Below, piece by piece: positions 1 to 64,000 of a stretch of 64,000 nt of DNA. The first letter of the stretch is position 1. Every line of letters begins with the position of its first letter. The position numbers and the translations under genes were made by a program. The notes under the pieces are model-generated. The model saw only the letters and a program-made list of their open reading frames with translations. It was not told where the DNA came from and did not search any database. The DNA lies in the NCBI GenBank assembly GCA_016869975.1, contig VGCZ01000010.1, positions 1 through 64,000 on the forward strand, in the 5' to 3' direction. Source of the stretch: Alphaproteobacteria bacterium (lineage in GTDB: Bacteria > Pseudomonadota > Alphaproteobacteria > Reyranellales > Reyranellaceae).

Positions 1-249
1 CGGCTTGCTGAACCCTTGCGGCGATGCGGTGAGCATTCTCTCCAGGTGTTTTGCCTCGGTACTCTTCTGTCGTTCACCGCGCATTTGGTAACGGAGTACT
101 ATGGCAATGCCATCTGGTCGCAGATTCTGGTCAGCGTGATAGGCATCCTGATCATGGTGGCCTTCGCCTACACGGCGCACTGGTACAAGAGAAGCGAGTC
201 GTCACCGGCGCCGCGCGTCGCCGTGGCGGTGGGGACGGGGAATGGCTGA
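1..249 (+). CDS. OpgC-family acyltransferase, C-terminal fragment
   Basis: The reading frame is open from the first base, so only the last 82 residues of a longer protein are present. The visible part starts RLAEPLRRCGEHSL and continues with FCLGTLLSFTAHL and a second hydrophobic helix, ending in a basic cytoplasmic-looking tail (HWYKR). The CG(x)HSL(x)xFCLG stretch is typical of the last two membrane helices of OpgC proteins, inner-membrane enzymes that transfer succinyl groups to osmoregulated periplasmic glucans. Its stop overlaps the start of the next gene by 8 bases, so the two are probably translated together. A TTG at position 16 is not a credible start because the match continues upstream of it. 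Substrate is inferred from the family only. Confidence 0.75.
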   Translation, partial: RLAEPLRRCGEHSLQVFCLGTLLSFTAHLVTEYYGNAIWSQILVSVIGILIMVAFAYTAHWYKRSESSPAPRVAVAVGTGNG

Positions 250-1024
250 GACGGCTGGATGGATTCGCCGCGGCGCCATGGCGCTGCTGGCATCGCTCGC
301 GACGGTGACCGTCGCCGAAGCGCGCAACATGGCCGCTTGCAAGACGGACGGCCCAATGCTCGAGCTCGGCGTCACGCTCGACGCCTCGCGCAAGGCGGCG
401 GTGGAGCGCAAGCAGCTGCGCATCGTCGCCATCGGCTCGTCGTCGACCCAGGGCTATGGCGCGGCGCCCGGCAACTCCTATCCGGCCCAGGTGAGGAAGC
501 GGCTGGGCGAGACGCTCAAAGGCGTCGAGGTCGTTGTCTTCAATCGCGGCATCGGCGGCCAGGACACCGACGCCATGGCCGATCGCATCGAACGCGATGT
601 GATCGCCGAGAAGCCCGACCTCGTGATCTTCCAGGCCGGCACCAACGCCGCGTTGCGCCGTATCCCGGTCGAGCGCTTCACCCGCCGCTTGGATATCGGC
701 ATCGAGCGCGCGCGCGCCGGCGGCGCCGATGTCGTACTGATGGACCTGCAATACGCGCCAGCGGTGATCTCGTTGCCCGACGAGGAAATCTATGTCGGCG
801 CGATGCGCGAGGCCGCGCTCAAGCACGGCGTCGGCCTGTTCCAGCGCTTCAACATCACCAAGTCCTGGTACGACAAGGACAACATGACCTGGTCGGACTT
901 CATGACGACCGACGGGCTGCATCTGAACGATTTCGGCCAGAAGTGCATCGGCAAGCTGCTCGCCAAGGCCATCGAACGCATCGTCCTTTCCCGCGCCACC
1001 GGCTCGGTGCAGCCCAAGCGGTAG
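242..1024 (+). CDS. SGNH/GDSL-family hydrolase, exported
   Basis: A 260-residue protein with an N-terminal hydrophobic stretch (residues about 10-27, ending AEA) that looks like a cleavable signal peptide, so it probably acts in the periplasm. SGNH blocks are visible: block I is GSSSTQGYG with the likely nucleophile at Ser67 (the usual GDS has become GSS), block III is QAGTN, and block V is DGLHLND near the C-terminus, supplying Asp and His. Such enzymes cleave or transfer acyl esters. The ATG overlaps the end of the OpgC-like gene, so an ester-removing or ester-transferring role on the same periplasmic glucan is a reasonable inference, not shown. A GGGGACGGGG run precedes the start and can serve as the ribosome binding site. 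Confidence 0.8.
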   Translation: MAETAGWIRRGAMALLASLATVTVAEARNMAACKTDGPMLELGVTLDASRKAAVERKQLRIVAIGSSSTQGYGAAPGNSYPAQVRKRLGETLKGVEVVVFNRGIGGQDTDAMADRIERDVIAEKPDLVIFQAGTNAALRRIPVERFTRRLDIGIERARAGGADVVLMDLQYAPAVISLPDEEIYVGAMREAALKHGVGLFQRFNITKSWYDKDNMTWSDFMTTDGLHLNDFGQKCIGKLLAKAIERIVLSRATGSVQPKR

Positions 1025-1331
1025 CGCTGCCCATCGCCTGTGAAAAGATCGACGCGGTCTGCGGGGCCGCCGCCGACGGCAAGCCGCTGTCAGGATTGCA
1101 GGCGGTGTCGGATCATCTGGCGACTCATTCCCTTGCCCGGCGGGGCGAAGTGGACATCGACGCCGAACGGCGCGCGCATTGAGACATCCCCACTCGGCGC
1201 GTCGGGCAAGCTGCCCCCTTTCCGCGGCGGGAGGACAAAGTCGAGACAAACCGGTTCCATGCGGTAGCCTTGCCCCTTGGGTAGCTGGTCGGGCTACAAT
1301 CCACGCAATCGATCCAGTGGAAGGTAGCGCC

Positions 1332-2108
1332 ATGCCGCGTCGCTTCGTCGACCTGTCGATCTATCTCGAGAACGACGTGATCTCCGATCCCGTGCCGTTC
1401 GGGCCGAAGATTGAATACATGAAGCACGAGAACACGGTCGGCCAGATCGCCGGCTTCTTCCCGGGCCTGAAGCCCGAGGACATGCCCGACGGCGCCGGTT
1501 GGGCGGTCGAGACGGTGCGGCTCAGCACGCACAACGGCACGCATCTCGACGCGCCCTACCACTTCCACCCGACGATGAACCGCGGCGAACGCGCCATCAC
1601 CATCGACGAGGTGCCGCTGGAATGGTGCTTCCAGCCCGGCGTGAAGCTGGATTTCCGCCACAAGCCCGACGGCTATGTGCTGCGGGTCGCCGACATCGAG
1701 GGTGAGCTCGAGCGCATCGGCCACGAGCTCAAGCCGCTGGAGATCGTCGTCGTCAACACCGCCGCTGGCGGACGCTATGGCAACAACGACTACGTCAACT
1801 CAGGCTGCGGCATGGGTTACGACGCCACCATGTACCTGCTGGAGCGCGGCGTCCGCCTGACCGGCACGGACGCCTGGAGCTGGGACGCGCCGTTCTACTT
1901 CACGGCGCAGAAGTACGCCGAGACCAAGGATCCCTCGATCATCTGGGAAGGCCACAAGGCCGGCCGGCACATCGGCTATTGCCACCTCGAGAAGCTGCAC
2001 AATCTCGAGGCGCTGCCGCCAGACGGATTCATGATCTCGTGCTTCCCGCACAAGATTCGCGGCGCCTCGGCCGGCTGGACGAGGGCGGTGGCGATCTTCG
2101 ACGAGTGA
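1332..2108 (+). CDS. Cyclase-family protein (kynurenine formamidase-like hydrolase)
   Basis: The 258-residue protein carries the family signature STHNGTHLDAPYHFHP at about residues 64-79. Its His and Asp residues bind the catalytic metal in the cyclase/KynB superfamily. These enzymes hydrolyse amides, lactones or related ring substrates; the actual substrate cannot be read from sequence. The ATG at 1332 follows AAGGTAGCG and gives MPRRFVDLSIYLEND, a normal N-terminus for the family; the frame is open further upstream but without family similarity. It stands alone: the gene downstream is convergent and separated by a palindromic repeat that can stop transcription from both sides. Confidence 0.85.
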   Translation: MPRRFVDLSIYLENDVISDPVPFGPKIEYMKHENTVGQIAGFFPGLKPEDMPDGAGWAVETVRLSTHNGTHLDAPYHFHPTMNRGERAITIDEVPLEWCFQPGVKLDFRHKPDGYVLRVADIEGELERIGHELKPLEIVVVNTAAGGRYGNNDYVNSGCGMGYDATMYLLERGVRLTGTDAWSWDAPFYFTAQKYAETKDPSIIWEGHKAGRHIGYCHLEKLHNLEALPPDGFMISCFPHKIRGASAGWTRAVAIFDE

Positions 2109-2123
2109 GATGTGGGAACGCCA

Positions 2124-2167
2124 CCTCACCCCTAAACCCTCTCCCGGGAGAGGGATCGGGGGTGAGG
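2124..2167. repeat. REP-like nested palindrome between convergent genes
   Basis: An 18-base perfect palindrome, CCCTCTCCCGGGAGAGGG at 2137-2154, sits inside an outer inverted repeat CCTCACCCC (2124-2132) / GGGGTGAGG (2159-2167). The whole can fold into a long two-part stem-loop on either strand. It fills the gap between the convergent cyclase and carboxymuconolactone-decarboxylase-like genes, where it probably ends transcription from both sides. The composition resembles dispersed extragenic palindromes common in GC-rich Proteobacteria. Confidence 0.65.
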
Positions 2168-2176
2168 GGACACCGA

Positions 2177-2734
2177 TTACGCTAGGGGCTCGGGCTCGCC
2201 GGGTGGAACATTGATCTGGAAGACGTTGAGCGTCATCGACACCAGCATGTAGTAGCCGCTGACACCCACCAGGTCGACCACGCCCTGCTCGCCGAAGGCC
2301 TCGATCGCGCGTTTGTAGTTCACGTCGGAAACGCGGTTGGTGGCGAGATACTCGCTGACAAAATCGTAGACCACGCGCTCGACCTCGCGCTTGAACGGCG
2401 GCGACTGATGGGTGCGCACCGCCTCGACGATCTCCGGAGCGAGACCCGCTTCCTTCGCCAGCCGCGCATGGGCGTAGAACTCGAACTGCGCCTTGAAGCG
2501 GCGGCCGACCAGCAGGATGGCGAGCTCGCTGAGATCCTTGGGCAGGGTGTTGTTGAAGCGGCAGTACTCGCCGAGCTTCTGGGCGCGGTCGGCCAGCACG
2601 GGGCTTCGCAGCCAGGGTTCGAACGGACCGCGCAGGCCGCCGCGCGGACCCTTGATGATGCCGTCGGCGACCTGCTTCTGCTCGGGCGTGAGCTTGCCGA
2701 GGTCGAGCGGGGCGAGGCGGGCTGGCGGACTCAT
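2177..2734 (-). CDS. Carboxymuconolactone decarboxylase-family protein
   Basis: A 185-residue, mostly helical protein of the CMD/AhpD-like superfamily. The core runs from PFEPWLRSP through ELAILLVGRRFKAQFEFYAHARLA to the helix after VVDLVGVSGYYMLVSM. The Cys-x-x-Cys of peroxidase-type AhpD proteins is absent; Glu and His of EFYAHA are kept, which fits the non-redox CMD subgroup. Members act as decarboxylases or have unknown roles in aromatic or aldehyde metabolism. It is monocistronic, convergent with the cyclase-family gene, and starts with an ATG preceded by GAGGAG on its strand. Exact reaction unknown. Confidence 0.8.
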   Translation of the reverse strand: MSPPARLAPLDLGKLTPEQKQVADGIIKGPRGGLRGPFEPWLRSPVLADRAQKLGEYCRFNNTLPKDLSELAILLVGRRFKAQFEFYAHARLAKEAGLAPEIVEAVRTHQSPPFKREVERVVYDFVSEYLATNRVSDVNYKRAIEAFGEQGVVDLVGVSGYYMLVSMTLNVFQINVPPGEPEPLA

Positions 2735-2814
2735 CGGTGCGTCTCCTCATTGCGAAATCGAGCGCCGTCGCCCTGGCGATGGGGGCGCGGCGTTGGCAAA
2801 AGCGATTGAACGGA

Positions 2815-3384
2815 TCAGATCGGGCAGTCGGCCTCGCCTTTTCGGCTGGCGTTGGGCTGCGCGAAGATGTTGTCGATCATGTTGCGCCCGGCGCCGAAGG
2901 CGTCGTTGGCGCCGACGCGGCAGCTGGCGTTCGCCGACCACAAGAGCTCGCGCGACTGCAGGCCGTGGATGGTCATCGAGATCGACAGCAGATCGTTGCG
3001 GCCGCCGCCGGGGCGGGGCGGCTCGAAAGCGCGCGCCGGGCCCTGCGGCGTGGGTCGCTGGGCGTCGATGCCGGTGCGGCGGTCGATCGGATCGTCGCTG
3101 CGCCCGCCGCCGGAGGGCGGGAGCCCGCGCTGCAGGTTGACCTGCAGCTTCAGGATATGGCCGCCGCTGAAGCCCACCTCGTGTCCGGTCTTGGCGAGCT
3201 TCTCCATCACCAGGCGCCGCAGGTCGCGGCCCAGCTCGCTGTCGGGTGAGAGGTCGACGGCGATCTTGCCCGCGGGAATGCCGCGCGTGGTGCGCACCTC
3301 GAAATTGCCGATGCCCGACTGGGCATGCGCGATCGTGCCGCCGAGCAGCAGAGTCGTGGCGAAGACTACGGCGAGCGTCTTCAT
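2815..3384 (-). CDS. Hypothetical secreted protein
   Basis: The 189-residue protein begins with a clear signal peptide (MKTLAVVFATTLLLGGTIAHA, cleavage probably after AHA). The mature part has an N-terminal segment IPAGKIAVDLSPDSELGRDLRR that suggests a small alpha/beta domain, a Gly/Pro/Arg-rich middle (about residues 108-140), and two cysteines (SCRVG and DCPI) that could form a disulfide. Its ATG overlaps the stop of the class II aldolase gene (ATGA), so it is translated from the same message. I recognise no family and assign no function. Confidence 0.65.
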   Translation of the reverse strand: MKTLAVVFATTLLLGGTIAHAQSGIGNFEVRTTRGIPAGKIAVDLSPDSELGRDLRRLVMEKLAKTGHEVGFSGGHILKLQVNLQRGLPPSGGGRSDDPIDRRTGIDAQRPTPQGPARAFEPPRPGGGRNDLLSISMTIHGLQSRELLWSANASCRVGANDAFGAGRNMIDNIFAQPNASRKGEADCPI

Positions 3385-4121
3385 GTCAGTCGATCCCAGC
3401 CCGGTTCGTCGCGATCGAGCAGCCGCTTGAGCGCCGCGAAATGGTAGTCGATCTGTTGGCTCTCGCCGGCCATCTGGCGCGCCGTGCGTTCGAGGATCTG
3501 CGTCGGGATGATCTCCAGCGGCCGGCCGGTCTGCATCGCCATCACCTGCACCATGGCCGCGCGCTCCAGGTAGTAGAGGTCGTCGTAGGCCTGGGCCACC
3601 GTCTTGCCGGCGACGATCACGCCGTGGTTGCGCAGGAACATCACGGGCTTGTCACCCATGGCGCGACAGATGCGGTCGCCTTCCTCATTGTCGAGCACCA
3701 GGCCGTTGTACACCTCGTCGTAGCCGATGCGCTGGTGGTAGCGGAACGCGTTCTGGGTGCACATCTCCAGCTTGCCGTCTTGCAGCGTGGTCAGCGCCGT
3801 GGCGTAGGGCATGTGGGTGTGCAGCACGACCTTGGCCGTGGGATTGCCGAGGTGGATTCGGCCATGGATGTAGAAGGCCGTCGGCTCGACTGGATGGCGG
3901 CCCTCGATGATGCGGCCGGTGGCGTCGGTCATGACGATGTCGGCCGGCGTGATCTCCGACCAGTGCAGGCCCTGGGGATTGATCAGGAAGCGGTCGTCGT
4001 GGCCCGGCACCACCATGCTGAAATGGTTGCAGATGCCCTCGCTGAAGCCGTGCCGCGACGCCCAGCGAAGCGCCGCGGTGAGATCGATCCGGGCCTGGGT
4101 GATCGAATCATGCCGGGTCAT
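3381..4121 (-). CDS. Class II aldolase/adducin-family protein
   Basis: The 246-residue protein has the fold markers of L-fuculose-phosphate-aldolase-like enzymes: SRHGFSEGICNHFSM near the N-terminus, the active-site region DIVMTDATGR, a metal-binding HTHMPYAT (two His), and RNHGVIVAG towards the C-terminus for a further His ligand. These zinc enzymes cleave or epimerise small sugar phosphates or keto acids; many members work on other hydroxy-acid substrates. The start at 4121 is chosen because an excellent AGGAGG lies just upstream on this strand; the frame is open 31 codons further but without similarity. The gene leads a two-gene unit with the secreted protein. Confidence 0.85.
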   Translation of the reverse strand: MTRHDSITQARIDLTAALRWASRHGFSEGICNHFSMVVPGHDDRFLINPQGLHWSEITPADIVMTDATGRIIEGRHPVEPTAFYIHGRIHLGNPTAKVVLHTHMPYATALTTLQDGKLEMCTQNAFRYHQRIGYDEVYNGLVLDNEEGDRICRAMGDKPVMFLRNHGVIVAGKTVAQAYDDLYYLERAAMVQVMAMQTGRPLEIIPTQILERTARQMAGESQQIDYHFAALKRLLDRDEPGWDRLT

Positions 4122-4291
4122 CTGTGCGCGTCCTCCTCCGAGATGGCGCATCTTTCCCGAGGGGAGCGGCTGGCCCAAGCGAAAACCGACAATTTCACGC
4201 CGCAGGCCTTGCAATTGAGCGCAGGCTCATTATCTGACCCGCCACCTTGGCCGTGTATCAGGCGGCCCCATCGTCAGTCGGGAGGACGCGG

Positions 4292-5731
4292 ATGACAGGG
4301 GCCATGACGCTGGACGCTGCCGGCTTTCCGGGAAAGTGGGTCGATCGGCTGATCCATTCGCCCGTGGGCGACCTGATCGCCCGCCCGTGGGTGGATCCGG
4401 TCGGGCTGGCGGCGCTGAAGCGCTGGTATTTTCCGCTGTCGCGACTCTGGGCGGCCGCCAATATCGCGGATGGCTCGACGGACGCCTTCGGCGCCGCGAT
4501 CGGTGGCGCTGCGCCCGACTACGGTCGTTGGTCGACACGCTATCTGGAGGCCATCCTCAAGCGCCACGACGCGACGCGGCGGCGCGCGATCACGGCCCGC
4601 GATTTGTGGGAGCAAGCCGCCTTCGGCGAGGCGGCGATTACGCCGGAGGCGCTGGCGGCGCTGGACGACGACCGCCGTCGCCGCGCGACCGCGCATCTCG
4701 GCACGCGCGCGCTGTTCTACCCATTGCTCTTCGCCGCGCGCCCGCCGATCGCGCGCTGGCCGGTGGCGTCGCGCGACGCGGTGGAAGCGGCCTATGGCCC
4801 GGTACGGATGGATCCGGCGGCGGCCTATCGCATGCCCGAGACCTTGCCCGTCGTGGAGCTGTCGCATCCGGCCGCCGGGCCCGGGCTGCGCGAACGTTGG
4901 CTGCGCTATCGCTCGCCGCACGCCCGACTGGCGGCGATGCCGGGCACGGACATGGTCTATGCGCGCATCGTCGAGCCGTCGCCCGACGCGCACGCGCCCA
5001 CCCTTATCGTCGGCAACGGGCTCTGTCTGGAGACGGATCTGTTGTGGCGCTCCATCGACAGCGCCAACCTGCTCGCCCGCATGGGCTTCCGTGTCGTCGA
5101 GATCATCTCGCCCTTCCATGGCCTGCGCTGCCCGGCCGGTGTCTATGGCGGTGAGCCGTTCTTCGCTACTGCGCCGCTGGGCACGATCGACCTGATCGTC
5201 GGGCAGACTCTCGAGACGGCGGTCCTGATCGACTGGTGCCGCCGAAGCTTCGGCGGATCGGTGGCGCTGGCCGGTATCTCGCTGACCTCGTTCGTGGCGC
5301 AGCAGACCGCCGTGCGTTGCGGCGACTGGCCGCGGAGCATGCGGCCCGACGCGATCGTGCTGATCAGTCACTCGGGACGCATCGAGGAGGTCACGTTCAA
5401 CGGCGCGCTGGTGCGCGCGCTGGGGCTCAACGCCGAGCTCGACGCCGCCGGCTGGTCGCGCCCGGAGTTGCTGCGCTGGGAAGGACTGATGAATCCGGGC
5501 GGGGCGCCGGCGCTGCCGGCCGAGCGCATCGTCTCGGTGCTGGGCAGCGGCGACACGATGCTGCCCTTCGCCACGGGCATCGAACTCGCGCGCGCCTGGA
5601 ACCTGCCGGCCGAGAACATCTTTGAGCTCAGGGTCGGCCACCTCACCATGCCGGTGGCCTTGATGCGCGACGACCGCGCGCTCGCCCGGCTGCGGCGCAT
5701 CCTGGCTATTCCACCCGCCAATGCAACATGA
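4292..5731 (+). CDS. Alpha/beta hydrolase-fold protein (ABHD18-like)
   Basis: A 479-residue protein whose C-terminal half has alpha/beta-hydrolase features: an oxyanion-type strand PTLIVGNGLCLETD, a nucleophile-elbow position LAGISLTSFVAQQ, a helix-strand pair DAIVLISHSGRIEE, an acid position around VLGSGDTMLPF and a late histidine in VGHLTMPV. The elbow reads GISLTS, so the usual small residue after the Ser-x is replaced. The pattern recalls the DUF2048/ABHD18 group; activity is unknown. The ATG at 4292 has GGAGGA six bases upstream, better than the earlier in-frame codon. Its last 26 bases overlap the tail of the convergent gene. Confidence 0.65.
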   Translation: MTGAMTLDAAGFPGKWVDRLIHSPVGDLIARPWVDPVGLAALKRWYFPLSRLWAAANIADGSTDAFGAAIGGAAPDYGRWSTRYLEAILKRHDATRRRAITARDLWEQAAFGEAAITPEALAALDDDRRRRATAHLGTRALFYPLLFAARPPIARWPVASRDAVEAAYGPVRMDPAAAYRMPETLPVVELSHPAAGPGLRERWLRYRSPHARLAAMPGTDMVYARIVEPSPDAHAPTLIVGNGLCLETDLLWRSIDSANLLARMGFRVVEIISPFHGLRCPAGVYGGEPFFATAPLGTIDLIVGQTLETAVLIDWCRRSFGGSVALAGISLTSFVAQQTAVRCGDWPRSMRPDAIVLISHSGRIEEVTFNGALVRALGLNAELDAAGWSRPELLRWEGLMNPGGAPALPAERIVSVLGSGDTMLPFATGIELARAWNLPAENIFELRVGHLTMPVALMRDDRALARLRRILAIPPANAT

Positions 5732-6818
5732 GCTCGGCCGGTGTCTTCGGAATCTGCGCCACGCGCACGATCTGGCCGGTGTTCCCGCTGATCGGGATTC
5801 CGGCCGTCTTCGTCCTGGGCGTGTAGGTCGTGGCCATCGTCCAGGACTGGTCGGGCGTCGAGTCCTCCCAGACGATGTCGATCCGCTTGCCGCTCAGCGT
5901 CCATAAGCCACGCGCTGTGCAGAAATAGGGCCCGAGACCCTTTTCTACCCGGAACGCCTCGTGACCGCGGTGTAGCAGTAGGTACGGCTTGTTGAGCGGG
6001 ATGAAGCCACCCGGTGACGCGATCTCGTACCAGCCGAACCACGGGTTGACCTTGGCGACATCGTTGGTCGTGGCCGTGCGGAAGCGGCTGTCGAACAACT
6101 TGGTGAATGTCGCGCTCGGTCCGGCGCCGAAGCCGACTTGATCGATGTCGCAATAGCCCATCACGCGGCGCGGGAAATTGGGTTCTTCGCCCAAGATGTT
6201 GGCGACGAACACGAGGTTGGGGCCTTTGACTTGCGTGTTGGCCTCCAGCACTTCGCCCTCGCGAAGCTCGCCGCTCAGCGTTGTGATGTGGGCACCCTGC
6301 TGGAAAGCGTTGTTGCTGACGCCGCTCTGCGCCACGCGCCACTTCACGGTCTTGCCGTTGGCCTCCAGCACGTCGAGCAGCACAAAGATGTGCGCGCTGT
6401 CGACGTCGCGTATGCCAGTCGATTTGTTCTTCCAGTATCCGCCTCGGATGATCACGAAGTCGCCGGGCTTGGGTCCGCCCTTGCCAGTCGCGGCGTCGCG
6501 CGTCCGCTGCTCGTCCATCTTCATCCAGGACGGCCGCAGCCGCTTCGGCGCGGGCTGGAAGATCGAGAGGTTCTCGCCGATCCGATACGTCAGGCCTTCC
6601 GGCGGCGAAGAGCGGTTGACCAGCGTGTTGTCGCGACAGCCGAAGCGCCATAGCAGCCAGTGCGGCAGGAATCCACAGGTCGTGCCCATGCCCTGGCCGT
6701 AGTCCTTGGCGATGTTGTCGAAGCCGACCTCGTGCCAGTGGACATATTTGTTCATGTCGGTGGTTTCGGGCAGGAACTGCTTGCAAAGCTCGACGATGGC
6801 GTCACGGGGTGCGGCCAC
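5706..6818 (-). CDS. Hypothetical protein, possible papain-like cysteine hydrolase
   Basis: A 370-residue soluble protein with no signal peptide. A Cys in GMGTTCGFLPHWLLWR is followed some 95 residues later by a His in DVDSAHIFVLLDV. This order (Cys at a helix start, His on a later strand) is what CHAP/NlpC-like peptidases show, so a hydrolase role is possible but is an inference from two residues. The C-terminal third looks beta-rich (FRVEKGLGPYF, RIDIVWEDS). The start is GTG at 6818 with GAGGAG upstream. The 3' end overlaps the preceding convergent hydrolase gene by 26 bases. No confident family match. Confidence 0.6.
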   Translation of the reverse strand: MAAPRDAIVELCKQFLPETTDMNKYVHWHEVGFDNIAKDYGQGMGTTCGFLPHWLLWRFGCRDNTLVNRSSPPEGLTYRIGENLSIFQPAPKRLRPSWMKMDEQRTRDAATGKGGPKPGDFVIIRGGYWKNKSTGIRDVDSAHIFVLLDVLEANGKTVKWRVAQSGVSNNAFQQGAHITTLSGELREGEVLEANTQVKGPNLVFVANILGEEPNFPRRVMGYCDIDQVGFGAGPSATFTKLFDSRFRTATTNDVAKVNPWFGWYEIASPGGFIPLNKPYLLLHRGHEAFRVEKGLGPYFCTARGLWTLSGKRIDIVWEDSTPDQSWTMATTYTPRTKTAGIPISGNTGQIVRVAQIPKTPAELMLHWRVE

Positions 6819-6949
6819 AGGAACTTCTCCTCGTTCAGGTCCAACGGCAGGCTGACGGCGATTGCCGCGTGTTGGTGATACTAAGCTGATCTACCCACGT
6901 TACGTCGCGATCACGCGGAACGCGCTTTTTTGTCTCGTCGGTAACGCCG

Positions 6950-7654
6950 TCAGGCGATTTCGCGGCTGAGCTTGTTGCGCACGGCGCGGGCGAAATCGCC
7001 GAAGCCGTTGGCCACCATCATGAAGGAGCCCGGGCCGCCGATGACGTTCTCCTCGTACCAGCGGTCGAGGTCGCGCTCCGGCGGCCGGCCGAAATTCGGC
7101 TTGTCGCTGACGATCGGCAGACCGTTGATGACGATGTTCTTGGCCACCAGCTCGTCGCGCACGATGTCGGCCGGCGGCCCGTTGTTGTTGCGGCCGTCGC
7201 CCGACACGTCGATCACCATGCGTCGGGAGTGGAAGGGGCCGCTCTCGAACTTGCCGGCGGCATAGCGCATCGCCGCGCCGACGCCGGTCCAGCTGTGCGG
7301 CTCGTAAGGCAGGCCCGAGATCCTGGCTGCGACACGCTCGCAGGACGCCTTGCTATCGATCAGGATCCAGTCGATCGGCGTGCGCTGCATTTGCGGTCCG
7401 GCCCATTCCACGTAGCAAAGGCCGATGCGTTGCAGCGGGCCCGAGGTGATAGCGTCGACGATGCGCTGGTCGGTCAGCGCGCGCGCATAGCCGTCCTTCT
7501 GCAGCTCGTACTCCTCGGCGTCGACGCTGCGCGACACGTCGACAGCCAGCACCAGTCGGAGATCGACGTCCATCGGACCGGCGAGCGCTTCGCGCGCGGC
7601 AAGCGGAGCCAGCGCCACGCCGGCCGCCGCGCGCATCATCTGACGACGCATCAT
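6950..7654 (-). CDS. DUF1194 (VWA-like) exported protein
   Basis: The 234-residue product has a basic N-terminus (MMRRQMMR) and a hydrophobic stretch ending AREALAGP that looks like a signal peptide. The mature part is a von Willebrand A-type domain: the metal-binding DxSxS motif appears as LAVDVSRSVD, followed by MVIDVSGDGRNNNGP. Proteins of DUF1194 are common in Alphaproteobacteria and their role is not known; adhesion or complex assembly is typical of VWA domains. The codon at 7654 is preferred over 7660 because GGAGGG then lies 8 bases away rather than 2. It diverges from the YbaK-like gene. Confidence 0.8.
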   Translation of the reverse strand: MMRRQMMRAAAGVALAPLAAREALAGPMDVDLRLVLAVDVSRSVDAEEYELQKDGYARALTDQRIVDAITSGPLQRIGLCYVEWAGPQMQRTPIDWILIDSKASCERVAARISGLPYEPHSWTGVGAAMRYAAGKFESGPFHSRRMVIDVSGDGRNNNGPPADIVRDELVAKNIVINGLPIVSDKPNFGRPPERDLDRWYEENVIGGPGSFMMVANGFGDFARAVRNKLSREIA

Positions 7655-7723
7655 CCGCATGACCCTCCGGGCCGTTCGCCGTGTATGTTCCGCCAAACCG
7701 CGACCGAGGCAAAGGCAAGAGTG

Positions 7724-8203
7724 ATGCCACTGAGCGACAGCGCGCAACGGGTGGAAAACTGGCTGGCCGACCGTGGGCTGCCCGGCCGCGTCAGGGAAAT
7801 GACAGAAAGCACGCGGACCTCGGCGGAGGCCGCCGCGGCGATCGGCTGCGCCGTGGCCCAGATCGCCAAGTCGCTGGTCTTCCGCGGCCGCGACAGCGGT
7901 GGTCCGCTGATGGTCGTCGCCAGCGGCGTCAACCGCGTCGACGAGAAGAAGCTGGCGGCGCTGGTCGGCGAGCGGATCGCGCGGCCCGACGCCGACTACG
8001 TGCGCGGCGTCACCGGCTTCGTCATCGGCGGCGTGCCGCCCGTGGCGCACGAGCAGGCGATCCGGATCCTGATCGATCGCGACCTGCTGGCGCTCGACCC
8101 GATCTGGGCGGCGGCCGGCACACCGGTCGCGGTGTTCCGCCTGAGCGCCGCCGAGCTGATCGCGCTGACCTCGGGCGAGGTGGCCGATCTCAAGGTCGCG
8201 TGA
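7724..8203 (+). CDS. YbaK/EbsC-family protein (aminoacyl-tRNA editing domain)
   Basis: A 159-residue single-domain protein of the YbaK/ProX-like editing family. Visible markers are the conserved lysine in [11 protein letters not shown] and the glycine-rich [14 protein letters not shown] segment. Family members deacylate mischarged tRNAs such as Cys-tRNA(Pro) or Ala-tRNA(Pro); which one applies here cannot be told. The ATG at 7724 starts [13 protein letters not shown], the normal N-terminus; an ATG at 7685 would add an unrelated extension. The gene ends 37 bases before purC on the same strand, so co-transcription is likely. Confidence 0.85.
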
Positions 8204-8240
8204 TAGGGGAAGGCGACCCTCGACAGGAAAGCATCGTCTC

Positions 8241-9221
8241 GTGGATACCAGCCAGCTCGCGCCGTTCCTGAATCATGTCCTGACAGACGCGACGATTCCC
8301 GAGCTGCCGCGCCACTACCGCGGCAAGGTGCGCGACAACTACGACCTGCCCGACGGCACGCGGTTGCTGGTGGCGACCGACCGGCTGAGCGCCTTCGACC
8401 TGATCCTTACCGCGCTGCCGTTCAAGGGCGAGGTGCTGACCCAGGTGGCGCGCTTCTGGTTCGACGCCACGGCCGATATCTGCGCCAACCATGTGGTCGA
8501 CTATCCCGATCCCAACGTGCTGCGCTGCCGGCGTTTGCGCATCATGCCGGTGGAGATCGTGGTGCGCGACTACCTCGCCGGCACGACGTCGACCTCGATC
8601 CTGTCGATGTACAAGGCGGGACGACGCGAGATGTACGGCGAGCGCTTCGCCGACGGGCTGCGCGAGAACCAGAAGCTCGAGCGCACGGTCATCACGCCCA
8701 CGACCAAGGCCGACCAGGGCGACCACGATGCGCCGCTGACGCCGGCGGAGATCGTCGGGCGCGGGCTGCTGAGCCGCGCGCAGTGGGAGGAGGCGTCGCG
8801 ACTGGCGCTGGCGCTGTTTGCGCGCGGTCGCGAGATCGCGGCGCGGCGCGGCCTGATCCTCGTCGACACCAAATACGAGTTTGGCTTCGCCGAGGACGGC
8901 TCGATCGTGCTCGCCGACGAAATCCACACGCCCGACAGCAGCCGATACTGGTTCGCCGGCACCTATCCCGAGCGCTTCGCCGCCGGCCAACGCCCCGACA
9001 GCTTCGACAAGGACTATGTCCGCGCTTGGGTCGCGGCCCGCTGCGATCCCTACAAGGAGCCGGTGCCGCCGATTCCATCCGAGGTCATCCTCGGTGCCGC
9101 CGCGGCTTACATCGGCGCCTACGAGACCATCACCGGGCGCGATTTCGCGCTGCCGGCGTCGCCGGCGCCGACGTTGGAGCGCATCCGTCGCAATCTGCGC
9201 CCATGGTTCGCCAAGGCCTGA
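8241..9221 (+). CDS. purC: SAICAR synthetase (phosphoribosylaminoimidazole-succinocarboxamide synthase)
   Basis: The enzyme joins CAIR and aspartate with ATP to make SAICAR in purine synthesis, in the cytoplasm. The 326-residue length matches the longer, yeast ADE1-like form rather than the short form of about 240 residues. Landmarks: [15 protein letters not shown] (ATP-binding loop) near residue 26, [33 protein letters not shown], and [12 protein letters not shown], which binds metal and substrate. The start is GTG at 8241. The gene is isolated from other pur genes, directly after the YbaK-like gene. Confidence 0.95.
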
Positions 9222-9264
9222 TCGGCTGCCGCCCCGTGACCGGCGTTTGGTCCGGGGAACATCA

Positions 9265-10473
9265 TCATAGCCGCGCGTAGTCGATCGGCGCGTCCTTGTT
9301 CAGCCGCGTTGTCGGCTCGGGCATCGGGTACTTCAGCCCCGTGGCGCAGTTGAACAGCATCACCCGCTCGTCCTTGCGGATGCGGCCGTCGCCCAGCGCC
9401 TTCACGTAGCCGGCGTAGGTGGCGGCGCCCTCGGGGCAAAGCAGCAACCCCTCGGTCTTGCCGACCTCGACCCGCGCCTTCTCGATCGCATCGTCGTCCA
9501 CGGCGATGGCGAAGCCGCCCGAATCGCGCACCGCGTCGAGGATCAGGAAATCGCCGATCGCGACGGGCACGCGGATGCCGGCGGCCACGGTGCGCGCGTT
9601 CTGGAACAGCTCGGCGTGGCGCGCGTTGCTTTCGTAGGCCTTGACGATCGGCATGCAGCCGGTGGCCTGCACCGCCACCATGCGTGGCTTGCGCTTGAGC
9701 CAGCCCATCGCCTCCAGCTCGTTGAACGCCTTCCACATGCCGATCAGGCCGGTGCCGCCGCCGGTCGGGTAGAGGATGACGTCGGGCACGTCCCAGCCGA
9801 GCTGCTCGGCTAGCTCCAGGCCCATCGTTTTCTTGCCCTCGATGCGATAGGGCTCCTTCAAGGTCGAGAAGTCGAACCAGCCGCCCTCGGCCTTGCCCGT
9901 GCCGACGATCTTGCCGCAATCGTTGATCAGCCCGTTGACGCGGTAGAGCCGCGCGCCCTGCAGTTCGGTTTCGGCCATGTTCACGACAGGCGTGTCGTCG
10001 GGGCAGAGCACGATGCTCTCGATGCCCGCGCGCGTGGCGTAGGCGGCGAGCGCCGCGCCGGCGTTGCCGTTGGTCGGCATGGCGATCTTCTTGACGCCCA
10101 GCTCCTTGGCCATGCTCACGGCCATCGCCAGGCCTCGGGTCTTGAACGAGCCCGTCGGCAGGCGGCCCTCGTCCTTCACCAGGATCTCGCCGCCGCCAAG
10201 GCGTTTGGCGAGCGTCGGCAGCGGCACCAACGGTGTCCACATCTCGCCCAGCGTGACGATGTTGTGGCTCTCCCGCACGGGCAGCAGTTCGCGAAAGCGC
10301 CACATGTCCTGCGGCCGATCCTTGAGCGCGTCCTTGGTGACCGCCTTCTTCGCCGCTTCGAGATCGTAACGCACGACGATCGGGTAGCCCTTGGGCGAGA
10401 GATTGTGCAGCGTGCCCATCGTCAGCTTTTCGCCGGTCATGCCGCATTCGAGGTGAGTGATCTGGCTGCGCAC
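9265..10473 (-). CDS. thrC: Threonine synthase
   Basis: A 402-residue PLP enzyme of fold type II that converts O-phosphohomoserine to threonine. The Schiff-base lysine is Lys111 in PTGSFKTRG, and the phosphate-binding PTGGGTGLIG loop follows later. The N-terminal LECGMTGEK matches the short zinc-finger-like segment seen in class II threonine synthases. The GTG at 10473 gives VRSQITHLECG, the usual family start, and lies after GGGGGT; the frame runs a further 11 codons upstream. A related threonine-synthase-like role cannot be excluded. Monocistronic; the RNA-binding protein gene lies upstream on the same strand. Confidence 0.88.
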   Translation of the reverse strand: MRSQITHLECGMTGEKLTMGTLHNLSPKGYPIVVRYDLEAAKKAVTKDALKDRPQDMWRFRELLPVRESHNIVTLGEMWTPLVPLPTLAKRLGGGEILVKDEGRLPTGSFKTRGLAMAVSMAKELGVKKIAMPTNGNAGAALAAYATRAGIESIVLCPDDTPVVNMAETELQGARLYRVNGLINDCGKIVGTGKAEGGWFDFSTLKEPYRIEGKKTMGLELAEQLGWDVPDVILYPTGGGTGLIGMWKAFNELEAMGWLKRKPRMVAVQATGCMPIVKAYESNARHAELFQNARTVAAGIRVPVAIGDFLILDAVRDSGGFAIAVDDDAIEKARVEVGKTEGLLLCPEGAATYAGYVKALGDGRIRKDERVMLFNCATGLKYPMPEPTTRLNKDAPIDYARL

Positions 10474-10587
10474 GCGCGACCCCCGGTGTAACTGGACTGC
10501 GGACAAGGAAAAGCGCCGCCACGGCGCGGTAGCAGCGCTTTCCCAGAAGATGATCAGGATAGCGCGTTCACGGGGAACGCGCGGCGA

Positions 10588-11274
10588 TCAGTTGTCGTCG
10601 TCGCCGTCGTCGTCGCGGCGCCGGCGATCACGGTCGAAGTCGCGACGGCGCTCGCCGCCGCCACGATCCTCCATGCCGCCGGGCGCGCCGCCCGGACCAC
10701 CGCGGTCGAAGCCGCCGACGCGCGGCGGATAGCCGCCACGGCCGCCGCCCCGATCGAAGCCGCCACCGCCGCCGCCGTAGCCGCCGGCATCGCGGCCGCC
10801 GCCGCCGCCGTAGCCGCCACCGCCGCCGCGCGGGCCGCCGTAGCCGCCACCGCCGCCACGGTCACCGCCGTAGCCGCCACCGCCGCCGCGCGGGCCGCCG
10901 TAGCCGCCACCGCCGCCACGGTCACCGCCGTAGCCGCCGCCACCACGCGGGCCGCCAAAGCCGCCACCGCCGCCGCGAGGGCCGCGATCGAAGCCGCCGC
11001 CACCGCCGCCACGCGGGCCACCGGGTGCCCGTTCCACTGCCGGCCGTACCGCGATGGCACGACCACCCAACTGGGATCCATCCAGCGCCGTCATGGCGTT
11101 GGCGCCCGCTTCGTCTGCGGACATTTCGACGAACGCGAAGCCACGGCTGCGGCCGGTTTCGCGATCCATCACGATTTTCGCGGATACGACTTCGCCATAG
11201 GGCGAGAAGATCTCGGTGAGCTGCTCGTTGCTGCAGGTGTAGGGCAGGTTGCCTACGAAAAGTTTACGACTCAT
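10588..11274 (-). CDS. Glycine-rich RRM RNA-binding protein
   Basis: The 228-residue protein has one N-terminal RRM (residues 1-80) with RNP2 as KLFVGNLPY and RNP1 as RGFAFVEM, the aromatic residues that stack on RNA. From residue about 86 it becomes a low-complexity tail of GGPRGGGGGYGGDRG-type units, RGG-like, ending in a charged DRDRRRRDDDGDDDN segment. Such RRM+RGG proteins in bacteria resemble cold-induced RNA chaperones of cyanobacteria and some Proteobacteria. The ATG at 11274 begins MSRKLFVG. A leader of more than 200 bases lies upstream with a strong hairpin, consistent with post-transcriptional control. The repetitive tail is encoded by near-perfect tandem DNA repeats. Confidence 0.9.
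   Translation of the reverse strand: MSRKLFVGNLPYTCSNEQLTEIFSPYGEVVSAKIVMDRETGRSRGFAFVEMSADEAGANAMTALDGSQLGGRAIAVRPAVERAPGGPRGGGGGGFDRGPRGGGGGFGGPRGGGGYGGDRGGGGGYGGPRGGGGGYGGDRGGGGGYGGPRGGGGGYGGGGGRDAGGYGGGGGGFDRGGGRGGYPPRVGGFDRGGPGGAPGGMEDRGGGERRRDFDRDRRRRDDDGDDDN
10811..10938 (-). repeat. 60-bp tandem repeat inside RRM protein gene
   Basis: Bases 10811-10860 are identical to 10871-10920, and 10861-10878 recurs at 10921-10938, giving a perfect 60-base period (two full copies plus a part). Each unit encodes 20 residues of the form GGYGGDRGGG/GGYGGPRGGG, so copy-number change would lengthen or shorten the RGG tail in frame. Flanking shorter GCCGCC-type repeats are degenerate versions of the same unit. 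Confidence 0.9.
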
Positions 11275-11740
11275 TCCACTTGGGCTCGTTGGACGGGGAT
11301 TGACGGAGGATCGGTCGGGTGTGCCACCAGGGTCCCGATTCGCCCGCGCGAATCGGTGTCGGACAGGGAAGACTGGCTCTCGCTCAATACAGGACGATTC
11401 CGAGGCTACAACCGAAACGAGTGCACGTTTGCCGGCCGGACTCGCTCTCCTAAGTCCGCCGAACGTAACGGCACCATCAACAGTATGGCCCGGCCCGGCC
11501 CTAAAGTCCACCCGCCGGGCCGCTGATTCGAGCGCGATACGAGGCCGTAAGCGACGGATTTAACGCAGAATCACACCTGATTTGCGATCTGAGGACCAAC
11601 TGCGCGCGCCCGGCGACGAAGCCCCCGCCAGTCCTGTCGTTTGCGCATGGCGTCGCCCAGCCCTTGGGCCTGACGCGACGCGCATCCGCCGTGCTATCGA
11701 ATCGACCCTGCTGAAAACCTCGCACATCGGGACCGCCATC
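11275..11740. other. Intergenic leader region with hairpin
   Basis: This 466-base gap between the divergent RRM-protein and ThDP-enzyme genes contains no convincing gene. It holds a perfect 8-bp inverted repeat, CCGATTCG (11335-11342) / CGAATCGG (11349-11356), with a 6-base loop, about 60 bases ahead of the RRM gene start and therefore probably in its 5' untranslated RNA. The frame of the ThDP enzyme stays open back to 11582, but that part shows no similarity. Promoters for both genes must lie here; I could not place them with confidence. Confidence 0.5.
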
Positions 11741-13444
11741 ATGTCCGCCACCGCTTCTTCGTCGAACGGCCTCGTGCGTCGCACAGGCGGCCAGGTCTTG
11801 ATCGATCAGCTGCGCATCCACGGCGTCGACCACATCTTTGGCGTGCCCGGCGAGAGCTATCTCGCCGCGCTCAACGCGCTCTACGACCAGCGCAACGCCA
11901 TCAAGTTCGTGATCTGCCGGCAGGAAGGCGGCGCGGCCAATATGGCCGAGGCCTATGGCAAGCTCACCGGCAAGCCCGGCATCTGCTTCGTCACCCGCGG
12001 TCCGGGCGCCACCAACGCCAGCATCGGCGTGCACACCGCGTTCCAGGACAGCACGCCCATGGTGGTCCTGGTCGGCCAGGTGGCGCGTGACCAGGAGGAG
12101 CGCGAGGCGTTCCAGGAGATCGACTACCGCCGCATGTTCGGCCCGCTGACCAAGTGGTCGGCGCAGATCGAGGACGCGCGGCGCATCCCCGAGCTGGTGA
12201 GCCAGGCGTTCCATCGCGCGGTCTCGGGCCGGCCCGGCCCGGTGTTGCTGGCGCTGCCGGAGGATATGTTGACCGACGAGGTCGAGGTGCCGGATGCGCG
12301 GCAATACACCGTGGTGCGCGCCGCGCCGGCGCCGGAGGACATGGCGACGTTGCGCGGCATGCTGGAGAAGGCCCAGCGCCCGGTGATCATGTTGGGCGGC
12401 GGCGGCTGGACGAAGCAGGCCTGCGACGACATCTGCGCCTTCGCCGAGGCCAACAAGCTGCCGGTGACGACGGCATTCCGGAACGCCGACCTGATCGATA
12501 ATCGCCATCCCCAGTACATCGGCAACATCGGCCTGGGCTCGGAGCCAGCGCTGAGCAAGCGCATCAAGGACTCCGACCTGGTGATCGCCATCGGCCCGCG
12601 CCTGGGCGAGATCACCAGCGCGGGCTACACGCTATTCGATATTCCGGTACCCAAGCAGCCGCTTGTGCATGTCCATGGCGGCGCCGACGAATTGGGCCGC
12701 GTTTACGAAGCGACGCTGATGATCAACGCGGGCATGGCGAACTTCGCCAAGGCGGCGAAGGCGATGAAGCCGGTGGCCAATACGCCCTGGGCTGCCGACT
12801 TGTCCAAGGCGCATCAGGAATATCTCGACAGCACCAAACCCACCGGATCGGTAGGTGACGTCGATCTCGGCGAGATCGTCGCCTGGCTCAACACGCGCCT
12901 GCCCGACGACGCGCTGGTGTGCAATGGCGCCGGCAACTACGCTGGTTGGGTGCATCGCTTCTTCCAGTACCGCGGCATGCGCACCCAGCTCGCGCCGACC
13001 AGCGGCGCCATGGGCTATGGCGTGCCGGCGGCGGTGGCGGCCAAGATCGTCGAGCCGCGCCGCGTCGTTGTCGCCTTCGCCGGCGATGGGTGCTTCCTGA
13101 TGAGCGGCCAGGAATTCGCCACCGCGCTGCAGTTCGGCGCCAATCTGGTGGTGGTCGTGGTCGACAACGGCCAGTACGGCACCATCCGCATGCATCAGGA
13201 ACGCGAGTATGGCGGCCGCGGGCATGGCGTGGAACTGCGCAACCCCGATTTCGCGGCCTACGCGCGCGCCTTCGGCGGCCACGGCGAGACGGTGCTGAAG
13301 ACCGCGGAGTTCGCGCCCGCCTTCGAGCGCTGCCTGGCCTCGAACGTCGCCTCGATCATCCACGTCAAGACCAGCCTCGAGCAGATCACCTCGCGCACCA
13401 CCATCGGCAAGATGCGCGAGGCGCACGCCGCGAAGAAGCGTTGA
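11741..13444 (+). CDS. Thiamine-diphosphate-dependent enzyme (acetolactate synthase-like)
   Basis: The 567-residue protein has the three domains of the ThDP decarboxylase/carboligase family. The catalytic glutamate that activates ThDP is Glu62 in CRQEGGAANMAEAYG, and the Mg/ThDP-binding motif runs from AGDGCFLMS to VVDNGQYGT near residues 446-480. Similarity is to acetolactate-synthase-like proteins of unassigned substrate; there is no regulatory subunit gene beside it, so a role in branched-chain synthesis is not supported. It is followed after 8 bases by a TauD/TfdA-type dioxygenase gene, which suggests a two-step catabolic unit. The ATG at 11741 gives the first residues that align with the family. 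Confidence 0.85.
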   Translation: MSATASSSNGLVRRTGGQVLIDQLRIHGVDHIFGVPGESYLAALNALYDQRNAIKFVICRQEGGAANMAEAYGKLTGKPGICFVTRGPGATNASIGVHTAFQDSTPMVVLVGQVARDQEEREAFQEIDYRRMFGPLTKWSAQIEDARRIPELVSQAFHRAVSGRPGPVLLALPEDMLTDEVEVPDARQYTVVRAAPAPEDMATLRGMLEKAQRPVIMLGGGGWTKQACDDICAFAEANKLPVTTAFRNADLIDNRHPQYIGNIGLGSEPALSKRIKDSDLVIAIGPRLGEITSAGYTLFDIPVPKQPLVHVHGGADELGRVYEATLMINAGMANFAKAAKAMKPVANTPWAADLSKAHQEYLDSTKPTGSVGDVDLGEIVAWLNTRLPDDALVCNGAGNYAGWVHRFFQYRGMRTQLAPTSGAMGYGVPAAVAAKIVEPRRVVVAFAGDGCFLMSGQEFATALQFGANLVVVVVDNGQYGTIRMHQEREYGGRGHGVELRNPDFAAYARAFGGHGETVLKTAEFAPAFERCLASNVASIIHVKTSLEQITSRTTIGKMREAHAAKKR

Positions 13445-13452
13445 GGCACGCC

Positions 13453-14292
13453 ATGACGCTCACGATCTCGAAGCTGGGCGATCGCCTCGGCGCCGTGGCC
13501 GAGGGCGTCGACATGAACGCGCTGAAGGCGGGCGATGCCGAGGCGTTGCGCGGTGCGCTGCTCGACAACCTCGTGCTCTGCGTACGCGGCCAGAAGCTCG
13601 AGCCGCAAGCCTACTTCGATGCCATGGGTGTGTTCGGCAAGCAGATGCCGCAGCCCAGCGCGAGCTCGAATCATCCGGTGGTGAAGGATCTGCTGATCCT
13701 CTCGAGCGAGGACCGCGACGTGCTGGGTGACGGCAAGCGCATCGTGGTCGGCGCTGCCTGGCACACCGACGACAGCTACCGCGCGGTGCCGTGTTCGCTG
13801 ACGACGCTCTATGGCGTGGAGGTTCCACCGACCGGCGGCGATACGCAGTTCGTCAACATGTACGCGGCCTATGATGACCTGCCCGACGCCACCAAGGCGC
13901 GCATCGGCCCGCTACGCGTCGTGCACAAGTACGATTCCAGCCGCAAGGGCAACAAGATCGCCAAACGTACCGCCGAGGACATGGCGGCGATGCCGGACGT
14001 GATCCACCCGATGGTGCGCACGCACCCGGTGACCGGTCGCAAGGCGCTCTACCTCAATCCGAACCGCATGGAGAGCGTGGTCGGGTTGGCGCGCGCCGAG
14101 AGCGACGCCTTGCTCGACGAGATGACCGCGCACGCCACGCAGCTCAAGTACCAGTACCGGCACAAGTGGCGACAGGGCGACATCGTCGTCTGGGACAATC
14201 GTTGCACCATGCACAAGGCCAATGGCGACTACCCGCAAGGCGCGCGGCGCTACATGCTGCGCGTAATCACCGAAGGAACCGCGCCGGCCTGA
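13453..14292 (+). CDS. TauD/TfdA-family Fe(II)/2-oxoglutarate dioxygenase
   Basis: A 279-residue oxygenase. The iron triad is visible: His104 and Asp106 in AWHTDDSY and the distal His254 in CTMHKANGDY, followed by RRYMLR, whose arginine holds 2-oxoglutarate. The family hydroxylates small acids (taurine, alkyl sulfates, phenoxyacetates and others) with 2-oxoglutarate and oxygen. The gene sits 8 bases after the ThDP enzyme gene, so the pair probably acts on one compound; which one is unknown. It ends back to back with the convergent enoyl-CoA hydratase gene with no gap (TGATCA shared site). Confidence 0.88.
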   Translation: MTLTISKLGDRLGAVAEGVDMNALKAGDAEALRGALLDNLVLCVRGQKLEPQAYFDAMGVFGKQMPQPSASSNHPVVKDLLILSSEDRDVLGDGKRIVVGAAWHTDDSYRAVPCSLTTLYGVEVPPTGGDTQFVNMYAAYDDLPDATKARIGPLRVVHKYDSSRKGNKIAKRTAEDMAAMPDVIHPMVRTHPVTGRKALYLNPNRMESVVGLARAESDALLDEMTAHATQLKYQYRHKWRQGDIVVWDNRCTMHKANGDYPQGARRYMLRVITEGTAPA

Positions 14293-15063
14293 TCACCAGC
14301 GCGGCGGGCGCTTCTCGTTGAAGGCGTCGAGGCCTTCCTGAGCGTCGGGCGTCGCGATGATGTTGCAGATCGTCTCGACCGTGGCCTCGATGGCGCGGCG
14401 GTACTCGAAGTCGTTGGTGCGCATGTAGCTGTCGCGCGCCAGCTTCATCACCAGGGGCGATTTCTTGGCGAAGTCTCGGGCCAACACCCGCGCCGTTTCC
14501 TTGACCTGGTCTTGAGGCACGACACGGTTGATGATCCCGATGCGCTCGGCCTCGACGGCGCTGATCGGATCGCCGTTGAACAGCAGCTCGAAGGCCTTGT
14601 GGCGGCCGATCTGGCGCGGCAGGTGTACGAAGTGCATCGCCGGGATCACGCCGACCTGGATCTCGGGATAGCCGATGCTGGCGGTGTCGGCGGCAACGAT
14701 GCAGTCGCAGGTCACCGCCAAGGTCACGCCGGCGGCGCGCGCCGGTCCGGTCAGCGCCGCGATAGTCGGCTTGCCCATGCGGTACTGCATGTCGTGGACG
14801 CCGAAATAGAGCTTCTCCAGGAAGCGCCGCAGCCGCATGCCGTCGCCGCCGCGCATCATGGCTAGGTCCATGCCGCCGCTGAACGCGCGGTCGAAAGCGC
14901 TGGTCAGGATCACCGCGCGCACGCCCTCGTCGTCGCGCGCCTTGGCGTAGGCGGCGAGCAGGTCGTCGACTAGCGTGTGATTGATGGCGTTGACCGGCGC
15001 CCGCTTCATGGTGATCTCCGCCACCCGGTCGCGCACGACGTAGTCCAGCGTCTCGAAGCTCAC
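14293..15063 (-). CDS. Enoyl-CoA hydratase/isomerase-family protein
   Basis: A 256-residue crotonase-fold protein. The CoA-binding/oxyanion loop regions are visible as FDRAFSGGMDLAMM and ALTGPARAAGVTLAVTCD. In place of the two catalytic glutamates of true hydratases, one position (PEIQVGVIPAMHF) keeps the Glu-containing helix while the first is not obvious, so isomerase or hydrolase activity is as likely as hydration. The end HEKRPPRW-like tail (FNEKRPPRW) is common to the family. It is transcribed towards the dioxygenase gene and away from a toxin-antitoxin pair. Confidence 0.85.
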   Translation of the reverse strand: MSFETLDYVVRDRVAEITMKRAPVNAINHTLVDDLLAAYAKARDDEGVRAVILTSAFDRAFSGGMDLAMMRGGDGMRLRRFLEKLYFGVHDMQYRMGKPTIAALTGPARAAGVTLAVTCDCIVAADTASIGYPEIQVGVIPAMHFVHLPRQIGRHKAFELLFNGDPISAVEAERIGIINRVVPQDQVKETARVLARDFAKKSPLVMKLARDSYMRTNDFEYRRAIEATVETICNIIATPDAQEGLDAFNEKRPPRW

Positions 15064-15080
15064 TGCATGCCTCTTGATGG

Positions 15081-15458
15081 TCAGGCGGCCAGGATCGGCA
15101 CGTTGTATAGCGGCAGCATGGTATCGCGTGTCACGAGCGTCAGGCCTTCGATCATCGCTTGAGCGATCAGCAAGCGGTCAAACGGATCACGATGGTGCCG
15201 GGGTAGAGACGAAACACGAAACGCGTGAGCGATTTCGATGGCCAGGAGGCGAAAGCCGGAACTGGTGATCGTCGGCACAAACTCGGGCGGCAATACGAGT
15301 TTGCCCGTTCCCACCTTGATGGCCGCTTCCCAGATCGAGGCCATGCTGACGAAGACTTCGTTTTCGCGATTCGCGAGCGCAGCGTGCGCATCGGGACGCA
15401 GCTCTTCGGGCGTCAGCAACGCCCAGAGCAGCGCATTCGTGTCGAGAAGAAGCCTCAC
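15081..15458 (-). CDS. vapC: VapC-family PIN-domain toxin
   Basis: The 125-residue PIN domain has the acidic residues expected for Mg-dependent RNA cleavage: Asp6 (LLLDTNAL), Glu44 (SIWEAAIK), Asp91/Asp94 (RDPFDRLL) and Asp112 (TRDTML). VapC toxins cut tRNA or rRNA when freed from their antitoxin. Its ATG overlaps the stop of the upstream antitoxin gene (ATGA), the normal arrangement for such pairs. It belongs to the SIWE/DPFDRLL subgroup often paired with Phd-like antitoxins. Confidence 0.88.
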   Translation of the reverse strand: MRLLLDTNALLWALLTPEELRPDAHAALANRENEVFVSMASIWEAAIKVGTGKLVLPPEFVPTITSSGFRLLAIEIAHAFRVSSLPRHHRDPFDRLLIAQAMIEGLTLVTRDTMLPLYNVPILAA

Positions 15459-15739
15459 GTCTTGTCGGGTGGATGCTTGTCGCCTTCGTAAAACAGGCGC
15501 TCGATCTCGGCGTTGGTTTCGGGCGAGTCCCAGTCGTCTGCCATCCAGATCTTGCCGCGCAGCAACCCGAGCTTGCGCGGCTCTTTGCCCTCGACTGGCG
15601 TAGTATCGCCGTCGACCGGTACCAGGCGCATCTGGTGATGGCCGGATGTCGTGACGATCACCTGGTTACCAGCGGCGCGCGCTCGCTCGATGAGCTTGGA
15701 AAACTCCTCGTCGGCTTTGTAAATGACAGTATCGGGCAT
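15455..15739 (-). CDS. Phd/VapB-like antitoxin
   Basis: A 94-residue protein read as MPDTVIYKADEEFSKLIERARAA, then a strand-rich segment NQVIVTTSGHHQMRLVPV typical of Phd/YefM-type antitoxin N-terminal domains, and an acidic C-terminal tail (SPETNAEIERLFYEG) that would wrap around the toxin. It is the first gene of the pair and would autoregulate the shared promoter. The ATG at 15739 is used because upstream in-frame codons run into the metZ promoter region. It diverges from the SAM-II riboswitch. Confidence 0.8.
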   Translation of the reverse strand: MPDTVIYKADEEFSKLIERARAAGNQVIVTTSGHHQMRLVPVDGDTTPVEGKEPRKLGLLRGKIWMADDWDSPETNAEIERLFYEGDKHPPDKT

Positions 15740-15769
15740 GGCGTCCTCGCGCCGCCGATCATAATCGCG

Positions 15770-15797
15770 CTTGACCGGCGGCGCCATGCGGTATAGC
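15770..15797 (+). promoter_or_regulatory. Candidate promoter for metZ
   Basis: CTTGAC (15770-15775) and TATAGC (15792-15797) are separated by 16 bases and resemble the vegetative promoter of Alphaproteobacteria. A start about 7 bases after the -10 element would place the first transcribed base at the beginning of the SAM-II aptamer. Assigned by eye. Confidence 0.5.
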
Positions 15798-15804
15798 ACG
15801 TCCG

Positions 15805-15862
15805 CTCCGTGGGATTTGAGCCGACCGGCTTGCGGCCACGTTAAACACCGCTAAAAGGTCGG
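15805..15862 (+). promoter_or_regulatory. SAM-II riboswitch
   Basis: The stretch reads CTCCGTGGGATTTGAGCC, then GACCGGCTTGCGGCCACG, then TTAAACACCGCTAAAAGG. This order of GTG..ATTTGA, CCGGCTTGC.GCCACG, TTAAACA and GCTAAA is the conserved core of the SAM-II (metA-type) aptamer of Alphaproteobacteria, a compact H-type pseudoknot that binds S-adenosylmethionine. It lies directly before a terminator hairpin and metZ, so high SAM should switch off methionine synthesis. Seen in the sequence and matched to memory of the family consensus. Confidence 0.9.
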
Positions 15863-15871
15863 AGGCCCACG

Positions 15872-15903
15872 AAAAAGCCCCGACCGAACGGTCGGGGCTT
15901 TTT
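15872..15903. terminator. Intrinsic terminator behind the SAM-II riboswitch
   Basis: A 14-bp perfect inverted repeat, AAAAAGCCCCGACC / GGTCGGGGCTTTTT, with a 4-base loop and a T-run on both strands. It lies between the aptamer and the metZ start at 15940, where it can act as the expression platform. It could also stop transcription coming from the other strand. Confidence 0.85.
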
Positions 15904-15939
15904 CGTTGCGCTGGCGATGCCGCGCAGGAGGGTGCGAGG

Positions 15940-17160
15940 ATGGACGGGGATCAGAAGGCGCGGATCGCGGCGGTGCGCAAGGAGAGCCAGAAGAGCTGGC
16001 GGGCGGCCACGCGCGCGGTGCGCGGCGGACTGAAGCGCTCCAACTTCGAGGAGACCTCGGAGGCGCTGTTCTTGACTTCGGGTTACGTCTACCCGAACGC
16101 CGAGGAGGCCGAGGCCGCCTTCGCCGGCACGCTCGACCGTCTGCAGTATTCGCGCTTCGGCAATCCGACCGTGACCATGTTCGAGGACCGGCTGGCGGCG
16201 TTGGAAGGCGCCGAGGCGTGCCGCGCCACGGCCACCGGCATGAGCGCGGTGTTCTACGCGCTGCTCTCGCTGTTGCGCGCCGGCGATCGCATCGTCGCCG
16301 CGCGCCAACTGTTCGGCTCCTGCCACTATATCGTCACTGAGCTGCTGCCGCGCTTCGGCGTCGAGCACGAGCTGGTCGACGGCCGCGACCTCGACGCCTG
16401 GAAGAAGGCTCTGTCGAAGCCGGCCAAGGCCGTTCTGTTCGAGACGCCGTCCAATCCGACGCTCGATATCGTCGACATCAAGGCGGTCACCGAGCTGGCG
16501 CACGCCGCTGGCGCGCGCGTCGTGCTCGACAACGCCTTCGCCACGCCGATCCTGCAGCGGCCGATGGAGTACGGCGTCGACATCGTCGTGCACTCCGCCA
16601 CCAAGTACATCGACGGCCAGGGCCGCACCCTGGGTGGCGCGATCCTCGGGCCGAAGAAGTACATCCTCGACGAGCTGCAGCCGATCACCCGCAACACCGG
16701 GCCGAGCATGAGCCCGTTCAACGCCTGGGTGATGGTCAAGGGTCTCGAGACCTTGCAGCTGCGTGTCGAGAAGCACTGCGCCAACGCCCAGCGCGTCGCC
16801 GACGAGTTGGCGGCGCATCCCGCCGTGGCGCGCGTTATCTATCCCGGCCGAAAGGATCATCCGCAGCACGCGCTGGCGATGAAGCAGCTCTCGGCACCCG
16901 GCGGCATCGTCGCCTTCGACTTGAAGGCCGGCAAATGGGCGGCGTTCGAGACGCTCAACCGCCTGCGCCTGGTCGACATCTCCAACAATCTCGGCGACGC
17001 CAAGAGCCTGATTACCCATCCGGCGACGACGACGCACAAGCGCATCGGCGAGGTCGAGCGCGCCAAGCTCGGCATCGGCGACGGATTGTTGCGCGTCTCG
17101 GTCGGCCTCGAGGATGTCGAGGACATCATCGAGGATCTGACGCAGGCACTGGCCGGCTGA
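15940..17160 (+). CDS. metZ: O-succinylhomoserine sulfhydrylase
   Basis: A 406-residue PLP enzyme of the Cys/Met-metabolism family. The Schiff-base lysine is Lys222 in HSATKYIDGQGR, and the PLP-phosphate region SRFGNPT and ATGMSAV lie upstream. The SATKxIDGQGR version, rather than SATKYxxGHSD, points to the MetZ branch, which makes homocysteine directly from O-succinylhomoserine and sulfide. Control by the SAM-II riboswitch and terminator just upstream supports the methionine role. The stop shares one base with the start of the tenA-like gene. Confidence 0.93.
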   Translation: MDGDQKARIAAVRKESQKSWRAATRAVRGGLKRSNFEETSEALFLTSGYVYPNAEEAEAAFAGTLDRLQYSRFGNPTVTMFEDRLAALEGAEACRATATGMSAVFYALLSLLRAGDRIVAARQLFGSCHYIVTELLPRFGVEHELVDGRDLDAWKKALSKPAKAVLFETPSNPTLDIVDIKAVTELAHAAGARVVLDNAFATPILQRPMEYGVDIVVHSATKYIDGQGRTLGGAILGPKKYILDELQPITRNTGPSMSPFNAWVMVKGLETLQLRVEKHCANAQRVADELAAHPAVARVIYPGRKDHPQHALAMKQLSAPGGIVAFDLKAGKWAAFETLNRLRLVDISNNLGDAKSLITHPATTTHKRIGEVERAKLGIGDGLLRVSVGLEDVEDIIEDLTQALAG

Positions 17161-17771
17161 TGGTGCTGTCGGCGGCGCTGTGGGCGGCGAACGCCGACGG
17201 CGCTGCGCGCATCCTCGCGCATCGCTTCGTACGCGGTCTGGGCGACGGCTCCCTGCCGCGCGCCAGCTTCGAGCGCTACGTCGCGCAGGACGCCTATTTC
17301 CTCGAAGCCTTCGCGCGCGCCTATGCCTTCTGTCTGGCGCACTCCACTGCGCGCGACGACCTCTATGGCTTCGCCGAGCTGATCGGTGGTGTCATCGACG
17401 AGCTGAAGCTGCACAAGGGCTATGCCGAACGCTGGAACGTCGACCTCGTCGGCGTGACACCTGCGCCGGCGACGCGCGCCTATACCGACTTCCTGCTCGA
17501 TACCGCCAGGCGCGGCGCCCTGGGCGAGACGATCGCCGCCATGACGCCGTGCATGCGGCTCTACGCCTGGCTCGGCCAAAGCCTCGCCGAGGGCGACGTC
17601 GCGCCGCTCTACGCCGAATGGGTGCGGACCTACGCCGATCCGGGCTTCGAGTCGTTGGCGGTTCGGCTCGAGGAACTGCTCGATCGGCACGCCGCCGACT
17701 CGCCCGCCGTGCGCGCCAATTACGCGCGGGCCATGGCGCTGGAGTACGGTTTCTTCGACGCCAACGCTTAG
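17160..17771 (+). CDS. tenA: TenA-family aminopyrimidine aminohydrolase (thiaminase II)
   Basis: The 203-residue all-helical protein has the TenA active-site residues: Asp in YVAQDAYFLEAFARAYA, Cys in AAMTPCMRLYAWLG, and Glu in MALEYGFFD near the C-terminus. TenA hydrolyses degraded thiamine pyrimidines (aminomethyl-HMP) to salvage HMP; TenA-like proteins with other substrates exist. The TGATG junction with metZ indicates translational coupling, so the gene should also fall under SAM-II control, an uncommon pairing. Its stop overlaps the convergent metallopeptidase gene by 4 bases. Confidence 0.85.
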   Translation: MVLSAALWAANADGAARILAHRFVRGLGDGSLPRASFERYVAQDAYFLEAFARAYAFCLAHSTARDDLYGFAELIGGVIDELKLHKGYAERWNVDLVGVTPAPATRAYTDFLLDTARRGALGETIAAMTPCMRLYAWLGQSLAEGDVAPLYAEWVRTYADPGFESLAVRLEELLDRHAADSPAVRANYARAMALEYGFFDANA

Positions 17772-18685
17772 CCGGCGATCGCCGCGATCTCGGAACGGAC
17801 GAGCGTCTCTATCTCCGGCGCGGGGATGCGCGCCAGTTCGCCAAGACCACGCCCGCGCGCCACGCGCTCGACAATGGCAAGGCCCAACGCGTACCCGCTG
17901 CGCGCCGGGATGTCGCCGCGATAGCCATAGGAGAGGTAGCGGGCGCGTGTCTGCCCGTCGGTCGCCGCCAACACCGGCGGCAACTCGCGCGCGATCTTGC
18001 GCAGAAGGTCCGGCGTGATCGCCGCCAGCTCGCGGTCGCCGAGCAGGATCTGAAGGCGGGAGCGCCCGGGATCCAGCACACCGCAGGCATAGACCGCGAG
18101 GCCCTCCTTCCAGATGCCGAGCCAGATCGTGTCGCCACCCGGCAGGATCAGGCTGGGATTCACCTGGTGGTGGTAGAGGTGGAAGCTCTCGTGATCGAGC
18201 AGCACGGCGAGATCGGCGCCGCGGCCATGAATATGCACGACGCCGTCGAGGCCGACGAACAGCGCCAGCCGATTGCCCCATAGCCGCACGCGCGCGTCGA
18301 AGTTCAGGAAAGACAGCATGATCGTCACCGGCGCGTCGCTCGTCGCGTCGGGCAGTTGACGCCCGAAGCGCTCGACCTGTTCGCGCCAGATACCCGGGAA
18401 GGCGGTCGACAGGCGTCGCACCTCGTCGGCGACGGGATCGAAGATCGCCAGCCAGCGCGCAAGGTCGACGCGGCCGATGCCGGCGCCCTGCTGAACATCG
18501 AGGGTCGGCTGGAAATAGCCCACGACAATCGCTTTGGCACGCGCTTCCACCGGCTCGTGGCGGGCGGAATCGTAGACCGGCCAGAATCGCGGCATCAGGT
18601 CGGCCACGCCGGATCGCTGGGCGAAGCCCGGCCGCGTCATCGACAGGGCTACCGCGCCGCCGAGCAGGGTGCGACGCGCCAGCAT
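17768..18685 (-). CDS. Putative Tat-exported zinc metallopeptidase
   Basis: The 305-residue product starts MLARRTLLGGAVALSM, with a twin-arginine motif and hydrophobic stretch, so Tat export is likely. An HExxH zinc motif is present as HESFH at residues 165-169, with a plausible third ligand Glu194 in WKEGLAVYA, the gluzincin pattern seen in DUF2268-like proteins. No substrate can be named. Its start overlaps the stop of the phosphotransferase gene (GTGATGA; GTG at 18688 is an alternative start), so both are made from one message. The 3' end meets tenA with a 4-base overlap. Confidence 0.7.
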   Translation of the reverse strand: MLARRTLLGGAVALSMTRPGFAQRSGVADLMPRFWPVYDSARHEPVEARAKAIVVGYFQPTLDVQQGAGIGRVDLARWLAIFDPVADEVRRLSTAFPGIWREQVERFGRQLPDATSDAPVTIMLSFLNFDARVRLWGNRLALFVGLDGVVHIHGRGADLAVLLDHESFHLYHHQVNPSLILPGGDTIWLGIWKEGLAVYACGVLDPGRSRLQILLGDRELAAITPDLLRKIARELPPVLAATDGQTRARYLSYGYRGDIPARSGYALGLAIVERVARGRGLGELARIPAPEIETLVRSEIAAIAG

Positions 18686-19758
18686 CACGCGCGCCCCATC
18701 ATGCGTTCCGCGATCGTCCAGCCCGCCACGGCGCGGACTCGCACGCGATCGACCATGTTCTCACCGCGCGACGCGGTGTCGTAGACGCCGTCGAGCATGC
18801 GCTTGTAGACGCCCTGGCCAATGGCGCCGACGCGGAAGAGGTTGTAGGCCATGTAGAAGTCCCAGTTTGGCAGGCTCTCCATGCCCATGCGCCGCGCGTA
18901 GGCGCGCACGAATTCGGCTTCGGTCGGAATGCCCGTGCCGGCGAGGTCGAGGCCGGCGAGGCCACGTCCCTTGGGGTCGGGCGGCGTGTAGTAGCTCAGG
19001 CACTGATAGGCGAAGTCGGCCAGCGGATCGCCCAAGGTCGCGAGTTCCCAGTCGAGCAGCGCCAGCAGCTTCGGCTCGCGCTCGTGGAAGATCGCGTTGT
19101 CGAGCCGGTAGTCGCCATGGACGATCGTCGTGCGCGCCATCGGCGGCACGTTCTTTGGCAGCCAATCGATCAGCCGCTCCATTTCAGGAATGTCGTCGGT
19201 CTGCGAGGCGCGGTATTGCTTGCTCCAACGGTCGATCTGGCGCGCCATGTAGTTGCCGGGCCGCGCGAAGTCGGAAAGGCCCGCGGCTTCGGGGTCGACC
19301 TTGTGCAGGGCGGCCATGGCGCGGTTCATGTCGTCCCAGATCGCGGCGCGCTCGGTCGGGCTCATGCCGGGCAGGGACTGGTTCCACAGCACGCGGCCGT
19401 CGACGAACCGCATTATGTAGAAGGCGCTGCCGATGACGTCGTCGTCCTGGCAAAGCGCCAGCGCCGGTGGCACCGGCACGTCGGTCTTGTTGAGCGCCGA
19501 GATCACCCGGTACTCGCGATCGACCTGGTGCGCCGACGGCAGCAGCTTGCCATAGGGCTTGCGCCTGAGCGCGTAGCGCGCGCCGCCGGCACCGACGAGA
19601 TAGGTCGGATTCGACGTGCCGCCGTTCATGCGCTCGACGGTGTCGATCGGGCCGCGGAAGCCCGCGACGTTCTCGCGCATGAAGCGCTCGAGGCCGGCGA
19701 GGTCGCGACCTTCCGCGGTGAGTCCCGATGTGACGCCGAGATTGTCTGTGCCGCTCAT
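18685..19758 (-). CDS. Phosphotransferase-family protein (APH/ACAD10-like kinase)
   Basis: A 357-residue protein kinase-like fold of the aminoglycoside phosphotransferase/choline kinase superfamily. The catalytic loop is VHGDYRLDNAIF (Asp and Asn), and the metal-binding loop is LLDWELATLGDPLADFA. The N-lobe nucleotide loop is MNGGTSNPTYLV. This subgroup resembles the kinase domain of mammalian ACAD10/11, which phosphorylates 4-hydroxy fatty acyl-CoAs; bacterial members often sit with acyl-CoA genes, but none is next to it here. It is followed by the coupled metallopeptidase gene. Confidence 0.85.
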   Translation of the reverse strand: MSGTDNLGVTSGLTAEGRDLAGLERFMRENVAGFRGPIDTVERMNGGTSNPTYLVGAGGARYALRRKPYGKLLPSAHQVDREYRVISALNKTDVPVPPALALCQDDDVIGSAFYIMRFVDGRVLWNQSLPGMSPTERAAIWDDMNRAMAALHKVDPEAAGLSDFARPGNYMARQIDRWSKQYRASQTDDIPEMERLIDWLPKNVPPMARTTIVHGDYRLDNAIFHEREPKLLALLDWELATLGDPLADFAYQCLSYYTPPDPKGRGLAGLDLAGTGIPTEAEFVRAYARRMGMESLPNWDFYMAYNLFRVGAIGQGVYKRMLDGVYDTASRGENMVDRVRVRAVAGWTIAERMMGRA

Positions 19759-19791
19759 GCCCGAAGTGTAGTCCCCGGACGGCGGTCCTCG

Positions 19792-20238
19792 CTACACGGC
19801 GTCGAGCAGCGCCATCGAGGTGCGAAGTGTGTCGTGCAGGGCGGTGGTCGCCTTCGTACCGAGGGCTTCCCGCACCTCCATCTCGGCAGCGCGCCAGGTC
19901 GGATAGGCGCGACGCACCATCGCTTTGCCCTCCGCCGTCAGGGTCAGAGCCCGCGTGCGCCTGTCAGGGCCGGGCGACAGCGTCATCAGCCCGGTGGCGA
20001 GCAGCGGCTTGATGTTGCGGGTCAAGGTCGTGCGGTCCATCGCCATCACCTCGGCGTAGGCGCCGATCGGCGTCGGCGGCTTGCCGGCGAGGTTGGCGAG
20101 CAGGCCCCATTGCGTCACCGTCAGCCCGACATCGGCGAGGTGGCGATCGTAGATCGCCGTCACCTTGCGCGCCGCGCGGCGGATCTGGAAACAGGTGCAG
20201 CCGCCTTCCGGCATGGATAGGGGCTTGTCGTTCCGCAT
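19792..20238 (-). CDS. MarR-family transcriptional regulator
   Basis: The 148-residue protein has the winged helix-turn-helix of MarR proteins: GLTVTQWGLLANLAG, the recognition helix MDRTTLTRNIKPLLATGLM and the wing PGPDRRTRALTLTAEGK. An unusual cysteine pair (GCTCFQIRRAAR) at residues 13-15 could sense oxidants or a thiol-reactive ligand. The ATG at 20238 is chosen because the frame further up runs into the palindromic operator. It diverges from the PaaI-like thioesterase gene and probably represses both that gene and itself. Confidence 0.85.
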   Translation of the reverse strand: MRNDKPLSMPEGGCTCFQIRRAARKVTAIYDRHLADVGLTVTQWGLLANLAGKPPTPIGAYAEVMAMDRTTLTRNIKPLLATGLMTLSPGPDRRTRALTLTAEGKAMVRRAYPTWRAAEMEVREALGTKATTALHDTLRTSMALLDAV

Positions 20239-20280
20239 GGTGGGAGGATAGCCGCGACCGCCGCGCCGGGAAACACTAAA

Positions 20281-20292
20281 GTGCATATGCAC
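20281..20292. promoter_or_regulatory. Candidate MarR operator palindrome
   Basis: GTGCATATGCAC is a perfect 12-base palindrome in the 75-base gap between the divergent marR-like and PaaI-like genes. It lies 22 bases before the thioesterase start and 43 bases before the regulator start, a position that would cover promoters on both sides. MarR dimers typically bind palindromes of this size. Confidence 0.6.
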
Positions 20293-20313
20293 CTATTAGC
20301 GGGAGTTCCTGTG

Positions 20314-20793
20314 ATGTCATCGTCCGCGGATCGAACCTTCGGCGTCGTCGACGCCGCCACGCTCACCAGCATGGCCGGCGTCGACTTCCTGCGCGGCTGG
20401 ATCGAGGGCCGCTATCCGGCGGCGCCGATCGGCAAGTTCATGAATGGCGGCCTGGTCGAGGCGGAGATCGGCCGGGTGGTCTTCGAAGGTACACCGGGCC
20501 CCGACCACTACAACCCGATCGGCAGCATCCATGGCGGCTACGCCGCGACCCTGCTCGATTCCTGCATGGGCTGCGCCGTGCACAGCGTGCTCAAGGCGGG
20601 GCAGGCCTACACCACTCTGGAGATCAAGGTGAACTACACGCGCGGCATGACGCACAAGACCGGCCTGGTGCGCGCCGAGGGCAAGGTGATCAATGCTGGC
20701 GCCCGGGTCGGCCTGGCCGAGGGCCGCCTGACCGACGCGCAGGGCCGCCTGCTGGCTTGGGGCAGCACGACCTGCATGATCTTCACGCCCTGA
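20314..20793 (+). CDS. PaaI-family acyl-CoA thioesterase
   Basis: A 159-residue hotdog-fold protein. The signature GSIHGGYAATLLDSCMGCAV contains the conserved HGG and the acidic residue five places on that acts in hydrolysis. PaaI-type enzymes cleave aromatic or other acyl-CoA thioesters, often to relieve CoA trapping. GGGAG at 20301-20305 fits a start at ATG 20314 (MSSSADRT). The divergent MarR regulator and the shared palindrome suggest induction by an aromatic or lipid-derived compound, by inference. Confidence 0.85.
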   Translation: MSSSADRTFGVVDAATLTSMAGVDFLRGWIEGRYPAAPIGKFMNGGLVEAEIGRVVFEGTPGPDHYNPIGSIHGGYAATLLDSCMGCAVHSVLKAGQAYTTLEIKVNYTRGMTHKTGLVRAEGKVINAGARVGLAEGRLTDAQGRLLAWGSTTCMIFTP

Positions 20794-20864
20794 CCACTCC
20801 TTGATTCGCGATGGCTGCGCACCACCTATTGCGGCGTCGGCGCGAGCCGCGCCTACACCTCGTC

Positions 20865-20892
20865 TTGGCTTCTGGGCCGATGGGCGTAGTAT
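20865..20892 (+). promoter_or_regulatory. Candidate promoter for apaG-folE
   Basis: TTGGCT (20865-20870) and TAGTAT (20887-20892) with a 16-base spacer lie in the 145-base gap before apaG. The gap holds nothing else that I can identify. Assigned by eye from the family consensus. Confidence 0.4.
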
Positions 20893-20938
20893 GGCGCTCA
20901 GGGCCGGGTGACCGGCTCCTTTCGTCAGCGGTGAGATC

Positions 20939-21331
20939 ATGTTCACGGCCGAGACCAGATCGATCGTCGTCAGCGTGCGACCCGCCTATCTCGAGGACCA
21001 GTCCGAGCCGGAGCAGGCACGCTGGGTGTGGGCCTACACCGTGCGCATCGAAAATCGCGGCGGCGACAAGGTGCAGCTGCTGAGCCGCCACTGGAAGATC
21101 ACCAACGCGCGCGGCCGCATGGAAGAGGTCAAGGGTCCGGGCGTGGTCGGCAAGACGCCGGTGCTGCAGCCCGGCCAGGTCTTCGAGTACACCAGCGGCT
21201 GCCCGCTCGATACGTCATCCGGATTCATGACCGGCACGTATCAGATGGTGACCGAGAGCGGCGAGAAGTTCGATATCCGCATTCCCATGTTTTCGCTCGA
21301 CAGCCCGCAGGGCTCGCGGTCGATCAACTGA
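20939..21331 (+). CDS. apaG: ApaG protein
   Basis: The 130-residue single-domain protein has the fibronectin-III-like fold of ApaG (DUF525): [40 protein letters not shown] and the [16 protein letters not shown] motif are all close to the family pattern. ApaG has been linked to cobalt/magnesium resistance and its biochemical role is unresolved. In many Alphaproteobacteria it lies next to metZ; here it is about 3.8 kb away. It is followed after 11 bases by folE, so the two are probably co-transcribed. Confidence 0.93.
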
Positions 21332-21342
21332 GTGGTGGTGGC

Positions 21343-21981
21343 ATGAACAAGGTTGTCAAACCCACGGCGTTCACCGCCGAGCCGGTGCGTTCCGTCGGTA
21401 AGCCCAGCCGCGCCGAGGCCGAGGCCGCGGTGCGCACGCTGATCCGCTGGGCGGGCGATGATCCGACGCGCGAGGGCCTTGTCGGCACCCCGGACCGCGT
21501 CGTGCGCTCCTACGAGGAGTTCTTCGCCGGCTACGAGGGCGATCCGCGCGAGATGCTGGCGCGCACCTTCGAGGAGACCGACGGATACGACGAGATGGTG
21601 ATCCTGCGCGATATCCGTCTGGAGTCGTACTGCGAGCACCACATGGTGCCGATCATCGGCAAGGCGCATGTCGGCTATCTGCCGCGCAACCGCGTGGTCG
21701 GCATCAGCAAGCTGGCGCGCGTCGTCGAGGCCTACGCCAAGCGGCTGCAGATCCAGGAGAAGATGACGGCGCAGATCGCCAACTGCATCCAGGAGGTGCT
21801 CGATCCGCGCGGCGTCGGCGTCGTGATCGAGGCGGCGCACCAGTGCATGACCACGCGCGGCGTGCACAAGCCTGGCGTCACCATGCTCACCAGCCGCATG
21901 CTCGGTACTTTCCGCGAGAACGATACGACGCGGAAGGAATTCCTTGCGATGATCGGCAAGACGACGGGCGGCTACGGCTGA
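21343..21981 (+). CDS. folE: GTP cyclohydrolase I
   Basis: The 212-residue enzyme makes 7,8-dihydroneopterin triphosphate from GTP, the first step to folate. The zinc ligands are Cys97 and His100 in SYCEHHM and Cys168 in HQCMTTRGV, matching Cys110, His113 and Cys181 of the E. coli enzyme. The C-terminus ends in the normal [19 protein letters not shown]. The ATG at 21343 has GGTGG upstream. It shares a transcript with apaG. Confidence 0.96.
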
Positions 21982-22060
21982 CGCCGTTCCTCGGGCGCGA
22001 TAGGGTGCGTAAGCGGGCGCGGCGAAGATCGCGCCCGATCGCTTTGAAGGGGTGCGGACC

Positions 22061-23233
22061 ATGGCGGGCGAGACGGTCACTTCACGGGAGATGCTGCGAC
22101 GATTGATCGCCTTCGACACGACCTCCCGCAATTCCAACCTCGAGCTCATTCACTACGTCCGCGACTACCTGAAATCGCACGGTGTGGAGTCCAAGCTGGT
22201 GCCCAGCGAGGACGGCGCCAAGGCCAACCTCTACGCCAGCATCGGTCCCAACGTTCCCGGCGGCGTCGTGCTCTCGGGCCACACCGACGTCGTGCCGGTC
22301 GACGGCCAGCCCTGGGACACCGATCCCTGGGTCGTCACCGAGAAAGACGGCAAGCTCTATGGCCGCGGCACGTCGGACATGAAGGCGTTCTCGGCCATCG
22401 GACTGTCGATGGTGCCGCGGTTCAAGCGCGCCAACCTCAAGGTGCCGATCCATTTCGCGTTGAGCTATGATGAGGAGGTCGGCTGCATCGGCGCACATTC
22501 GCTGGCCGAGCGGCTGATGGGCGACGTGCCGCGGCCGCGCCTCATCGTGGTCGGCGAGCCGACCATGATGAGCGCGGTGCACGCGCACAAGGGCACGCGG
22601 CGCTACCACACGCATTTCCGCGGCGTCGAGGCGCATTCGTCGATGACGCATCTCGGCGTCAGCGCCAACCACTTCGCCTGCGAGTTCGTGGTCTTCCTGC
22701 TGCGCCTGCAGGACGAGTTGGAATCGCGCGCCGTCGCCGACAGCGAGTTCATGCCGCCCTATGGCACGATCACCGTGGGCACGATCCACGGCGGCACCGC
22801 CGCGAATATCCTGGCGCGCGATTGCGTCGTGCACTGGGAGTACCGCGCGCTGCCCGGCGACGACGATCAGGAAGTCATCACCCGCGCCCAGGCCTATGTC
22901 GCCGAGACGCTGCTGCCGGCGATGAAGCGCAAGCACCCCGACGCCGCGATCGAGTTCGAGATCGGACCGGGCACGCCGCCCTTCCCGCCGGAAGGCAACG
23001 ACGAGGCGGTGAAGCTGGTGCAGAGCTGGTCGGGCAGCAACGTGGTGACGTCGGTGTCCTACGGCACCGAGGCCGGCATCTTCAAGAACGCCGGCGGCGT
23101 GCCGACGGTAGTCTGCGGTCCGGGCGACATCGCCCAGGCGCACCAGCCCAACGAGTTCATCCTGGTCTCGCAGATCAAGGCCTGCGAGGCCTTCATGGAC
23201 CGTATAGTCGAGTGGGCGTCGAGCGGCCGGTAG
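22061..23233 (+). CDS. argE: Acetylornithine deacetylase (M20 peptidase family)
   Basis: The 390-residue enzyme removes acetate from N-acetylornithine in arginine synthesis. Metal-site motifs are all present: SGHTDVVPVDG (His, and Asp two residues later), GRGTSDMKAF (bridging Asp), DEEVGCIG (catalytic Glu and metal Glu) and GTEAGIFKNAG and AHQPNEF near the C-terminus. The dimerisation domain spans about residues 175-290. AAGGGG upstream fits the ATG at 22061 rather than GTG 22052. The presence of argF and argD 1.6 kb downstream on the other strand supports the ArgE assignment over other M20 enzymes. Confidence 0.88.
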   Translation: MAGETVTSREMLRRLIAFDTTSRNSNLELIHYVRDYLKSHGVESKLVPSEDGAKANLYASIGPNVPGGVVLSGHTDVVPVDGQPWDTDPWVVTEKDGKLYGRGTSDMKAFSAIGLSMVPRFKRANLKVPIHFALSYDEEVGCIGAHSLAERLMGDVPRPRLIVVGEPTMMSAVHAHKGTRRYHTHFRGVEAHSSMTHLGVSANHFACEFVVFLLRLQDELESRAVADSEFMPPYGTITVGTIHGGTAANILARDCVVHWEYRALPGDDDQEVITRAQAYVAETLLPAMKRKHPDAAIEFEIGPGTPPFPPEGNDEAVKLVQSWSGSNVVTSVSYGTEAGIFKNAGGVPTVVCGPGDIAQAHQPNEFILVSQIKACEAFMDRIVEWASSGR

Positions 23234-23237
23234 AGAC

Positions 23238-23849
23238 TCAGCCGCTGGCGAGGTGGTGGCGGAGCTGGCCGCTCACGATGGTCTCGAACGTCGCCACGAA
23301 CCGCTCCATCGCCGCGACCAGCATGGCATGCCACGCGACCTGACGGTCGGCGTCCTTGGCGCCTTCGAGGAGGCTTTGACCCGACGACGCGTCGGCCATG
23401 GCGAGGCCGAGCGACTGGCCGCTCTCGTGCTGGAACTCGAGATCGGCGGCGAGCTTCAAGGTGTAGCGCTCGGCGACCTGCTTGCGGAACAGATCGCCCA
23501 GCCCCTTCTCGACGCGCAGATTTTCGCCGATGAGGCTGGCCTCGCGGATGGTGAAGACGGCAGTGCGCGGGCTGCCGGGCCATCCCGCCAGCAGATGCCT
23601 GGTCGCCCAGTCGGCCAGCGCGTCGCTGGCCGGGACGATCATGCCGCCCTCATGGCGCGGCGGCTGGATCACCGGCACGAAGGCGCGCACGACGATCAGC
23701 CGCCCCGTCGCCAGCCGCAGCGGTGGCCCGCCGAAATCCGGCACGGCGAAATCGATGGCCGGGCGCGCCGGCTGCGCCATGGCGCGCGGCGCCACCACGG
23801 CGGCTGCCGCCAACGGCAGCAGCGTGCGGCGAGAGAGTCGTGGGTCCAT
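23238..23849 (-). CDS. Hypothetical Tat-exported protein
   Basis: A 203-residue protein that starts MDPRLSRRTLLPLAAAAVV and ends its leader at RAMAQ, a twin-arginine signal. The mature part is alpha-helical towards the end (AWHAMLVAAMERFVATFETIVSGQL) and has the charged segment LEFQHESGQSLGLAMADASSGQSLLEGAKD in the middle. No conserved catalytic motif is evident and I do not recognise a family. It is convergent with argE (4-base gap) and follows hslO on its own strand after 23 bases, so it may belong to the hslO transcript. Confidence 0.65.
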   Translation of the reverse strand: MDPRLSRRTLLPLAAAAVVAPRAMAQPARPAIDFAVPDFGGPPLRLATGRLIVVRAFVPVIQPPRHEGGMIVPASDALADWATRHLLAGWPGSPRTAVFTIREASLIGENLRVEKGLGDLFRKQVAERYTLKLAADLEFQHESGQSLGLAMADASSGQSLLEGAKDADRQVAWHAMLVAAMERFVATFETIVSGQLRHHLASG

Positions 23850-23872
23850 GCCCGAGAGTCTGGCGCCCGCAA

Positions 23873-24826
23873 TCAGGCGGGATTGCGGCCATCCAGCGCC
23901 GCGAGTTGGGCGTCGTCGTAGTCGTAGGACGTGCCGCAGAACTCGCAGCGCACCGCCACCAGGCCGCGCGGATCACGCATACCCTGGAGCTCCTCGCTCG
24001 GGATGCAGCGCAGCACGCTGTCGATGCGCGCGCGCGAGCAGCGGCAGCGATCGGCCACGTCGCGCTGGTCGAAGACCAGCGGTTCGTGCTCGTGGAACAG
24101 GCGCCACAGCAGCCGATCGGCCGGCAGCCCGAGGTCGAGCATCTCGGACTCACGCGCGCTGCCCATCAGGATCAGCGCCGTGCGGAAGCGTTCGTCGCGC
24201 TCCTCGGCGTCGGTCTCGGCGATCAGCTCTTGCGAGGGCAGGGCCTGCAGGATCAATCCGCCCGCCCGCCAGTGTCCGGCAGCGTCCTGGCTGGTGGCGA
24301 GCTTGATGCCGGTGGCGAGCTGTTCGGACTGGCGGAAGTAGTGGTGCGCGCAATCCGACAGGCTGGTGCCCTCGAGCGCCACGACGCCCTGGTAGCGCTC
24401 GGTGTCGGCGCCCTGGTCGACGGTGAAGGTCATGTGGCCGCGGCCAAGCAGGCGCGGCACGGCGTTGGCCGATTCCACCGGCATGGCGGCGACCCTCTCG
24501 GCGTCGAATTGCGCGTAGCCGCGCAACGCGCCGTCCGACGTCAGGTCGACGACCAGCAGGCGCACCGGCCCGTCGCCGCGCATCTGCAGGGTGAAGATGC
24601 CGTCGTACTTCAGCGCCGAGGCCAGCGCGACGCACAGTGCCAGCGACTCGCCCAGCAAGGCGGCGACCGGCGGCGGGTAGGCGTGACGGTGCAGGATGGC
24701 GTCGACGGCGGGACCCAGGCGCACGATACGACCGCGCGCGCCCAGCTCGGGCAGGGCGAAGGGCAGGGCCAGATCGTCGGCGACAGGCGCGCCGGCCAGC
24801 GGCGCGCCCGTGCCTTGGTCCCTCAT
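23873..24826 (-). CDS. hslO: Hsp33 redox-regulated chaperone
   Basis: A 317-residue cytoplasmic holdase activated by oxidation. The zinc-binding switch is complete: Cys261 and Cys263 (RCRCSR) and Cys294 and Cys297 (RCEFCGTSY); an extra Cys274 lies between them. The N-terminal substrate-binding domain shows LQMRGDGPVRLLVVD and VALEGTSLSDCAHHYFRQSEQL. In Alphaproteobacteria hslO commonly follows argF, as here: it starts one base after the argF stop region, so it rides on the argDF transcript. Confidence 0.93.
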   Translation of the reverse strand: MRDQGTGAPLAGAPVADDLALPFALPELGARGRIVRLGPAVDAILHRHAYPPPVAALLGESLALCVALASALKYDGIFTLQMRGDGPVRLLVVDLTSDGALRGYAQFDAERVAAMPVESANAVPRLLGRGHMTFTVDQGADTERYQGVVALEGTSLSDCAHHYFRQSEQLATGIKLATSQDAAGHWRAGGLILQALPSQELIAETDAEERDERFRTALILMGSARESEMLDLGLPADRLLWRLFHEHEPLVFDQRDVADRCRCSRARIDSVLRCIPSEELQGMRDPRGLVAVRCEFCGTSYDYDDAQLAALDGRNPA

Positions 24827-24827
24827 G

Positions 24828-25746
<919 letters not shown>

Positions 25747-25754
<8 letters not shown>

Positions 25755-26961
25755 TTTCCTTCGCCTTGGTCATCGACGCCTCGAAGGCGCGGCAGGCCGC
25801 GTCGATGATCGCGACGCCCTCATCGAGCACGCTCACCGGCGTGTTGATCGGCGGGAAGACGCGCACGACGTTCTCGCCGGCGATCGGCACGACCATGCCA
25901 AGCTCCTGCAGCTTCAGCACCATGTCGCCCGCCGGGACGTGGCAACGCAGGCCGAGCAGGAAGCCGGTGCCGCGCGTTTCGGCGAGCACCGTCGGATGAT
26001 CCTTCACCAGCTTCTCGAGCTTCGGGCGCAGATAGGCTGCGCGCTCGCGCACGCCGTCGAAGAAGCCCGGCGCCAGCATGACGTCGAGCACCGCGTTGGC
26101 CACCGCCGTGACCAACGGGTTGCCGCCATAGGTCGAGCCGTGCGTGCCCGCCACCATGCCCTGCGCCGCCTTCTCGGTCGCCATGAAGGCGCCGATCGGC
26201 ACGCCGTTGCCCATGCCCTTGGCGATCGCCATGACATCGGGCGCCACGCCGGAGTGCTCGTAGCCCCACAGCTTGCCGGTGCGGCCGAAGCCGGTGTGGA
26301 TCTCGTCGTAGAACAGCAGCAGGCCGAATTCGTCGCAGATCGAGCGCAGCTCGCGCAGGAACGTGGCGTTGGCCTCGCGCACGCCGCCTTCGCCCTGGAT
26401 CGGCTCGACCAGGATGCCGGCGGTCTCGTCGTCCACCATGTCGCGCACGACGTTGGTGTTGTTGAGCGGCGCGTGCATGTAGCCGGCGGCCGGCGGGCCG
26501 AAGCCCTCCAGGTACTTCTCGTTGCCGGTGGCGGCCAGCGCGTTGAGCAGGCGGCCGTGGAAGGCGGCCTGGAAGCAGATCAGCTTGTAGCGCTTGGGCT
26601 TGCCCGTCACGTACTGGTACTTGCGGATCAGCTTGATGCCGCCCTCGATGGCTTCCGCACCGGAATTGCAGAAGAACATCGTATCGGCGAACGAATTCGC
26701 CACCAGCCGCTCGGCCAACTTCTCGCCGTTGCCGATACGGAACAGATTCGAGGTGTGCCACAGCTTCGCCGCCTGGTCCTGCAGCGTCCTGACGAGCTGC
26801 GGGTGGCAGTGGCCGAGGTTGTTCACCGCGATACCCGACGTGAAATCGACGTAACGTCGGCCGTCGGTCGCGAACAGGTAGGAGCCTTCCCCACGTTCGA
26901 AAACGACGTCCTTGCGTGCGTACGTCGGCATCACGGCCGTAACCACGGTTCGATCCTCCAT
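25747..26961 (-). CDS. argD: Acetylornithine aminotransferase
   Basis: A 404-residue class III PLP aminotransferase that makes N-acetylornithine. Landmarks: [48 protein letters not shown] and the PLP lysine in [16 protein letters not shown]. The family member could also serve lysine synthesis (DapC activity). The ATG at 26961 is favoured because a strong hairpin lies just upstream (26971-26995), but MPTYARKD about 22 codons in is another possible start. First gene of argD-argF-hslO. Confidence 0.92.
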
Positions 26962-26970
26962 GCTGCGCCC

Positions 26971-26995
26971 GCGCGCCTGGCCCATCCAGGCGCGC
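26971..26995 (-). promoter_or_regulatory. Hairpin in the argD leader
   Basis: GCGCGCCTGG (26971-26980) and CCAGGCGCGC (26986-26995) form a 10-bp perfect stem with a 5-base loop. On the argD strand it is preceded by seven T and ends 9 bases before the start codon. There is no T-run after it in either direction, so it is not an intrinsic terminator. Its place over the ribosome-loading region suggests control of argD translation. Confidence 0.6.
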
Positions 26996-27178
26996 AAAAA
27001 AACACGCGACGCCCCAACGGTCGGTCACTACCGACGGCCGGGAGGCGCCGCGCTGGCACTATCCGGACAGGGGCCGCTCATGTCAACGGCCGGCTGTTGC
27101 GACTTTGTGCCGGTGGTGGGCGGGACATCGCTTGCGTATCAGGGTGCGCTTCGCTCGCCCGCGTTCGATAGGTTTTCG

Positions 27179-27763
27179 ATGTCCACTGTCTTGAACCTTC
27201 TCTCCCTCGTGATCTCCGGCATCGTCGCAGCGATTCCCGGCGTCGCTTTGGCGCAGTCCGGGTCGCGCGTACCGATCGATTGGAGGGGCGTGAAGCTCGA
27301 TTCGATCGGCGAGGGGCTGCTGCCTACCGCGGAGTACAAAGGCAAGGTGGTGCTGGTGGTGAATACGGCGTCGCTGTGTGGCTTCACCGACCAGTACGCG
27401 GGGCTCGAGGCGCTATGGCGCCGCTACAAGGACAAGGGCTTCGTGTTGCTGGGCGTGCCGTCGAACGATTTCGGCGGCCAGGAACCGGGCGGCAAGGCCG
27501 AGATCAAGAGTTTCTGCGAGTCGACGTTCGATATCACCTTTCCACTGGCCGACAAGCAGGCGGTCACCGGTGAGCGCGCGCACCCGCTCTACAAGTGGAT
27601 CGCGACGCAGGCCGGGCCGCTGGGCGCGCCGAAGTGGAACTTCCACAAGTATCTCGTCGGTCGCGACGGCAACCTCGTCGAGTGGTACTCGGCGATGACC
27701 GGGCCGGGCTCGACGGCGATCGACGACGCCATCCGCAAGGCGTTGGCCGCGCCCGGCGCGTAG
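27179..27763 (+). CDS. Glutathione peroxidase-family protein, exported
   Basis: The 194-residue protein has a signal peptide (hydrophobic residues 5-25, ending VALAQ) and a thioredoxin-fold peroxidase domain. The peroxidatic residue is Cys67 in NTASLCGFTDQY, where animal enzymes have selenocysteine; GVPSNDFGGQEPG supplies the Gln and PKWNFHKYLVG the Trp-Asn. The second cysteine in FCESTFDITF suggests it works with thioredoxin. It would reduce peroxides in the periplasm. The stop shares a base with the start of the ELM1-family gene. Confidence 0.88.
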   Translation: MSTVLNLLSLVISGIVAAIPGVALAQSGSRVPIDWRGVKLDSIGEGLLPTAEYKGKVVLVVNTASLCGFTDQYAGLEALWRRYKDKGFVLLGVPSNDFGGQEPGGKAEIKSFCESTFDITFPLADKQAVTGERAHPLYKWIATQAGPLGAPKWNFHKYLVGRDGNLVEWYSAMTGPGSTAIDDAIRKALAAPGA

Positions 27764-28746
27764 TGGGCGAGGCGGCGCCCAGCGTCTGGCTGCTGATCGG
27801 CGACAAGGCCGGCGACGCCGCGCAGCTTCGCGTGCTGGCCGACGCGCTCGGCTGGCCGGCACGCGAGATCGCGCTCGAGACCAATCGCTGGCGCGACGTG
27901 CCCAATCTGCTGCTCGGCGCGAGCCTGCTGTCGTCGCGAGCGGTGTTCGCGCCGCCCTGGCCCGATCTCGTGATGTGGGCGGGTCGGCGCGGTACGCCGA
28001 TCGCGCGCTGGATCCGGCGCGCCAGCGGTGGTCGAACGCGGCTGGTCAATCTCGGCCGGCCATGGGCGCCCTACGGCGCGGTCAATCTGGTGATCGGCAT
28101 GCCGCAGTATCGGCCGCCACCGCGATCGAACGTGCTGGCGGCGCGATTGCCGTTCAATCGCCGGCGCGTCGAACGGCGAAGCGGTGATCATGTCGTGCTG
28201 CTGGTTGGCGGGCCGGCGCCGCCGCTGGCTTTCGGCATCGCCGAGGCGCGGCGCATCGGTGCGGACGCGCGCTCGCTCGCGACCCGTGAAGGCCTGAAGC
28301 TGCTTGTCGTCGCCTCGCGGCGCACGCCGCGCGCGATCGCAGAGATGCTGGGTGCGACGGATGCGGACTATGGCGAGGCGCTGTCGTCGGCGGCGCGCAT
28401 CGTCGTCACCGGCGACAGCGCCTCGATGATCGCCGACGCGCTGTCGACGGGGCGTCCGGTGGATATCGCGCCGCTGCCTTTCGCCCGCGCGCCGCTGTCG
28501 CTTCTCGCGCGCGGGCTCGACGCGGCGCTGCCGCGCGCGCTGGTGAGCGCCACGCAGTCCTTGGGATTGTGGGAGCGGCCGCGCGACATGCCGAGCCTGT
28601 GGCGCGCGCTGCTGGCGGGCGGGCATGTCGGCCTGCTCGGCGGCGCCGAGCCGTCGCATCGCGCGCCGCCGCCCGATGATCTAATGGAGACTGTGGCCCG
28701 CATTCGCGCGCTGATCCTGAAACAAACTGAAACAAACCCGCTGTAG
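27763..28746 (+). CDS. ELM1-family protein (mitochondrial fission ELM1 homologue)
   Basis: A 327-residue protein starting at a GTG that overlaps the glutathione peroxidase stop (TAGTG). The beginning VWLLIGDKAGDAAQLRVLADALG and later segments VVLLVGGPAPP and IVVTGDSASMIADALSTGRPVDI match the ELM1 group, which has a GT-B glycosyltransferase-like fold. Its biochemical role in bacteria is not established; a sugar-transfer function to lipids is a guess from the fold. It lies 105 bases before the acyl-AMP ligase of the sphingolipid cluster, so a link to that cluster is possible. The last codons contain a 10-base tandem duplication (28717-28736). Confidence 0.75.
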   Translation: MGEAAPSVWLLIGDKAGDAAQLRVLADALGWPAREIALETNRWRDVPNLLLGASLLSSRAVFAPPWPDLVMWAGRRGTPIARWIRRASGGRTRLVNLGRPWAPYGAVNLVIGMPQYRPPPRSNVLAARLPFNRRRVERRSGDHVVLLVGGPAPPLAFGIAEARRIGADARSLATREGLKLLVVASRRTPRAIAEMLGATDADYGEALSSAARIVVTGDSASMIADALSTGRPVDIAPLPFARAPLSLLARGLDAALPRALVSATQSLGLWERPRDMPSLWRALLAGGHVGLLGGAEPSHRAPPPDDLMETVARIRALILKQTETNPL

Positions 28747-28851
28747 GCGGCACATGTGGCTCGCCTTGTCGCTCGGCGGCCCATCTGCTACACCGCGCGC
28801 CGTTTTGCCGGGCGTCGCCCGGCGCGTTCCCGATTCGCCAACGACGCGCGG

Positions 28852-30597
28852 ATGACCCCCACCGCCACCGCCAATACGACCTTGCCCTACCGCCGCGCCG
28901 GCTTCGCCAGCGTGCCGGAGATGCTCGACTACGCGGCGCGCGGGCAGACCGGCGTGAACTTCTTCGATCCGCGCGGACGGCTCACCGCGACGATGACCTG
29001 GGGCGAGCTGCGCGAGCGCGCCCACGTCTTCGCGCGCCGCCTGATCGGCGCCGGCTTCGCGCGCGGCGAACGGCTGCTGATCACCGCCGATACCTGGCCC
29101 GGCTTCATGGTGTCGTTCTTCGGCGCGCAGTACGCCGGGTTGCTGCCGGTGCCGGTGTCGTTGCCGGCCGGGCTGGGCGGCAAGGACGCCTATCTCGATC
29201 AGCTGCGGCGCCAGCTCGCCGCTTCGGGCGCGGTGGCGGCGTTGGCCACGGACGAGCTCGCCGGCTATCTCACGACCGCCGCCGAGGGCTCCGCCGCGCG
29301 CCTGGTCGGAGCGATGAGCACGTTCGAGGCGTTGCCCGAGAAGCCCGTCGATCTGCGGCCGTGGGGCGCGGGCGAGCGCTGCTATCTGCAATTCTCCTCC
29401 GGCAGCACGCGCTTTCCGCTCGGCGTCGACATCCGCCAGGACGCGCTGATGGCCAATATCGCCGGCCAGATCGGCGATCACGGCTTGGCGATCGGCCCGC
29501 GCGACCACGTCACAAGCTGGCTGCCGCTCTATCACGATATGGGCCTGATCGGCTTCATGCTGGCGCCGATGGCGGCGCAGCGCTCGATCGATTACCTGAG
29601 CGCACGCGACTTCGCGCGGCGGCCGATGCAATGGCTGTCGCTGATCTCGCAGCGGCGCAGCTCGATCACCTATAGCCCGAGCTTCGGCTACGACCTGACG
29701 ACGCGTCGGGCGCAGACGCAGTCGCTCGACGGCCTCGACCTGAGTTGCGTGCGCATTGCCGGTATCGGTGGCGACATGATCCAGCCCAGCGTGCTGGCTC
29801 GCTTCGCCGCGCGCTTCGGTCCCGCTGGCTTCGACACGGGCGCCTTCATGCCGAGCTACGGCATGGCCGAGGTCTGCCTGGCGTTGAGCTTCGGCCGGCG
29901 CGGCGACGGCTTTCATGTCGACACCGTCGATCGCCAGCAGCTGTCCGAGGACCGCGTCGCGCGCGCGGTGGCCCCGTCGGAGTCGTCGCGTGCGTTCGTG
30001 CTTTGCGGTCTGCCGCTGCCCGAGCATCCCGTCGAGATTCGCGATGAGGCCGGCGCTGTCCTGCCCGAGCGGCGCGTCGGTCGCATCTTCGCCAAGGGAC
30101 CGAGCATCATGGCCGGTTATTTCGAGGCGCCCGAAGCCAGCGCCGAGGCGTTGAAGGATGGCTGGCTCGACACCGGCGATCTCGGCTACTGGCTCGACGG
30201 TCAGCTCGTCGTGACCGGCCGCGCCAAGGATCTGATCATCGTCAACGGCCGCAACATCTGGCCGCAGGACATCGAGTGGTCGGTCGAAGAGCTGCCGCAG
30301 CTGAGGCGCGGCGACGTTTGCGCCTTCTCGATCGACGCCGAGGACGGCGCCGAAAGCATCGTCGTGGTCGTCAACGCCTGGCCCGCGCAGGAAGAGGCGC
30401 GCACGGCGCTCATCGGCGCCGCGCAGCAGATCGTCAAGGAGACCGTCGGCGTCGACTGCGTCGTACAGCTGCTGTCGCCGTCGATCGGCCTGCCGATGAC
30501 GTCCTCAGGCAAGCTCAGTCGTTCGCGTGCGCGCACGCGCTATCTCGCCGGCGAATACGCCAACGGCGGCCGCCGGCCGGTGCCCGCAGCGACATGA
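28852..30597 (+). CDS. Fatty acyl-AMP ligase / acyl-ACP synthetase-like protein
   Basis: The 581-residue ANL-superfamily enzyme has the phosphate loop YLQFSSGSTRFPLGV (residues 179-193, slightly atypical after SSGST), the adenine-binding PSYGMAEVCLALS, the hinge region GWLDTGDLGYWLDGQLVVTGRAKDLIIVNGRNIWPQDIE and a final lysine in SSGKLSRSRARTRYL. FAAL-type enzymes form acyl-AMP and load it on an acyl carrier protein, which fits the carrier protein gene 1 kb downstream. The stop overlaps the start of the epimerase-like gene (ATGA). In Caulobacter a similar synthetase lies in the ceramide locus; here that role is inferred from the same neighbours. Confidence 0.85.
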   Translation: MTPTATANTTLPYRRAGFASVPEMLDYAARGQTGVNFFDPRGRLTATMTWGELRERAHVFARRLIGAGFARGERLLITADTWPGFMVSFFGAQYAGLLPVPVSLPAGLGGKDAYLDQLRRQLAASGAVAALATDELAGYLTTAAEGSAARLVGAMSTFEALPEKPVDLRPWGAGERCYLQFSSGSTRFPLGVDIRQDALMANIAGQIGDHGLAIGPRDHVTSWLPLYHDMGLIGFMLAPMAAQRSIDYLSARDFARRPMQWLSLISQRRSSITYSPSFGYDLTTRRAQTQSLDGLDLSCVRIAGIGGDMIQPSVLARFAARFGPAGFDTGAFMPSYGMAEVCLALSFGRRGDGFHVDTVDRQQLSEDRVARAVAPSESSRAFVLCGLPLPEHPVEIRDEAGAVLPERRVGRIFAKGPSIMAGYFEAPEASAEALKDGWLDTGDLGYWLDGQLVVTGRAKDLIIVNGRNIWPQDIEWSVEELPQLRRGDVCAFSIDAEDGAESIVVVVNAWPAQEEARTALIGAAQQIVKETVGVDCVVQLLSPSIGLPMTSSGKLSRSRARTRYLAGEYANGGRRPVPAAT

Positions 30598-31538
30598 GCC
30601 GCCTGGTCGCGGTCACCGGCGCGACCGGCTTCATCGGCCAGCATCTGATCCGGTTGCTCGCTGCGCGCGGGCATCGTCTACGCCTGCTGGTGCGCGGCCT
30701 GCCTTCGCTGCCGGCTTGCGATCCACCCATCGAATTGCAACCCGGCGATCTGCGCGAGAGAGCGGCGCTCGAACGCCTCGTCGAAGGCGTGGATGTCGTT
30801 CTGCACCTCGCCGGCGCGATCAAGGCGCTGGCCGACGCCGACTTCCGCGCCGTCAACGTCGATGCCGTCGCCGCGCTCGCCGAGGGCACCGCGCGTCGCG
30901 CCCGGCCCGACGCGCTCTTCGTCCTGGTGTCCTCGCTGGCCGCCCGCGAGCCGTCACTGTCGACCTACGCCGCCACGAAGCGGGCCGGAGAGGACGGCCT
31001 GTCGGCGCTCGGCCCCCGGCAACGGCGCGTCATCGTGCGCGCCCCGGCTGTCTACGGGCCGGGTGATCGCGAAACCCTGGTGTTCTTCAAGGCCGCCGCG
31101 CGCGGCTGGTCGATGGTGCCTTCAGGCACCGACGGCCGCGTGGCGATGATCCACGTGCGCGACCTGTGCGCCGCGCTGGCCGCCATCGTCGAGCGGCCGC
31201 CGGCCGATGGCGTCTACGAGATCGACGACGGCACCCAGGGCGGCCATACCCTGCGCTCGTTAGCGGCGATGGCGGCCGACGTGATGGGCCATAGGGTTCG
31301 CATAGCGAAACTGCCGCATCGAGTGCTGGGCGGCTATGCTGCGGCGCAGCAATTTGCCGCTCGCTTACGCGGGCGGCCTGCGATAGTGTCGTCAGGCAAG
31401 GTTCGGGAGCTCCTGCATCCCGACTGGTCCGTTCGCGACCGCCGCTTGGCTGACTGGCTGCAGCTGGGGCCGGCGATCGACCTCAGGACCGGGTTCACAG
31501 AGACGGTTGAGTGGTATCGGGCGCATCGCTGGTTGTAA
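30594..31538 (+). CDS. NAD-dependent epimerase/dehydratase-family protein, CerR-like
   Basis: A 314-residue extended short-chain dehydrogenase. The nucleotide loop GATGFIG is at residues 9-15 and the catalytic pair Tyr125 and Lys129 is in STYAATKRAGED. In the Caulobacter ceramide pathway a protein of this family, CerR, reduces the keto group of 3-oxo-ceramide or 3-oxo-sphinganine; the position between an acyl ligase and carrier protein/serine palmitoyltransferase genes supports the same job here. A sugar-nucleotide epimerase is the alternative. Start overlaps the ligase stop (ATGA). A 110-base AT-rich gap follows. Confidence 0.78.
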   Translation: MSRLVAVTGATGFIGQHLIRLLAARGHRLRLLVRGLPSLPACDPPIELQPGDLRERAALERLVEGVDVVLHLAGAIKALADADFRAVNVDAVAALAEGTARRARPDALFVLVSSLAAREPSLSTYAATKRAGEDGLSALGPRQRRVIVRAPAVYGPGDRETLVFFKAAARGWSMVPSGTDGRVAMIHVRDLCAALAAIVERPPADGVYEIDDGTQGGHTLRSLAAMAADVMGHRVRIAKLPHRVLGGYAAAQQFAARLRGRPAIVSSGKVRELLHPDWSVRDRRLADWLQLGPAIDLRTGFTETVEWYRAHRWL

Positions 31539-31554
31539 GCGAAAGCCTGTCCCT

Positions 31555-31600
31555 TAGCCGATGTAATAACGGTTAATAATATGTTAGTGGCCTGATTCGG
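31555..31600 (+). promoter_or_regulatory. AT-rich promoter-like region before acp-spt
   Basis: The 110-base gap after the CerR-like gene includes GATGTAATAACGG and TTAATAATATGTTAG, by far more A+T than the flanking genes. TAATAT or TTAATA could act as a -10 element. It probably gives the carrier protein and serine palmitoyltransferase genes their own promoter. The exact elements cannot be fixed by eye. Confidence 0.4.
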
Positions 31601-31648
31601 CGAGCTTTTGTCCTATGTCGCAAACGAACCCCCTCCGGAGTGGCCGAA

Positions 31649-31960
31649 ATGCGCGCCAGCCACAAGTTCAAGGTTTACGAGTTTGCGGACGAAGCCATGA
31701 GTGACGCGCCCTCCGTCTCGCGCGACGAGGTCCGGGCGGACATTTGCCGTCGACTCGACCCGTTCCGCACCGATGCTCGACCGATCACGGGCGCCACCGT
31801 GATCACCAAGGATCTGAACATCGACTCGCTGGCCGTGATGGACATGGTGATGGAGCTGGAGGACACCTACGACATCTCCATTCCGTTGAATGTCGTCGCG
31901 GAGATACACACGGTGGACGAGCTGACCGACACGGTTCTGAAGATCCGCGGGGAGCGCTGA
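31649..31960 (+). CDS. Acyl carrier protein of the sphingolipid cluster
   Basis: A 103-residue acyl carrier protein with the phosphopantetheine site at Ser60 in NIDSLAVMDMVMELEDTYDISIPL. It has about 20 extra N-terminal residues (MRASHKFKVYEFADEA) compared with a normal AcpP; a second ATG at 31697 (MSDAPSVS) would remove them. CGGAG lies 8 bases before the first ATG, which favours the longer form. The gene ends 2 bases before the serine palmitoyltransferase gene, so it most likely hands the acyl chain to that enzyme. Confidence 0.9.
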   Translation: MRASHKFKVYEFADEAMSDAPSVSRDEVRADICRRLDPFRTDARPITGATVITKDLNIDSLAVMDMVMELEDTYDISIPLNVVAEIHTVDELTDTVLKIRGER

Positions 31961-31962
31961 TC

Positions 31963-33180
31963 ATGGGCCTGTTCGATCGCCACGCGCAGCTGCTCGACTT
32001 CTACCGCGGCGTGCAGGCCAGCGGCGCCGACCCGATCGGCGTGACGATGGAGCGCGTGCTGTCGCCCACCGAGGCGATCATCAACGGCAAGCGCACCCTG
32101 TTGGTCGGCACCAACAACTACTTCGGCCTGACCTTCGATCCGGCCTGCATCGAGGCGGCCGTCGAGGCGACCAAGGCGGAGGGCACGGGCACGACCGGCT
32201 CGCGCATCCTCAACGGCAGCTACACCGACCATACCGACCTGGAGCGCGAGCTCGCCGATTTCTACGGCATGAAGCACTGCATGGTCTTCACCACGGGCTA
32301 CCAGGCCAATCTCGGCCTGATCTCGACCCTGGTGGGCGAAGGCGACTACCTGATCATCGACGCCGACAGCCACGCCTCGATCTACGACGCCTGCAAGCAG
32401 ACCCAGGCGACGATCATCCGCTTCAAGCACAACGACCCGGCCAGCCTGGAGGCGCGCCTGCGCCGCCTCGACAAGGAGAAGGGCAACAAGCTGGTGGTGG
32501 TCGAGGGCATCTACTCGATGCTGGGCGACACCGCGCCGCTCAAGGAGTTCGTGGCCGTCACCAAGCGGCACGGCGCCTACATCATGGTTGACGAGGCGCA
32601 TTCGCTGGGCGCGCTGGGCGAGCATGGCCGCGGCCTGGTGGAAGAGGTCGGCGTGCTCGACGAGGTCGACTTCGTCGTCGGCACATTCTCCAAGACGCTG
32701 GGCGCCATCGGCGGCTTCGCGGTGTCGAACCACGACGGCTTCGACGTGCTTAGACTGGCGACACGAGCCTACATGTTCACGGCCTCGCTGCCGCCGTCCA
32801 TCGTCGCCTCGGTGCGCGCCGCCTTGCGTGTCGTGCGCGCGCGGCCGGAGCTGAAGACCAAGCTGTGGGCCAATGTCGCCACGCTGTACGACGGGCTGGC
32901 GGCGGCCGGCTTCACCCTGGGGCCGCAGCACGGTCCGGTGGTGGCGGTGCAGTTGCCCGACCTGCCGACCGCGATCGCCTTGTGGCGCGCGCTGCTCGAC
33001 GAAGGCGTCTACGTCAACATCGCCGGCCTGCAGGCCACGCCCGGCGGCGTGCCGCTGATGCGGTGCAGCCTGTCGGCGGCGCACAGCAAGGCGCAGCTCG
33101 AGCAGGTGGTCGACACCTTCGTCAGGCTCGGGACCAGCTTCGGCCTGCTCAAGCCGCTGAAGCGCGCCGCCGTCGGCTAG
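31963..33180 (+). CDS. spt: Serine palmitoyltransferase (alpha-oxoamine synthase)
   Basis: The 405-residue PLP enzyme condenses serine with a fatty acyl thioester to form 3-keto-sphinganine. Key residues are seen: His137 stacking on PLP (DADSHASIYD), Asp210 and His213 (VDEAHSLGALGEHGRG) and the Schiff-base Lys244 (GTFSKTLGAIGGF). The segment YMFTASLPPSIVASV matches serine palmitoyltransferases more closely than 2-amino-3-ketobutyrate CoA ligase or AONS. Neighbouring carrier protein, acyl ligase and CerR-like genes, as in the Caulobacter ceramide locus, settle the assignment. Cytoplasmic. Confidence 0.9.
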   Translation: MGLFDRHAQLLDFYRGVQASGADPIGVTMERVLSPTEAIINGKRTLLVGTNNYFGLTFDPACIEAAVEATKAEGTGTTGSRILNGSYTDHTDLERELADFYGMKHCMVFTTGYQANLGLISTLVGEGDYLIIDADSHASIYDACKQTQATIIRFKHNDPASLEARLRRLDKEKGNKLVVVEGIYSMLGDTAPLKEFVAVTKRHGAYIMVDEAHSLGALGEHGRGLVEEVGVLDEVDFVVGTFSKTLGAIGGFAVSNHDGFDVLRLATRAYMFTASLPPSIVASVRAALRVVRARPELKTKLWANVATLYDGLAAAGFTLGPQHGPVVAVQLPDLPTAIALWRALLDEGVYVNIAGLQATPGGVPLMRCSLSAAHSKAQLEQVVDTFVRLGTSFGLLKPLKRAAVG

Positions 33181-33200
33181 ATCCCGGCTCCACCCTGAAG

Positions 33201-33217
33201 AGGCCGCCGCGCGGCCT
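33201..33217. terminator. Hairpin between convergent genes
   Basis: AGGCCGC / GCGGCCT with a 3-base loop, followed by TTCT on the + strand, lies in the 50-base gap between the convergent spt and Tam41-like genes. It probably ends transcription of spt; the T-run is weak. Confidence 0.5.
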
Positions 33218-33230
33218 TCTCGGCGTCACG

Positions 33231-34196
33231 TCAGCGAAAAGCACCCGATCGCCACCAGCGCCACGCCAATAGCGGCGCGCTGAGCAGCGGGTGACGTCGC
33301 TGCCATGGCGTGATCGCCAGTCGTTTGCCGGCGTGGCGCTCGATCTTCCACACCAGGTAATCGGCGCCGCCCTCGAAGGTGAAGGCGGCCTTCGACAGTC
33401 TGAGAGCGCTCATCAACTTGCCGCGGGCGCGCGACAGGCGGGGCGGCGGCGGCGCGCTCAGCAGGCGAAAGCCGTCGTCGTCGCTCCGCTCCACGGTGAA
33501 GCCCGCGGCGTCGAGCGCGAAGCGCGTGACGACGGTGAAGCGTGAGGCCTGCAGGTCGTGCAGCGAGGCGACGCGCTCGGCGCTCTCCGGCCGCAGCTCG
33601 CGGCCGTAGCTGTCGGCGAACACGCGCCGCCATAGCTCGCGGGGCGTGAAGCGTCGGCCGAAGGACGGCGCGGTCGCGGCCGCCGCCGTGGCCACCGCTT
33701 CGGCCAGCAGGGCGACGATCTCGCGTCGCATCGCCGCGCCGCGCGCGAAGGGCACCGCCGTCGGCTGGCAGAGCCGCGCCCAGAAATACGAATCGCGGGC
33801 CTCCGTCGATACGGCGTGGCGCAATTGCGCCAGGCCGACGACGCCGTACTTGCAGCGCAGCCTGCCGGCGTCGGTGGTGAGCTCGAGGCGGAAGACGTTG
33901 GGCGGCAGCACGCGATTGCCCCAGGCGGCGAGCGCGCCGCGGTTGGCGGCCCGCAGGTCGTCGACCACGACGTAGAAGTCATGAATACGATCATCGCCCG
34001 GGCCAGCCGTCGGCGTCCGCAGGCAGGAGCCATAGAACAACGTCGCCAGCGCGCCGCCTTTGAAGCGCGCCAGCAGCGCCTGGTTGATCGCCATGGCCGC
34101 CTCGCCGATGCGCTGCTCGGCCTCCGTCTCGACCAGCCGAAGCAGCGCGACGCGCGCGCCGTCGTGGTCGGGAGCCTGGACGCGGCCGGCCGTCAC
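33231..34196 (-). CDS. Tam41-like nucleotidyltransferase (possible lipid cytidylyltransferase)
   Basis: The 321-residue protein has the order of motifs of Tam41-type phosphatidate cytidylyltransferases: FYGSCLR (residues 54-60) for the nucleotide, HDFYVVVDD (72-80) with the metal Asp, then VLPPNVFRLEL, CKYGVVGLAQL and a FWARLCQPT segment that parallels GRLxKPv. Tam41 makes CDP-diacylglycerol from CTP and phosphatidate in mitochondria and some bacteria. Here the start GTG overlaps the stop of a CDP-alcohol phosphatidyltransferase gene, so the two are co-translated. Use of ceramide phosphate or another lipid phosphate in place of phosphatidate is an inference from the location next to serine palmitoyltransferase. 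Confidence 0.7.
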   Translation of the reverse strand: MTAGRVQAPDHDGARVALLRLVETEAEQRIGEAAMAINQALLARFKGGALATLFYGSCLRTPTAGPGDDRIHDFYVVVDDLRAANRGALAAWGNRVLPPNVFRLELTTDAGRLRCKYGVVGLAQLRHAVSTEARDSYFWARLCQPTAVPFARGAAMRREIVALLAEAVATAAAATAPSFGRRFTPRELWRRVFADSYGRELRPESAERVASLHDLQASRFTVVTRFALDAAGFTVERSDDDGFRLLSAPPPPRLSRARGKLMSALRLSKAAFTFEGGADYLVWKIERHAGKRLAITPWQRRHPLLSAPLLAWRWWRSGAFR

Positions 34197-35317
34197 GCGT
34201 CCGCCAGATAGGGCGTCACGGCGCGGCCCATGGCGCGCGCGGCGAAAGCCTGCGCGATGCGCACGCCGTGGAACGCCAGGCAGAGCAGGGTCCAGACGGC
34301 GACAGCAGCCAACCCGAGATCCGGCCGGCCGGCCAACGTCGCGACGCTCAGCAGGATGAGGTTGGGATTGCGGCGCGCCGTGATCAGGCGCGACAGCGCG
34401 TCGAGCGGGCGCCAGCCGAACATCTCGAAGCGGAAGGCGGCGAGGAACAGGCCTTCCTGGGCGCGGCCCAAGACGTAGCCTGCGATCACGATCCAGACCG
34501 CGATGTCCATGTGCGGCGGGATTGTCGGCGCGAGGCCGACGTACCAAGCGTACCACCAGAACGGCGGATGCAGCAGGTCGGTGCCATGATCGAGCGCGTC
34601 GCCGAGCTTCGACGACGCGAGCGTCACCCGCGCCAGCTTGCCATCGACCGTGTCGAGGAAGCACATCGCCCAGGCCGCCAGCAGCCCGGACAGATACCAG
34701 CCGGTCGCGAACAGAACCGTCGCCGCCAGCACGCAGAGGAAGCTCACCACCGTCACGGCGTTGGGCGTGATACGTGCCGCCGCGCACCAGCGCGTGACCA
34801 GGAAGGCGGGCGTCGGCCAGACATACTTGGTCACGACATCGGTGATGCCCTTGTAGGTCGCGTCGTACATGACGCGTTCGACCGCGCGCGGCGCCATCGC
34901 GCGGCTCGACAGGGCGTAGGGCGGCACACGGTTGCGCAGCTTGGCACGATAGGCGCCGGCCAGCTGTGGTGGCGTCACGGTGGCGAGCCCGGCGCGCGCG
35001 CAGTCGTCGGACGTGCCGTCGAGCAGGGTCCGGCCTTCCGCGACGCGCGCGGCGTCGATGGCGATCGCGGCGACGCCCGGCGTGTTCGAGGAGGCGAGGG
35101 CGAGATCGCGCGCCGCCGCGAGCGGCCCGGCCAGAGCGTCGTCGAGGACGTGGTCCGCGCGCAGCAGCAGAAGGCGGCCGCTGGTCGGCATCGGGGCCGA
35201 CGCGTCGGCGACGTCGAGGCCGGCGAACATCCGCCGCGCGCGTTCCAGCGCCGTGCGCGAGAACAGGCGCGGCCCTTCGGCGCCGATCAGTCGTACGCTC
35301 AGGCTGACGTCGTTCAA
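34193..35317 (-). CDS. CDP-alcohol phosphatidyltransferase with extra N-terminal domain
   Basis: The 374-residue membrane protein carries a complete CDP-alcohol phosphotransferase signature from Asp222 to Asp247: Asp222, Asp225-Gly, Ala229-Arg230, Gly239, Asp243, Asp247 with the canonical spacing. Several membrane helices follow and precede it (about 187-220, 260-290, 330-355). Residues 1-150 form a soluble domain with LLLLRADHVLDDALAG, which looks like a worn-down nucleotidyltransferase domain, the order seen in fused inositol-phosphate cytidylyltransferase/phosphatidyltransferase enzymes. It would join a CDP-activated group to an alcohol to make a phospho-headgroup lipid. First of two coupled genes; diverges from the metallophosphoesterase gene. 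Confidence 0.85.
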   Translation of the reverse strand: MNDVSLSVRLIGAEGPRLFSRTALERARRMFAGLDVADASAPMPTSGRLLLLRADHVLDDALAGPLAAARDLALASSNTPGVAAIAIDAARVAEGRTLLDGTSDDCARAGLATVTPPQLAGAYRAKLRNRVPPYALSSRAMAPRAVERVMYDATYKGITDVVTKYVWPTPAFLVTRWCAAARITPNAVTVVSFLCVLAATVLFATGWYLSGLLAAWAMCFLDTVDGKLARVTLASSKLGDALDHGTDLLHPPFWWYAWYVGLAPTIPPHMDIAVWIVIAGYVLGRAQEGLFLAAFRFEMFGWRPLDALSRLITARRNPNLILLSVATLAGRPDLGLAAVAVWTLLCLAFHGVRIAQAFAARAMGRAVTPYLADA

Positions 35318-35397
35318 GGGTCCCCGGATCGCTTGCCTGGAATCCCTGTAGGCAAGAAGCGCTTGACCCGCAAGGCGGCGCGCCCGATCTAGCCCCT

Positions 35398-36315
35398 ATG
35401 TTCCGCTTCGCGCATCTCTCCGACCCGCATCTGCCCCTGCCGGACGTGCGCATGCGCGAGCTGCTCTCCAAGCGGATGACCGGCTGGCTGTCGTGGCGCT
35501 ATCGGCGGCGGCGCATCCATGCGCCGGACGCGCTGGCGGCCGCCGTGACGGATCTGCGCCGCGCCGCGCCCGACCATGTCGCCGTCACCGGCGACATCGC
35601 CAACATCTCGACCGCGGCGGAGTTCCGGCAGGCGGCGGCCTGGCTGCGCGAGCTCGGCCGGCCCGAGGATGTCACGCTGGTGCCCGGCAACCACGACGCC
35701 TACGTGCCCGTCCCGTGGGCGACGTCGCAGGGTCTGTGGGGCGCCTATATGGCGGGCGACGGTGCCGCGCCGCCGGCCTCGCGCGACGATTTCCCGCTGC
35801 TGCGCCGGCGCGGCTGCGTGGCCTTCATCGGGCTGAGCACGGCGCTGCCGCGCGCGCCGCTGATCGCCACGGGCGAGGTCGGCGCCGCTCAGCTCGCACG
35901 CTTCGAGGCGATGATGCGCGACCTGCGGGACCTGTGCCGGGTGGTGCTGATCCACCATCCGCCGCAGATCGGCGGCGCCAGCCGGCACAAGGAGCTGAGC
36001 GACCAGCGCGCGGTGCGCGAGGCGATCGCCCGGGTCGGCGCCGACCTCGTACTGCACGGCCACATGCACCGCACCATGCTGGGCCGCATCGAGTCGCCCC
36101 AGGGGCCGGTGCCAGTGCTGGGCGTGGCATCGACCTCGGCGCACCCCGCCAGCAAGTACGGCGCCGGCGGCTACAACATGATCGGCGTCGAGCGCGATCC
36201 CGATGGCGGCTGGCGCTTCGACGTCGAGGTGCGCTCGATCCGCCCCGATCTCTCTGGCTGCGACACCGGCAACCGTTTTCACCTGCGCTCACCGACACCG
36301 GCGGTCGCGGCCTGA
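35398..36315 (+). CDS. Calcineurin-like metallophosphoesterase
   Basis: A 305-residue cytoplasmic phosphoesterase with the full two-metal set: HLSDPHL (Asp and His), VTGDIAN, PGNHDAY, LIHHPP and LHGHMH. The closest general pattern is CpdA-like phosphodiesterases. In a lipid setting such enzymes can split a pyrophosphate or remove a phosphate from a lipid intermediate; that role is inferred. It starts 80 bases from the divergent CDP-alcohol transferase gene and is followed by an AT-rich gap before lptF. Confidence 0.85.
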   Translation: MFRFAHLSDPHLPLPDVRMRELLSKRMTGWLSWRYRRRRIHAPDALAAAVTDLRRAAPDHVAVTGDIANISTAAEFRQAAAWLRELGRPEDVTLVPGNHDAYVPVPWATSQGLWGAYMAGDGAAPPASRDDFPLLRRRGCVAFIGLSTALPRAPLIATGEVGAAQLARFEAMMRDLRDLCRVVLIHHPPQIGGASRHKELSDQRAVREAIARVGADLVLHGHMHRTMLGRIESPQGPVPVLGVASTSAHPASKYGAGGYNMIGVERDPDGGWRFDVEVRSIRPDLSGCDTGNRFHLRSPTPAVAA

Positions 36316-36479
36316 CAGGGGGGTGACGCGACATACTGTCCGAATATCCATTAAGTTATTGATATGGCATGATTTTATGACTTCGGCGCAATCGATTCAA
36401 CTCCATCAAACCATGTCATTTCGACCGTCGTGGCGGCGCGAGCGATCGGGGTCTCCGGAGTTGAGGTAAACTGCCGCCT
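36316..36479 (+). promoter_or_regulatory. AT-rich gap before the LptF-like gene
   Basis: This 164-base gap holds no gene. Its first half (about 36345-36385: ATCCATTAAGTTATTGATA and CATGATTTTATGACTTC) is much richer in A+T than its surroundings and probably contains the promoter of the lptF-lptG-nucleotidyltransferase unit. TTGATA or TTATGA could be promoter elements, but I cannot pair them with a good partner at normal spacing. Confidence 0.35.
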
Positions 36480-37727
36480 ATGACGGTCACGGGCATCGCA
36501 ACAGGCGGCAAGGACAGGCGGGGGCCGCTGTCGGCCACCGTGTTCGACCGCTACGTCCTGGCGCGCACCCTGATGCCGCTCAGCGCCGCCCTGCTGATCG
36601 CGCTGCTGGCGCTCCTGCTGGAGCGCATGGTCCGCATCATGGACATGCTGGTGAATCAGGGCGGGCCGATCGTCCTGGTGCTGAAGCTGCTGGCCAATCT
36701 GGTGCCGCACTATCTTGGCGTCGCCCTGCCGCTGGCGCTTTTCCTGGGCGTGATGATCGCCGCCACACGGCTCAGCGCCGACGGCGAGCTCGACGGGCTG
36801 CAATCGTCGGGCATCAGCCTCAACCGCCTGCTGTGGCCGCTGCTCGGGCTGTCCTTCATGCTTAGCCTGGCGATGTTCGCGACCACCGGCTGGCTGCAGC
36901 CGCACACGCGCTACCAATACCGCGCGCTGCTCTATGTCGCGACCTCCTCGATGGTCGACCTGGCGATCGAGAAGGGTGCCACCTTCAATCGCTTCGGTGA
37001 CTACACCATCGTCGTCGACGACATCGTCGACCGCGGGCTCACCTTGAAAGGCGTGTTCATCCACAAGGTCACGCCCGAGGGCGTCGTCGAGATCATGACC
37101 GCGCAAAGCGGTACCGCCGCGCGCGTGCCGGAGGATTTCAGCGTCCTGCTCAAGCTGCGCGACGGCCGTCGGCTCGACACGCCGGCCGACGCCGGGCGGC
37201 TGAGCGTGCTGTCCTTCGACAGGCTCGACCTGCCGCTGGAGCTGACCGGCGCCGCCGCCTTCCGGCCGCGCAACGCCGAGCGCGAACTCACCTTGCCCGA
37301 GCTGTTCGGGCAGGCGCGCGAGCGCACGCTCGATGTGAAGCCGTACCGCATCCGGACCGAGATCCACGCGCGGCTGGTGCGCACCATCTCGACCTTCTTC
37401 ATGCCGATCCTCGGGCTGGCGCTGGGCCTCGCCGCGCCGCGCGGCCAGCGGGTGGCGGGCGTGGCCTTCGGCATCGCGCTGATCGCGATCTTCCATTACG
37501 GGCTGAACTTCGGCGAGAAAGCCGCCGATCTCGGCAAGGTCTCGCCGATTGTCTCGCTGTGGCTGCCCTTCCTGGGGATGGCGGGGCTGGCGGTGTGGGC
37601 CTTCCGCGTCGTCGCCGAGAGTCCGCGCGACAATGCGATCTCCATCATGCTCGGGGCCATCGACCGGCGCCGCCGCGACGCGATGGCGGCGCTACGCGCG
37701 CTGGGTCGCCGGCCGGGCAGGGCATGA
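36480..37727 (+). CDS. lptF: LptF-like permease
   Basis: A 415-residue LptF/LptG-family protein: cytoplasmic start, helices at about 25-45, 60-85 and 100-125, a periplasmic beta-jellyroll section (about 130-290, FNRFGDYTIVVDDIVDRG to LDLPLELTG), then three more helices (RTISTFFMPILGLALGLAA onward). The LptF/G pair with LptB forms the ABC exporter that extracts lipopolysaccharide from the inner membrane. Here the pair lies in a sphingolipid locus and not beside lptD or lptA, so it may carry sphingolipid instead of or as well as LPS. Stop overlaps lptG start (ATGA). Confidence 0.85.
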   Translation: MTVTGIATGGKDRRGPLSATVFDRYVLARTLMPLSAALLIALLALLLERMVRIMDMLVNQGGPIVLVLKLLANLVPHYLGVALPLALFLGVMIAATRLSADGELDGLQSSGISLNRLLWPLLGLSFMLSLAMFATTGWLQPHTRYQYRALLYVATSSMVDLAIEKGATFNRFGDYTIVVDDIVDRGLTLKGVFIHKVTPEGVVEIMTAQSGTAARVPEDFSVLLKLRDGRRLDTPADAGRLSVLSFDRLDLPLELTGAAAFRPRNAERELTLPELFGQARERTLDVKPYRIRTEIHARLVRTISTFFMPILGLALGLAAPRGQRVAGVAFGIALIAIFHYGLNFGEKAADLGKVSPIVSLWLPFLGMAGLAVWAFRVVAESPRDNAISIMLGAIDRRRRDAMAALRALGRRPGRA

Positions 37728-38800
37728 TGGGAGTCGCGCTGCGCTATCTCTGCCGCCGGTTCCTGTCGCGCTTCGCGCTGGTGCTGAGCGGCGCGGCGCT
37801 GCTGATTACGCTCTTCGACGCGCTCAACTCCATCGACACGATCGAGCAGCGCTATGGCTACGATGTCGTCTCGGTGGCGCGCTACATGGTCTGCCGCCTG
37901 CCCGACCACGCCAACACCATCCTGCCGCTAGCGGTGCTGGTCTCGGCGCTGATCACCTTGCTCGGCCTCGCCCAGGCCAACGAGATCCTGGCCTTCAAGG
38001 GCGCCGGCCTCTCCTTCGTGCGAATCGTCGTGCTGCTGCTGCCGGCGGCCGCGGTGGTGGCGGCGACGCATTTCGTCATCGGCGACCAGTTGGTGCCCTG
38101 GGGCCGCGCCACGTTGGCGGCGCAGGAGGTCGAACGGCCGGGTGGCTCGACCGTCGAAGGCGGCCGTGGCCTATGGCTGCGCGACGCGCCGTACCTGGTG
38201 CGGGTCGAGGCGGTGCATCGCGAGGGCCGCTACCTCGCCGATATCTCGCTGATGCGGCGTGACGCCCAGGGCAACCTGGTCGAGCGGATCTTCGCCCGTG
38301 GCGCGCGCCACGAGACCGGCGGCTGGCGGCTGATCGACGTCGTCGTCCAGACCATCGATCCGGTGGCGCCGCGCTCCGAGCCGCTGGCCGAGCGCTTCTG
38401 GCCGACGGCGCTCGCGCCGGGCGACTTCCACAATCTGACGGCCAGCCCGGCGCAGTTCACCGCCGCGCAGCTGATCGCACTGCGCGACGGCCAGGCGATC
38501 GGCGCGCGCCAGCCGCATGTCTACGACACGTGGCTGCAGCGGCGCCTGGCGATCCCGGCCGTGATCGTGGTCATGCTGCTGCTCGCCGCGCCCGTCGCCC
38601 AGGCGCGCATGCGCGGCGCCAGCATCGGCGGCCGGCTGGTGGTCGGCGTGGCGCTGGGCTTTCTCTATTTCATCACCGACGGCCTGGCGTTGGCGCTGGG
38701 CGAGGGCGGCGCGATCCTGCCAATGGTCGCCGCCTGGACGCCGGTGCTGGCCTTCGCCAGCATCGGCGGCAGCGTCCTGATGCGCGTCGAGCGGGTGTGA
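37724..38800 (+). CDS. lptG: LptG-like permease
   Basis: The 358-residue partner of the LptF-like protein: opening helix LSRFALVLSGAALLITLFDALN, a second block LPLAVLVSALITLLGLAQANE, a coupling-helix region NEILAFKGAGLS, the periplasmic jellyroll (about 130-270) and three C-terminal helices (AIPAVIVVMLLLAAPVAQAR onward). The order lptF-lptG with ATGA overlap is standard for the exporter. The stop overlaps the GTG of a nucleotidyltransferase gene (GTGA), which is not part of known LPS transport operons. No lptB, lptC or lptA gene is in the window. Confidence 0.85.
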   Translation: MMGVALRYLCRRFLSRFALVLSGAALLITLFDALNSIDTIEQRYGYDVVSVARYMVCRLPDHANTILPLAVLVSALITLLGLAQANEILAFKGAGLSFVRIVVLLLPAAAVVAATHFVIGDQLVPWGRATLAAQEVERPGGSTVEGGRGLWLRDAPYLVRVEAVHREGRYLADISLMRRDAQGNLVERIFARGARHETGGWRLIDVVVQTIDPVAPRSEPLAERFWPTALAPGDFHNLTASPAQFTAAQLIALRDGQAIGARQPHVYDTWLQRRLAIPAVIVVMLLLAAPVAQARMRGASIGGRLVVGVALGFLYFITDGLALALGEGGAILPMVAAWTPVLAFASIGGSVLMRVERV

Positions 38801-39564
38801 CGGCCAAACGCTACACGGCTCTGGTGCTCGCCGGCCGACGCGGGGTCACGGATCCGGTAGCCACGTCCGAAGGAATCGCCCACAAGGCGTTGGCTCAGGT
38901 TGGCGGCCGGCCGCTGATCGCCTGGGTCCTCGATGCTTTGCGCGCCGCGAGCGCCGTCGCCGACATCATGGTCGCGACCGAGGAGGCCGATGTCGCACAC
39001 GCGGCTGAGGGCGCCACGATCGTGCCGATCGCAGCGTCGCCCGCCGCCACTGTGGCGCTGGCGCTGGGCACGACGCCGTCGCTGTTGGTCACGACCGCCG
39101 ATCACGGGCTGTTGTCGCCGGCGCTCATCGAGGCATTCTGCGCCGGCGTGCCGCGCGCCTACGACATCGCCGTCGGCGTGGTGCCGCGCCGCGCCGTCGC
39201 GTCCGGGCCGACGCGCCGCACCTTCTATCGACTCGCCGACGGCGACTATTGCAGCGCCAACCTCTACGCCTTCGCCGGCCCGCGCAGCGCGGCGGCGGCC
39301 ACCTTCTGGGTCGGCCTCGAGGCCGAGCGCAAGAACCCGGTGCGGCTGGCGGCGCGGATCGGGCCGACGACCTTGCTGCGTTACGCGCTGCGCCGTCTCG
39401 ACCTTGCGGCCGCCTTCGCCTTGCTGTCGCATCGCGCCCACGCGGCCATCGCGCCGGTCGTGCTCGACGACGCCGACGCGGCGATCGATGTCGACACGCC
39501 CGAGGATCTGGCGCTGGTGCGCGCCCGGCTCAGCGCTGGGCGACGTTGCGACCGATCGCCATGA
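38797..39564 (+). CDS. NTP-transferase-domain protein (MobA/IspD-like)
   Basis: A 255-residue protein starting VTAKRYTALVLAGRRG, a slightly altered LAGGxGxR nucleotide-binding loop, followed by AHKALAQVGGRPLIAWVLDAL and the metal-binding VTTADHGLL. It belongs to the GT-A-type nucleotidyltransferases that make NDP-linked alcohols or sugars. Start GTG overlaps the lptG stop (GTGA), so its amount is tied to that of the exporter. It could activate a headgroup phosphate for the CDP-alcohol transferase; substrate unknown. The last 35 bases overlap the end of the small convergent membrane-protein gene. Confidence 0.75.
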   Translation: MTAKRYTALVLAGRRGVTDPVATSEGIAHKALAQVGGRPLIAWVLDALRAASAVADIMVATEEADVAHAAEGATIVPIAASPAATVALALGTTPSLLVTTADHGLLSPALIEAFCAGVPRAYDIAVGVVPRRAVASGPTRRTFYRLADGDYCSANLYAFAGPRSAAAATFWVGLEAERKNPVRLAARIGPTTLLRYALRRLDLAAAFALLSHRAHAAIAPVVLDDADAAIDVDTPEDLALVRARLSAGRRCDRSP

Positions 39565-39820
39565 AGGCGCCGGCGATGGCGCCGAGCACGACCGCGCCCA
39601 GGCACTTGCCGGCGGCCTCGGCCACGATCTCGCGCGAGCCCGACGTCAACTCGGCGCCGAACAGCGAGACGCCCACGGCCAAGCCGCCCAGCGCGCCGAA
39701 CAGAGCGAAGAGCCGGACGCTCCAGGTCGCCGGGCCGACCGTGATGGTCACCCGCCGATCCTCGCGCGCCGGCACCGGGTCGCCCATCGCCTTGGCGCGC
39801 CGGCGGTCCTTGCGGTTCAT
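39530..39820 (-). CDS. Small hypothetical membrane protein
   Basis: The 96-residue protein begins MNRKDRRRAKAMG, strongly basic, and has two hydrophobic helices (about residues 31-50 and 69-90) separated by a short loop containing SGSREIVAEAAGK. The ATG at 39820 overlaps the stop of the upstream nucleotidyltransferase gene (ATGA); an ATG two codons earlier is also possible. Coupling to that gene suggests a membrane anchor or partner for it. No family recognised. Its 3' end overlaps the opposite nucleotidyltransferase gene by 35 bases. Confidence 0.6.
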   Translation of the reverse strand: MNRKDRRRAKAMGDPVPAREDRRVTITVGPATWSVRLFALFGALGGLAVGVSLFGAELTSGSREIVAEAAGKCLGAVVLGAIAGAFMAIGRNVAQR

Positions 39821-40530
39821 CGCCATGGCATGGTCTCGGCCGCGGCGAGGTCATCGGCGGTGTCGATCTCGATCCAGCGTCGGCCGTGGATCGAGCGCAC
39901 GCCGACTTGGTCCCGTCGGGCCAGCGCATCGAGCGCCTCGGGATAGAGCGCACGCTCGCCGCCGGGCTCGGCGAGGCGTGTCGCCACCTGGCTCAGGAAG
40001 AGGGCGCGGCCCGCGCCGCGCAACAGCGTGACGCCGATCGCCTCGCCATCGGCCTGGGCGAGGTGCTTGCCGATGCGGCTGAGCCTTGTGTCCGTGGTCA
40101 CGACTTTCATGTCGTCGGCATCGTAGAGCGGCTTGCGGTCGATCGCGATCAGGATCGGCACCGGCGCGGCCGTCAGCAGGTCGCCGAGCACGCCGTCCTC
40201 GAACAGCACGTCGCCGTTGAGCAGGAGGGTCGAATCGTCGGTGAAATGGTCGCGCGCGGCGTGGCAACTCGCGAGATTGTCTGTCGTCGCATGGTCGAGG
40301 TTTCGCACGCTCAGGACACCCGGCCGCGCGGCGAGGTGCGCCTCCACCGTCTCGGCGGCGTGGCCGGTGACGACCGCGACCTCATGCACGCCGGCGCGGG
40401 CCAGCGCATCGAGCTGTCGATCGAGGATGGCGCGGCCACCGACCGGCAACAGGCATTTCGGCCGCTGGTCGGTGAGCGGCGCCAGCCGCGCGCCGCGTCC
40501 GGCGGCGAGGATGACGGCGCTCAGCACCAT
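39817..40530 (-). CDS. Sugar/alcohol-phosphate nucleotidyltransferase (LicC/IPCT-like)
   Basis: A 237-residue nucleotidyltransferase with a textbook start: VILAAGRGARLAPLTDQRPKCLLPVGGRAIL, the LLLNGDVLFEDG metal motif and WIEIDTADDLAAAE at the end, which is typical of enzymes using CTP with choline phosphate or inositol phosphate. It would make a CDP-activated headgroup. Such an enzyme is what the CDP-alcohol transferase 4 kb away would need. The ATG at 40530 excludes ten earlier codons without similarity. Headgroup not determinable. Confidence 0.82.
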   Translation of the reverse strand: MVLSAVILAAGRGARLAPLTDQRPKCLLPVGGRAILDRQLDALARAGVHEVAVVTGHAAETVEAHLAARPGVLSVRNLDHATTDNLASCHAARDHFTDDSTLLLNGDVLFEDGVLGDLLTAAPVPILIAIDRKPLYDADDMKVVTTDTRLSRIGKHLAQADGEAIGVTLLRGAGRALFLSQVATRLAEPGGERALYPEALDALARRDQVGVRSIHGRRWIEIDTADDLAAAETMPWR

Positions 40531-40602
40531 GACTCGGGGCCGCCATGCGCGGGCCAACCATGACAGGACGGAGCGCGGTGGCTACAGTGCCGCCTCGTCG
40601 CG

Positions 40603-41919
40603 ATGCCGCCCGATTCCTCAGCCGAGTCTCGACCCGGCATGGCCACCCCCGACTCCGAACCGACCTCCGCCGTCGCGGCTGACGAGCGACTGACATATTG
40701 GTCGCCGTTGCGCATTCCGGCGTTCCGTCGGCTGTGGTGCGGCAACGTGCTCTCCAATATCGGCGGTTGGATGCAGACCGCCGGCGCCGGCTGGGTGATG
40801 ACCGAGCTGGCGCCGCACGACCACCGCGAGATGTTCGTGGCGCTGCTGGCGGCGGCTGGCACCTGTCCTGTGTTCCTGTTCGGCTTCCTCGCCGGCGTGC
40901 TCGCCGACCGCTTCGACCGGCGCAAATACCTGATCGTCACGCAGCTGTGGATGATGCTGGCGTCGGCCGTGCTGGCGGTGCTGGCGTTCACCGGGCTCTT
41001 GAGCGCCTGGAACCTGATCGCGGTGATGTTCTGCATGGGCATCGGTAACGCCATGAACGGGCCTGTCTGGCACGCCGTCGTGCCTGAAATGGTCGGCCGA
41101 CGCTACCTGCCCGGCGCGGTGGCGCTCAACAGCGCCGGCTTCAATTTCGGCCGCACCATTGGCCCGGTGATCGGCCAGATCCTGCAGGGCGTGGCCGGGA
41201 CCTTCGCGCTCTTCGCCATCAACGCCGCCACCTTCGCCGGCGTTATCTTCGCCGTGTTCACCTGGAAGCGGCCACCCGAGGCCAGCGCCGCGCAGCGCCG
41301 CGAGGGCTTCATCGCCGCCTTCGGCAGCGGCATCCAGTTCATCCGCGCCACGCCCGCGCTGTGGGCGATCTGGGCGCGCGCGGTGTGCTTCTTCATCCCC
41401 TCCTGCGCCTTCGCCACCTTGCTGCCGCTCACCGGCCGCGATCGCCTCCAGCTCGACGCCGCCGAGTATGGCGTGCTGTTCTCCAGCTTCGGCGTCGGCG
41501 CGGTGCTGGGTACCATGCTGATCCCGCGGCTCAACAGATGGTTCGGCTCGGACCGCGCCAACCTCGTGGCGATGCTGGCGGTCGCCTTCGGCATGGGGAT
41601 CTCGGCGATGATCGCCAACGCCATCGTCGTCGGGCTGGCGCTGGCGCTGGCCGGCGGCTGCTGGATGATCGTCAACGCCAACAACAACGTCGCCACCCAG
41701 CACCATCTGCCGTCCTGGGTGCGCGCCCGCGGCATGGCGGTGCACCAGCTCGTCTTCTTCGGCAGCCTGGCCGTGGGCCAGACGGCGTGGGGCGTCGTCG
41801 CCTCGCAGGTCGGCACCGCCTGGGCGCTCGCCTGCGCCGCCTTCCTGCTCGTGGTGCTGACCGGAGTCGCCGCGGCGATCCGCCTGCCGGCCGCCGGCGC
41901 GCCGCCCGGCGGCGGCTGA
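40603..41919 (+). CDS. MFS transporter (EntS/DUF894-like)
   Basis: A 438-residue major facilitator protein with twelve predicted helices. The loop after helix 2 reads GVLADRFDRRKYL, the MFS signature A motif, and the pattern VSNIGGWMQTAGAGWVMTEL with GxVPGAVALNSAGFNFGRTIGPVIGQ belongs to the enterobactin-exporter-like group. A start at 40639 (MATPDSEP) is equally possible. The substrate is unknown; neighbours give no clue. It diverges from the nucleotidyltransferase gene with a 72-base gap. Confidence 0.85.
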   Translation: MPPDSSAESRPGMATPDSEPTSAVAADERLTYWSPLRIPAFRRLWCGNVLSNIGGWMQTAGAGWVMTELAPHDHREMFVALLAAAGTCPVFLFGFLAGVLADRFDRRKYLIVTQLWMMLASAVLAVLAFTGLLSAWNLIAVMFCMGIGNAMNGPVWHAVVPEMVGRRYLPGAVALNSAGFNFGRTIGPVIGQILQGVAGTFALFAINAATFAGVIFAVFTWKRPPEASAAQRREGFIAAFGSGIQFIRATPALWAIWARAVCFFIPSCAFATLLPLTGRDRLQLDAAEYGVLFSSFGVGAVLGTMLIPRLNRWFGSDRANLVAMLAVAFGMGISAMIANAIVVGLALALAGGCWMIVNANNNVATQHHLPSWVRARGMAVHQLVFFGSLAVGQTAWGVVASQVGTAWALACAAFLLVVLTGVAAAIRLPAAGAPPGGG

Positions 41920-42355
41920 GCGGACGAGTGTGGCGAACGCGCCACGCTGGACACAGAAATTTACGGATGTGAGTCGATTCTCACTTGCGTCGTGGCGCAA
42001 TCGGCGTATCTACATCTCTTAGACGCCCACGCACGTGCCTATGGCCCATTAGTGGTTATGCAACGACGGAAAGCGTCCTTCTTGGAAATGCCGGCAATAG
42101 ACCGGCGCCGAAAGGGACCTTTGTCATGCATACGATCCGTGCGGGGCGGAAGCACCCGCCCATTGTCGGACTGACCTTCACGCTCGAGCCCTCGGGCTAC
42201 GGCCTGTTGTTCGGTCGGAAGAACCCTCTCTCGAGTATGTGCCGCTCCCGGTAGCGCATCCCCAGGGATGACCCGGGAGTGTTGGTCCGTCGTGTTCCGG
42301 CGCCTGGCGCCGCGACGCGGTCCTCCGCACCCCGTTTGAGGCTGGTTCTTTCGAA
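41920..42355 (+). ncRNA. Structured leader of odc, candidate speF-type RNA
   Basis: The 436 bases before the ornithine decarboxylase gene hold no recognised protein domain. They contain several hairpins: GGGCGG (42144-42149) / CCGCCC (42156-42161); a wider pairing of TCCG (42136) with CGGA (42167); and CGGCGCC / GGCGCCG (42298-42312). In Alphaproteobacteria, odc/speF genes are known to be preceded by a conserved RNA called the speF motif, and size and position fit. The identity is inferred from position and foldability, not from a model search. A short ORF lies inside it. Confidence 0.5.
42126..42254 (+). CDS. Possible leader peptide ORF in the odc leader
   Basis: An ATG at 42126, with AAGGGA about ten bases upstream, opens a 42-residue frame beginning MHTIRAGRKHPP and ending in CRSR before TAG. 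Enterobacterial speF genes have a leader peptide that senses ornithine through ribosome stalling and also shows basic residues and histidines near the start. Here the ORF spans the 42144-42161 hairpin, so its translation would open that structure. Whether it is translated is unknown. Confidence 0.35.
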   Translation: MHTIRAGRKHPPIVGLTFTLEPSGYGLLFGRKNPLSSMCRSR

Positions 42356-43489
42356 ATGACCGACCGTATCCGACGTTTCCTCGCCGACAAGCAACCCGAG
42401 ACCCCCTGCCTGGTGGTCGATCTCGACGTGGTGGAGTTCAACTACCGCCGCATGCGCGAGCTGTTGCCGCAGGCGAAGATCTTCTACGCCATGAAGGCGA
42501 ACCCGGCGAACGAGGTGCTCGCGCGCCTGGGCAAGCTCGGCTCGAACTTCGACACCGCCTCGCGCGGCGAGATCGAGCTGTGCTTCGCGCAGGGCGTCGG
42601 CGCCGAGCGCATCTCCTTCGGCAATACGATCAAGAAGGAGAAGGACATCGCCTGGGCGCACCAGAACGGCGTGCGCCTGTACGCCTTCGACAGCGAGGCG
42701 GAGCTGCAGAAGCTCGCCCGCTCGGCGCCGGGCGCACGCGTGTTCTGCCGCGTGCTGGTCGATTGCGACGGTGCGGAGTGGCCGCTGTCGAAAAAGTTCG
42801 GCTGCGCGCCCGACATGGCGCGCGACCTGCTGAAACGCGCCAACGACATGGGCCTGGAGGCCTACGGCGTCTCCTTCCATGTCGGCTCTCAGCAGACCGA
42901 CCTCGACCAGTGGGACCGCGCGCTCGCGCAGGTCTCGCAGATGTTCTACGCGCTCGCCGAGACCGGCATCGACCTGAAGATGGTCAATCTCGGCGGCGGC
43001 TTCCCCGCGCGCTACCGCAAGGACGTGGCGCCGGTCGAGGCCTATTGCGAGGCGGTGCAGCGCGCGCTGGTGCGGCACTTCGGCAACCGCATGCCCGAGG
43101 TGATCATCGAGCCGGGCCGCTCGATGGTCGGCGACGCCGGCGTGCTTCAGAGCGAGGTGGTGCTGATCTCGCGCAAGTCGGCCAACGACCGCAAGCGCTG
43201 GGTCTATCTCGACGTCGGCAAGTTCGGCGGCCTGGCCGAGACGATGGACGAGAGCATCAAGTACCGCATCACCACGCCGTACCCGGCGGGCGGCCGCTCG
43301 GGCCCGGTGGTGCTCGCCGGCCCGACCTGCGACAGCGCCGACATCCTGTACGAGAAGACCGAGTACAAGATGCCGCTGGCGCTGAAGGTGGGCGACAAGG
43401 TCGAGATCCTCTCGACCGGCGCCTACACCACCACCTACGCGTCGGTGGCGTTCAACGGCTTCGCGCCTTTGAAGACCTACTGCATCTAA
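42356..43489 (+). CDS. odc: Ornithine decarboxylase (PLP fold III)
   Basis: A 377-residue alanine-racemase-fold decarboxylase of the eukaryote-like type. The PLP lysine is Lys47 in YAMKANPA; HVGSQQTD, NLGGGFPARY and EPGRSMVGDAG hold the cofactor, and the active-site Cys is in GPTCDSADILYE. Some alphaproteobacterial members also take lysine. It would make putrescine, which the homospermidine synthase downstream uses. A long structured leader precedes it and a hairpin follows it. Confidence 0.92.
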   Translation: MTDRIRRFLADKQPETPCLVVDLDVVEFNYRRMRELLPQAKIFYAMKANPANEVLARLGKLGSNFDTASRGEIELCFAQGVGAERISFGNTIKKEKDIAWAHQNGVRLYAFDSEAELQKLARSAPGARVFCRVLVDCDGAEWPLSKKFGCAPDMARDLLKRANDMGLEAYGVSFHVGSQQTDLDQWDRALAQVSQMFYALAETGIDLKMVNLGGGFPARYRKDVAPVEAYCEAVQRALVRHFGNRMPEVIIEPGRSMVGDAGVLQSEVVLISRKSANDRKRWVYLDVGKFGGLAETMDESIKYRITTPYPAGGRSGPVVLAGPTCDSADILYEKTEYKMPLALKVGDKVEILSTGAYTTTYASVAFNGFAPLKTYCI

Positions 43490-43513
43490 TCCAGTAGCCC
43501 ACACGGTCTGCGA

Positions 43514-43541
43514 CGACGGGGCCTTGAAAAAGGCCCCGTCG
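43514..43541 (+). terminator. Hairpin after odc
   Basis: CGACGGGGCCTT / AAGGCCCCGTCG form a 12-bp perfect stem closed by a GAAA tetraloop. Only a short T-run follows (GTTTCAGTTT), so termination may be partial and let some transcripts read into hss 45 bases later. Confidence 0.7.
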
Positions 43542-43585
43542 GCGTTTCAGTTTCCCCGCCCACCCGCTATTTCCGGAGACCTTCG

Positions 43586-45019
43586 ATGGCCGCTCCCCGC
43601 AAGTCGAAGAAGGAGGTCGCGTTCGGCGGCCGCATGGTGATGATCGGCTTCGGCTCGATCGGCCAGGGCGTGATGCCGCTGATCCTGCGCCATATCGCCA
43701 TCAAGCCGAAGCAGATCACGGTGATCTCGGCCGAGGATCGCGGCGGCCTGCCCGAGCTCGAGAAGTACGGCATCACCTTCATCCGCAAGCGGCTGACGCG
43801 CGCCAACTACCGCTCGGAGCTATCGAAGCTGGTGAGCAAGGGCGACTTCATCGTCAACCTGTCGGTCGAGGTCGCCTCGACGGCGCTGATCGAGTTCGCC
43901 CAGGAGAAGGGCGCGCTTTACATCGACACCTGCATCGAGCCGTGGCCGGGCGGCTATACCGACCCCAACCTCTCGGTCTCGCAGCGCTCGAACTACGCGC
44001 TGCGCGAGGCGGCGCTGAAGCTGCGCCCGAAGTATCGCGGCGGGCCGACTGCGGTGATCGCGCACGGCGCCAACCCGGGCCTGGTCTCGCACTTCGTCAA
44101 GCAGGCGCTGGTCAACCTGGCGAAGGACACCGGCTTGCGCGCGAAAGTGCCGACAGATCGCGAGGGTTGGGGTCGCCTGGCCCAGCGCCTGGGCGTGAAG
44201 GTGATCCACATCGCCGAGCGCGACACCCAGGTCTCGCCCAAGCCAAAAGAGGTCGGCGAGTTCGTCAACACCTGGTCGATCGACGGCTTCGTCTCGGAAG
44301 GCTCGCAGCCGGCCGAGATGGGCTGGGGCACGCACGAGAAGGCGCTGCCCGCGGACGGCAAACGCCACAAATTCGGCTGCGACGCGGCGATCTACCTGAA
44401 CCGGCCCGGCCTGCTCACGCGCGTGCGCACCTGGACGCCGAAGGAGGGGCCGTTTCACGGCTTCATCATCACCCACAACGAGTCAATCTCGATCGCCGAT
44501 TACTTCACCCTGCGCGGCCGCGGCGGCAAGGCAGCGTACCGGCCGACGGTGCACTACGCCTACCACCCCTGCGACCAGGCGATAAAGTCGATGCATGAGA
44601 TCGCCGGCAAGAATCTGCGCCAGCAGAAGCGCCAGCGCCTGATCGTCGAGGAGATTCACTCCGGCATCGACGAGCTCGGCGTGCTGCTGATGGGCCACAA
44701 GAAGGGCGCCTACTGGTATGGCTCGCAGCTCTCGATCCAGGAGGCGCGCAAGCTGGCGCCGTACAACAACGCGACCTCGCTGCAGGTCTGCGCGCCGGTG
44801 CTCTCGGGCATCATCTGGGCGATCGAGAATCCGGCGCGCGGCATCGTCGAGGCCGACGACATGGACTTCGACCGCCACCTCGAGATCTGCATGCCTTATC
44901 TCGGCCCCGTCGTCGGCGAATACAGCGACTGGACGCCGCTGCACGATCGCGGCCAGTTGTTCCCGGAGGACCTCGACCGCAAGGACCCCTGGCAGTTCAA
45001 GAACTTCCGCGTCGTCTGA
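43586..45019 (+). CDS. hss: Homospermidine synthase
   Basis: The 477-residue NAD-dependent enzyme joins two putrescines (or putrescine and spermidine) into homospermidine. The Rossmann loop MIGFGSIGQGVMPLI is at residues 19-33, and the active-site region around EPWPGGYTDPNLS, HGANPGLVSHFVKQAL and THNESISIADYFTLRG fits the bacterial HSS family. Homospermidine is a main polyamine in many Alphaproteobacteria. It lies directly after odc, so the two genes form a short putrescine-to-homospermidine unit, perhaps with a partial terminator between. Confidence 0.95.
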   Translation: MAAPRKSKKEVAFGGRMVMIGFGSIGQGVMPLILRHIAIKPKQITVISAEDRGGLPELEKYGITFIRKRLTRANYRSELSKLVSKGDFIVNLSVEVASTALIEFAQEKGALYIDTCIEPWPGGYTDPNLSVSQRSNYALREAALKLRPKYRGGPTAVIAHGANPGLVSHFVKQALVNLAKDTGLRAKVPTDREGWGRLAQRLGVKVIHIAERDTQVSPKPKEVGEFVNTWSIDGFVSEGSQPAEMGWGTHEKALPADGKRHKFGCDAAIYLNRPGLLTRVRTWTPKEGPFHGFIITHNESISIADYFTLRGRGGKAAYRPTVHYAYHPCDQAIKSMHEIAGKNLRQQKRQRLIVEEIHSGIDELGVLLMGHKKGAYWYGSQLSIQEARKLAPYNNATSLQVCAPVLSGIIWAIENPARGIVEADDMDFDRHLEICMPYLGPVVGEYSDWTPLHDRGQLFPEDLDRKDPWQFKNFRVV

Positions 45020-45069
45020 TGGGTCGCTAGGGTGGTCGCTCTCGAAGTGCATGGTCCGGGAGGACATTC

Positions 45070-46032
45070 ATGCGTCGGCGTACATTGATCGTGTCGGCCG
45101 CCGCCGGCCTGGCGATGCCTGTCGTCGGCCGCGCGCAGCCGTTCCCGTCGAAGCAGCTCAGGCTGATCGTCGGCTTCGCGGCGGGCGGTGGCGGCGACAT
45201 CGTCGCCCGCATCCTGGCGCAGGAGATGACCAAGAGCGCCGGGCTGTCCGTGCTGGTCGACAACAAGCCCGGCGCTGGCGGCAATCTCGCGACACGCGAG
45301 GCGCTACGCGCGCCGGCCGATGGTCACACGGTCCTGCTGGCCAATGTCGGCATGCTGGCGGTCAATCCGTACGCCATGAAGGACGTGGGATACGATCCGA
45401 GGGACATCGCGGCGGTGACCCTGGCGGTCGATTTTTCCAACGTCGTGGTCGTGCATCCCAGCGTGCCGGCCAAGACGCTGGCCGAGTACCTGGCGCTCGG
45501 CAGACGGCCGGAAGGTATCGACTACGGCTCCTCGGGGATCGGCGGCGCCGGCCATCTCGCCGGTGAACTCCTGAAGGCGCGCAGCGGCGCAAAGCTCAAC
45601 CACATCCCGTTCCGCGGCGGCGGCCCGGCGATGAACGACCTGGTCGCCGGCCACGTGCCGTCGCTGATCGCCAGCGCGCCGACCGCGACCGCCTTCATGC
45701 GCGATGGCCGCATCCGGGCGCTGGCCGTCACCGGCGCCAAGCGCTCGCCGTTCGATCCCGATATTCCGACCATCGCCGAATCGGGTTTCCCGGGCTACGC
45801 CGCCACCAACTGGTACGCCGCCGTGGTGTCGTCGAAGACCCCGCCCGAGCTGGTCAGCGCGCTCAACGGCATCCTGACCAAGGCGCTGAACGCGCCCGAG
45901 GTGCGCGATGCCTTCGCCAAGCAGGGCATGGAGACGCTGGCCAGCACCGCGGCGGACGCGACGGCCCATATCGCCCGCGAGACGGAGGTCTGGCGAAAGG
46001 TCATCGCCGAAGCGGGCATCCGGCTGGAGTAG
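45070..46032 (+). CDS. Bug/TctC-family periplasmic binding protein
   Basis: A 320-residue tripartite-tricarboxylate-transporter-type binding protein. It starts MRRRTLIVSAAAGLAMP, a signal peptide ending at GRAQ, then PSKQLRLIVGFAAGGGGDIVARI, PGAGGNLATREAL, and DYGSSGIGGAGHLAGELLKARSG, the usual Bug ligand loops. Such proteins bind carboxylates; no membrane components (TctA/TctB) are adjacent, which is common for this over-represented family. The next gene, a Rid protein, starts 11 bases later and is likely co-transcribed. Confidence 0.9.
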   Translation: MRRRTLIVSAAAGLAMPVVGRAQPFPSKQLRLIVGFAAGGGGDIVARILAQEMTKSAGLSVLVDNKPGAGGNLATREALRAPADGHTVLLANVGMLAVNPYAMKDVGYDPRDIAAVTLAVDFSNVVVVHPSVPAKTLAEYLALGRRPEGIDYGSSGIGGAGHLAGELLKARSGAKLNHIPFRGGGPAMNDLVAGHVPSLIASAPTATAFMRDGRIRALAVTGAKRSPFDPDIPTIAESGFPGYAATNWYAAVVSSKTPPELVSALNGILTKALNAPEVRDAFAKQGMETLASTAADATAHIARETEVWRKVIAEAGIRLE

Positions 46033-46043
46033 GAACGCTGGAC

Positions 46044-46415
46044 ATGAGCGACATCAGCCGCGTGCCCAACCGGACGCTGCCGAGCAAGTCGTCGGTGGCG
46101 GTCTATCTCTTGCCGGGCGGTGGCGGCTTTCTCTGGGCGGTGGCGACCTCACCCGATCGCACCCAGGACATCCGCGCGCAGACCCTGGGCGCGCTCGGCG
46201 TCATCGACGGCTACCTCAAGGACGCCGGGCTCGATCGCACCCGTATCGTCAAGGCCGAGATCGTCGTCACCGACCACGACAACAAGCCGGCGTTCGACGA
46301 GGCGTGGGCCAGCTGGATGCCGGGTGGCCATGGCCCGGTGCGCTCCTTCGTGCAGTCGATCATGCCCGAGGGCGATCTGATCGAGATCATCATCACCGCC
46401 GCGCTGCCAGCCTGA
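46044..46415 (+). CDS. Rid-family (RidA/YjgF-like) protein
   Basis: A 123-residue trimeric Rid-fold protein. The C-terminal segment PVRSFVQSIMPEGDLIEIIITAALPA keeps the Arg that binds the substrate carboxylate in RidA, where the pattern is ARxxVEVxxLPxGxxVEIE. RidA hydrolyses reactive enamine/imine intermediates made by PLP enzymes; subfamily members can have other roles. It follows the Bug-type binding-protein gene. Confidence 0.8.
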   Translation: MSDISRVPNRTLPSKSSVAVYLLPGGGGFLWAVATSPDRTQDIRAQTLGALGVIDGYLKDAGLDRTRIVKAEIVVTDHDNKPAFDEAWASWMPGGHGPVRSFVQSIMPEGDLIEIIITAALPA

Positions 46416-46534
46416 ACGCGACTTGATCGACACGCCGGGGAATTTCCGTGCCGGGGTGGTGTTGATTCGGTAACCAGCTTGGCGCGCCGGGTATTCGCTG
46501 GACGCGCCGGCTACCGGTCGGGTTGTATGGGGTC

Positions 46535-47038
46535 GTGGACGCCCTGCCGGATCTGTTGCCGCAACACGTGCCCGCGCTGCGCCGCTATGCGCGCGCGCTG
46601 GTGGGCGACGTGCAGCAGGCCGACGATCTGGTGCAGGACTGCCTGGAGCGGGCCTTGTCGCGGGCGCATCTGTGGCGGCGCCCCGGCAATCTGCGCGCCT
46701 GGCTGTTCACGATCATGCACAACTTGCACGCCAACGACCGCCGCCGCGCGGCGTCGCGGCCGCGCGCGGCGTCGATCGACGACGTGCTGGAGCCCGGCCG
46801 GCCGGCCTCGCAGATCGAGAGCATGGCGGCGCGCGAGACGCTGACGGCGCTGCGCCACCTCTCGCTGGAGCACCGTCAGGTGCTGCTGCTGGTGGCGCTG
46901 GAAGGCATGTCCTACGCCGAGATCGCTGGCGTGCTGGACGTGCCGATCGGCACGGTGATGTCGCGCCTGTCGCGGGCGCGCGAGCGATTGAGGATGACCG
47001 GCGGTGAGCGGAACGCCGCGTCCAGGAGTGGTGTATGA
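46535..47038 (+). CDS. ECF-type RNA polymerase sigma factor
   Basis: The 167-residue protein has sigma region 2 (YARALVGDVQQADDLVQDCLERAL, with the WLFTIMHNLHAND end) and region 4 (RHLSLEHRQVLLLVALEGMSYAEIAGVLDVPIGTVMSRLSRARERLR). The start is uncertain: GTG at 46535 or TTG at 46523, both in frame. It overlaps the anti-sigma gene (ATGA). No separate sensor lies nearby. Confidence 0.88.
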   Translation: MDALPDLLPQHVPALRRYARALVGDVQQADDLVQDCLERALSRAHLWRRPGNLRAWLFTIMHNLHANDRRRAASRPRAASIDDVLEPGRPASQIESMAARETLTALRHLSLEHRQVLLLVALEGMSYAEIAGVLDVPIGTVMSRLSRARERLRMTGGERNAASRSGV

Positions 47039-47823
47039 GTTCCCAGGAGCGGACGGGACACGGCCCGATCGAGGAAGCCGACCTGCACGCCTATGTCGAC
47101 GAGCGGCTCGACGCGCAGCGCAGGCGCGCGGTCGAGGCGTATCTCGAGACCGACGCCGAGGCGCGCGCCAAGGTCGCGGCCTGGCGCGAGCAGGTTCGTC
47201 TGCTGGGCGCGCTCTACGATCCGGCGCTCGACGAACCGGTACCGTCGCGCCTGACCGAGGTGATCGCCGAGGCGCGTGGTCGCTGGGCGCGGCCGGCGCG
47301 GTGGTGGCAGGCGGCGGCCGCCGTCGTGCTGCTGGCGGTGGGCGCGGCGGGCGGCTGGTTCGCCACGCGCTGGTTCGAGCCGCCGCCGACAAGGCGCGAG
47401 GTGGCGTTGACGCGCGAGGCGGTACTGGCGCACCGCGTGTTCGTCGTCGAGAAGCGCCACCCGGTCGAGGTCGCGGCCAACGAACGCGACCACCTGGTGA
47501 CCTGGCTCTCGCGCCGCATGGGCGCCAAGGTGTCGGCGCCCGATCTGGCGGCGCTCGGCTGGAACCTGGTCGGCGGCAGATTGTTGTCGGCGATCGACGG
47601 GCCGGCCTGCCAGCTGATGTATGAGGACCGCGCCGGCCGGCGCATCACCGTCTACATGACGCGCAATCCCAACAACCGCGAGACGGCCTTCCTGTTCCGC
47701 ACCGAGGGGGCCGTGCGATCGTTCTATTGGCTGGACGGGCCATTGGGCTATGCGATCAGCGGCGAGATCGAGCGCGCCGAGCTGATGCCGATCGCCAAGG
47801 CGGTCTACGACAATCTGCGTTGA
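47035..47823 (+). CDS. Transmembrane anti-sigma factor
   Basis: A 262-residue partner of the upstream sigma factor. The N-terminal segment EEADLHAYVDERLDAQRRRAVEAYL corresponds to the anti-sigma domain, but the zinc-binding His-x3-Cys-x2-Cys is missing: no Cys is found before residue 190. One membrane helix (about residues 88-108, WWQAAAAVVLLAVGAAGGWF) anchors it with a periplasmic C-terminal domain of about 150 residues. It should hold the sigma factor inactive until a periplasmic signal releases it. Confidence 0.8.
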   Translation: MSSQERTGHGPIEEADLHAYVDERLDAQRRRAVEAYLETDAEARAKVAAWREQVRLLGALYDPALDEPVPSRLTEVIAEARGRWARPARWWQAAAAVVLLAVGAAGGWFATRWFEPPPTRREVALTREAVLAHRVFVVEKRHPVEVAANERDHLVTWLSRRMGAKVSAPDLAALGWNLVGGRLLSAIDGPACQLMYEDRAGRRITVYMTRNPNNRETAFLFRTEGAVRSFYWLDGPLGYAISGEIERAELMPIAKAVYDNLR

Positions 47824-47833
47824 AGCCGCGACT

Positions 47834-47900
47834 GTCATCACGACGCAGCGAGGGGGAATCAGGCGCTTTCCTGGATCCCCCTCGCTGCGCTCGGGATGAC
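47834..47900. repeat. REP-like inverted repeat, long hairpin
   Basis: CGCAGCGAGGGGGA (47844-47857) pairs perfectly with TCCCCCTCGCTGCG (47876-47889), and GTCATC (47834) with GATGAC (47895-47900) extends the stem. The sequence CTGGATCCCCCTCGCTGCG plus CTCGGGATGAC is a form met in dispersed repeats of many alphaproteobacterial genomes. It sits between the convergent anti-sigma and antiporter genes and could end both transcripts. Confidence 0.7.
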
Positions 47901-47907
47901 AAATAAC

Positions 47908-49323
47908 TCAGAGGAAGAAGATCAGCGTCACCACCACGAACAGCGGCAGCAGCACGGCGCAGGACCATGCCATGTAGCCGAAGAAGCTCGGCATGCGGAT
48001 GCCAGCGTCCTCGACGACGGCCTTGACCATGAAATTGGGCGCGTTGCCGATATAGGTGTTGGCGCCCATGAACACCGCGCCACAGGAGATCGCCGCCAGG
48101 GTTGAGGCCAGCGGACCCATGAGTTGGGCCGCGTCGCCGCCAGCGAGATTGAAGAACACGAGATAGGTCGGCGCGTTGTCGAGGAAGCTCGACAGGATGC
48201 CGCTCAGCCAGAAATACCAGGCGTCGATCGGCGAGCCGTCGGCGCGCGTCACCAGCGCCACCAGCGGCGCGAGCGCGCCCTCGCGGCCGGCCTTGAGGAT
48301 GGCGATGGCGGGAATGATGGTGAGGAAGATGCCGGCGAACAGCTTGGCGACCTCCAGGATCGGGCCCCAGGTGAAGCCGTTACCGTCGCGCGTCGCCTTT
48401 GGCGTCAGCTTCATCGAGGCGAAGGTGATGGCCAGCAGGGCCAGGTCGCGCACGATGTTCTGCAGCTCGACCTCGACATGGTAGATCGTCCAGGTAATGC
48501 CCGGCTTCCATGTGCCGCTCATCAGCACGACGCCGACGATCGCCATCATCAGCACGATGTTGGCGCCGCCTTGCAGGCTTATCGGCGTATCGGGCGTCGG
48601 ATCGACCTTGAGGTGACCCTCCTTGCGGTACCAGTAGCTGTCGAGGGCGTAGAAGACGCCCAGCAGCACGGTGCAGCACAGCAGCATCTCCATGAACAGA
48701 TGCGTGGTCGGCCAGAAGAAGCTCACGCCCTTGAGGAAGCCGAGAAACAGCGGCGGATCGCCCAGCGGTGTCAGCGCGCCGCCCATGTTCGACACCAGGA
48801 AGATGAAGAACACGAAGACGTGCACCTTGTGTCGTCGATCGTCGTTGGCGCGGATCATCGGCCGGATCAGCAGCATCGAGGCGCCGGTCGTGCCCATCCA
48901 GCCGGCCAGCACCGTGCCGATCGCCAGCAGGGCGGTGTTCATCGACGGCGAGCCGTGCAGATTGCCGACGATGCGGATGCCGCCGGTGACGGTGAACAAC
49001 GCCAGCAGCAGGATGATGAACGGAATGTACTCGAGCACCAGCGTGTGCTTGACCTCGTAGAGCGCCGTCGGCAGGCCATGGATCGCGGCGAAGGGCACGA
49101 CGAAGGCCAGCGCCCAGGCGGCCGAGACCTTGCCGTAGTGATGGTGCCAGAAGCTCGCCGCGAACAACGGCAGCAGCGCGATCGACAGCAGGATGCCGGC
49201 GAAGGGCAGGATCCAGATCAACCCCAGCTTCGCACCCTCGATGTGTGGCGCGCCGCCGGCCGCCAGCGCCGGCGACGCCGCCGCGGCGATGCCGAGGCCC
49301 AGGACGATCGAAGCGAATCTCAT
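47908..49323 (-). CDS. NhaD-type sodium/proton antiporter
   Basis: A 471-residue ion-transporter-superfamily protein with a signal-like first helix (ending AALA) and about 12 membrane helices. It has the family segments GGIRIVGNLHGSPSMNTALLAIGTVLAGWMGTTGASMLLIRPMIRAN, SNMGGALTPLGDPPLFLGFL and SSFLDNAPTYLVFFNLAGG, with acidic and Asn residues in the core helices. NhaD proteins exchange Na+ or Li+ for protons. The ATG at 49323 overlaps the stop of the GNAT gene, so the two are co-translated. Confidence 0.9.
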   Translation of the reverse strand: MRFASIVLGLGIAAAASPALAAGGAPHIEGAKLGLIWILPFAGILLSIALLPLFAASFWHHHYGKVSAAWALAFVVPFAAIHGLPTALYEVKHTLVLEYIPFIILLLALFTVTGGIRIVGNLHGSPSMNTALLAIGTVLAGWMGTTGASMLLIRPMIRANDDRRHKVHVFVFFIFLVSNMGGALTPLGDPPLFLGFLKGVSFFWPTTHLFMEMLLCCTVLLGVFYALDSYWYRKEGHLKVDPTPDTPISLQGGANIVLMMAIVGVVLMSGTWKPGITWTIYHVEVELQNIVRDLALLAITFASMKLTPKATRDGNGFTWGPILEVAKLFAGIFLTIIPAIAILKAGREGALAPLVALVTRADGSPIDAWYFWLSGILSSFLDNAPTYLVFFNLAGGDAAQLMGPLASTLAAISCGAVFMGANTYIGNAPNFMVKAVVEDAGIRMPSFFGYMAWSCAVLLPLFVVVTLIFFL

Positions 49324-49856
49324 GCCGGTTTCCCCCGCGCGAGCCACTGTGCGCGGGTCATGTTGAACCGCAGCAGCCCCTTGCCATCGCTCTCATAGCG
49401 CAGCTTCAAGGTCCAGCCCATCTTTCCCAGCGCGCGCTGCGCGTCGGGGTTGGACTCGCGTGTCACCGCCCAGACCGTGTCGAGGCCCAGCGCCTCGAAG
49501 GCGAAGCCCAATACCGCCAGGCCGGCTTCTGGCGCGTAGCCATGCCCCTTGGCCCAGGGCGCGATCGCGACGCGGGTCGCGACGCCGATGCCGTCGTGGT
49601 GGTCCCACAGGCCGCAGACTCCGGCGAAACGGCCGTCCTCGCGCCGACGTAGCGCGAACATGCCGTAGCCTTTCTCGTGCCAGAGCGCGCGGTAGCCATC
49701 GAGCAGACGCCGCGTCGCCTCGGCGTCGAGCACGCCGTGCTGCAGCAGACCGCCGACCTCGGGATCGCCCATCAGCGCCGCGAGTTCGGCGAGATCGCTC
49801 TCGTCGATCGGCCGCAGCGACAGCCGCGCGGTCTCGATGTGGCGTGGATCGCTCAT
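49320..49856 (-). CDS. GNAT-family N-acetyltransferase (RimJ/RimL-like)
   Basis: A 178-residue acetyltransferase starting IETARLSLRPIDESDLAEL, the usual RimJ/RimL opening; the acetyl-CoA loop is VAIAPWAKGHGYAPEAGLAVLGFAF with a Q/RxxGxA-like AKGHGYA motif, followed by AVTRESNPDAQRALGKMGW. Substrate is an amine, possibly a protein N-terminus or small molecule. ATG 49856 (or GTG 49859) overlaps the SDR stop, and its own stop overlaps the antiporter start: SDR-GNAT-antiporter form one unit. Confidence 0.85.
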   Translation of the reverse strand: MSDPRHIETARLSLRPIDESDLAELAALMGDPEVGGLLQHGVLDAEATRRLLDGYRALWHEKGYGMFALRRREDGRFAGVCGLWDHHDGIGVATRVAIAPWAKGHGYAPEAGLAVLGFAFEALGLDTVWAVTRESNPDAQRALGKMGWTLKLRYESDGKGLLRFNMTRAQWLARGKPA

Positions 49857-50641
49857 CACAGCATGTCATAGGTGGCGGAGATGCCACCGTCGACCACCAG
49901 GGTGTGGCCGTTGATGTAGCCGCCGGCCGGAGAGGCCAGCAGCAAGGCGGCGCCGGCGATCTCGCCCGGATCGGCCCAGCGGTTCAACGGCACGCGCCGC
50001 GCGCGCCGGGCGCCGGACTCGCCCTGGGTCATCGTCGAATTGGTCTCGGTGGCGAAGAAGCCCGGCGCGATGGCGTTGCAGGTGATGTTGTGCGGCCCGA
50101 GCTCCGCCGCCAGCGCGCGGGTGAGCGCGGCGAGGCCACCCTTGGCGGCGGTGTAGGAGGGCGAGCCGTTCGCCGCCAGCTGATCGACGATCGAGGTGAC
50201 GCAGACGATACGGCCGTGGCGCCGCTCAATCATGCCGGGCATCACGCGCTTGATCAGGCGATAGACGGCACCGAGGTCGACCGACACGAGGCGGTCGAAA
50301 TCCTCCGGCGTGATCCGCTGCACCGAGCGCCGGTCGCGCTCGCCGACATTGTTGAGCAGGATGTCGATATGGCCATGGCGCGCCAGCACCGTGTCCATCG
50401 CGCGCTCCGTCGCGGCCGCGTCGCCCATGTCGAAGGAGATGGTGTCGGCAGCCAGGCCGCGGCCCGCGAGCTCGGCGGCGCGCGGCAGGATCGCCGTGTC
50501 GGTCCGGCCATGCAGGATGACCCGCGCGCCGGCCTCGGCGAGCGCCCGTGCCATCTCCCAGCCCAGGCCGCGCGCCGCGCCGCTCACCAGCGCGATCTGC
50601 CCGTCGAGGCGGAAGCGGTCGAGAATCGTCATCGGCGTCAT
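49856..50641 (-). CDS. SDR-family oxidoreductase (gluconate 5-dehydrogenase-like)
   Basis: A 261-residue classical short-chain dehydrogenase. The NAD(P) loop VSGAARGLGWEMA, the LLNNVGERD segment, catalytic Ser in VTSIVDQLAANGSPSYTAAKGGLAAL with Tyr and Lys, and the C-terminal NGHTLVVDGGISATYDML are complete. The pattern resembles gluconate/glucose-type dehydrogenases; substrate uncertain. It heads the SDR-GNAT-antiporter unit and diverges from the glycerophosphodiesterase gene. Confidence 0.85.
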   Translation of the reverse strand: MTPMTILDRFRLDGQIALVSGAARGLGWEMARALAEAGARVILHGRTDTAILPRAAELAGRGLAADTISFDMGDAAATERAMDTVLARHGHIDILLNNVGERDRRSVQRITPEDFDRLVSVDLGAVYRLIKRVMPGMIERRHGRIVCVTSIVDQLAANGSPSYTAAKGGLAALTRALAAELGPHNITCNAIAPGFFATETNSTMTQGESGARRARRVPLNRWADPGEIAGAALLLASPAGGYINGHTLVVDGGISATYDML

Positions 50642-50714
50642 TTATGGGAGGGCGCCCGCCAAAGGCAAAGCGCAATGTGGACGTCGACCGCGGCGCTCCC
50701 GTAGTGTCCGCCGC

Positions 50715-51464
50715 ATGTCGCTGCCCCAACTCGAGCTGCCCCGCGTCGTCGGCCATCGCGGCGCCGCCACCTACGCGCCGGAGAACACGCTGGCTTCGTT
50801 GCGCGAGGCGCGCCGACGCGGCGCGGGCTGGGTCGAGTTCGACGTCAAGCTCTCGGGCGACGGCGTGGCCATTCTGATGCACGACGACTCGCTGAGGCGG
50901 ACCACCGGTCTCGACCGTCTCGCGGCGGCGACGCCGTGGGCCGAAATCCAGGGTCTCGATGCGGGCGCCTGGATGGCGCCGCGCTTCGCCGGCCAGCGCG
51001 TGCCCAGCTTCGCCGAGGCGATCGCCTGCCTCGCCGAGGAGGGATTGGGCGCCAACGTCGAGATCAAGCCCTGCCGGGGTCGCGAGGCCGAGACGGCGCG
51101 CGCCACGGTCGAGGCCTTGCGCAAGCACTGGCCGACACGCCTGCCGACACCCCTGCTGTCGAGCTTCCAGGACGCCGCGCTGGCCGCGGCGCTCGAGGTC
51201 GGACCGGAGTTTCCGCGCGCAATCCTGATCGACGCATTGAAGGACGATTGGCGCGCGCGCGCCCAGGCGGTGGGCGCCGTGGGCGTCAACACCAACGGCA
51301 AGAAACTGGTTCCCGCGATGGCCGCCGAGATCAAGGCGGCGGGCTATCTGTTGAGCGTCTATACGATCAACGATCCCGCCCGGGCGCGCGCGCTGGTGGC
51401 GATGGGCGTCGACTGTGTCATCACGGACTCCCCCGACGTGATCCTGGCGGCGTTGAGCGGCTGA
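50715..51464 (+). CDS. ugpQ: Glycerophosphodiester phosphodiesterase
   Basis: A 249-residue cytoplasmic-type GDPD with the metal and catalytic motifs GHRGAATYAPENTLASL, VEFDVKLSGDGVAILMHDDSLRRTTG, and NVEIKP in order. It splits glycerophosphodiesters to glycerol-3-phosphate and an alcohol. It has no signal peptide, as expected for UgpQ, which works on compounds imported by the Ugp transporter. It lies 324 bases before ugpB, with which it forms a functional group. Confidence 0.92.
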   Translation: MSLPQLELPRVVGHRGAATYAPENTLASLREARRRGAGWVEFDVKLSGDGVAILMHDDSLRRTTGLDRLAAATPWAEIQGLDAGAWMAPRFAGQRVPSFAEAIACLAEEGLGANVEIKPCRGREAETARATVEALRKHWPTRLPTPLLSSFQDAALAAALEVGPEFPRAILIDALKDDWRARAQAVGAVGVNTNGKKLVPAMAAEIKAAGYLLSVYTINDPARARALVAMGVDCVITDSPDVILAALSG

Positions 51465-51788
51465 ACGCGGTCGACGTCGCCCACGCGCTCCGCTCGACCC
51501 TGGTCGGACTGGTACCGGATGAGTCCTGTGCTGGCACCGTGCCGGACCGGTGAGGAAAGGAAGGGAAGGGAAAGGAACTGGAAGGGAAGGGAAGGGGAAT
51601 GGGAACGGTATTCCGACGGAGTCGGCCGCCGCGGACGCGGCGACCGGCGGAGATGACGGATTCGTGACAAAACCCTCTTCCGGTTCGCGGGCGATCCCTC
51701 TACGTTCGGTGCAAGGCCGGTATGACACGGCACGGTAACAGGGACGGATTACGGGTGCCGTCTCTAATCGGACGGAGGGACTGACATC
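51465..51788 (+). other. Gap before ugpB with polypurine tract and G-quadruplex motif
   Basis: This 324-base gap holds no gene. Bases 51552-51606 are almost purely A and G (repeated GGAAGGGAAGGG units). Within it, GGGAAGGGAAGGGGAATGGG at 51584-51603 meets the four-tract pattern for a G-quadruplex on the ugpB coding strand. The rest contains GC-rich sequence and, at 51773-51779, CGGAGGG before ugpB. A PhoB-type box, expected for a phosphate-regulated ugp operon, was looked for by eye and not recognised. Confidence 0.6.
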
Positions 51789-53111
51789 ATGCGAGCGAAG
51801 TATCTGGTGATGGCGACATCCGTCGCCGCGATCCTGGCGGCTTCCCCCGCCTGGGCGCAGAAGGAAATCCAGCTCTGGCACGCCATGGGCGGCAATCTCG
51901 GCGAGGCGGTCAACGCGCTCATCGAGCCGTTCAACAAGTCGCAGAGCGAATACAAGGTCGTGCCGGTGTACAAGGGCTCGTACACCGAGACCCTGACGGC
52001 GGCGATCGCCGCCTTCCGCGCGCGGCAGAACGCGCATCCGCACATCGTGCAGGTCTTCGAGGTCGGCACCGCCACCATGATGGCCGCCAAGGGCGCGGTC
52101 TATCCGGTCCACCAGCTGATGGCCGATTCCAAGGAGCCGTTCGATCCCAAGTCGTTCATCGGCCCGGTCTACGGCTACTACTCGACCACCGATGGCAAGC
52201 TCTTGTCGCTGCCGTTCAACTCCTCGACGCCGGTGTTCTACTGGAACAAGGAGCTGTTCCAGAAGGCCGGCCTCGACCCCAACACGCCGCCCAAGACCTG
52301 GGACGAGGTCGGCGAGATGGGCAAGAAGCTGGTCGCCGCGGGCGCCAAGTGCGGGTTCACGCCGCAATGGCAGACCTGGACCATGATCGAGAACTACGGC
52401 GCCTTTCATGACATTCCGTTCGCCACCAAGGGCAACGGCTTCGGCGGCCTCGACATCGAGCTGAAGATCAACGATCCGGCGCGCGTTGCGCACATCCAGC
52501 GCCTGGCCGACTGGGGCAAGGACAAGGTCTTCGTCTATGGCGGCCGCACCGGCCAGTCGACGACGATGTTCACCGCCGGCGACTGCGCCATGCACGTCGC
52601 CTCCTCAGCCTCGGCGGCGGCGATCAGCAAGGCGATGGGCGACGCCAAGTTCGGCATCGCCATGATGCCGTACGATCCGAAGGTGCGCGCGCAGCCGCAG
52701 AACTCGATCATCGGCGGCGCCACCTTGTGGGTGCTGCAGGGCAAGCCGAAGGAGGAGTACGCCGGCGTCGCCAAGCTCTTCACCTACCTGTCGCGCGGCG
52801 ACGTGCAGGCGAAGTGGCACCAGGAGACCGGCTACGTGCCGATCACCAGCTCGGCCGCCGACATCACCGAGAAGGCCGGCTTCTACAAGGCGAACCCAGG
52901 CCGCGATGTCGCGGTGAAGCAGCTGACGCTCAATCCGGCGACCGAGAACTCCAAGGGTCTGCGCGTCGGCAGCCTGGTGCAGATCCGCGACATCATGGAC
53001 GAGGAGCTCGAGTCCGTGTGGTCGGGCAAGAAGAACGCCAAGCAGGCGCTCGACGACGCCGTCGCGCGCGGCAACCGCCTGCTGCGCGACTTCGAAGCCG
53101 CCAACAAGTAA
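51789..53111 (+). CDS. ugpB: Glycerol-3-phosphate ABC transporter, binding protein
   Basis: A 440-residue periplasmic protein with signal peptide MRAKYLVMATSVAAILAA...AWAQ. The mature sequence closely follows E. coli UgpB throughout: IQLWHAMGGNLGEAVNAL, FNSSTPVFYWNKELFQKAGLD, PKTWDEVGEMGKKLVAAG, GDCAMHVASSASA and ELESVWSGKKNAKQALDDAV. It binds glycerol-3-phosphate and glycerophosphodiesters. First gene of ugpBAEC; a hairpin follows it, which probably lets it be made in excess over the membrane subunits. Confidence 0.95.
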   Translation: MRAKYLVMATSVAAILAASPAWAQKEIQLWHAMGGNLGEAVNALIEPFNKSQSEYKVVPVYKGSYTETLTAAIAAFRARQNAHPHIVQVFEVGTATMMAAKGAVYPVHQLMADSKEPFDPKSFIGPVYGYYSTTDGKLLSLPFNSSTPVFYWNKELFQKAGLDPNTPPKTWDEVGEMGKKLVAAGAKCGFTPQWQTWTMIENYGAFHDIPFATKGNGFGGLDIELKINDPARVAHIQRLADWGKDKVFVYGGRTGQSTTMFTAGDCAMHVASSASAAAISKAMGDAKFGIAMMPYDPKVRAQPQNSIIGGATLWVLQGKPKEEYAGVAKLFTYLSRGDVQAKWHQETGYVPITSSAADITEKAGFYKANPGRDVAVKQLTLNPATENSKGLRVGSLVQIRDIMDEELESVWSGKKNAKQALDDAVARGNRLLRDFEAANK

Positions 53112-53117
53112 CCGTCG

Positions 53118-53149
53118 GGCCCCCTCTCAGCCTCGGCGGAGAGGGGGCC
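53118..53149 (+). terminator. Hairpin between ugpB and ugpA
   Basis: GGCCCCCTCTC (53118-53128) and GAGAGGGGGCC (53139-53149) form an 11-bp stem with a 10-base loop, followed by TGGCTTCTCT. It is a likely partial terminator or mRNA-stabilising stem that keeps ugpB message higher than ugpAEC. Confidence 0.6.
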
Positions 53150-53173
53150 TGGCTTCTCTAGCTCCACATTCCC

Positions 53174-54055
53174 ATGCACAAGCGCGTCACGTTCGACGAC
53201 AAGCTGCTGCCGTACATGCTGCTGGCGCCGCAGCTCTTCATCACGGTCGCCTTCTTCCTGTGGCCCTCGGGCCAGGCGATCTGGCAGTCGCTGATCATCG
53301 AGGACGCTTTCGGCGGCAACACGCGCTTCGTCTGGTTCGCCAATTTCGAGCGTCTGTTGACCGACTCCGCCTACTGGCACTCGGCGCGCATCACGCTGTT
53401 CTTCAGCCTGATGGTGACCCTGATCGGCTTGGCGCTGGCGCTGCTGCTGGCGGTGATGGCCGACCGCACCCTGCGCGGCGCCACCGCCTACAAGACCTTC
53501 CTGGTCTGGCCCTACGCCGTGGCGCCGGCGGTGGCCGGCGTGCTGTGGGGTTTCCTGTTCAATCCCCGCGTCGGCATCTTCGCCTATTGGCTCGATCGGT
53601 TCGGCATCGAATGGAACCACCAGCTCAACGGCAACCAGGCCTTGTGGCTGGTGATCTTCGCCGCCTGCTGGAACCAGATCAGCTACAACTTCATCTTCTT
53701 CCTCGCCGGCCTGCAGTCGATCCCCAAATCGCTGATCGAGGCGGCGGCGATCGACGGCGCCGGGCCGGGACGGCGCTTCTGGACCATCATGTTCCCGCTG
53801 CTGTCGCCCACCGGCTTCTTCCTGCTGGTGGTCAACATCATCTACGCCTTCTTCGGTACGTTCGGCGTGGTCGACGCGCTGACCAAAGGCGGGCCGGCCG
53901 CCGACACCACCATCCTGGTGTTCAAGGTCTACAACGACGGCTTCCGCGGCAGCGATTTCGGCGGCTCGGCGGCGCAGTCAGTGATCCTCATGCTCATCGT
54001 CGTGGCGCTGACCGTCGTGCAGTTCCGCTTCATCGAGCGGCGCGTGCACTATTGA
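53174..54055 (+). CDS. ugpA: Glycerol-3-phosphate ABC transporter permease
   Basis: A 293-residue inner-membrane permease with six helices; the first is [21 protein letters not shown]. The EAA loop that docks the ATPase reads [25 protein letters not shown]. It pairs with UgpE. It starts 24 bases after the hairpin that follows ugpB, and ends 10 bases before ugpE. Confidence 0.95.
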
Positions 54056-54065
54056 GGCGGCCGCG

Positions 54066-54914
54066 ATGATCGAGAACCGCCCCTGGCTGACCGTCTTCGC
54101 CCACGTGGTGCTGATCCTGGGCGTGGCGCTGATCGCCTTTCCGGTCTGGGTGACGTTCGTGGCCTCGACCCACGACACGGCTACCATGCTGCGTTCGCCG
54201 ATCCCGCTGCTGCCCGGCCCGCACCTGATCGAGAACTACACCGTCGTGCTGACCGAAGGCTTCGCCCAGGCCTCGCGCACGCCCTTGTGGAAGGTGCTGT
54301 TCAACAGCCTGGTGATGGCGCTGGGCGTGTGCATCGGCAAGATCGCGATCTCGATCATCGCCGCCTACGCCATCGTCTATTTCCGCTTCCCCTTCCGCAT
54401 GACGGCGTTCTGGCTGATCTTCATGACCTTGATGCTGCCGGTCGAGGTGCGCATCGTGCCGACCTACAAGGTCGTGGCCGACTTCAACATGCTCAACAGC
54501 TACAGCGGCCTGATCATCCCGCTGATCGCCTCGGCCACCGCGACATTCCTGTTCCGCCAGTTCTTCCTCAGCGTACCCGACGAGCTCACCGAGGCGGCGC
54601 GCGTCGATGGCGCCGGGCCGGTGCGCTTCTTCCGCGACATCCTGCTGCCGATGAGCCGCACCAGCATCGCCGCGCTGTTCGTCATCCAGTTCATATACGG
54701 CTGGAACCAGTATCTGTGGCCGTTGCTGATCACCACCAAGGAGGATTTCTACACGGTGGTGATGACGCTCTCGCGCCAGGCCAACGTCATCGATGGCGTG
54801 CCGCAGTGGAACCTGATCATGACGGTGGGCATGCTGGCCATGCTGCCGCCGGTCCTCGTAGTGGTCTTCATGCAGCGCCAGTTCGTACGCGGCCTGGTCG
54901 ATACGGAGAAGTGA
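54066..54914 (+). CDS. ugpE: Glycerol-3-phosphate ABC transporter permease
   Basis: A 282-residue permease, the second membrane subunit. The first helix is [20 protein letters not shown] and the EAA loop is [23 protein letters not shown]. The C-terminus ends [12 protein letters not shown], typical of the MalG-like half. Its TGA ends one base before the ugpC ATG. Confidence 0.95.
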
Positions 54915-54915
54915 G

Positions 54916-56001
54916 ATGGCCGGCGTGAGCCTGCGCGGCGTCAAGAAGACGTACGACGCCAAAGTCGACGTCATCCATGGCATCGACATGGAGATCAAGG
55001 ACGGCGAGTTCATCGTCATCGTCGGCCCCTCCGGCTGCGGCAAGTCGACCCTGCTGCGCATGATCGCGGGCCTCGAACGCATCACCGGCGGCGAGGTCGC
55101 GATCGGCGAACGCGTGGTCAACAATCTGGAGCCCAAGGACCGCGACATCGCCATGGTGTTCCAGAACTACGCGCTCTATCCGCACATGAGCGTGTACGAC
55201 AACATGGCCTACGGCCTGCGCATCGCCGGCAAGAGCAAGGCCGAGATCGACCAGCGGGTGCAGAAGGCGGCCAAGATCCTCGAACTCGGCCAGCTGCTGC
55301 AGCGAAGGCCGCGCCAGCTTTCCGGCGGCCAGCGCCAGCGCGTCGCCATGGGCCGCGCCATCGTGCGCGAGCCGGCGGTGTTCCTGTTCGACGAGCCGCT
55401 CAGCAACCTCGACGCCAAGCTGCGCGTGCAGATGCGGCTGGAGATCAAGCACCTGCAGCGCGATCTCGGCACCACCAGCGTCTACGTCACCCACGACCAG
55501 GTCGAGGCGATGACCTTGGCCGACCGCCTGATCGTGATGAACGCCGGCCGCGCCGAGCAGATCGGCACGCCGATGCAGGTCTACGAGAAGCCGGCCACGG
55601 CCTATGTCGCGGGCTTCATCGGCTCGCCGGCCATGAACTTCCTCAGAGGCAAGGTCGGCGGCGACCGTCGGTCTGTCGAGGTCGGCGACGGTCTGATCTT
55701 GAAGCTGTCCGGCCAGGCGGCTTCTGCGGCCGGCGCCGCCGTGACGTTGGGCCTGCGGCCCGAGCACATGCTGCCGACCACCGACGAGAAGGGCACGCTG
55801 CCGCTGCAGGTCGACATGGTCGAGCCGCTGGGTGCCGACACCCTGCTGCACGGCCGCTATGGTGCCGAACGCGCGCTGTTGACGGTACGCCTGCCGGGCA
55901 ACGTTACCGCCGCCGGCGGCTCGCGCCGCCTGTTCAGCATCGATCCCGCCAACCTGCACCTGTTCGACGACGGCGACGGCGCGCGCGTAGAGGTCGCATA
56001 G
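54916..56001 (+). CDS. ugpC: Glycerol-3-phosphate ABC transporter ATPase
   Basis: A 361-residue ATPase of the MalK type. Walker A is [12 protein letters not shown], the signature is [14 protein letters not shown], Walker B is [15 protein letters not shown] and the switch His is in [16 protein letters not shown]-terminal regulatory TOBE/OB domain (about 235-361) is present. Last gene of the transporter, 35 bases before the EEP-family gene. Confidence 0.95.
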
Positions 56002-56036
56002 CGCCCGGCGCGTCAGCCGCGCTAGACCCGCGTCCC

Positions 56037-56888
56037 ATGCTGTTCGCCACCTACAACATCCATTTTGGTCTGGGCACGGATAACGTCTACGACGTCGCGC
56101 GCATCGCCGATGTCGTGGCTGAGGCCGATATCGTCTGCCTGCAGGAAGTCGTGCAAGGCTGGGCGCTCAACGCGCACGCCGATCAGGCGCGCGAGATCGC
56201 CGAGCGCCTGAACCGCCATGTGTGGTTCCACGGCCCCTTCGACGCCGACGCCAGCTCGGTCAGCGCCGACGGCCGGATCGTCAATCGTCGCCGTACCTTC
56301 GGCAACGCTGTGCTGTCGCGCTGGCCGATTGTCGAGGCACGCGGTCATCTACTGCCCAAGACGGCGATGCCCACGCAATTCGACCTGCAACGCGGGTTCG
56401 TCGAGGCGGTAATCGAGACGCCCAAGGGCCGGCTGCGGGTCTACAGCATCCACCTCTCGCACATAACGCACGCCCAGCGCCTGCCGCAGATCGAGGCGCT
56501 GCTCGACATCGTGCTCGATGCGCCGCGCCGGGGCGGGGCCTGGGACGCGCATGCTTCCGACAGCTTCGTCTTCACCGAGGTCGCGCAGCCGGTGCCCGCC
56601 GCGGCCGTTGTCATGGGCGATTTCAACTTCACGCCCACCGATGTCGAGTACGCCGCGATCTGCGGCGAGACGCATCCGCTGTTCGGTCGCGTCGCGACGG
56701 CCGACCACCTGACCGACGCCTGGACCGCCGCCGGCAACGCCGAGGATCGCGAGAGCTTTGCGGGCGAGGGGCGCATCGATCATGCCTTCGTCACCCATGA
56801 TCTGCGCGGCAAGGTGAAGCGCGCCTGGATCGACAACACCACGCCGGCCTCCGACCACTGGCCGCTCTTCGTCGAGATCGATGTCTGA
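56037..56888 (+). CDS. Endonuclease/exonuclease/phosphatase-family phosphodiesterase
   Basis: A 283-residue EEP-fold enzyme with Asn in TYNIHFG, metal Glu in VCLQEVVQ, Asp and Asn in VMGDFNFTPTDVEY, and the final ASDHWPLFVEI with the catalytic His. No signal peptide is seen. EEP members cut nucleic acids or phospholipid and inositol phosphodiesters. Here it lies between ugpC and glpD and overlaps glpD by 8 bases, so a phosphodiester substrate feeding glycerol-3-phosphate metabolism is more likely than DNA; this is inference. Confidence 0.85.
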   Translation: MLFATYNIHFGLGTDNVYDVARIADVVAEADIVCLQEVVQGWALNAHADQAREIAERLNRHVWFHGPFDADASSVSADGRIVNRRRTFGNAVLSRWPIVEARGHLLPKTAMPTQFDLQRGFVEAVIETPKGRLRVYSIHLSHITHAQRLPQIEALLDIVLDAPRRGGAWDAHASDSFVFTEVAQPVPAAAVVMGDFNFTPTDVEYAAICGETHPLFGRVATADHLTDAWTAAGNAEDRESFAGEGRIDHAFVTHDLRGKVKRAWIDNTTPASDHWPLFVEIDV

Positions 56889-58392
56889 GGTCCTCGACCT
56901 CTTCGTCGTCGGCGGCGGCATCAATGGCGCCGGCATCGCCTGCGACGCCACCGGCCGCGGCCTGAAGGTCGGGCTGTGCGAGATGAACGATTTCGCCAGC
57001 GCCACCTCCTCGGCCTCGTCCAAGTTGATCCATGGTGGGCTGCGCTATCTCGAGCACTACGAGTTCCGGCTGGTGCGCGAATCGCTGATGGAGCGCGAGG
57101 TGCTGCTGGCCAAGATGGCGCATATCGCCTGGCCGCTGCGCTTCGTGCTGCCGCACGAACCGCATCTGCGGCCGGCCTGGATGCTGCGCCTGGGCCTGTT
57201 CATCTACGATCATCTCAACCTCGGGATGAAGCTGCCGAAAACCGAGACGGTCGACCTGGCGCGCAGTCCCTACGGGGCGGGGCTGAATCCGGGTTTCCGC
57301 AAGGGCTTCGTCTACTCCGATGGCTGGGTCGACGACGCGCGCCTGGTCATCGGCAATCTACGCTCCGCGCGCGATCGTGGTGCTGCGATCCATGCGCGGC
57401 ACCGCTGCGTCTCGGCGCGCCGGGTCGACGGGCTGTGGCGGGTCGAGCTCGAGGAAATCGCGACCGGTCGGCGCGCGAGCCTGCGCGCGCGCGGCCTCGT
57501 CAACGCCTCCGGCCCCTGGGTGAAGAGCTGGCTCGACTCGGTCGAAGGCGTCGCCACGCGCAAGCGGGTCAAGCTGGTGAAGGGCAGCCACATCGTCGTG
57601 CCCAGGCTGCATGACGGCGATCACGCCTTCATCCTGCAGAACAGCGACCAGCGCATCGTCTTCGTCATTCCCTACGAACGCGACTTCTCGCTGATCGGCA
57701 CCACCGACATCGCGCTCGACGGCGCCGAGCCGGGACCGGTGACGATCTCGCCGGAGGAAATCACCTACCTCTGCGACCTGTCGAACCACTACATGGCCCG
57801 TACGATCACGCCGGCCGACGTGAGCTGGAGCTACTCGGGCGTGCGGCCGCTGTTCGACGACGGCAGCGACGATCCCTCGGCGGTGACGCGCGACTATGTG
57901 CTGGAGGTCGCCGACGAGGCCGGCAAGGCGCCGTTGCTGAGCGTCTTCGGCGGCAAGATCACGACCTATCGGCGGCTGGCCGAGCACGCGCTGGAGGATC
58001 TGCGGGGCTATTATCCGACGATGGGCGAGGCGTGGACGCATCGCGAACCGCTGCCCGACGGCGAGATGCCTTACGCCGATTTCGAGCTTTTCATATCGGG
58101 CCTCGAGAAGGCCTATCCCGGCATGTCGCCGGTCTTCCTGCACCGCCTGGCGCGCCGCCACGGCGCGGGCAGCGCCGAGCTGCTGGGCGAGGCGAAGACC
58201 GTCGAGGATCTGGGTCGGCATTTCGGCGGCGACTTATACGAACGCGAGGCCGACCACCTGATGCGCCACGAATGGGCGCAGGAGCCCGAGGACGTACTGT
58301 GGCGGCGCACCAAGGAAGGCCTGCACATGAGCCCGGCCGAGCGCGAGGCTTTCGCCGAATGGATGCGGACACGGCGACGAAACGAGGCGTAG
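56881..58392 (+). CDS. glpD: Glycerol-3-phosphate dehydrogenase (aerobic, FAD)
   Basis: A 503-residue FAD enzyme that oxidises glycerol-3-phosphate to dihydroxyacetone phosphate at the inner membrane and feeds electrons to quinone. The FAD loop VVGGGINGAGIACDATGRG opens the protein; SSASSKLIHGGLRYLEHYEF and YSGVRPLFDD are family signatures. The full length matches E. coli GlpD. It overlaps the EEP gene and is followed by cupin, SDR and glpK genes on the same strand. Confidence 0.95.
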   Translation: MSEVLDLFVVGGGINGAGIACDATGRGLKVGLCEMNDFASATSSASSKLIHGGLRYLEHYEFRLVRESLMEREVLLAKMAHIAWPLRFVLPHEPHLRPAWMLRLGLFIYDHLNLGMKLPKTETVDLARSPYGAGLNPGFRKGFVYSDGWVDDARLVIGNLRSARDRGAAIHARHRCVSARRVDGLWRVELEEIATGRRASLRARGLVNASGPWVKSWLDSVEGVATRKRVKLVKGSHIVVPRLHDGDHAFILQNSDQRIVFVIPYERDFSLIGTTDIALDGAEPGPVTISPEEITYLCDLSNHYMARTITPADVSWSYSGVRPLFDDGSDDPSAVTRDYVLEVADEAGKAPLLSVFGGKITTYRRLAEHALEDLRGYYPTMGEAWTHREPLPDGEMPYADFELFISGLEKAYPGMSPVFLHRLARRHGAGSAELLGEAKTVEDLGRHFGGDLYEREADHLMRHEWAQEPEDVLWRRTKEGLHMSPAEREAFAEWMRTRRRNEA

Positions 58393-58426
58393 TCTTCGCG
58401 CAACCCGACGAGGATGCCCCTGCACC

Positions 58427-58924
58427 ATGAGCAAGTTGCCTGTCGCCTTTGATCCGCTGACGCTGCCGGAGAGCAACGCCACGCGCTATCCCGCAAAATT
58501 CCGCGCCGACAACCAGAAGCGCTGGATTCGCCGCTTGAGCAGCCACGCCCGCCTGCGCAATTTCGGCGTCAACATCACGCGTATCATCCCCGGCGGCCAG
58601 TCCTCGGCGCGCCATACCCATTCGAAGCAGGACGAGTTCATCTACGTGCTGCAAGGCGAGGTCGTATTGCAGACCAATGCCGGTGCGGAGACGATGCGTC
58701 CGGGCATGTGCGTCGGCTTTCCCGCCGGCGGCGGCAACGCCCACCGTTTTGTCAACCGATCCAAGGCCGACGTGCTGCTGCTCGTGGTCGGCGATCGCAC
58801 GCCGGGCGACGAAATCAGCTATCCGGACATCGACAATCGCGCGCGCATGGATGCCAGCGGCAATTATGTCTATACGCGCAAGGATGGTACGCCGCACCGA
58901 CAACGAGCACGGAGCAAGCCATGA
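58427..58924 (+). CDS. Cupin-domain protein
   Basis: A 165-residue single cupin. Metal ligands are visible as [18 protein letters not shown] (two His and Glu) and GNAHRFVN (last His). It has no signal peptide. Cupins of this size act as isomerases, dioxygenases or binding proteins; none can be named. The stop overlaps the start of the SDR gene (ATGA), and it is placed between glpD and glpK, so it probably acts on a compound of the same pathway. Confidence 0.8.
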
Positions 58925-59679
58925 CCGGTCGCGTAACAGGCAAGGTGGTGATCGTGACCGGCGGCGGCTCGGGCATAGGCCGCGCCACGGCGACGGTGCT
59001 GGCGGGCGAGGGCGCCACGGTGGTCGTCACCGATATCAATCGCAATGGCGGGCTGGAGACGGTGCAACGCATCGGCGGCCGGGCGCGTTTCGTCGAGCAG
59101 GACACGTCGAAGGAAGAGGACTGGCAGCGTGTGGTCGCCGACGTGATGGACAAGCACGGGCGGCTGGACGGGCTGGTCAACAACGCGGGCATCATGGGCC
59201 GCTATCCCGCCCGCTTCGAGAACGAGACGCTCGAGGAATGGCGGCGCATGCTGTCGATCAACGTCGAAGGCGTGTTCCTCGGCTGCAAGCACGCCGTGCC
59301 GGCGATGCGCTCGGGCGGCGGCGGTTCGATCGTCAATCTGTCGTCGCTGGCGGCCTTCGTCGGCACGCCCGAGCTGCCATCCTACGGCGCGTCGAAGGGC
59401 GCGGTGCGCCAGTTCACCAAGACCGTGGCGATCGATTGCGCGCGCAAGCGCTACAACATCCGCTGCAACTCGATCCACCCCGGCGTGATCGACACGCCGA
59501 TGGCCGGCGAGATGATGACCACCGAGAAGGGCCGCGCGCGGGCCACCGCCTGGGTGCCGATGGGCGTGCTGGGCAAGCCCGAGGACATCGCCTATGGCGT
59601 GCTCTACCTGATCTCCGACGAATCGCGCTTCGTCACCGGCTCGGAGCTGGTGATCGACGGCGGCATGGCGGCGATCTGA
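58921..59679 (+). CDS. SDR-family oxidoreductase
   Basis: A 252-residue short-chain dehydrogenase with [24 protein letters not shown], the catalytic Ser in [10 protein letters not shown], Tyr and Lys in [11 protein letters not shown], and IDGGMAAI at the end. It resembles glucose 1-dehydrogenase/3-oxoacyl reductase-type enzymes; substrate unknown. Coupled to the cupin gene upstream by an ATGA overlap and followed 2 bases later by glpK. Confidence 0.88.
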
Positions 59680-59681
59680 CC

Positions 59682-61163
59682 ATGGCCGCACGACATATCC
59701 TCGCTATCGACCAGGGCACGACCAGCACGCGCGCCATCGTCTTCGACGAGAGCGCGCGGCCGGTGGCGACGGCCCAGGAGGAGCTGCGGCAGATCTATCC
59801 CGCGCCGGGCTGGGTCGAGCACGACCCGGAGGAGATCTGGCGCGCCACCGTCACCGTGTGTCGCGACGCGCTGGCTAAGGCGAAACTCGACGCGGCCGGC
59901 ATCGCCGGCATCGGCATCACCAACCAGCGCGAGACCGTGGTGGTGTGGGAACGTGCAACGGGCAAGCCGATCCACAACGCCATCGTCTGGCAGGACCGCC
60001 GCACCGCCGACATCTGCGCGCGCTTGCGCGAAGCCGAGCTGGAACCGGAGATCGTCGAGCGCACCGGCCTGCTGCTCGACCCCTACTTCTCCGCCACCAA
60101 GATCGCCTGGATCCTCGACAGCGTCGCCGGCGCGCGCGATGCAGCGGAGGCCGGCAAGCTCGCGGTCGGCACGATCGAGAGCTTCTTGCTGTGGCGGTTG
60201 ACCGGCGGCAAGGCGCATCGCAGCGACGCGACCAACGCCAGCCGCACCATGGTCTACAACATCCGCCACCAGCGCTGGGATCTTGACCTGCTGCGCGCCC
60301 TTGGCGTGCCGTTCGCCCTGCTGCCGGAGGTCGTCGACAACGCCTTCGCGTTCGGCACCACGACGCCCGATCTGTTCGGCGCGGCGTTGCCCATCCTCGG
60401 CATGGCCGGTGACCAGCAGGCCGCGACCGTGGGTCAGGCCTGCCTCGAGCCGGGCATGATCAAGAGCACCTATGGCACCGGCTGCTTCGCGCTGCTCAAC
60501 ACCGGCGCCACAATGGTGCGCTCGAAGAACCGGCTGCTGACCACCATCGCCTATCGCATCGATGACAAGGCGACCTACGCGCTGGAGGGCAGCATCTTTG
60601 TCGCCGGCGCCGCCGTGCAATGGCTGCGCGACGGGCTGAAGCTGATCGCCAAGTCCTCCGAGATCGAGGCGCTGGCGGCGGGCGCGCGGCCGGATTCCGG
60701 TGTTTATATGGTGCCGGCCTTCGTCGGCCTGGGCGCGCCCTATTGGGACGCGGATGCGCGCGGCGCGCTCCTGGGCCTGACGCGCGACACCGGTCCGGCC
60801 GAGATCGCGCGCGCGACGCTGGATTCGGTCTGCTACCAGACCCGCGACTTGATCGAGGCGATGAAAGCCGATGGCGCGGCGGTCGGCTCGATCCGCGTCG
60901 ATGGCGGCATGGTGGTAAACGATGCGCTGATGCAGCGCCTGGCCGACACCGTCGGCGTGGCGGTCGAGCGGCCGAAAGTCACGGAGACCACGGCGCTGGG
61001 CGCGGCGTTCCTGGCCGGCTTCAGGGCCGGCCTCTTCCCCTCGCTGGAATCCATCGGCGAAAGCTGGGCGCTCGATCGCGCCTTCGCGCCCGGCGAGGAC
61101 AGCACCAGCCGCGACCGGCGATACACCGGCTGGCGCGCCGCCGTGCAGCGCGTGCGCAGTTGA
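59682..61163 (+). CDS. glpK: Glycerol kinase
   Basis: A 493-residue FGGY kinase that phosphorylates glycerol. The opening [48 protein letters not shown] and the glycine-rich [13 protein letters not shown] are those of GlpK, as is [15 protein letters not shown] near the end. No glycerol facilitator gene (glpF) is near. It closes the scavenging cluster; a GGGAACCGC / GCGGTCCC hairpin lies directly after it. Confidence 0.95.
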
Positions 61164-61240
61164 GGGAACCGCGGGCGGTCCCACAAGACTCCAACCGGCG
61201 TGTAGCTTAGGATCGCCGCCCATCAGCGTACGAGGGATTC

Positions 61241-62635
61241 ATGGCTCAGGCGAAGCGCAAGGTCGCGACGAAGAAGATGCCGGTGAAGAAGGCGGCCGTG
61301 CGGAGCAAGGGCGCGGCGGTCGATACCAACCTGCTCAACGACCTATTGCGCTGGGCCAAGGCTTCCGGCGCCGACGCGGCCGACGCCTATGTCGCCGAGA
61401 GCGCGCAGCTCTCGGTCGGCGTCCGGCTGGGCGTGCGCGAGAAGCTGGAGCGCAGCGAAAGCCGCGACCTGTCGTTGCGCGTCTTCATCGGCAAGCGCAT
61501 GGCCGTCGTCTCGTCGACCGATTTCGATCCGGCGAGCCTGAAGGCGCTTGCCGAGCGGGCTACGGCGATGGCGCGCGTCGTGCCGGAGGATCCCTATTGC
61601 GGCCTGGCGCCGGAGGATCGCATCGCGCGCGACTGGCCCGAGCTCGACCTCGACGACGGCAAGGAGGCCAGTGTCGCCACCCTGCAGGACTGGTGCGATC
61701 GCGCCGAGAACGCGGCACGCGCGGTCAAGGGCGTGACCAATTCGGAGGGCGCCAACGCCGGCTGGTCGCGTGGCCGCGTGGCGCTGGCCGCCAGCAACGG
61801 ATTCGCCGGCGAGTATCGCTATGGCAGCTACGGTATCGACGTCTCGGTGCTCGCCGGCGAGGGTGTCGGCATGGAGCGCGACTACGACTGGTCGCAGGCG
61901 GTCTATACCGACGATCTCGATCGGCCCGAGGTCCTGGGCCGCAATGCCGGACGCGGCGCGGTCAAGCGTTTGAACCCGCGCAAGATCAAGAGCGGGCGAT
62001 ACCCGGTAATTTACGACCGGCGCATCTCTGGCGGGCTGCTGGGCCACCTCGCCAGTGCCATCAACGGCCGCGGCATCGCGCGCAAGACCTCTTTCCTGCT
62101 CGACAAGCTGGGTAAGCAGGTCTTCAGCAAGGGTTTGCGGGTCGTCGACGATCCGCACCGCAAGCGGCGTTCGGGCTCGCGGCCCTTCGATGGCGAGGGC
62201 TTGCCCACCAGGCGCATGAACCTGATCGAGGACGGCAAGCTCACGACTTGGCTGCTCGATCTCAACTCGGCGCGCCAGTTGGGCATGGAGCCCACGGGTC
62301 ACGGCGCCTGGGGCGGCGGGCCGACGACCAGCAATCTTTACCTTGAGAAGGGCAAGGAGTCGGTGAAGTCGCTGATCGGCGGCATCAGGCGCGGCCTGTA
62401 CATCACCGACCTGATCGGTTTCGGCGTGAACGGCGTCACCGGCGATTACAGCCGCGGCGCGTCTGGCTTCTGGATCGAGAAGGGTGAGCTGGCGTGGCCA
62501 GTCAGCGGCGTGACCGTGGCCGGCAACCTTAAGGGCATGTTCCGCCACATCACACCGGCCAACGATCTCCAGTTCAAGAGCAGCACAAACGCGCCTACTG
62601 TGCGGGTCGACGGCATGACTATCGCGGGCGAGTAG
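61241..62635 (+). CDS. PmbA/TldE-like metalloprotease-family protein
   Basis: The 464-residue protein has the TldD/PmbA fold: SSTDFDPASLKALAERATAMARVVPEDPYCGLA, the strand-rich middle ending GRNAGRGAVKRLNPRKIKSGRYPVIYDRRISGGLLGHL and LIGFGVNGVTGDYSRGASGFWIEKGELAWPVSGVTVAGNLKGMFRHI. The HExxxH of TldD is missing, as in PmbA/TldE, the non-catalytic or partner subunit. About 24 extra Lys/Arg-rich residues lead the protein. In E. coli TldD/TldE mature microcins and degrade CcdA; a TldD gene is not in the window. Confidence 0.88.
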   Translation: MAQAKRKVATKKMPVKKAAVRSKGAAVDTNLLNDLLRWAKASGADAADAYVAESAQLSVGVRLGVREKLERSESRDLSLRVFIGKRMAVVSSTDFDPASLKALAERATAMARVVPEDPYCGLAPEDRIARDWPELDLDDGKEASVATLQDWCDRAENAARAVKGVTNSEGANAGWSRGRVALAASNGFAGEYRYGSYGIDVSVLAGEGVGMERDYDWSQAVYTDDLDRPEVLGRNAGRGAVKRLNPRKIKSGRYPVIYDRRISGGLLGHLASAINGRGIARKTSFLLDKLGKQVFSKGLRVVDDPHRKRRSGSRPFDGEGLPTRRMNLIEDGKLTTWLLDLNSARQLGMEPTGHGAWGGGPTTSNLYLEKGKESVKSLIGGIRRGLYITDLIGFGVNGVTGDYSRGASGFWIEKGELAWPVSGVTVAGNLKGMFRHITPANDLQFKSSTNAPTVRVDGMTIAGE

Positions 62636-62705
62636 CGATTCCGGCTGGCTCTCCATCTACAGGCATAGTTCCCAGCGCACCGATATCAACGCCAAGAGGT
62701 TCTCC

Positions 62706-63446
62706 ATGACACCGCAGGAAAAGGACATGATCACCCAGCTGCTCGGCCGCCTGAAACAGGCCGGTGGGCAGCCGCAGGATCCGGAGGCCGCCGCGCTGAT
62801 CCGGCAGGCGATGCAGGCGCAGCCCGACGCGCCCTATCTGCTGGTGCAGACCGCGCTGATCCAGACGATGTCGCTGGAGGGTGCCCAGGCGCGCATCGCC
62901 GAGTTGGAGCGCGAGGTGGCGCAGGCCAGGGAGTCGACGGCCAAGCCGACCAGCTTCCTCGGCGGCTTGCTGGGCGGCGGTCGTCCGGCGCCGCAGCCGG
63001 TCCAGCCGATGGGCCGGCCCGGCTCCGTGCCGCAGACTGGCGGCTATGGTCAGCAGCCACCGCCCGGCTTCCAACCGCAGCAGGCCGGTCCGATGGGCGG
63101 CGGCGGCTCCAGCTTCCTGCGCACAGCGGCGATGACCGCGGCCGGAGTCGCTGGCGGCGCGCTGCTTTTCCACGGCTTGTCGTCGATGTTCAGCGGCCGC
63201 GGTGCTGGCGGCGGCAGCCAGAGCTTCATGGGCGGAGGCGGTCAACCTCCCGCCGCTTCGCCTTGGGGCAACCCGCAGGCTAGCGCTGGCGACCCAGCGG
63301 CCATGAACAGTGGCGCCGGCGACCAGGGTTACGACTCAGCCTCGCCCGCCGACAGCGCCGGCTGGGATAGCGGTAGCGACAGCGGAGGCGACGCTGGTGG
63401 CTGGGACGACAGTGGCGGTGGCTTCAGCTCGGACGAGGAATTCTGA
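62706..63446 (+). CDS. DUF2076-domain protein
   Basis: The 246-residue protein opens MTPQEKDMITQLLGRLKQAGGQ with helical repeats and the coiled segment AQARIAELEREVAQA, the DUF2076 domain, then a Pro/Gln/Gly-rich linker, one hydrophobic helix (FLRTAAMTAAGVAGGALLFHG) and an acidic Gly/Ser/Asp-rich tail. It looks like a periplasmic or membrane-associated protein of unknown role. Its last 23 bases overlap the end of the opposite PhyH-type gene. Confidence 0.85.
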   Translation: MTPQEKDMITQLLGRLKQAGGQPQDPEAAALIRQAMQAQPDAPYLLVQTALIQTMSLEGAQARIAELEREVAQARESTAKPTSFLGGLLGGGRPAPQPVQPMGRPGSVPQTGGYGQQPPPGFQPQQAGPMGGGGSSFLRTAAMTAAGVAGGALLFHGLSSMFSGRGAGGGSQSFMGGGGQPPAASPWGNPQASAGDPAAMNSGAGDQGYDSASPADSAGWDSGSDSGGDAGGWDDSGGGFSSDEEF

Positions 63447-64000
63447 GGCCGGGATCGTCGGTGGTGTCGACGTAGCTGTCGAAGCTGCGTCGCTCCAGGC
63501 CCTTCTGCGCCTGGTAGAGCGAGCTGGGGTCCAGCGCCGCCGGTAGCGGCATGCGCACCGGCACGTCGGCGAGGCGCGGCATGTTGGTGGGCGCGCCGCA
63601 GATCAGACGGCCGTTGAACTCGTCCCAATCGGCGTAGTGGGCATAGCCGCCGGCCAGCGGCCAGGCATCGCCCGCCGCCAGCTCGTAGAGCAGGAAACGG
63701 CGGTCGGCACCGGAGCGGTTGAGGTCGGAGCCGTGAACCAGCCGCACATGGTGCAGGCTGATCGAGCCGGCCGGCGCGATCACCGGCTCGGCCGGCGAAA
63801 CGTCGAGCCCGGCCTTCAGCGGATCGAAGCCGCCGACGAAGCGGCCGTTGACGTGATGATCGTAGACCGGCCCACGGTGCGAGCCCGGCAACAGCAGCAT
63901 CGGGCCATTGTCGAGCGTCATGTCGTCGAGCGTCACGCCCACGGCCAGCACGTCGTCGTTGCTGTAGGGATAGTAGGCCCAGTCCTGGTGCCACTCGACG
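63424..64000 (-). CDS. Phytanoyl-CoA dioxygenase-family protein, 3' part
   Basis: Only the C-terminal 192 residues are inside the window; the frame continues beyond the end. The iron motif HxD is present as WHQDWAYYPY near the window edge, and the distal His is in SISLHHVRLVHGSDLN, with a following Arg (SGADRRFLLY) for 2-oxoglutarate. The pattern MLLLPGSHRGPVYDHHVNGRF is typical of bacterial PhyH proteins such as ectoine-hydroxylase-like enzymes. Substrate unknown. Confidence 0.82.
   Translation of the reverse strand, partial: VEWHQDWAYYPYSNDDVLAVGVTLDDMTLDNGPMLLLPGSHRGPVYDHHVNGRFVGGFDPLKAGLDVSPAEPVIAPAGSISLHHVRLVHGSDLNRSGADRRFLLYELAAGDAWPLAGGYAHYADWDEFNGRLICGAPTNMPRLADVPVRMPLPAALDPSSLYQAQKGLERRSFDSYVDTTDDPGLRIPRPS

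What the first reader, a model, noticed from the sequence alone, without database searches (positions are those of the whole stretch)
33231..35317. Tam41-like cytidylyltransferase coupled to a CDP-alcohol transferase, beside serine palmitoyltransferase
The two genes overlap by four bases. The first has GS, DF and KYGV motifs of Tam41, the second a full CDP-alcohol phosphotransferase signature. A CTP-activating enzyme and a CDP-consuming enzyme in one unit next to ceramide genes suggest a CDP-lipid intermediate built on a sphingoid lipid rather than on phosphatidate. I know of no described CDP-ceramide pathway.
Basis: partly seen in the sequence, partly recalled or inferred. Interest (0 to 1): 0.72.

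Follow-up and report, generated by a model that had tools for sequence, protein, structure and literature searches.

The report
Tam41-like enzyme in bacterial sphingolipid cluster
This is the gene cluster that some bacteria use to build ceramide phosphoglycerate lipids; one gene, whose job is officially still unknown, proves to be a distant cousin of the mitochondrial enzyme Tam41 and probably attaches CMP to phosphorylated ceramide, so the missing step can now be tested directly.

Summary
33231-34196(-) encodes a 321-aa protein, 34193-35317(-) a CDP-alcohol transferase; they overlap by GTGA, beside serine palmitoyltransferase. The surrounding genes match, in order, the published Caulobacter ceramide (di)phosphoglycerate cluster (CC_1165-CC_1152), so the two genes are cpgC and cpgA. 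The predicted CpgC structure (pLDDT 88) has Tam41 crystal structures as its only PDB matches with E<0.001, and a 43-member family profile hits S. pombe Tam41 at 1.3e-5, with YGS, Asp, Lys and Arg-x-x-Gln-Pro conserved. The ceramide kinase cpgB, missing from the window, sits elsewhere in the genome; across 80 loci kinase and cpgC are adjacent in 73. That favours ceramide-1-phosphate as substrate, hence CDP-ceramide (inferred, not shown). Genetics and fold place CpgA with a second cytidylyltransferase, CpgD, whose homologue is at 39817-40557. Nucleotide-activated ceramide was already proposed in 2024, but later papers call CpgC's mechanism unidentified. Verdict: known cluster, new member; useful structural assignment of an open enzymatic step.

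The parts
33231..34196 (-). cpgC: Tam41-like cytidylyltransferase, 321 aa, GTG start; proposed ceramide-1-phosphate cytidylyltransferase
   Evidence: Sequence and ORF; predicted fold matches Tam41 6ig2, 7ecd, 6ig4; family profile hits 6ig2 at 1.3e-5; 14 of 43 relatives match PF09139
34193..35317 (-). cpgA: CDP-alcohol phosphotransferase with degenerate N-terminal cytidylyltransferase-like domain, 374 aa
   Evidence: PF01066; exact signature; predicted fold matches AF2299 and IPCT-DIPPS
34193..34196 (-). GTGA overlap of cpgA stop and cpgC start
28846..30597 (+). aasR: fatty acyl-AMP ligase / acyl-ACP synthetase (start codon uncertain)
   Evidence: NF006624, 736 bits over a cut-off of 600
30600..31538 (+). 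cerR: NAD-dependent epimerase-type reductase (start codon uncertain)
   Evidence: PF01370 9e-21; synteny with CC_1164
31640..31960 (+). acpR: specialised acyl carrier protein
   Evidence: PF00550; synteny with CC_1163
31963..33180 (+). spt: serine palmitoyltransferase
   Evidence: NF047599 equivalog over cut-off
35398..36315 (+). metallophosphoesterase, counterpart of CC_1158
   Evidence: PF00149; position in the cluster
36480..37727 (+). lptF2 counterpart
   Evidence: position in the cluster; conserved near cpgC in 62 of 80 loci; named from synteny
37613..38800 (+). lptG2 counterpart (start codon uncertain)
   Evidence: as lptF2; 62 of 80 loci
38797..39564 (+). MobA/CofC-like nucleotidyltransferase, counterpart of CC_1153
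   Evidence: PF12804; weak F420 CofC match
39817..40557 (-). cpgD counterpart: nucleotidyltransferase of the CTP:inositol-1-phosphate / phosphocholine cytidylyltransferase type
   Evidence: PF12804, PF00483; PDB 6pd1, 1jyk, 2xme, 4jd0

Best explanation
The window holds a ceramide (di)phosphoglycerate (CPG/CPG2) locus of an alphaproteobacterium near Reyranella and Vineibacter. The Tam41-like gene is cpgC. CpgB, encoded elsewhere in this genome behind recG, phosphorylates ceramide (shown for the Caulobacter enzyme). CpgC then most likely uses CTP and Mg to place CMP on ceramide-1-phosphate, giving CDP-ceramide plus pyrophosphate, as Tam41 does with phosphatidate (inferred). CMP is displaced by glycerate to give CPG, by an enzyme not yet identified (inferred). 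The adjacent CDP-alcohol transferase CpgA works later: it takes phosphoglycerate from CDP-glycerate made by CpgD and adds it to CPG, giving CPG2 (genetics and CpgD activity shown in Caulobacter; CpgA reaction inferred). Rough sub-confidences: CPG-type locus 0.95, distant Tam41 homologue 0.93, CDP-ceramide as product 0.6, CpgA paired with CpgD rather than with CpgC 0.75.
For: Gene order matches CC_1165-CC_1152 apart from cpgB, cerS and the unrelated CC_1157 (PMC11324152). Tam41 chains are the only PDB fold matches with E<0.001; profile match to SpTam41 E=1.3e-5; PF09139 in 14 of 43 relatives, best 8.8e-9. As reported for Tam41, only one acidic residue of the usual three appears kept (D73 invariant). 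cpgB directly precedes cpgC in 73 of 80 loci from several phyla. Within the order, full-length CpgB occurs in 9 of 9 genomes with cpgC and 0 of 15 without. The genome has a CdsA. In Caulobacter CC_1161 is needed for CPG, while CC_1159 and CC_1152 are needed only for CPG2. CpgA folds like AF2299 and IPCT-DIPPS; the latter uses a soluble CDP-alcohol. 17 of 28 loci with cpgA also carry cpgD, 0 of 21 without.
Against: No activity is shown for any CpgC. No dedicated enzyme that would use CDP-ceramide is visible in loci lacking cpgA. Sequence identity to solved Tam41 is only 11-14% and TM about 0.5, so substrate cannot be read from the fold. Some Desulfobacterota MAGs have cpgB and cpgC but no detectable serine palmitoyltransferase. 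The cpgA-cpgD association rests on few supported independent pairs (2) once the tree is considered.
Confidence: 0.58

Rival explanations
1. One reading: CpgC makes CDP-ceramide and the overlapping CDP-alcohol transferase CpgA is the enzyme that consumes it, as one two-step unit.
For: Four-base overlap here; direct cpgA-cpgC adjacency arose about three times, in Reyranellaceae, one deltaproteobacterial MAG and one Burkholderiales MAG.
Against: 21 of 49 well-flanked loci have cpgC (20 of them with cpgB) but no cpgA. In Caulobacter CC_1160 without CC_1159 is enough for CPG; Zymomonas lacks CC_1159 yet keeps the CPG genes. CpgA folds like enzymes that use soluble CDP-alcohols.
Confidence: 0.12
2. 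CpgC makes CPG from ceramide-1-phosphate by itself: CTP activates one partner on the enzyme and glycerate or phosphoglycerate is condensed in the same active site, the conserved C-terminal region serving the second step.
For: Of the cluster's decorating genes only cpgB and cpgC are needed for CPG in Caulobacter (PMC12275187), and no dedicated transferase was found in loci without cpgA. Residues 255-321 are highly conserved in the family.
Against: No precedent for such a second step in the Tam41 fold; Tam41 releases CDP-DAG (PMC7018664).
Confidence: 0.18
3. CpgC is a second CDP-diacylglycerol synthase acting on phosphatidate; its place in the cluster reflects general envelope lipid supply.
For: The solved Tam41 enzymes act on phosphatidate (PMC7018664, PMC11646218); purified CpgB also phosphorylates diacylglycerol (PMC10331486).
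Against: The genome has CdsA. Within the order cpgC is found only where cpgB is found. The Caulobacter CC_1161 mutant loses CPG and CPG2.
Confidence: 0.1

Closest known systems
CpgC / CC_1161 / CCNA_01219 of Caulobacter crescentus
   Same: Position directly beside spt, CDP-DAG-synthase-type domain, not among proteins listed with membrane helices, partner of cpgB and cpgA (PMC11324152)
Tam41/TAMM41, mitochondrial and Firmicutes CDP-DAG synthase (PDB 6ig2, 6ig4, 7ecd)
   Same: Nucleotidyltransferase fold, YGS, single conserved Asp, KYGV/KYAV, Arg-x-x-x-Pro, Tyr-x-x-x-x-Arg motifs
   Different: 11-14% identity; shorter loop after ELR; a strongly conserved C-terminal region of its own (FTFxGGxDYxxWKIxRHSG...WQRRHP); linked to ceramide genes instead of cardiolipin synthesis
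CpgA / CC_1159 and the AF2299 / IPCT-DIPPS CDP-alcohol phosphotransferases
   Same: CDP-alcohol transferase signature; N-terminal cytidylyltransferase-like domain fused to the membrane domain
   Different: The N-terminal domain lacks the usual catalytic pattern; the active cytidylyltransferase is the separate cpgD-type gene
CpgD, CTP:phosphoglycerate cytidylyltransferase (CCNA_01210)
   Same: Window gene 39817-40557 is of the same nucleotidyltransferase class and in the same place in the cluster
   Different: Substrate not tested here

Membership tests
Tam41 (PF09139) CDP-DAG synthases | Tam41 nucleotidyltransferase fold | tested here: met
   Predicted structure, pLDDT 88; the only PDB matches with E<0.001 are three Tam41 chains, probability 1.00, TM 0.45-0.56
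Tam41 (PF09139) CDP-DAG synthases | Motifs YGS, Asp, Lys-Tyr-Gly/Ala, Arg-x-x-x-Pro | tested here: met
   Y55-G56-S57, D73, K116, R141 and P145 invariant in 43 relatives; aligned with SpTam41 by profile
Tam41 (PF09139) CDP-DAG synthases | Recognised by the Pfam model | tested here: inconclusive
   Window protein itself: no match. 14 of 43 relatives match, best 8.8e-9. Genome scan gave one sub-threshold match in 399 genomes
Tam41 (PF09139) CDP-DAG synthases | CTP:phosphatidate cytidylyltransferase activity | not testable with these tools
   Needs assay; filed here as Tam41-like, a separate branch, not as a Tam41 enzyme
CpgC of the CPG/CPG2 pathway | Gene beside spt within the aasR-cerR-acpR-spt / cpgA / lptF2-lptG2 / cpgD cluster | tested here: met
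   against PMC11324152
CpgC of the CPG/CPG2 pathway | Ceramide kinase CpgB in the same genome | tested here: met
   G000:C2 128881-129813, 35% identity to the linked kinase of a relative; 9 of 9 cpgC genomes of the order, 0 of 15 others
CpgC of the CPG/CPG2 pathway | Sequence similarity to CC_1161 | not tested
   Caulobacter sequence not obtainable here; no Caulobacter record among the 80 named loci
CDP-alcohol phosphotransferase, CpgA type | D-x2-DG-x2-AR-x8-G-x3-D-x3-D signature | tested here: met
   DTVDGKLARVTLASSKLGDALDHGTD
CDP-alcohol phosphotransferase, CpgA type | AF2299-like architecture with N-terminal cytidylyltransferase-like domain | tested here: met
   4q7c, 4o6n, 4o6m TM 0.63-0.72; 4mnd over 437 columns
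CPG2 locus | Ceramide N-acyltransferase cerS present | tested here: inconclusive
   GNAT protein at G000:C6 22235-23353, 51% identical to the GNAT protein in a relative's cluster; not in the window

The most novel reading that the evidence does not exclude
CpgC is a ceramide-1-phosphate cytidylyltransferase: a branch of the Tam41 fold that makes CDP-ceramide, which would be the first CDP-lipid built on a sphingoid backbone, used by many Pseudomonadota and by Nitrospirota and Desulfobacterota as a parallel to CDP-diacylglycerol.
Probability: 0.58. Interest if true: 0.68.

Novelty: new member of a known kind. Interest (0 to 1): 0.45.

Why it matters
Papers of 2025 and 2026 state that CpgC turns ceramide-1-phosphate into CPG by an unidentified mechanism (PMC12275187, PMC13228409). 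Placing CpgC in the Tam41 fold, naming its invariant residues, and showing that it travels with ceramide kinase and not with the CDP-alcohol transferase turns that gap into one assay: CTP plus ceramide-1-phosphate. These anionic sphingolipids let Caulobacter live without LPS and are targets of polymyxins, so the step bears on outer-membrane biology.

Tried and rejected
Direct Pfam and NCBIfam searches with the window protein, and a PDB sequence search with a 9-member profile, gave nothing; only the 43-member profile reached Tam41. PF09139 as a genome probe was too insensitive. Loci that lack cpgA were searched for a substitute CDP-alcohol transferase between lptF and cpgB: the gene there is an exported DUF2141 protein, and no CDP-alcohol signature lies in 18 of 44 loci longer than 20 kb. 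cpgA-cpgD association: Fisher p 6.5e-6, but only 2 independent pairs on supported branches, so it is suggestive. The idea that the genome had lost ceramide kinase was rejected once the orthologue was found behind recG.

Full report
1. Observation. The downstream gene starts at GTG 34196 and the upstream gene stops at TGA 34195-34193, so they share GTGA. In three congeners the equivalent junction carries an ATG one codon further on, so the GTG start is a local variant. The CDP-alcohol transferase has the full signature. The other protein has the motifs named, but on its own matches no Pfam or NCBIfam model.

2. Surroundings. Reading outwards, the window carries aasR, cerR, acpR and spt on the plus strand, then cpgC and cpgA on the minus strand, then a metallophosphoesterase, lptF2, lptG2, a MobA/CofC-like gene and a CpgD-like nucleotidyltransferase (lptF2 and lptG2 are named from position). 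This is the order published for the Caulobacter phosphosphingolipid region CC_1165-CC_1152, except that CC_1160 (cpgB, ceramide kinase), CC_1157 (thought unrelated) and CC_1154 (cerS) are absent. In that paper CC_1161 has a CDP-DAG-synthase-type InterPro domain and is not among the proteins listed with membrane helices, CC_1160 is the ceramide kinase, CC_1159 a CDP-alcohol-type enzyme. The window protein also has no membrane helix by hydropathy. I did not have the Caulobacter sequences, so orthology rests on position and domain type.

3. Missing kinase and acyltransferase. The genome has one protein clearly of the CpgB type, 35% identical over its length to the kinase that lies between cpgC and cpgA in a relative. 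It lies behind recG, and does so in all nine genomes of the order that carry cpgC. A profile of CpgB finds a full-length orthologue in 9 of 9 genomes with cpgC and in 0 of 15 without; the window genome's own kinase is part of that profile, the other eight are not. A GNAT protein 51% identical to the one in a relative's cluster lies on another contig and is a candidate CerS.

4. Tam41. Thirty-seven relatives gave an AlphaFold model with pLDDT 88 and pTM 0.87. Its only PDB matches with E<0.001 are S. pombe Tam41 with and without CTP and the Firmicutes Tam41. A profile of 43 diverse relatives finds S. pombe Tam41 in the PDB sequences at E=1.3e-5, aligning KYAV to KYGV, WaRFaQP to aGRFQKP and tYraELR to sYLGDIR. 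PF09139 matches 14 of the 43. Tam41 is unusual among nucleotidyltransferases in keeping one of three acidic residues (PMC11646218); likewise one Asp of that motif, D73, is invariant here, while the following Asp residues vary. The protein is filed as Tam41-like, since activity on phosphatidate cannot be tested and identity is low.

5. Partners. A genome scan found more than 560 relatives; 80 were kept, from Alpha-, Beta- and Gammaproteobacteria, Desulfobacterota, Nitrospirota and a few binned as Marinimicrobia or Planctomycetota (bins may be contaminated). cpgB lies directly upstream in 73, cpgA in 5, other or contig end in 2. Of 49 loci with at least 6 kb on both sides, 45 have cpgB, 41 spt and 28 cpgA. 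The 21 without cpgA nearly all keep cpgB and spt (20 each), and none has a cpgD-like gene, against 17 of the 28 with cpgA. The tree shows about three independent events that put cpgA next to cpgC. The cpgA-cpgD link is strong by simple count (p 6.5e-6) but has too few independent pairs for a tree-aware test.

6. CpgA. Its model (pLDDT 92.5) matches AF2299 over its whole length, then PIP synthases and the IPCT-DIPPS fusion; the N-terminal domain matches CTP:inositol-1-phosphate cytidylyltransferase weakly. The separate CpgD-like gene belongs to that cytidylyltransferase class. So CpgD plus CpgA resemble a split IPCT-DIPPS that would use CDP-glycerate, in line with the published scheme (PMC12275187, PMC13228409).

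7. Mechanism. Shown elsewhere: CpgB phosphorylates ceramide (PMC10331486); CpgD makes CDP-glycerate (PMC12275187); CC_1160 and CC_1161 are required for CPG, CC_1159, CC_1153 and CC_1152 for CPG2 (PMC11324152). Inferred here: CpgC is a CTP-using Tam41-like enzyme whose substrate is ceramide-1-phosphate. The main gap is the enzyme that would use CDP-ceramide; loci without cpgA show no candidate, so a housekeeping CDP-alcohol transferase or CpgC itself must be considered. The genome holds a CdsA and four CDP-alcohol transferase matches besides CpgA.

8. Novelty. The cluster is known. Nucleotide-activated ceramide was proposed in one paragraph of PMC11324152; no paper in the library names CDP-ceramide; the mechanism of CpgC is called unidentified in 2025 and 2026. 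What is added here is the structural assignment to Tam41, the invariant residues, the pairing with ceramide kinase across several phyla, and evidence against coupling with the adjacent CDP-alcohol transferase. Most subscription papers could not be searched.

Noticed in passing
L065, L067, L070, L072 (Desulfobacterota / Syntrophobacterales MAGs): cpgB and cpgC present, but no serine palmitoyltransferase match in the four bins: incomplete bins or a different lipid substrate.
   Followed up: partly
L013 4030-5235, L138 and L139 about 16.7-17.8 kb: A second CDP-alcohol transferase type (DSVDGK signature) after lptG2; in L013 it is followed by a fatty acid hydroxylase and a CerS-like GNAT gene. The type is absent from the window cluster.
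   Followed up: partly
window 39530-39826 (-): Conserved 98-aa ORF between the CofC-like and CpgD-like genes, 82-92% identical in congeners, function unknown.
   Followed up: no
L079 8366-8965 and similar loci: Exported DUF2141-type protein between lptF and cpgB in several loci without cpgA.
   Followed up: no
L092, L106 (Nitrospirota): A second cpgA directly downstream of cpgC in addition to the upstream one.
   Followed up: no
window 27595-28746 (+): Mito_fiss_Elm1-family protein beside aasR; relatives near cpgC in 7 of 80 loci.
   Followed up: no
G000:C2, L051 7710-10819: Ceramide kinase gene lies behind recG instead of in the cluster, conserved in nine genomes of the order.
   Followed up: yes
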